Below, piece after piece: positions 1 to 18,688 of a DNA stretch of 18,688 nucleotides. The translations under genes were made by a program, and so were the position numbers. Positions within the stretch are counted from its first letter, which is position 1. Each line of letters begins with the position of its first letter. This DNA comes from Synechococcales cyanobacterium 340R_concoct_173_sub (lineage in GTDB: Bacteria; Cyanobacteriota; Cyanobacteriia; Leptolyngbyales; Leptolyngbyaceae), in NCBI GenBank assembly GCA_025354065.1, contig JANXNM010000352.1:1-18688 (forward strand), written 5' to 3'. The notes beneath the pieces were generated by a model, which was not told where the DNA came from, did not search any database, and was given only the letters and a program-made list of their open reading frames with translations.

Positions 1-282
1 TTTTTTGGACCATATGACGAAGATTATGGATATGTCACTTTAGAGTCGATGTTGGCATCGAAACCAGTTATTACTTGTAAAGATTCAGGAGAACCTACAG
101 AATTTGTAATTCATAAAGAAACGGGCCTTATTACTGAACCTGACCCAGAACAGATTGCCGATTCAATTGATACATTATACTTTCATCAGAATCTCGCAAA
201 TACAATGGGCAATAATGCTAAAGATAGATATAATCTTCTGAATATATCTTGGCAAAATGTTATCCAACATCTACTGTACTAA
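1..282 (+). CDS. GT4 glycosyltransferase, C-terminal end (5' truncated by window)
   Basis: The reading frame is open from base 1, so the gene begins upstream and only about 93 C-terminal residues are seen. They start FFGPYDEDYGYVTLESM and carry the donor-sugar-binding E-x7-E-type signature of GT-B fold, family GT4 enzymes (EDYGYVTLE). This is followed by the usual KPVIT segment, an 'EFV...ETGLI' loop and a C-terminal helix ending in SWQNVI. The family transfers a sugar from a nucleotide-activated donor to a growing lipid-linked glycan on the cytoplasmic face of the membrane. The tail closely resembles the first glycosyltransferase domain of the 801-residue protein at 1254-3659 (PYDEDYGLITIES, KPVIT, GETGYSVPPNP), so the two may be paralogues. 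The ATG at 49 lies inside the conserved motif and is not a real start. Family placement is secure, but donor and acceptor are unknown. Confidence 0.9.
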   Translation, partial: FFGPYDEDYGYVTLESMLASKPVITCKDSGEPTEFVIHKETGLITEPDPEQIADSIDTLYFHQNLANTMGNNAKDRYNLLNISWQNVIQHLLY

Positions 283-297
283 TGATGAAGTTTTTAT

Positions 298-304
298 TGA
301 GGTG
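298..304 (+). promoter_or_regulatory. Ribosome binding site of the methyltransferase-like gene
   Basis: TGAGGTG lies 7 nt before the ATG at 312. It is the clearest Shine-Dalgarno sequence in the first part of the window and fixes that start. It falls in the 29-nt gap after the upstream glycosyltransferase stop, which suggests the two genes are co-transcribed. Confidence 0.6.
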
Positions 305-311
305 AATCAAG

Positions 312-1250
312 ATGGATTATTTACAAAAAATCAGCAAAGCTATTAAGATGAGATTTTCTAAGCCTCAAAAAGAAGTATTCGATTTAAATGAATATGTATA
401 TCGTCCTCCATCAACACTACAGAATTTTACAGATAGTGTAGTGTTGTTAAGAAAATTAGGTTATGAAAATATTGTTACTTCCTCGATAGATAATATATCT
501 CCTGATGTTATAGAAGATATATTAAGTATCTTGCGTACTCACGAAATTGAATTTGTTGAGTACCAAATTGATACTTCTGCTTATAAAAAATATTTAGAAG
601 ATGCGCAATATTTAACGAAATATCCCGATTACTATATTGGTAATCAACCTGAAAAAACACTAGAACACTACGTCTCTCTTTCTCTTCTAGAAATTGATGA
701 AACGGACCAATTTATAGATATTGCTAGTGAACATTCCCCCATCCCAGAAATCTATTCTCGTTTGACTGGTGCAACCACATTTAGTCAAGATATTATGTAT
801 CCTAGTGGGATAAGTGGGAATCGCATTGGAGGAGATGCCTGCTCAATGCCTATCGCAGAGAACTTTGCTTCCAAAGCAGCTCTTACTTGCTCTTTAGAAC
901 ACTTTGAAAGTGAATCGGACATAGGATTATTTCAAGAATTAGCAAGGGTGTTGAAACCCGGCGGTAAAGTTTGCATTGTTCCTTTTTACCTATTTAATCA
1001 AGAAGCAACTCAAACCGACCCTCTAGTTAGTGTCCCAGCTAAAGTAAAATTTGATGATAACTCAGCTATTTATTGCGCAGAAGGTTGGGGCAACAGGCAT
1101 GGGAGATTTTATAGCCCAAAATCTTTCTTAGAAAGGATTGTGAATCCGATGAAAGGTAAACTAGATTTTAAATTGTACTATCTTGAAAATGCAGCCGATG
1201 TACACGAATCTGTTTATGCTAGATTTGCTTTTACTGCAACTAAGATCTAA
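312..1250 (+). CDS. Class I SAM-dependent methyltransferase-like protein (Methyltransf_11 type)
   Basis: This 312-residue protein has an N-terminal extension of about 130 residues and then a Rossmann-like methyltransferase region. QFIDIASEHSPIPEIY (133-148) sits where motif I should be. GGDACSMPIAENFASKAALT (173-192) followed by CSLEHF matches the motif II/IV region. ARVLKPGGKVCIVPF (211-225) is the well-conserved post-motif of Methyltransf_11 proteins. Enzymes of this type in polysaccharide loci usually O-methylate a sugar. Motif I is atypical: the glycine-rich D-x-G-x-G-x-G of active enzymes is replaced by D-I-A-S-E-H-S, so SAM binding may be altered or lost. The gene lies between two glycosyltransferase genes and ends 3 nt before the next start, indicating one operon. 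The fold is likely; catalytic activity and substrate are uncertain. Confidence 0.75.
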   Translation: MDYLQKISKAIKMRFSKPQKEVFDLNEYVYRPPSTLQNFTDSVVLLRKLGYENIVTSSIDNISPDVIEDILSILRTHEIEFVEYQIDTSAYKKYLEDAQYLTKYPDYYIGNQPEKTLEHYVSLSLLEIDETDQFIDIASEHSPIPEIYSRLTGATTFSQDIMYPSGISGNRIGGDACSMPIAENFASKAALTCSLEHFESESDIGLFQELARVLKPGGKVCIVPFYLFNQEATQTDPLVSVPAKVKFDDNSAIYCAEGWGNRHGRFYSPKSFLERIVNPMKGKLDFKLYYLENAADVHESVYARFAFTATKI

Positions 1251-1253
1251 TTT

Positions 1254-3659
1254 ATGAAAATTGCTATTGTCGCTCCCAGTCCAGTTCCTTTTACAATTGG
1301 TGGTTCCGAAAATCTCTGGTGGGGATTGTTAAACTGGATCAACCAAAATACAAATCATCAGGCAGAGTTAATTAAAATTCCAAGTCCTGAAAAAAATTTT
1401 CAAGAACTTGTCAGTAGTTACCAGAGTTTTTCAAAACTAGATGTGACTCATTTCGATCTAGTTATTTCTGGAAAATATCCTGCGTGGATGATACAGCATC
1501 CTAAGCATATCTGCTATATGTTACATCGACTTAGGGGATTGTATGACACCTATCATTTCACTGGTTACCCCAAAATATATTACTCGAAGGATAAAAGAAT
1601 TCTTGCATTGCAAGAATTGATGTGGAAAAATAAAGAAAGGAGAGATTCATTAGACAGATTTTTTGAAGAATTAAATGAGCTACAATTGAAAGCTAAGTTA
1701 ACATCAGATTTTTTTCAATTTCCTGGATCCCTAATAAGAGAAATCACGCATTTCTTAGATGGAATCGGTCTATCACAGCAAGAAATTATTAAATATGCTG
1801 CAATTTCCCAAAACGTGGCTAGTAGGCGGGACTATTTCCCTGTAAGCAGTACCGTTCAAGTTATTTATCCTCCTTCTAACCTTAGTTCCTTTTATACAGA
1901 TAGTAGTGATTACCTTTTTACTGTCAGTCGTCTAGACAGTGCTAAGCGTATTAGTTTGTTAATTCAAGCAATGCAGTATGTCAAAACCAATATAGAGTTT
2001 AGAATTGCTGGTACAGGTCCAGATACAGAAGCTCTTAAAGAAATGGCTAGAGGTGATGGCAGGATTACTTTTCTTGGTTTTGTAAATGACAAAGATGTTA
2101 TAGATTTGTATGCTAACGCTTTAGCAGTTTTGTATGTTCCATATGATGAGGATTATGGATTAATCACAATAGAATCAATGATGAGTGGTAAACCAGTGAT
2201 CACCACCATTGATTCTGGTGGACCAAATGAATTTGTTAAAAATGGAGAGACAGGATACTCTGTACCCCCTAATCCTCAGGCATTAGCTGAGTGCATAGAC
2301 TACCTCTGTGAGCACCGAAATGAAGCTAGACAGATGGGACTAGCAGCTCGAGAATTGGTTTCGGAAATCAATTGGAGCAACACAGTGAATCAATTATTAG
2401 GTCAAAATCTCACGACATCGGAGAAAGTGTCCATATGCGTTCCAAGTATTAGAAAACGTCAGAAAATTACAGTTGCAGTGACATTTCCTATTTTTCCTCC
2501 TAGGGGAGGTGGCCAAAGCCGGGTGTTTTATCTATACAAAAATTTGGCTAACTGGTTTGATATTGAACTAGTCACATTCACCAATAATGATCAAGCTCCC
2601 TTCCAAGGTGAAATTGCACCTAACCTATACGAAACTCGAATTCCCAAATCAATAGAGCATCAATACCAAGAGCAGCTAATTGAACAAAAAGTAGGTGTAC
2701 CAATAACCGATGTTGCGATGCCACAGTTACATAGTTTAACGCCTGAGTATTTAAAAGCTTTGAGAAAATCTATTGAACAGTCAGACTTTGTGATTGCTTG
2801 TCATCCTTATCTTTTGACCGCAATTCAATCGGTGAGTGAAAAACCAATTTGGTATGAAGCTCAGGATTGTGAATTTGAAATAAAAAAGGATATTCTTCCT
2901 AATAGCAAAACGGGAGAAGATTTACTTGAATCAACTCGCAAAGTTGAGAGAGAATGTTGTCATACTAGCCAACTAATAATGGTCTGCTCTAGCGATGATG
3001 CTCAATCTCTTATTGAGTCTTATGGTGTAGATGGAGGTAAAATAGTTGAGGTTCCCAACGGTGTAGATCTAGAAACAGTTCCTTATATTTCTTTGGAAGA
3101 ACGTAATTTAAGAAAGGTAAAATTAGGTTTAGAGGGAAGTTTCACAGCTTTATTTATAGGAAGTTGGCATCCTCCTAACTTACAGGCAGTACGCTACATT
3201 TTAAAAATAGCCGAAGAACTGCCTGATGTTAACTTTTTAATAGTTGGTAGTGTAGGATTAGCTTTTCGCGATGAACAAAAAACTAGAAATGTTGGATTTA
3301 TGGGAGTAGTAGATGATAAGACAAAAGCTACTATTTTGAGCATTGCTGATGTAGCATTAAATCCAATGAAATCTGGATCAGGAACTAACCTAAAAATGCT
3401 AGATTATCTTATGGCTGGTATACCAGTAATTTCTACGCAATTTGGTGTGCGGGGTCTAGGCATTGAAAATGATATCCACTGTATAGTTAAGGAGTTAGAT
3501 GGTTTTTCCGATGCGATTGTAAATATCAGACATGAAAATGCAAAGACCAAATACATTCGCATTGATAATGCAAATCAGTATGTTCAAGAAAAGTTTGATT
3601 GGCGAGTAATAGCAAATAATTTATATCAAAAAACTCTTTCTTTCTATCTCATTGATTGA
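1254..3659 (+). CDS. Bifunctional protein: two fused GT4 glycosyltransferase domains
   Basis: The protein has 801 residues, about twice the usual 370-420 of a single GT4 enzyme. Domain 1 (about 1-385) begins MKIAIVAPSPVPFTIGGSEN, has the C-lobe start YLFTVSRLDSAKR (220-232), IAGTGPD (251-257) and the donor motif DEDYGLITIESM (298-309), and ends SEINWSNTVNQLL. A short linker (about 386-403, with a basic KRQK at 401-404) leads to domain 2 (about 405-801). This restarts with a second N-lobe, ITVAVTFPIFPPRGGGQSR (405-423), then has VPNGVDLE (600-607), ALFIGSWHPPNLQAV (632-646), a GSGTNLKMLDYLMAGIPVIST loop (708-728) and FDWRVIANN near the end. The donor motif in domain 2 is the looser N-x-K-x-x-D-Y form. 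Two transferases in one chain could add two consecutive sugars. The start is 3 nt after the upstream stop with no clear ribosome binding site, so translation is probably coupled. Donors and linkages are unknown. Confidence 0.9.
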   Translation: MKIAIVAPSPVPFTIGGSENLWWGLLNWINQNTNHQAELIKIPSPEKNFQELVSSYQSFSKLDVTHFDLVISGKYPAWMIQHPKHICYMLHRLRGLYDTYHFTGYPKIYYSKDKRILALQELMWKNKERRDSLDRFFEELNELQLKAKLTSDFFQFPGSLIREITHFLDGIGLSQQEIIKYAAISQNVASRRDYFPVSSTVQVIYPPSNLSSFYTDSSDYLFTVSRLDSAKRISLLIQAMQYVKTNIEFRIAGTGPDTEALKEMARGDGRITFLGFVNDKDVIDLYANALAVLYVPYDEDYGLITIESMMSGKPVITTIDSGGPNEFVKNGETGYSVPPNPQALAECIDYLCEHRNEARQMGLAARELVSEINWSNTVNQLLGQNLTTSEKVSICVPSIRKRQKITVAVTFPIFPPRGGGQSRVFYLYKNLANWFDIELVTFTNNDQAPFQGEIAPNLYETRIPKSIEHQYQEQLIEQKVGVPITDVAMPQLHSLTPEYLKALRKSIEQSDFVIACHPYLLTAIQSVSEKPIWYEAQDCEFEIKKDILPNSKTGEDLLESTRKVERECCHTSQLIMVCSSDDAQSLIESYGVDGGKIVEVPNGVDLETVPYISLEERNLRKVKLGLEGSFTALFIGSWHPPNLQAVRYILKIAEELPDVNFLIVGSVGLAFRDEQKTRNVGFMGVVDDKTKATILSIADVALNPMKSGSGTNLKMLDYLMAGIPVISTQFGVRGLGIENDIHCIVKELDGFSDAIVNIRHENAKTKYIRIDNANQYVQEKFDWRVIANNLYQKTLSFYLID

Positions 3660-3700
3660 TAACTTCACCAAATGAAATCACAAACTGAGTAAATTCTGCT

Positions 3701-3730
3701 TTGACTTTACGCATGTACTTGTGTTATGTG
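3701..3730 (+). promoter_or_regulatory. Possible sigma70-type promoter upstream of rfbF
   Basis: The 101-nt gap before rfbF is the first sizeable gap in the operon. It contains TTGACT (3701-3706) and, 18 nt on, TATGTG (3725-3730), a good -35 and a poor -10 element. This could give the rfb genes their own transcription. It is a weak match found by eye. Confidence 0.25.
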
Positions 3731-3760
3731 TATGTGGGTAGCTTGGCAAAGTAAGTTGAA

Positions 3761-4537
3761 ATGAAAGTTGTATTATTCTGTGGTGGTCAAGGTACTAGAT
3801 TGAGAGAGGAGACAGAATATCGCCCTAAGCCCTTAGTGGAAGTTGGTGGAAAGCCTATTCTATGGCATATCATGAAGCTCTTTGCTCATCACGAATTAAG
3901 AGATTTTGTTTTATGTCTTGGATATAGAGGTAACATGATTAAAGAGTATTTTTTAAATTACGAAGCGATGAACAATGACTTTACAATTTGTCTGGGAAAT
4001 GCTTATAAATTGCAGTATCACAATATGCATAGTGAACAAGATTATGCTGTAACTCTTGCTGATACTGGTTTAGAAACAATGACTGGTGGTCGTTTAAAGC
4101 AGATTAGCCAGTATATTGATGATGATCTCTTTATGGTGAGCTATGGTGATGGGGTTGCCGATATTGACATTCCTGCCTTAATTTCATTTCATAAAAGCCA
4201 TGGAAAAATTGCCACAGTGACAGCTGTGCGACCCTTTTCTCGTTTTGGTATTCTCAATATTAGCGATCGCGAAGAAGTATTGGACTTTACCGAAAAGCCT
4301 CAAGTTGACGGCTGGGCTAGTGTTGGATTTTTTGTGTTTAACAGAGAGATTTTTAATTATTTAGGAGGTTCAGATTGTGTTTTAGAGCAGGAACCTCTTG
4401 AGAAATTAGCAAAAGATGGACAGCTAATGGCTTATCGCCATCATGGGTTCTTCTATGCTATGGATACCTATCGAGAATATAAATATTTGAATGAGCTATG
4501 GGAGAGTAAGAATGCACCTTGGAAGGTTTGGCCATGA
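3761..4537 (+). CDS. rfbF: Glucose-1-phosphate cytidylyltransferase
   Basis: This 258-residue protein is the usual length for RfbF/AscA/DdhA. It would convert CTP and glucose-1-phosphate to CDP-glucose and pyrophosphate, the first step of CDP-3,6-dideoxyhexose synthesis in the cytoplasm. The nucleotidyltransferase signature FCGGQGTRL (6-14) is followed by [18 protein letters not shown] (21-38), with Lys23 in the catalytic position. YGDGVADID (128-136) carries the metal-binding aspartate, [18 protein letters not shown] (176-193) binds sugar and product, and [10 protein letters not shown] (231-240) carries the second metal-ligand aspartate. HIP1 lies inside the gene (4263-4270). The stop overlaps the next start in an ATGA, so rfbG is translationally coupled. 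The specific match to this family, rather than to general glucose-1-phosphate uridylyl- or thymidylyltransferases, is supported by the adjacent rfbG and rfbH. Confidence 0.95.
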
Positions 4538-5514
4538 ATAATTTTTGGCAAGATCGGTCTGTATTAATTACGGGTTGCACTGGTTTATTAGGGAGTTGGA
4601 TGACTCAAGAACTAGTCGATCGGGGTGCAAAGGTGGTTGGAATAGTCAGAGACTGGACTCCACAATCAAGACTGTTTCAAGAAGGACTAGAGCGAAAAAT
4701 TACAACTGTCTATGGCAGGATTGAAGATCTCCCAACCTTAGAGCGCACGATCAATGAGTACGAAGTGGAAACAGTCTTCCACTTGGCAGCGCAAACTATT
4801 GTCGGGGCGGCTAATCGTGAACCACTGGCAACTTTTGAGGCAAATATCAAAGGTACATGGAATATTTTAGAAGCCTGTCGTCGAGTTGGTAAGGTAGGGC
4901 GGATTGTGGTTGCGTCTAGTGATAAAGCCTATGGCGATCAAGAAATTCTGCCCTATGACGAAACTACACCTTTGCAGGGTGAGCATCCTTATGATGTATC
5001 GAAGAGTTGTGCGGATCTAATTTGTCGAACCTATTATAAAAGTTACAACCTTCCAGTTTGTGTGACTCGTTGCGGCAATTTTTATGGCGGCGGCGATCTG
5101 AATTTTAATCGCATTGTTCCAGATACAATTCGTTCGGCTTTGCGCGATCGCTCTGTTGTAATTCGTAGTGATGGCAGCTATATTCGCGACTATTTTTATG
5201 TTAGAGATGGCGTGTTAGCCTATCTACATTTAGCTGAACAGATGGATCGTCCTGAAATTTTAGGCGAAGCTTTTAACTTTAGTAACGAGTTGCAAGTATC
5301 TGTTTTAGAAATTGTGCGTATAGTTTTAACTTTGATGCGTAAAGACCATTTGCTGCCCCAAATTTTAAACCAAGCTCAAAATGAGATTAAGCATCAATAT
5401 TTGTCGGCGGCAAAAGCTCGGCAACTTTTAAACTGGAGCCCAAGTTACTCATTGGAAGAAGGTTTGCATGAGGCGATCGTTTGGTATACGGATTTTTTAG
5501 ACTCAAAACACTAA
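4534..5514 (+). CDS. rfbG: CDP-glucose 4,6-dehydratase (SDR family)
   Basis: This extended short-chain dehydrogenase would convert CDP-glucose to CDP-4-keto-6-deoxyglucose using bound NAD+. The start is set at ATG 4534, giving 326 residues, because it forms an ATGA overlap with rfbF and has GGAAGG (4521-4526) seven bases upstream. An in-frame TTG at 4519 would add only five residues. The NAD-binding loop is ITGCTGLLG (12-20), the catalytic segment is ASSDKAYG (127-134), and the active-site pair is Tyr153/Lys157 in YDVSKS. The S-D-K context and the downstream [16 protein letters not shown] (182-197) and [11 protein letters not shown] (215-225) are typical of CDP-glucose 4,6-dehydratases. At 326 residues it is somewhat shorter than the common 355-365. 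Its position between rfbF and rfbH supports the substrate assignment. HIP1 lies at 5144-5151. Confidence 0.9.
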
Positions 5515-5565
5515 ACTAATAAATAAGCGAAATTGCTATAAGCCCAAAACTAAAAACAATTAAAA

Positions 5566-6912
5566 ATGATTAACTCAAATTCTCATTCTCCTCTCGTTAG
5601 TAATTCTGATGGAAAGGAACAAGATTTGCGATCGCAAGTTTTTGAATCTGTTAGAGCCTATTATCAATACAAGTTTCCCGAAAGAAATTTTACGGCTGGG
5701 GAAACTTATGTACCCGTATCAGGAAAAGTCTTTGATGAGTCCGAGGTTTTGAATTTAGTTGATGCATCTCTAGATTTTTGGTTGACAACTGGGCGATATG
5801 CATTGGAATTTGAAAAGCGATTTGCGGAATGGATGGGGACAAAACATTGTCTACTCGTAAACTCTGGATCTTCAGCAAACTTATTAGCCCTTACGGCTCT
5901 TACTTCTCCCAAATTAGGTGATAAGAGACTAAAAGTAGGGGATGAAGTTATTACTGTCGCAGCTGGCTTTCCAACTACAGTTAACCCTATCTTTCAAAAT
6001 CAACTAATTCCTGTTTTTGTTGATATTCAGTTACAAAGCTATGAAATTGATGTATCTCAGTTAGAGAGAGCCATTTCCCCGAAAACTCGTGCAATTATGA
6101 TCGCTCATACTTTAGGTAATCCTTTTGACATTGAAGCGGTGATGGCATTTGCTCAAAAACACGATCTATGGGTGATTGAAGATAACTGCGATGCGGTAGG
6201 GACGATATATAAAGGACAGAAAACGGGAACTTTTGGACATTTATCAACGGTAAGCTTTTATCCAGCCCATCACATGACTATGGGTGAAGGTGGGGCAGTT
6301 TTAACTAATGATCCAAAGCTCAAGAAGATCGTTGAATCTTTTCGAGATTGGGGTCGCGATTGTTGGTGTGCACCTGGGGTAGATAATACTTGCAATAAGC
6401 GATTTGAATGGCAGTTGGGCGATTTACCCTTTGGCTATGACCACAAATATACATACTCTCATGTTGGCTTTAATCTCAAAATGACAGATATGCAAGCAGC
6501 AGTGGGGCTTGCTCAGTTGGATAAGTTGTCTTATTTCATTGCTAGACGTAGAGAAAATTTCGAATTTTTAAAGCGGCAGTTGCAAGATTTACAAGATTTT
6601 TTGGTTTTACCTGAAGCTACGCCTGATTCTGAGCCTAGTTGGTTTGGTTTTCTAGTTTTAGTAAAAGACAACATTCCTTTTACTCGTAATGAATTAGTGC
6701 AGCATTTAGAGGAAAAAAGAATTGGTACTCGCCTTTTATTTGGTGGAAATTTAGTTAAGCAACCTGCTTATAAAGATTTGTCTTATAGAGTTGTTGGCAA
6801 TCTTAGCAACACCGATCATGTAATGCAGAATGCTTTTTGGTTAGGAGTATTTCCTAGCTTGACTGAAGAAATGTTGATTTATATTAGTGATGTCATTCAT
6901 CAATTTTGTTGA
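5566..6912 (+). CDS. rfbH: CDP-4-keto-6-deoxy-D-glucose 3-dehydrase (E1, PMP and [2Fe-2S] enzyme)
   Basis: The protein has 448 residues and belongs to the DegT/DnrJ/EryC1/StrS fold. It would remove the C3 hydroxyl of CDP-4-keto-6-deoxyglucose using pyridoxamine phosphate, giving CDP-6-deoxy-3,4-glucoseen for a reductase (E3) to finish. Two features distinguish it from sugar aminotransferases. The usual PLP lysine is replaced by histidine: [14 protein letters not shown] (230-243), with His235 in the lysine position. The [2Fe-2S] ligand pattern C-x57-C-x1-C-x7-C is present exactly, at Cys208, Cys266, Cys268 and Cys276. Both match what is known for the Yersinia E1 enzyme. [11 protein letters not shown] (99-109) and EDNCDAVG (205-212) are the cofactor phosphate and ring-binding segments. 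The ATG at 5566 has no clear ribosome binding site. No ferredoxin-NAD reductase-type E3 gene is seen in this window. Confidence 0.96.
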
Positions 6913-6999
6913 AAATGATAACTACAGACATCCAACTTTTTTCTGTAGGCGTTAATTGGTGAATAGATTGGATTAATGCTTTTTTAACTTTTCAAAACA

Positions 7000-7004
7000 T
7001 GGAA
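7000..7004 (+). promoter_or_regulatory. Ribosome binding site of the 700-residue membrane protein
   Basis: GGAAG lies about 10 nt before the ATG at 7015 in the 102-nt gap after rfbH. It supports that start. Confidence 0.4.
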
Positions 7005-7014
7005 GTGAATAATC

Positions 7015-9117
7015 ATGAATAAAACTAATGTAACTCTTATTCATCAATGGCTTAAAGGAATAGGTGTATTTATATTAATAGCTATCTACTTGAATATGTT
7101 TATTGTTAAATATTTTAAACAATTTAGTCAAACTGAATCTCATGACACAATACTTTATTTAGTAGTGACAGTTTCAATTTTTCTACTCCCATCTTTATTT
7201 GGTAATTTTTTGGATTTCATAAGCTTAATGTTAACAAACATAGTTAACAATTGGGAATCAAGAAGCAATAATTTGAAATTACAAACTTTATTTTCTTTCT
7301 GTTTTAGTATTATTCTAAATACAATAGCTATTCAAAGGATTTTCACTAGTAGCACTGCCGAGAGCTTTAATATTTATTTTCATCTCATTCAATTAAGAAA
7401 TGTAATAAATTACTTGCTAAATTTAAATTTTTTGTCAATCATTTTATTTTCATTTATGATGACTTGTATCTGTTTTTATTTTTTGATTGATACTATAAAG
7501 TTCCTGAAGATGATTTTTAATGAATACTTGATTTTGATAGTAGTGTCAATATTGATGTCAATAATTTGTTGGAATTTAATTGATATGGATAACGGTTTGT
7601 ATCATCTTAATGTTGTCCTTTTCCCAATAGTAGCTATTAATACAAGTTCTCCGTATGTACCGATTGTTTCTGAAGGTTTCATATCATTATATGGTGGATA
7701 CTTCCTTTGGATTGGAATATTAATCAGATTATTTGGAAACACCCTATTTTCGGTTAAAATTGTTTTAACTATTCTAACTATTCTACAAATCATTCTCTAT
7801 TTTGTGATAATTAAAATTCTAATAGAAAAACGTTTAATTAGAATTATGGTGTTTGTTAGTGGTGTATTTTGGAGTTGTTATTACGGAAAAATTTTTCTGG
7901 GAGATATTTATTTTCAATATTTTCCCTTAAGAACATTACTTCCTTCAATTTTTATTGTCTCTTCTTTTTCTCTATATAGCAATAGATTTTTCCAAAATAT
8001 TGTTGTCTCCAATTCGTTTTTTAAGATAAATTTATATGACATTTTATTGGATTTTATTGTTTCAATAGCTATTCTAAATAATCTTGATTCAAGTGCTTCT
8101 GTTCTAGTAATGTATTTGTTTTTATATAATTGGGATTTTTTGAAGTTAGGAAATTATAAAATTCAGTCAATAGTCAAGCAGTTAAGTGGATTAATTATTA
8201 ATTTAACAGTAGTTGTAGTTTCATTTTTCTTGTTTTTTAAATTATTTTCAGGAGAGATGCCTGACCTTACTGTTTTTACAGAAGTAATTACTAAATCTCA
8301 AATCTTTGGACTTCCTTTTACAGATAATTTGTGGATGCTTTTTATTGTTTTTTATTCATTCACTTTAATACAAGCTTTTACTTCTACGCGAAAAGAGGAT
8401 ACTAATGCTAGATTTAGATTTAGTGTTGCCATTTATGGCTTAACATGTATTTTCTATTTTGTAAATCGTAGCCATCCTTTTAATTTACTCTGGGTATCAC
8501 TTCCATTTTTTTTATGTTGCGGGTTTTACATTGAACAGTCATTCAACTCTTTTATTTCTCCAGAAAAAATAGCTAATTATGATTTAGAAATAAATAAATT
8601 TGGATTCGTAAATATAAATATTATTAGAGTATTGCTTTCAAACTGGCATGATTTATTGAAGCTTTCGTTTGACGGAGTTTTCATCATGCCGTTCATCATG
8701 ATATCTTTAATTGCATTTCTACAATTTGTTCCTTTAACAATTTACTTTGCTAGATCTCCTAAAAATTATTCTGAAATAGCAAATATAGAAGCTTTATCGA
8801 AGAAAGTAGCTATTCTAGAGACGAAGTTAAACCGTCCATCAATCCTTATCTCAGATTCATCTGAGTCATATTATTATCTATTCAACAATAGAAAGATACT
8901 ATATTATCCTGAATACGCAAGCATTTTTGGTGAATCTTTTAAACCTCGGTTTATCAATGCAATCAATACTTTTAATCCAATTGTCACAGTATGTAAATTG
9001 AGAATCAACCAAATTAATCCAGATAATTCTCGTGATTTTTATATTCAGGCTCTATATGAAAGTAAATATCAATTTCAGGAGTCTGAATTTGGCTGCGATA
9101 TATTTACAAAAATTTAG
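7015..9117 (+). CDS. Large polytopic membrane protein, possible GT-C-like glycosyltransferase
   Basis: This 700-residue protein consists mostly of hydrophobic helices from about residue 14 to 580 (roughly a dozen or more), followed by a soluble tail of about 110 residues. Seen features include an acidic pair after an early helix (DMDNGLYHLN, 190-199), YFQYFPLRTLLPSIF (299-313), NNLDSSASVL (355-364) and NRSHPFNLLW (484-493). The last resembles an 'R-S-H-P-x-N-L' patch found in bacterial integral membrane proteins of polysaccharide loci. GT-C enzymes use polyprenyl-phosphate sugars on the outer membrane face and have this general plan, but no family can be named with confidence. It could also be a polymerase-like or uncharacterised glycan membrane protein. 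The gene is visibly richer in A+T than rfbF-H and the SDR gene around it, and it has no HIP1 site. Frame and start are well supported; function is inferred. Confidence 0.8.
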   Translation: MNKTNVTLIHQWLKGIGVFILIAIYLNMFIVKYFKQFSQTESHDTILYLVVTVSIFLLPSLFGNFLDFISLMLTNIVNNWESRSNNLKLQTLFSFCFSIILNTIAIQRIFTSSTAESFNIYFHLIQLRNVINYLLNLNFLSIILFSFMMTCICFYFLIDTIKFLKMIFNEYLILIVVSILMSIICWNLIDMDNGLYHLNVVLFPIVAINTSSPYVPIVSEGFISLYGGYFLWIGILIRLFGNTLFSVKIVLTILTILQIILYFVIIKILIEKRLIRIMVFVSGVFWSCYYGKIFLGDIYFQYFPLRTLLPSIFIVSSFSLYSNRFFQNIVVSNSFFKINLYDILLDFIVSIAILNNLDSSASVLVMYLFLYNWDFLKLGNYKIQSIVKQLSGLIINLTVVVVSFFLFFKLFSGEMPDLTVFTEVITKSQIFGLPFTDNLWMLFIVFYSFTLIQAFTSTRKEDTNARFRFSVAIYGLTCIFYFVNRSHPFNLLWVSLPFFLCCGFYIEQSFNSFISPEKIANYDLEINKFGFVNINIIRVLLSNWHDLLKLSFDGVFIMPFIMISLIAFLQFVPLTIYFARSPKNYSEIANIEALSKKVAILETKLNRPSILISDSSESYYYLFNNRKILYYPEYASIFGESFKPRFINAINTFNPIVTVCKLRINQINPDNSRDFYIQALYESKYQFQESEFGCDIFTKI

Positions 9118-9171
9118 GCTATTGTTGATGCGGTGAAGTCAAGTTATGTAACAAAAGAGTAATTATTAAGT

Positions 9172-10230
9172 ATGAAAAATATTTTAATAGAAGACTTAGA
9201 TAGTATCCTCGATCGCACTAGATTGTTTTGGGATGAACTGCGTGGAAGCAATATATTTATAACTGGTGGTACGGGCTTTATCGGTTGTTGGCTGCTAGAA
9301 AGTTTTATTTGGGCTAACGACATCTTAAATTTGCAAGTTAAAGCAACGGTTCTCACACGCGGTGGAGAGGCTTTTTATAAAAAATCTCCACATTTGGCAT
9401 CTCACCCATCAATTTCTTGGCATTTGGGAGATGTGCGCTCCTTTGAATTTCCTATGGGAAATTTTTCGCATATTATTCATGCTGCGACTGAGGTGAATAA
9501 TTTTTCGCGAAAAACCGATTTTCGGGATCTTTTAGATGTCATCGTCGAAGGCACAAGGCATACCTTGGATTTTGCTGTAGCTTGCCAAGCTCAAAAATTT
9601 CTGTTCACAAGTTCAGGCGCTGTATATGGCAAACAGCCGAACGAGACAACTCATATTCATGAATCTTACCTTGGCGCTCCTGACACTTTAGACTTGCGTT
9701 CCATCTATGGGGAGAGTAAACGTATTGCTGAGCTACTTTGCACTATTTATGCAAGTCAATACGGTTTGGAGACAAAGATAGCAAGGTGCTTTTCGCTAGT
9801 AGGTCCTTATTTACCTTTGGATAGTCATCTTGCTACCAGTAGCTTTTTTCGCGATCGTTTACAAAATCAAACCATTCAAATTCAGGGCGATGGTACAAAT
9901 CTCAGATCATATCTATATGCAAGTGATGTAACCGCTTGGCTATGGACAATCTTATTTAAAGGTTCATCTTGCTACGCCTATAATGTTGGGTCTGAAGAAG
10001 CGATATCAATCGCAGGTTTAGCAAAAAAGATCGCGCAACTAGATTTACCCAATCTCGATGTTGCAATCGCAAAAATTGCAGATCCCCATCAATCGATAGA
10101 ACGCTATGTCCCATCTACACAAAGGGCAAAAGATATGTTAGGCTTGCATGAAACCGTTAGCCTAGAAGATGCGCTGCAAAGAACTTTAACTTGGTATGCG
10201 TCTACACGTGTAAACTATGCAAAAATTTGA
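9172..10230 (+). CDS. NAD-dependent sugar epimerase/dehydratase/reductase (extended SDR)
   Basis: This 352-residue extended SDR has an N-terminal lead of about 27 residues (ILDRTRLFWDELRGSNIFI) before the NAD-binding loop ITGGTGFIG (30-38). Further motifs are HLGDVRSFEFP (84-94), IIHAATEVN (101-109), the catalytic TSSGAVYGK (146-154), and the Tyr179/Lys183 pair in YGESK. Late features are GDGTNLRSYLYASDV (239-253) and NVGSEEAISI (271-280). The fold is certain. In CDP-dideoxysugar pathways an SDR of this kind reduces or epimerises the 4-keto product (paratose, abequose or tyvelose synthase), which is an attractive role here. Such proteins may instead act as UDP- or dTDP-sugar epimerases or dehydratases, so substrate assignment is inference. 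The 14-nt overlap with the transketolase N-terminal gene suggests tight co-expression with it. Confidence 0.88.
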   Translation: MKNILIEDLDSILDRTRLFWDELRGSNIFITGGTGFIGCWLLESFIWANDILNLQVKATVLTRGGEAFYKKSPHLASHPSISWHLGDVRSFEFPMGNFSHIIHAATEVNNFSRKTDFRDLLDVIVEGTRHTLDFAVACQAQKFLFTSSGAVYGKQPNETTHIHESYLGAPDTLDLRSIYGESKRIAELLCTIYASQYGLETKIARCFSLVGPYLPLDSHLATSSFFRDRLQNQTIQIQGDGTNLRSYLYASDVTAWLWTILFKGSSCYAYNVGSEEAISIAGLAKKIAQLDLPNLDVAIAKIADPHQSIERYVPSTQRAKDMLGLHETVSLEDALQRTLTWYASTRVNYAKI

Positions 10231-11038
10231 AGCTAAAAAACTACGGCAGAATGTTCTTAAGATGGCATATGCTGGCTCGACAGTGCATATCGGTTGTGCT
10301 TTTTCCATAGTCGAAATTCTTGCAGTATTATACCGTTCTCACCTCAATCTTGTTAATGGCAATCCCGACAATCCATTTCGAGATTATCTAGTTTTGAGTA
10401 AAGGACATGGTGTAATGGCTCAATATGCATGTATGCATGAGCTAGGCTGGTTAACCGATGAAGATATCCAAAATTACTTTCATGATGGCACTGTCTTAAA
10501 AGGATTGTCAGATACCCATGTTAAAGGACTCGAAGTTAGTTCTGGTTCTCTGGGGCATGGCTTATCTGTAGGTGTGGGTTTAGCTCTAGCCGCCAAGCGC
10601 AAGCAAACCAATCAACGCTGTTTTGCAATCGTCGGTGATGGTGAAATTAACGAAGGTGCGATATGGGAAGCTTTACTTTTTGCCACCCATTTTGAGCTTG
10701 CAAATCTACTAGTTATAGTTGATGAAAATGGCTATCAAGCAATGGGAACGACTGAAGAAGTGATGCGGCTTGGTAATATAGCTGACAAGTTTCGAGCCTT
10801 TGGCTTTGAAACGAGAGAAATAGATGGACATGATGAACTAGCACTAGATCAGACAATTCATGAATTAATGAAGTTAAATTCAAAAGCTCCCAGAGCGATT
10901 GTTGCTCATACGGTCAAGGGTAAAGGCATATCATTTATGGAAAATGATAATCGCTGGCACTATACCCGTCTTACCGATGAGGCATATAAATCTGCGATCG
11001 ACGAACTTAAGTCTCAGGAATTTGTATCAATATCATGA
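10217..11038 (+). CDS. Transketolase, N-terminal (thiamine diphosphate pyrophosphate-binding) subunit
   Basis: This 273-residue protein covers only the first domain of transketolase. It begins LRQNVLKMAYAGSTVHIGCA (9-28), with the conserved His24. LSKGHGVMAQYA (60-71) and SSGSLGHGLSVGVGLALA (108-125) give further conserved active-site histidines. The thiamine diphosphate motif GDGEINEGAIWEAL (140-153), followed by VDENGYQ, provides the GDG...N pattern (Gly140 to Asn171). HTVKGKGISFMEN (231-243) is the usual end of the domain. The partner half is the next gene, joined by an ATGA overlap at 11035. Transketolases move a two-carbon ketol unit between sugars. Split versions occur in archaea and some bacteria and are also found inside sugar-biosynthesis clusters. 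The location after an SDR in a dideoxysugar locus points to a specialised role rather than the Calvin/pentose phosphate enzyme, which is normally a single chain of about 660-670 residues. Confidence 0.93.
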   Translation: MQKFEAKKLRQNVLKMAYAGSTVHIGCAFSIVEILAVLYRSHLNLVNGNPDNPFRDYLVLSKGHGVMAQYACMHELGWLTDEDIQNYFHDGTVLKGLSDTHVKGLEVSSGSLGHGLSVGVGLALAAKRKQTNQRCFAIVGDGEINEGAIWEALLFATHFELANLLVIVDENGYQAMGTTEEVMRLGNIADKFRAFGFETREIDGHDELALDQTIHELMKLNSKAPRAIVAHTVKGKGISFMENDNRWHYTRLTDEAYKSAIDELKSQEFVSIS

Positions 11039-11955
11039 GAAATGCTTTTTCGAGTGCTTTAGTTGCCGCCGCCAAATCTGATCCGCGCATACTTTTACTG
11101 ACTGGTGATCACGGCTATGCACTGTTTGATGAATTCCGGAAAGTCTGTCCTGATCAATACATAAATGCTGGTGTTGCCGAGCAGAATATGGTGGGCGTAG
11201 CCGCTGGTTTAGCAAAGGCTGGTTTTAAACCTTTTGTCTATGGTCTAAGTGCGTTTGTGCCAATTCGCGTTTTAGAACAAATTAAGCTAGATATCTGTTA
11301 TGAGCAGTTGCCCGTAGTATTTATTGGTGATGGGGCAGGTGTCGTTTATAGTAGCTTAGGTTCTAGCCATCAAAGCACAGAAGACATTGCGGCATTACGT
11401 GCAATTCCACATATAACGATCCTGTCACCTGCCGATCGCTACGAAATGGCACAATGCATGAATCTAGCTTTGCAATCCGCTCAACCCGTCTATCTACGCA
11501 TGGGCAAGGCTGACTTGCCAAGTATTCATTCTTCGATGCCTGATGTCCATTTAGGAGAGTTATGCCGTATAAAACATGGAACTAACACTATGTGTTTTAT
11601 TGCTACTGGATCTATGGTATCAACTGCAATAACTGTTAGTGAAAAATTTGATGATGTTGCAGTTTGGAGTTCACCTTGTATTAAGCCGTTAAATGTGGAT
11701 CAAGTGAATAAGATTGCTCAATCTCATTCACTTATAGTAACTTTAGAAGAGCATTCAATATACGGAGGGCTAGGATCTGCGATCGCAGAAATAACATCAG
11801 AGTATTTTCCGACTAGAGTTTGCAGAATAGGTATTCAAGATAAGTTTTCCAAATTTTGTGGAAGTTATCAGTATTTAATGCAAGAACATCACTTAGATAC
11901 GGAATCAGTCGTTACGCAAATAAACAAATTTTGTATAAGAAGTAGTAATGAATAA
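11035..11955 (+). CDS. Transketolase, C-terminal (pyrimidine-binding and transketolase_C) subunit
   Basis: This 306-residue protein supplies the second and third transketolase domains. INAGVAEQNMVGVAAGLA (43-60) contains the catalytic Glu49 that activates the thiamine pyrimidine ring. EQIKLDICYEQLPVVFIGDG (81-100) and SSLGSSHQSTEDIAALRAIP (106-125), with a conserved His112, complete the pyrimidine domain. The C-terminal domain has FIATGSMV (188-195) and TLEEHSIYGGLGSAIAE (236-252). It should pair with the preceding gene product to form an active alpha2beta2 enzyme, since the active site lies at the interface. Fusion of the two chains would total about 580 residues, shorter than housekeeping transketolase. 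HIP1 occurs at 11779-11786. The end overlaps the gtrA-like gene by 8 nt, so the transketolase and Gtr modules appear to be one transcription unit. Confidence 0.93.
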   Translation: MRNAFSSALVAAAKSDPRILLLTGDHGYALFDEFRKVCPDQYINAGVAEQNMVGVAAGLAKAGFKPFVYGLSAFVPIRVLEQIKLDICYEQLPVVFIGDGAGVVYSSLGSSHQSTEDIAALRAIPHITILSPADRYEMAQCMNLALQSAQPVYLRMGKADLPSIHSSMPDVHLGELCRIKHGTNTMCFIATGSMVSTAITVSEKFDDVAVWSSPCIKPLNVDQVNKIAQSHSLIVTLEEHSIYGGLGSAIAEITSEYFPTRVCRIGIQDKFSKFCGSYQYLMQEHHLDTESVVTQINKFCIRSSNE

Positions 11956-12343
11956 ATCACTTTTTATTAAAACAAAAAACAGTAAGTTTGTTAAATTTCT
12001 TTTTGTTGGAGTAATCAATACTCTATTCGGTTATACCATTTTCACTCTGTTGATTTTTTTTAAACTAGACTATCATTTTGCATTACTTACTGCTACAATC
12101 TGTGGAGTACTGTTCAATTTTAAAACTATAGGATCTCTGGTTTTTGAAACCAAGAATAATAGATTGATAGTACGTTTTTTCGCAGTTTATTTGTCAACTT
12201 ACTTACTAAATATTGGATCTTTACAAATCACTAACTCACTAGGAATTAATGTGCTAGTCGCACAGGCTATTTTATTATTACCTCTAGCGATTATCTCTTA
12301 TTTCTTAAATAGAAAATTTGTCTTTAACGGTAAGAGAAATTGA
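11948..12343 (+). CDS. GtrA-like small membrane protein (candidate polyprenyl-phosphate-sugar flippase)
   Basis: This 131-residue protein has four predicted membrane helices, at about 14-36, 42-60, 74-94 and 100-121. It fits the GtrA family: it begins with a basic end then KFVKFLFVGVINTLFGYTIF (13-32), has the first conserved FNFKTIGSLVF (56-66) after helix 2, and ends YFLNRKFVF (118-126). GtrA proteins are thought to flip a polyprenyl-phosphate-linked monosaccharide made by GtrB across the cytoplasmic membrane; flipping is inferred for most members. Immediately downstream is a GtrB-like gene that overlaps it by 4 nt, as in classical gtr operons. The start at 11948 lies within the end of the transketolase gene. 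Confidence 0.88.
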   Translation: MNKSLFIKTKNSKFVKFLFVGVINTLFGYTIFTLLIFFKLDYHFALLTATICGVLFNFKTIGSLVFETKNNRLIVRFFAVYLSTYLLNIGSLQITNSLGINVLVAQAILLLPLAIISYFLNRKFVFNGKRN

Positions 12344-13269
12344 AAACAATCAGTATAGTTACACCTTGTTATAACGAAGAAGATAATGTTCAAGATGTTT
12401 ATTTTCAAGTCAAACAAATTTTCGATGATCTAGAAAAATATAACTATGAACATCTTTTTATAGATAATGCTTCTAAGGATAAAACAGTTAAAATCCTCAA
12501 AGAAATTGCTAAAGAAGACCAAAGAGTAAAGATTATCATCAACTGTAGAAATTTTGGACCTAGTCGGTCGATGTATTATGCGCTTCTTCAAACTTGTGGT
12601 GATTCAGTGGTTCTACTCCCAGCAGATTTACAAGAGCCACCTGAATTGATTCCTGAATTTATACAAAAATGGGAGGATGGTTATACAGTCATTAAGGGGA
12701 TTAAAACTTCAAGCAAGGAAAGTTTTTTGATGTATTCTTTAAGAAGTGCTTACTATTTTCTAATACGCAGAATCTCTGATATTGAACTTACTAGCCATTT
12801 TATAGGCTTTGGTCTATATGACAAAAAAGTTATAGAAGCACTTAGAGAAATTAATGATCCTTATCCTTACTTTCGTGGACTGATAGAAGAACTTGGCTTT
12901 TATAGCATCAAAGTCGAATACGAACAAAAGCAGAGAAAGAAAGGAAAAAGTAGTTATAACTTTTTTCGCTATTTTGATGAAGCCATGCTCGGCATTACCA
13001 GTCATTCCCGTATACCACTGCGACTTGCGACGATTGTAGGATTTATCATGTCTTTTCTAAGCTTGATAATTGCCTTTGGCTATCTAATTGCCAAACTTAT
13101 TTTTTGGCAGTCATTTCCACTAGGTACTGCCCCTATAACTGTTGGTTTATTTTTACTGGCTTCTATCCAACTCTTCTTTATCGGCATTATTGGTGAATAC
13201 ATCGGATTAATGCATTTGAGAATGCTTAAACGACCATTGGTTGTCGAGAGACAACGTATCAACTTTTAA
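12340..13269 (+). CDS. GtrB-like GT2 glycosyltransferase (polyprenyl-phosphate glycosyltransferase)
   Basis: This 309-residue protein combines a GT-A fold, family GT2 domain with two C-terminal membrane helices (about 230-252 and 264-288). Motifs are SIVTPCYNEEDNV (5-17), FIDNASKDKT (40-49), CRNFGPSRSMYYAL (69-82), the metal/donor motif PADLQEPPELI (94-104) and the basic loop RKKGKSSYNFFR (199-210). This layout matches GtrB and dolichol-phosphate-mannose-type synthases, which move a sugar from a nucleotide donor to polyprenyl phosphate. The predicted start is TTG 12340, overlapping the preceding TGA as TTGA. It places the protein end exactly where family members begin (MKTISIVTPCYNEE) and no ATG lies nearby. 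The sugar is not determined; glucose is the commonest in this family. Confidence 0.92.
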   Translation: MKTISIVTPCYNEEDNVQDVYFQVKQIFDDLEKYNYEHLFIDNASKDKTVKILKEIAKEDQRVKIIINCRNFGPSRSMYYALLQTCGDSVVLLPADLQEPPELIPEFIQKWEDGYTVIKGIKTSSKESFLMYSLRSAYYFLIRRISDIELTSHFIGFGLYDKKVIEALREINDPYPYFRGLIEELGFYSIKVEYEQKQRKKGKSSYNFFRYFDEAMLGITSHSRIPLRLATIVGFIMSFLSLIIAFGYLIAKLIFWQSFPLGTAPITVGLFLLASIQLFFIGIIGEYIGLMHLRMLKRPLVVERQRINF

Positions 13270-13337
13270 AACACAGATCTTTTCAAGTCATCCAATGAGT
13301 GATTCAGATCGATCATACACATTTCTTAATATTTCAC

Positions 13338-15659
13338 ATGAAAATACCACTAACAATTAAGGCTAATCCGATCACAAGGCACAGCCTATTTCTTTTCATT
13401 TTAATTTTTTGTGTTTTTGTTTTTCTTGTAATCAAAGACTTTTCCCGTTCCTTGTCAGGAACTGGTGATGTAGAATACTATGAGTATGTTGGATTTTACT
13501 TCTATAAAAATCTAAGCTTATTACCGTTCCCTCACCTTGACTTGATAAACAATCAGGCTTTCTATCCTTACGGCACGAATGGAGTTTTTCAGCCTTGGTC
13601 AATTGAAAGAGACATTTTCTATTCTATCTGCTACTCATTATTTGGTGTCGGTGCGTGGTTGCAGATATACTATATGTTGAGCGTTTTGATAACAGGTCTC
13701 GGAAGTTTTTTTTTGCTATTCAAAGATTATGGTCTTGCACGTGCTTCCAGTGCTGGGTTAGTAATTACTACATTCAGCTTCTATGCAATTTCTAAATATC
13801 CAGATCACTTTAGCATTGCAGTTTTTCATTGGACTGCTTTGAGTTTAATTTCCGACTTCATTATAACCAAAAGAATAACGTTAAAGCAAAATATATCTTT
13901 AAGACTAATTTTATGGAGAGCATGTTTACTGGTTCTGTCTTTGGGGCAGGAGTTGGGATATATTGCTGGTTGTTCATTAGCCTCATTTACGATTTCATCG
14001 GGTTGCGTCGCATTTTTGATTTATTATAGATACTTTACAGATGGGGACATAAATTTAACAATTTTAATCAAAAGTATTTCTAAAAACTATAAGATCGAAC
14101 TTATTACTTACACTCGCACGTGCTTACTTTTAGTTGCGTTACTACTGGTTGTAACTTTTATCAATCTACCTCTAGTTCTTCAAATTTCAAAAGAAGCGTC
14201 AAAATTTGATTTTACTGGAGTACCTACTGGGGCTTGGTGGGCTAACCCTCTAAGAATACTAATGCCTATTTTGCCGTTTTTTTATCCAGGGAAAATTGAT
14301 TCGATTGAGCAACTATTCCATGACTCACCAGAGGGATTTGGGGCTGGGAGCCCTGGCTGGTTTTTACTTTCCATTTCATCTATAGGTTTATGGCAAAGCC
14401 GCAAACAGATAATTATTTTTATCCCTCTGCTAGTTCTTTTGCTTTTTTGTGTCTTTTATCATCCGATCTACTTACCTGTTTTAAAAATATTTCCTTGGTT
14501 TTCATTTGCTCGTGTTCAACCTCGTTTTACTGTTATTTACCCAGTTATACTTTGTGTTTTTGCATTAAACATAAATCTAGATAATCTGCGCGTCTATATT
14601 AGGAAATCAATACTAGTAATCTTAGTAGTTTTGGCTTGTACTGAGTTTTACACTTTTTATTCATTAAAATCAAATAGCCAGACTCACGCCCCCTTACAGC
14701 CAGATTTTTTTCAATATATGGAGTACGTTAGAGATCAGCCAGGTGAAGCAGTTCTGGATTGGCCGTTTTGTGTAGTGGGAGGTAATGGAGTAGGTGGTGA
14801 TAGTCTCTGCCCGTATTATGCCAAGAATGGTTCGATTTTCGCCTTGAGAAGATTTCACAATAAAAAAGTAATGGGGCAATATTTTGGTAGGTTGCACCCT
14901 TCCCAATTAGTTCCATATCTTGAAGCTGGATGGGACAAGCTTTTTACTCCTGATAATCAAAATATTTTTCAATCAAGCCGCCAAACACGCTGTTTTAATC
15001 CAGAAGAATGGAAATTCTTTTCAGATTTCTATAAACTAAATGACTTTGCAGGTATTAATCTTTATGTAGATCTTTTGCCTAAAGATTGTGCGGAAGATTT
15101 CTATACACATTTTGAGAAACCTGTGATAGAAACGAAAGTAGCAGGTGCTGGCACTGTTAAATTCATTCCTAAACCTTCTAATCTAAGAAGTCAAGTAGAC
15201 TTAGAGTTAGGTCGAAATCTTAAATTTGAACCACTCTTGGATTTTTCTAAAAAAATTGACTTACTCGAACTTAATCAAGTCTATGGCTTAACCATAAAAA
15301 ATTTAAGTCCAATTGAAAAAAATGATGGAGATGCGTGGCGATGGGCTTTAAGCCCAGAAACTTCATTCAGGTTTAATTTGCCAAGTGATAAGCTACTTTC
15401 CCTGAGTTTCAGCTTTGCTAACTTTATTCAAAACCAAGATGTTTTGATAGAAGTTAATGGAAAAGCGTTGGAAAATTTTTCAAACATTGACAAAGGTACT
15501 ATTGTGAAACGTCAGCTTAGTTTTAAAGGTGTTTCAGGTTGGAACACTGTGGTTTTTAGATACAAATATTGGAATCATCAAAAAGTTGGCTTTGCACCAG
15601 CCGATCCACGTGAATTAACTGTCAATTTCACACAACTTCAGATTGATAATAATCGCTAG
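13338..15659 (+). CDS. GT-C-type membrane glycosyltransferase (GtrC-like third component)
   Basis: This is about 773 residues from ATG 13338. A GTG at 13299 in the same frame would add 13; neither start has a good ribosome binding site. Hydrophobic helices run from about 14 to 440 and a soluble region follows (445-773), a GT-C layout. The first outer loop contains GTGDVEYYEYV (41-51) with acidic residues typical of GT-C active sites, followed by NQAFYPYGTNGVFQPWS (72-88). HFSIAVFHWTALSL (157-170) and FPWFSFARVQPRF (385-397) also match bacterial GT-C proteins with long extracytoplasmic tails. The position after gtrA and gtrB agrees with the three-gene O-antigen modification arrangement, in which the third gene encodes the serotype-specific transferase using polyprenyl-phosphate sugar. 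Family-level role is likely; the sugar and acceptor are unknown. Confidence 0.8.
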   Translation: MKIPLTIKANPITRHSLFLFILIFCVFVFLVIKDFSRSLSGTGDVEYYEYVGFYFYKNLSLLPFPHLDLINNQAFYPYGTNGVFQPWSIERDIFYSICYSLFGVGAWLQIYYMLSVLITGLGSFFLLFKDYGLARASSAGLVITTFSFYAISKYPDHFSIAVFHWTALSLISDFIITKRITLKQNISLRLILWRACLLVLSLGQELGYIAGCSLASFTISSGCVAFLIYYRYFTDGDINLTILIKSISKNYKIELITYTRTCLLLVALLLVVTFINLPLVLQISKEASKFDFTGVPTGAWWANPLRILMPILPFFYPGKIDSIEQLFHDSPEGFGAGSPGWFLLSISSIGLWQSRKQIIIFIPLLVLLLFCVFYHPIYLPVLKIFPWFSFARVQPRFTVIYPVILCVFALNINLDNLRVYIRKSILVILVVLACTEFYTFYSLKSNSQTHAPLQPDFFQYMEYVRDQPGEAVLDWPFCVVGGNGVGGDSLCPYYAKNGSIFALRRFHNKKVMGQYFGRLHPSQLVPYLEAGWDKLFTPDNQNIFQSSRQTRCFNPEEWKFFSDFYKLNDFAGINLYVDLLPKDCAEDFYTHFEKPVIETKVAGAGTVKFIPKPSNLRSQVDLELGRNLKFEPLLDFSKKIDLLELNQVYGLTIKNLSPIEKNDGDAWRWALSPETSFRFNLPSDKLLSLSFSFANFIQNQDVLIEVNGKALENFSNIDKGTIVKRQLSFKGVSGWNTVVFRYKYWNHQKVGFAPADPRELTVNFTQLQIDNNR

Positions 15660-15680
15660 TCTTGTCAATTTGAAGTTGCA

Positions 15681-15730
15681 TTTAACATCAAGACAAATAA
15701 AAATATATTTTTGTTTGTCTTGATGTTAAA
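15681..15730 (+). terminator. Long perfect inverted repeat, probable transcription terminator
   Basis: Seventeen-base arms at 15681-15697 and 15714-15730 are exact reverse complements, starting TTTAACATCAAG on the left. Between them is a T/G mismatch around AAAAATATATTTTT, itself self-complementary, so nearly the whole 50 bp can fold. It begins 22 nt after the last stop of the cluster. The arms end in A and T runs, consistent with a bidirectional Rho-independent terminator. The stem has few G/C pairs, so a protein-binding palindrome or a mobile-element end is also possible. Confidence 0.55.
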
Positions 15731-16213
15731 AAGTATATAAATATCATGATTATTAGCTAGTAGACAGTAAAAGCTCTATTTTAGTCAGAATAGAATGAAA
15801 TGGCTGACAGAACTCCAGTCATGCACACTAATAAACCCATTTGGTGATTTTTTGCGAGGAATATACAGCTTTCAGGCGAGTTAGTTCAAGTATTTAATAT
15901 AACAGAGCTATAGAGGGCTTAATATTCTGAAACAGATGAAGGATAGAACCCTGAAATACCTGTATCATAATAAACGAGATAACAGATGGACTCTCTAGAA
16001 TCCATCTGTTATCTCATTGAGCGAACCATATAGCTTTTAAGGAATCGGTAATTTAGCAATTAAAGGATTTAGTAAGATTGTGGGGTTTTACATAGCAAAA
16101 CAGATGAAACCTCAAGACACAAAGGAATCCTAATGCATACACGAGATACCAAAATAGGTTCTATAAATACCTATGTTCGTAAGTAAGATCATATTATTGA
16201 ACAAATAATTTCT
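15731..16213. other. Non-coding spacer with short repeats before gmd
   Basis: About 480 nt with no supported gene. AACAGATG occurs three times directly (15931, 15981, 16099) and once inverted (16003-16010). One strong hairpin (15976-16015) and a weak ATAGGT/ACCTAT inverted repeat (16154-16174) also lie here. A 29-codon open frame from ATG 15795 is not supported as a gene. The spacer probably contains the promoter and upstream region of gmd, but no clear -35/-10 pair was found. Confidence 0.5.
15976..16015. repeat. Perfect 15-bp inverted repeat (hairpin) with 10-nt loop
   Basis: Arms GAGATAACAGATGGA (15976-15990) and TCCATCTGTTATCTC (16001-16015) are exact complements around a 10-nt loop (CTCTCTAGAA). 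No T-run follows, so it is not a typical terminator. It could be an operator, an RNA structure upstream of gmd, or the remains of a small mobile element. Confidence 0.6.
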
Positions 16214-17194
16214 ATGACAAAAAAAGCTCTAATCACTGGACTCACTGGACTCACTGGACAAGATGGCTCTTACCTTGCTGAATTATTAATAGAGAAAGAG
16301 TATCACGTATATGGTTTAGTGCGTCGCTCGAGTACAAGTAACCTTGTTCGAGTAAATCACTTTGCTGACGATATCCATATTATTTCTGGTGATTTGTTAG
16401 ATCAGTCATCGCTCATGGATGCGATCGCCCAAGCAGAACCCGATGAAATCTATAACCTTGCCTCTCAGAGCTATGTCCCACTTTCTTGGACACAGCCATC
16501 TTTGACCGCAGAATATACAGCGATCGGTGTGTCTCGCATCTTAGAGTCAATTCGCCGCATCAAGCCTGATGCCAAGTTTTATCAAGCATCTAGCAGCGAG
16601 GTTTTTGGCCAACCATCCGAATCGCCCCAAACCGAAGAAACTGCATTTCGTCCACGCAACCCCTATGGGACTGCTAAAGCCTATGCTCATTGGTTAACCA
16701 GCAATTATCGTCAATACTATAATCTCTATGCTTGTTGCGGTATCACCTATACCCATGAGTCTCCCCGTCGGGGGGCTGAGTTTGTTTTTCGGAAGATCAC
16801 TCGTGGTGCAGCCATGATTAAGCTCGGATTGGTTAAAGAGTTGAAATTAGGGAATTTAGATGCTCACCGTGATTGGTGCTATGCCAAAGATGCCGTTGAA
16901 GCAATGTGGCTAATCATGCAGCAAGCAGACGCAGATGATTATATTATTGGTAGTGGGGAAACACATTCGGTTAGAGAATTGGTGGATCATGCCTTCAAGT
17001 ATGTAGGACTTAACTACCAAGATTATATATCAGTAGATAGTGCTTTCTATCGACCTGATGAGGATGTACAGCTAGTAGGCAGTATTGACAAGATTAAAAA
17101 TAAGGTCGGTTGGACTCCAAAATACACGTTTGAAAATTTAGTGGAAGTTATGGTTGAGCATGATCTTAGGGATTTGACTGATAATGAGTTGTAA
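16214..17194 (+). CDS. gmd: GDP-mannose 4,6-dehydratase
   Basis: This 326-residue SDR would convert GDP-mannose to GDP-4-keto-6-deoxymannose, the precursor of GDP-fucose, GDP-rhamnose and related sugars. The family signature is clear: TGQDGSYLAELL (14-25), VRRSSTSNLVRVNHF (36-50), ASSSEVFGQPSESPQTE (125-141), the active-site segment NPYGTAKAYAHW and the highly conserved THESPRRGAEFVFRKITRG. A 3-residue insertion is present in the nucleotide-binding loop: ITGLTGLTGQDG where other members have ITGxTGQDG. It arises from a 9-bp tandem duplication (16241-16258) and could affect cofactor binding or be tolerated. The GDP-fucose synthase or 4-reductase that usually follows is absent. The start at 16214 has no obvious ribosome binding site. 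The gene is downstream of the spacer hairpins, so it likely forms a separate unit with the next GT4. HIP1 at 16421. Confidence 0.94.
   Translation: MTKKALITGLTGLTGQDGSYLAELLIEKEYHVYGLVRRSSTSNLVRVNHFADDIHIISGDLLDQSSLMDAIAQAEPDEIYNLASQSYVPLSWTQPSLTAEYTAIGVSRILESIRRIKPDAKFYQASSSEVFGQPSESPQTEETAFRPRNPYGTAKAYAHWLTSNYRQYYNLYACCGITYTHESPRRGAEFVFRKITRGAAMIKLGLVKELKLGNLDAHRDWCYAKDAVEAMWLIMQQADADDYIIGSGETHSVRELVDHAFKYVGLNYQDYISVDSAFYRPDEDVQLVGSIDKIKNKVGWTPKYTFENLVEVMVEHDLRDLTDNEL
16232..16258 (+). repeat. 9-bp tandem repeat inside gmd
   Basis: CTCACTGGA occurs twice in a row (16241-16249 and 16250-16258), preceded by the near copy ATCACTGGA (16232-16240). The units encode I-T-G, L-T-G and L-T-G in the glycine-rich loop. 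Strand slippage is the likely origin. Confidence 0.85.
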
Positions 17195-17202
17195 TTTTAC
17201 TA

Positions 17203-18363
17203 ATGCTTAAAGTTACGGTTGATGTTACCCCCATTGATGCTAAACCTAGTGGTGTAGGTTTGTACGTTTTTAATCTTATTGAAGCCTTATCTCGATTAGA
17301 AAGCTCAGAATCATTTGAATTAGGTTTAGCTTATCAGCCAGGATTAAAAAACTGGCTAAAAGGAAATCTTGATTTTCCAAATAATCTCAAACATTATCAG
17401 AATCTTTATCAAATACCAGTATCTGTTCGAGTTACTAACTTATTCATAGATTATTTACCTAGATTGTTTCCTAGCTATATTGAATCTATCTTAGGCGATA
17501 CTAATATATTTCACGGCACTAATTACACAGTATACCCCTATCAAAATATTAAAAAGATTATTAGTATCTATGACTTGAGCTTTATTAAGTATCCAGAATA
17601 TGTCGATTCTGTTGTACAGCAATATGCAAAGAGACTGACTAAATGTTTGAAATGGACAAATGCAGTAATTACGATTTCAGAAAGCTCAAAGCAAGACATT
17701 GTTAATTATTTAAACTTTCCTGCTGAGAAGATTTTTGTTACACCATTGGCTAGTCGCTATAACGCTGAATTCTTAGATAGCCTAAATTTGGGCCAGAAAA
17801 ATCAAAATTGCAACTTTGATTTTTCTAAACCTTATTTATTGTTTGTAAGTACGATCGAGCCAAGAAAGAATATACAATCAATTATTAAAGCTTTTAATTG
17901 GCTAAAACAAAATCACAAAATTGATCATCAATTAGTATTGATTGGTAGAAAGGGCTGGAAGTATGCAGCAATTTTTGAAGCAATACAAAGATCACCTTGG
18001 AAAAACGAGATTCACCACCTTGACTATTTATCAGATGAATTAGTTGCGCTCTTTTACTCAAAAGCTGATGTTTTTGTGTATCCATCACATTATGAAGGTT
18101 TTGGATTGCCTGTGCTTGAGGCAATGACTTTAGGTGCGCCTGTAATTACTTCTAACACTTCATCAATACCGGAAGTTGCAGGAGATGCTGCAATGTTGAT
18201 TGATCCTAATGATTTTATGCAAATTGCTGAAGCCATACTAAAGGTAATTAGCGATCGCAAATTGCGGCAAGACTTAATTAATAAAGGCAAAACTAGAGCT
18301 AGCTTATTTTCTTGGGAGAATACAGCAAAGAAAACATTAGAAGCCTATAGAAGTGTTGTTTAA
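17203..18363 (+). CDS. GT4 family glycosyltransferase (mannosyltransferase-like)
   Basis: This 386-residue protein has the normal length for GT4. The N-lobe begins KVTVDVTPIDAKPSGVGLYVFN (3-24), with the glycine loop PSGVGLY. FHGTNYTVYP (103-112), YDLSFIKYPEY (123-133) and ITISESSKQDIVNYL (156-170) are typical of the 'HGT/DLS/SESSK' group of GT4 enzymes. The C-lobe has FVSTIEPRKNIQSII (214-228), LVLIGRKGW (244-252) and the donor motif HYEGFGLPVLEAM (296-308), with Glu298 and Glu306 as the E-x7-E pair. Members of this group often transfer mannose or a GDP-linked 6-deoxyhexose, which agrees with gmd 8 nt upstream, but the donor is an inference. The two genes are probably co-transcribed. HIP1 at 18251. 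Confidence 0.93.
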   Translation: MLKVTVDVTPIDAKPSGVGLYVFNLIEALSRLESSESFELGLAYQPGLKNWLKGNLDFPNNLKHYQNLYQIPVSVRVTNLFIDYLPRLFPSYIESILGDTNIFHGTNYTVYPYQNIKKIISIYDLSFIKYPEYVDSVVQQYAKRLTKCLKWTNAVITISESSKQDIVNYLNFPAEKIFVTPLASRYNAEFLDSLNLGQKNQNCNFDFSKPYLLFVSTIEPRKNIQSIIKAFNWLKQNHKIDHQLVLIGRKGWKYAAIFEAIQRSPWKNEIHHLDYLSDELVALFYSKADVFVYPSHYEGFGLPVLEAMTLGAPVITSNTSSIPEVAGDAAMLIDPNDFMQIAEAILKVISDRKLRQDLINKGKTRASLFSWENTAKKTLEAYRSVV

Positions 18364-18382
18364 ATAATAAAGATGTCAAATC

Positions 18383-18544
18383 CAGTTGCCAAAAATCTAT
18401 AAAATCTTAAATTCAAAACTTTTATTTTCTCCGATTCCAGAAGCGCCTCTTTATAACAATAATCATCTTGTTGTCACAGCATTTGACTTGATACCCTTGC
18501 GCTTTCCTAAACAATTTTTGCCACTTTCAACATCTCGTGAGTAA
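18383..18544 (+). pseudogene. Remnant of a GT4 glycosyltransferase
   Basis: This frame reads QLPKIYKILNSKLLFSPIPE, then APLYNNNHLVVTAFDLIPLR and FPKQFLPLSTSRE, and stops at 18542. It resembles an internal piece (roughly the first third) of a GT4 glycosyltransferase of the 'LLFSPxPEAPL...DLIPLRFP' type. Nothing resembling the remaining C-terminal two thirds follows and there is no start codon. The match fades after about residue 48. It looks like a truncated, decayed gene left at the edge of the cluster. No complete homologue is in this window. The assignment rests on remembered family sequence and was not checked by alignment. Confidence 0.55.
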
Positions 18545-18586
18545 CATACACCTGAAGTTTTTAAACAAACTAATCCTACTAAATTC

Positions 18587-18688
18587 TTATCTCCTGACCT
18601 TACCTGCAAACCCTGCCGCCTTAAACTGCTTCAACTGCAACGGCTCCGGCTGGCCTTCTGGCACAATAATGCGAATCGCAAAATGACC
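18587..18688 (-). CDS. C-terminal end of an unidentified gene on the - strand (truncated by window)
   Basis: Read on the - strand from 18688, 33 codons are open and end at a TAA (18587-18589). The tail contains FAIRIIVPEGQPEPLQLKQF and ends AAGFAGKVRR. The region is richer in G+C than the flanking spacer, and the other two frames of this strand meet stops. It looks like the end of a real gene whose body lies beyond the window, convergent with the glycosyltransferase cluster. The family is not recognised. Confidence 0.4.
   Translation of the reverse strand, partial: GHFAIRIIVPEGQPEPLQLKQFKAAGFAGKVRR

Follow-up and report, generated by a model that had tools for sequence, protein, structure and literature searches.

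A cyanobacterial contig (Synechococcales cyanobacterium 340R_concoct_173_sub; the window, 18,688 nucleotides) encodes, all on the forward strand and in this order, RfbF, RfbG, RfbH, a 700-aa membrane protein, an SDR, and the two halves of a split transketolase (TKN and TKC; Table 1); the question is what a transketolase would do beside enzymes for a CDP-dideoxy sugar. The preliminary description of this DNA took yersiniose as the parallel, that is, the transketolase would be the counterpart of YerE and add a hydroxylated (glycoloyl) two-carbon unit at C4, and the SDR would then reduce the new branch. From comparison of sequences and gene neighborhoods, the best explanation is that the product of the cluster would be a CDP-activated, 4-C-branched 3,6-dideoxy sugar: the TKN/TKC pair probably forms a C–C bond at C4 of CDP-4-keto-3,6-dideoxyglucose, and we suggest, more tentatively, that its donor may be an acetyl donor. 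The ORFs for RfbF, RfbG, RfbH, the SDR, and the split transketolase are located as described earlier, including the 14-nt overlap of SDR and TKN (10217–10230) and the 4-nt overlap of TKN and TKC (ATGA, 11035–11038); the latter is also found in 50 of the 73 relatives measured. The gene for the 700-aa membrane protein, between those for RfbH and the SDR, had been omitted.

Table 1. Positions and family assignments of the genes in the cluster and immediately downstream.
Feature	Position	Strand	Family or model
RfbF, glucose-1-phosphate cytidylyltransferase	3761..4537	+	TIGR02623, 333 bits (cut-off 300, passed)
RfbG, CDP-glucose 4,6-dehydratase, divergent type	4534..5514	+	best model TIGR02622
RfbH/E1, CDP-4-keto-6-deoxyglucose 3-dehydrase	5566..6912	+	NF011936 (PRK15407), 750 bits (cut-off 423, passed)
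Polytopic membrane protein, 700 aa	7015..9117	+	no Pfam or NCBIfam match
SDR of type SDR1, probably reduces the ketone formed by the ThDP enzyme	9172..10230	+	Epimerase family
TKN, thiamine-diphosphate-binding half of split transketolase	10217..11038	+	Transketolase_N domain
TKC, pyrimidine-binding and C-terminal half	11035..11955	+	Transket_pyr and Transketolase_C domains
GtrA-type membrane protein	11948..12343	+	PF04138
GT2	12340..13269	+	PF00535
Second polytopic membrane protein, 786 aa	13299..15659	+	no Pfam or NCBIfam match

It is established for the families of RfbF, RfbG, and RfbH that, with a ferredoxin-type reductase, they convert glucose 1-phosphate to CDP-4-keto-3,6-dideoxyglucose, and the same reactions would open the pathway here; the ferredoxin-type reductase is absent from the window. 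RfbF and RfbH score above the cut-offs of their models and RfbG below (234 bits with TIGR02622, cut-off 278), although this is still the top of 34 models; RfbG contains S-S-D-K and Y-x-x-x-K and shares only about 30–36% identity with RfbG proteins from most proteobacterial cassettes. Its listed ORF extends from a TTG at 4519 to 5514, and the likely start is the ATG at 4534, which overlaps the RfbF stop by 4 nt. The hallmarks of E1 are Fe-S cysteines spaced C-X57-C-X1-C-X7-C and a histidine in place of the aminotransferase lysine. RfbH contains the E1 signature noted earlier (C208-X57-C266-X1-C268-X7-C276), and H235/H236 align with the HH of the solved CDP-6-deoxy-hexulose 3-dehydrase 3bcx (583 bits). 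The CDP-4-keto-3,6-dideoxy intermediate proposed in the preliminary description is thus supported.

The predicted folds of TKN and TKC are clear from the profiles: the pair has the three domains of the transketolase family, the ThDP motif GDG..N, and the catalytic E49; TKC keeps the ThDP Glu49, His112, and Arg155. A YerE-type enzyme is one chain with TPP_enzyme_N/M/C domains, whereas TKN and TKC carry transketolase domains instead; the ThDP enzymes of loci L310, L250, L323, and L050 are, in contrast, YerE-like. A pyruvate-dehydrogenase-like pair was rejected, since TKN scores 47 bits with E1_dh and 113 bits with Transketolase_N. Among solved structures, both halves match best the split-chain enzyme from Carboxydothermus hydrogenoformans (6yak, 6yaj; 188 bits for TKN with 6yak, 209 bits for the TKC profile); in the alignments it retains the histidine of G-H-P and the aspartate of E-D-G-x-S-H, both of which differ in clade A, the transketolase clade of the pair described here.

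In transketolases, His103 and Asp477 (yeast numbering) are donor-binding residues, and His103 of the yeast enzyme is said, after work by Wikner in 1995, to be required for substrate recognition. We compared these positions in pairs in which both halves had >70% query coverage and lay −200 to +600 nt apart; after pairs with an identical TKC core were merged, 128 pairs and the window remained. The His103 position is occupied by leucine (Leu97 of TKN) in 75/75 clade A members and by histidine in 49 of the 54 non-clade-A pairs, although this position is aligned by sequence only and the difference could instead be a one-residue deletion; Leu108, at the position of Asp477, is likewise found in 75/75 clade A members. 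The catalytic glutamate and four histidines are each conserved in all 75 or in 74 (one is gapped). Because two substrate residues are lost and full-length transketolases are encoded elsewhere in the genome (in all four examined, G001, G007, G008, and G010), we set aside an ordinary pentose-phosphate role, that is, a sugar-phosphate transketolase with His103 and Asp477. Three DXS proteins (the DXS of L338 was left out) have Tyr or Phe at the His103 position; with the invariant leucine of clade A, this suggests an acetyl-like donor.

Genome neighborhoods point to the acceptor. TKC has at least 570 relatives in at least 597 stretches; the best 80 were kept and represent the near end of the family. 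RfbH is encoded in 65 of these 80 loci, and since they were chosen by TKC similarity alone, its linkage to the transketolase is not chance; absence of such co-occurrence had been named beforehand as refutation of the proposal, and the association is instead strongly conserved. The order RfbF-G-H-SDR-TKN-TKC is frequent among the 80 and occurs in Cyanobacteria, Proteobacteria, Planctomycetes, and others. Within clade A, 64 of the 75 loci contain RfbH. A whole-genome search for five loci without RfbH nearby located it elsewhere for L004, L005, L027, and L078; in the genome of L018, which encodes a clade A pair, no RfbH passes the cut-off, and this counts against action at C4. In three group surveys, 6/6 genomes with TKC >400 bits also have RfbH, against backgrounds of 64/292, 11/369, and 30/250 genomes, but three of the six are the genomes around which the surveys were built and a fourth, G003, had already come up through L005, so that only two are fresh. 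Because GTDB places Burkholderiales in the Gammaproteobacteria, the sample for the class of G008 and that for Burkholderiales may share genomes. Some transketolases that retain the histidine also adjoin RfbH, an observation that counts against the C4 reaction.

YerE-like enzymes, that is, ThDP enzymes of the acetolactate synthase family, occupy the same position. Among 100 RfbH loci drawn from 105 genomes with a match (excluding G001 and G008, the genomes of L001 and L010, and the partial cyanobacterial matches G023, G036, and G197, and including two known carriers of the pair, G007 with L336 and G003 with L238), 13 have the split transketolase, 40 a YerE-like enzyme, none both, and 47 neither (Fisher p 0.0014 for the exclusion, kinship not corrected). 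The 47, some of them cut by contig ends, count against bond formation at C4. The exchange is visible in single loci: RfbF-G-H-SDR1-TKN-TKC (L001, L010, L016, and L054) corresponds to RfbF-G-H-SDR1-YerE-like (L250), and RfbF-G-H-TKN-TKC-SDR2 (L046) to RfbF-G-H-YerE-like-SDR2 (L310). The ThDP enzyme of L310 matches 5ahk with 603 bits and falls under the cut-off for biosynthetic acetolactate synthase. Because no locus has both enzymes in the 100 RfbH loci and the slot is swapped in L250 and L310, the pair probably replaces YerE. Beyond this sample, both enzyme types are found in L050 and in L028, which a contig end cuts, and this weighs against the C4 assignment; in G006, the genome of L078, RfbH is encoded apart from the clade A pair and is followed by a YerE-like enzyme (L088), and we therefore hold bond formation at C4 with less confidence.

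The SDRs provide a further connection. SDR1 of the window contains S-S-G-A-V-Y-G and Y-G-E-S-K, and the DE pair characteristic of 4,6-dehydratases is not present. Its relatives (≥180 bits) lie no more than 7 kb from TKC in 31 of the 75 clade A loci and directly follow RfbH in two YerE-like clusters (57% identity in L250, 50% in L249). A second type, SDR2, is encoded after the YerE-like enzyme of L310 and of L323, with up to 62% and 67% identity, respectively, to the SDR2 proteins that adjoin transketolases; in L323, three ORFs separate RfbH from the YerE-like gene and SDR2 lies just outside the 7-kb range from RfbH. For comparison, PMC4509608 lists yerF after yerE. Both SDR types thus occur with a YerE-like enzyme in the transketolase slot (L250 and L310, one case each), which supports the earlier suggestion that the SDR may act as the reductase after the transketolase. 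Three counts weigh against C4 chemistry: SDR1 or SDR2 lies within 7 kb of RfbH in 4/40 loci with YerE-like enzymes (that of L333 being only 37% identical), 26 of the 75 clade A loci have neither type, and L002 and L003 (the latter from Pseudanabaena biceps PCC 7429), close Pseudanabaena relatives, have a different SDR (31%) in the SDR slot.

In the pathway we propose, a TKN/TKC heterodimer would take the place of YerE after RfbH, the ThDP-bound acyl carbanion would attack the C4 ketone, which would become a tertiary alcohol bearing a carbonyl branch, and the SDR would reduce that carbonyl; the leading candidate for the transferred unit is acetyl-like, which would yield a yersiniose-type octose, with glycoloyl second. 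The GtrA-type protein is probably a flippase of a lipid-linked sugar, and the GT2 probably transfers the sugar from its CDP form to undecaprenyl phosphate; together they would bring the lipid-bound sugar across to a membrane glycosyltransferase. The 700-aa protein is possibly a glycosyltransferase of the GT-C type. The GT2 falls short of the cut-offs of two models, PgfS (195 bits against 500) and the ArnC-type PRK10714 (118 bits against 529). Of the 75 clade A loci, 23 have GtrA and GT2 no farther than 7 kb from TKC; the two are rare with YerE-like enzymes (2/40), which counts against the C4 proposal; a relative of the 700-aa protein is encoded upstream of SDR-TKN-TKC in Microcystis L005, the sole case among the 75.

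The idea of a transketolase as YerE's counterpart at C4 therefore gains from conserved co-occurrence and the slot swaps, as judged from gene content; its hydroxylated unit is not supported, an acetyl-type unit being at least as likely, and of the ‘different route to a 4-C-branched sugar’ the route stands and a different product is unproven. Transfer of glycoloyl (hydroxyacetyl) to C4 and reduction by the SDR, to give a 4-C-(1,2-dihydroxyethyl)-3,6-dideoxyhexose, would suit a transketolase fold, whose usual donors yield hydroxyacetyl, and split transketolases are proposed (unproven) to do this on keto sugars in miharamycin and amipurimycin biosynthesis, according to a review (PMC12247030); we nevertheless consider it unlikely, given the leucine that replaces the substrate-recognition histidine throughout clade A and the sharing of both SDR types with YerE-like enzymes. 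Least probable of the alternatives is transfer of an acyl unit that is longer or functionalised, so that the sugar would exceed an octose in length; the same review describes YerE-like enzymes that differ in donor, with such transfers for ErwE (erwiniose) and MMAR_2332 (caryophyllose) (PMC12247030), and the coexistence of the two enzyme types in L050 would also fit. Among the neighbouring families that were annotated, no gene to supply a longer keto acid was seen.

The pair might, alternatively, act on a different substrate, for example a ketose for another sugar, and lie near RfbF-H through a common polysaccharide only. Unrelated pathways do gather in surface-sugar loci, and the genome of L018 without RfbH, those of L005, L027, and L078 with pair and RfbH apart (the last with a YerE-like enzyme for its RfbH), and the two enzyme types together in L050 and L028 are all compatible with this; against it are the fixed RfbF-G-H-(SDR)-TKN-TKC order in distant phyla, the mutual exclusion in the 100 RfbH loci, and the reductases common to both kinds of locus, so we regard it as improbable.

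The proposed C4-branching pathway resembles that for yersiniose (DdhA-D, YerE, YerF) in its CDP-4-keto-3,6-dideoxyglucose intermediate, in the ThDP enzyme that comes next and the reductase after it (here by gene order), and in the YerE-like enzymes that fill the transketolase slot in L250 and L310; it differs in that YerE is a one-chain enzyme of the acetolactate synthase family and the enzyme here is two-chain and of the transketolase family, with a product that is yersiniose-like by inference. EvdU5/EvdS3 and Pau11/Pau12 are two-chain pyruvate-dehydrogenase-like enzymes. They too are proposed to place an acetyl branch on a 4-keto sugar (PMC10338323, PMC4753412), but they come from actinobacteria and belong to the alpha-ketoacid dehydrogenase family, whereas TKN favours Transketolase_N over E1_dh. 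The split transketolases of miharamycin and amipurimycin share the split gene and the suggested two-carbon addition to a keto sugar, but, in the account of that review, they serve Streptomyces secondary metabolism, not the synthesis of CDP-3,6-dideoxy sugars for surface glycans. The review, from 2025, names 13 candidates for ketone-accepting split transketolases, every one of them a Streptomyces enzyme, and treats such activity as proposed and unproven (PMC12247030). Full-text searching of a library of open-licence papers brought up none on the RfbF-G-H and split-transketolase cassette.

The cassette would thus supply many natural candidates for ketone-accepting transketolases with a known probable acceptor, and the clade-specific active-site change, with the YerE-like swap as a built-in comparison, makes ketone acceptance directly testable. 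Such enzymes would widen the choice of catalysts that make chiral tertiary alcohols, and annotators could predict branched octoses in surface polysaccharides from genomes. Conceivably, though we advance this with greater reserve than the acetyl donor, the heterodimer independently took over the YerE step as a third family of keto-sugar-branching ThDP enzymes, in which losing the histidine switched hydroxyacetyl transfer to acetyl transfer onto a ketone. If so, since the cassette is spread over several phyla, many cyanobacterial and Burkholderiales surface glycans may contain yersiniose-type octoses that have gone unrecognised.

A plasmid origin was rejected: megablast with 3761–12000 gave no plasmid match, and the 587 plasmid records found by tblastn with TKC are distant (all <60% identity, the highest 37% among the 40 matches listed). 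The window has no Rfam families. Between 3600 and 16300, promoter-like sites are not enriched (49 vs 47.5 in shuffles), and terminator-like sites are commoner than expected (14 vs 6.6 in shuffles).

RfbF, RfbG, RfbH and a split transketolase form a real, widely conserved cassette; the preliminary description had named their co-occurrence across genomes as something to look for, and it was found. A scan of contigs with an alignment of TKC (the half with the pyrimidine-binding and C-terminal domains; TKN is the ThDP-binding half) gave at least 597 stretches, at least 570 of which encode a relative. RfbH is present in 65 of the 80 best of these loci, mostly preceded by RfbF and RfbG, in Cyanobacteria, Burkholderiales, other Gamma- and Alphaproteobacteria, Planctomycetes, Chlorobi and others; the best named TKC relatives among the matches listed are from Pseudanabaena, and the window thus probably derives from a cyanobacterium of this kind. 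Of the 15 RfbH-less loci, several are on short contigs. In a whole-genome search of 10 genomes, five of them with an RfbH-less TKC locus, RfbH is encoded elsewhere in four of the five; the exception is L018, a locus with a pair of clade A (the 75 pairs that include that of the window), for which no RfbH scored above the cut-off in a 3.2-Mb, possibly incomplete genome assembly.

In even samples of the phylum of Pseudanabaena (G001; 292 genomes), the class of Cellvibrio (G008; 369) and the order of Caballeronia (G007; 250), RfbH is found in 64, 11 and 30 genomes, respectively. The corresponding numbers of genomes whose TKC scores above 400 bits are 2, 1 and 3. All six of these encode RfbH; three are the sample centres and G003 was known from locus L005, leaving only G768 and G799 as fresh cases.

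The 14-nt SDR/TKN and 4-nt TKN/TKC overlaps were confirmed on the window sequence, and the E1 signature noted earlier in RfbH is borne out by its cysteine spacing (C-X57-C-X1-C-X7-C, the E1 iron-sulphur motif), the HH in its active site and 583 bits to the solved 3-dehydrase 3bcx. RfbG is the least canonical member of the cluster, scoring under the cut-off of its best model (CDP-glucose 4,6-dehydratase). It is of a divergent type, 85–87% identical to Pseudanabaena relatives but only ~30–36% to its counterparts in most proteobacterial cassettes. No E3 reductase was found among the window's ORFs of at least 90 aa; a ferredoxin-reductase relative is within 10 kb of TKC in 9/75 clade A loci.

Features of the window
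Feature	Coordinates	Strand	Remarks
801-aa protein	1254-3659		two glycosyltransferase group 1 domains within a single chain
RfbF	3761-4537	+	
RfbG	4534-5514	+	best model CDP-glucose 4,6-dehydratase, score under cut-off
RfbH	5566-6912	+	E1 iron-sulphur spacing, active-site HH, 3bcx match
Membrane protein, 700 aa	7015-9117	+	no Pfam or NCBIfam match
SDR (SDR1 type)	9172-10230	+	
TKN	10217-11038	+	
TKC	11035-11955	+	
GtrA	11948-12343	+	8-nt overlap with TKC
GT2	12340-13269	+	4-nt overlap with GtrA
Membrane protein, 786 aa	13299-15659	+	no Pfam or NCBIfam match
Inverted repeat	15974-16017	-	20 pairs, T-containing tail

According to one source, YerE acts on CDP-3,6-dideoxy-4-keto-D-glucose, ErwE and MMAR_2332 are YerE-like, and split transketolases have been proposed without proof so far, the 13 candidates all being from Streptomycetes (PMC12247030). 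If the pair does the job of YerE, the two enzymes should not need each other. In 100 RfbH loci (60 from the G001 phylum, 10 from the G008 class, 30 from the G007 order) that were not picked by the genes after RfbH, a split transketolase occurs in 13, an acetolactate-synthase-family ThDP enzyme (YerE-like) in 40, neither in 47 and both in none (Fisher p 0.0014, without correction for kinship); small cyanobacterial genomes contribute many of the 40. Against the model for biosynthetic acetolactate synthase, the YerE-like enzyme of L310 reaches 420 bits and that of L250 359, both under the cut-off of 538; the L310 enzyme matches 5ahk, the solved large subunit of acetolactate synthase II, with 603 bits. 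As counter-cases, two TKC-picked loci, L028 (cut by a contig end) and L050, carry both enzyme types, and in genome G006 (that of L078) the RfbH gene, which lies apart from the clade A pair, has a YerE-like gene after it (L088); these could represent two branching steps.

The best evidence that the pair may act at the YerE step is the sharing of reductases between transketolase and YerE-like clusters. Among the 75 clade A loci, the window's reductase type (SDR1; at least 180 bits) is found within 7 kb of TKC in 31, a second type (SDR2) in 18, both in none and neither in 26; in the close relatives L002 and L003, another SDR (31%) occupies the SDR1 slot. SDR1 is located between RfbH and the YerE-like gene in L250 (57% identical to the SDR of the window and 61% to its counterpart in Microcystis L004); in L249 it directly follows RfbH, with two ORFs before the YerE-like gene. 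SDR2 is directly 3′ of the YerE-like gene in L310 and L323 (up to 62% and 67% identity to transketolase-linked SDR2) and directly 3′ of TKC in L046. In L310, RfbH is immediately followed by the YerE-like gene, and in L323 three ORFs separate the two; RfbH was identified in both loci, its gene overlapped by an opposite-strand ORF. The L310 order resembles the ddhA-D, yerE, yerF set published in PMC4509608. In these placements the ThDP enzyme is swapped and both neighbours are retained, in each of two architectures. Sharing of this kind is infrequent: within 7 kb of RfbH it is seen in 4/40 YerE-like loci, in one of which the relative is only 37% identical, and L323 falls just beyond that distance. 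From this comparative evidence, the transketolase pair probably fills the YerE role.

PMC4753412 describes the ketoreduction in the yersiniose pathway as uncharacterised and places yersiniose A in Burkholderia brasiliensis, a pyruvate-dehydrogenase-like pair is proposed for eurekanate in PMC10338323, and no report of this cassette was found among the matches listed in the open-licence literature.

A midpoint-rooted FastTree tree of the window pair and 128 others (129 in all) places the former in a single clade of 75 (clade A; local support 0.976). His103 of yeast transketolase touches the donor C1 hydroxyl; the residue at this position is Leu in 75/75 clade A pairs and His, Gln or Ile in 49, 4 and 1 of the 54 other split transketolases. 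Full-length transketolases of the same genomes (n=4) have G-H-P, and DXS proteins (n=3) have G-Y, G-F and G-Y. Clade A retains the catalytic Glu, the ThDP motif and four His, each in at least 74 of its 75 members (the shortfall is a gap); in TKC, His26 (74/75, one gap) and Asp99 (75/75) are variable in the others, and Leu108, which replaces Asp477, is also found in 28/54 others. Loci L334, L270 and L278 each contain two transketolase pairs, one of clade A (Leu) and one with His in L334.

The Leu points away from the glycoloyl (hydroxyacetyl) donor originally suggested for the window pair, although a one-residue deletion at that spot might instead explain the alignment; we now regard this donor as unlikely, and an acetyl donor has a somewhat less than even chance. 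The glycoloyl idea fits better the non-clade-A pairs near RfbH: 13/54 have RfbH in the locus (a fraction not to be read as a rate, as these pairs were largely ascertained by way of RfbH), 11 of these 13 retain the His, and the His-keeping type directly adjoins RfbH in some ~2-Mb cyanobacterial genomes (L273, L277, L279, L285).

GtrA and GT2 are both within 7 kb of TKC in 23/75 clade A loci and within 7 kb of RfbH in 2/47 loci with neither enzyme and 2/40 YerE-like loci; this shows that the transketolase and YerE-like clusters differ downstream. These neighbours suggest that the sugar would be transferred to undecaprenyl phosphate, flipped by GtrA and then used by a membrane glycosyltransferase; both large membrane proteins of the window are possibly GT-C glycosyltransferases. 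The inverted repeat is located between the gene for the 786-aa membrane protein and a GDP-mannose dehydratase-like gene.
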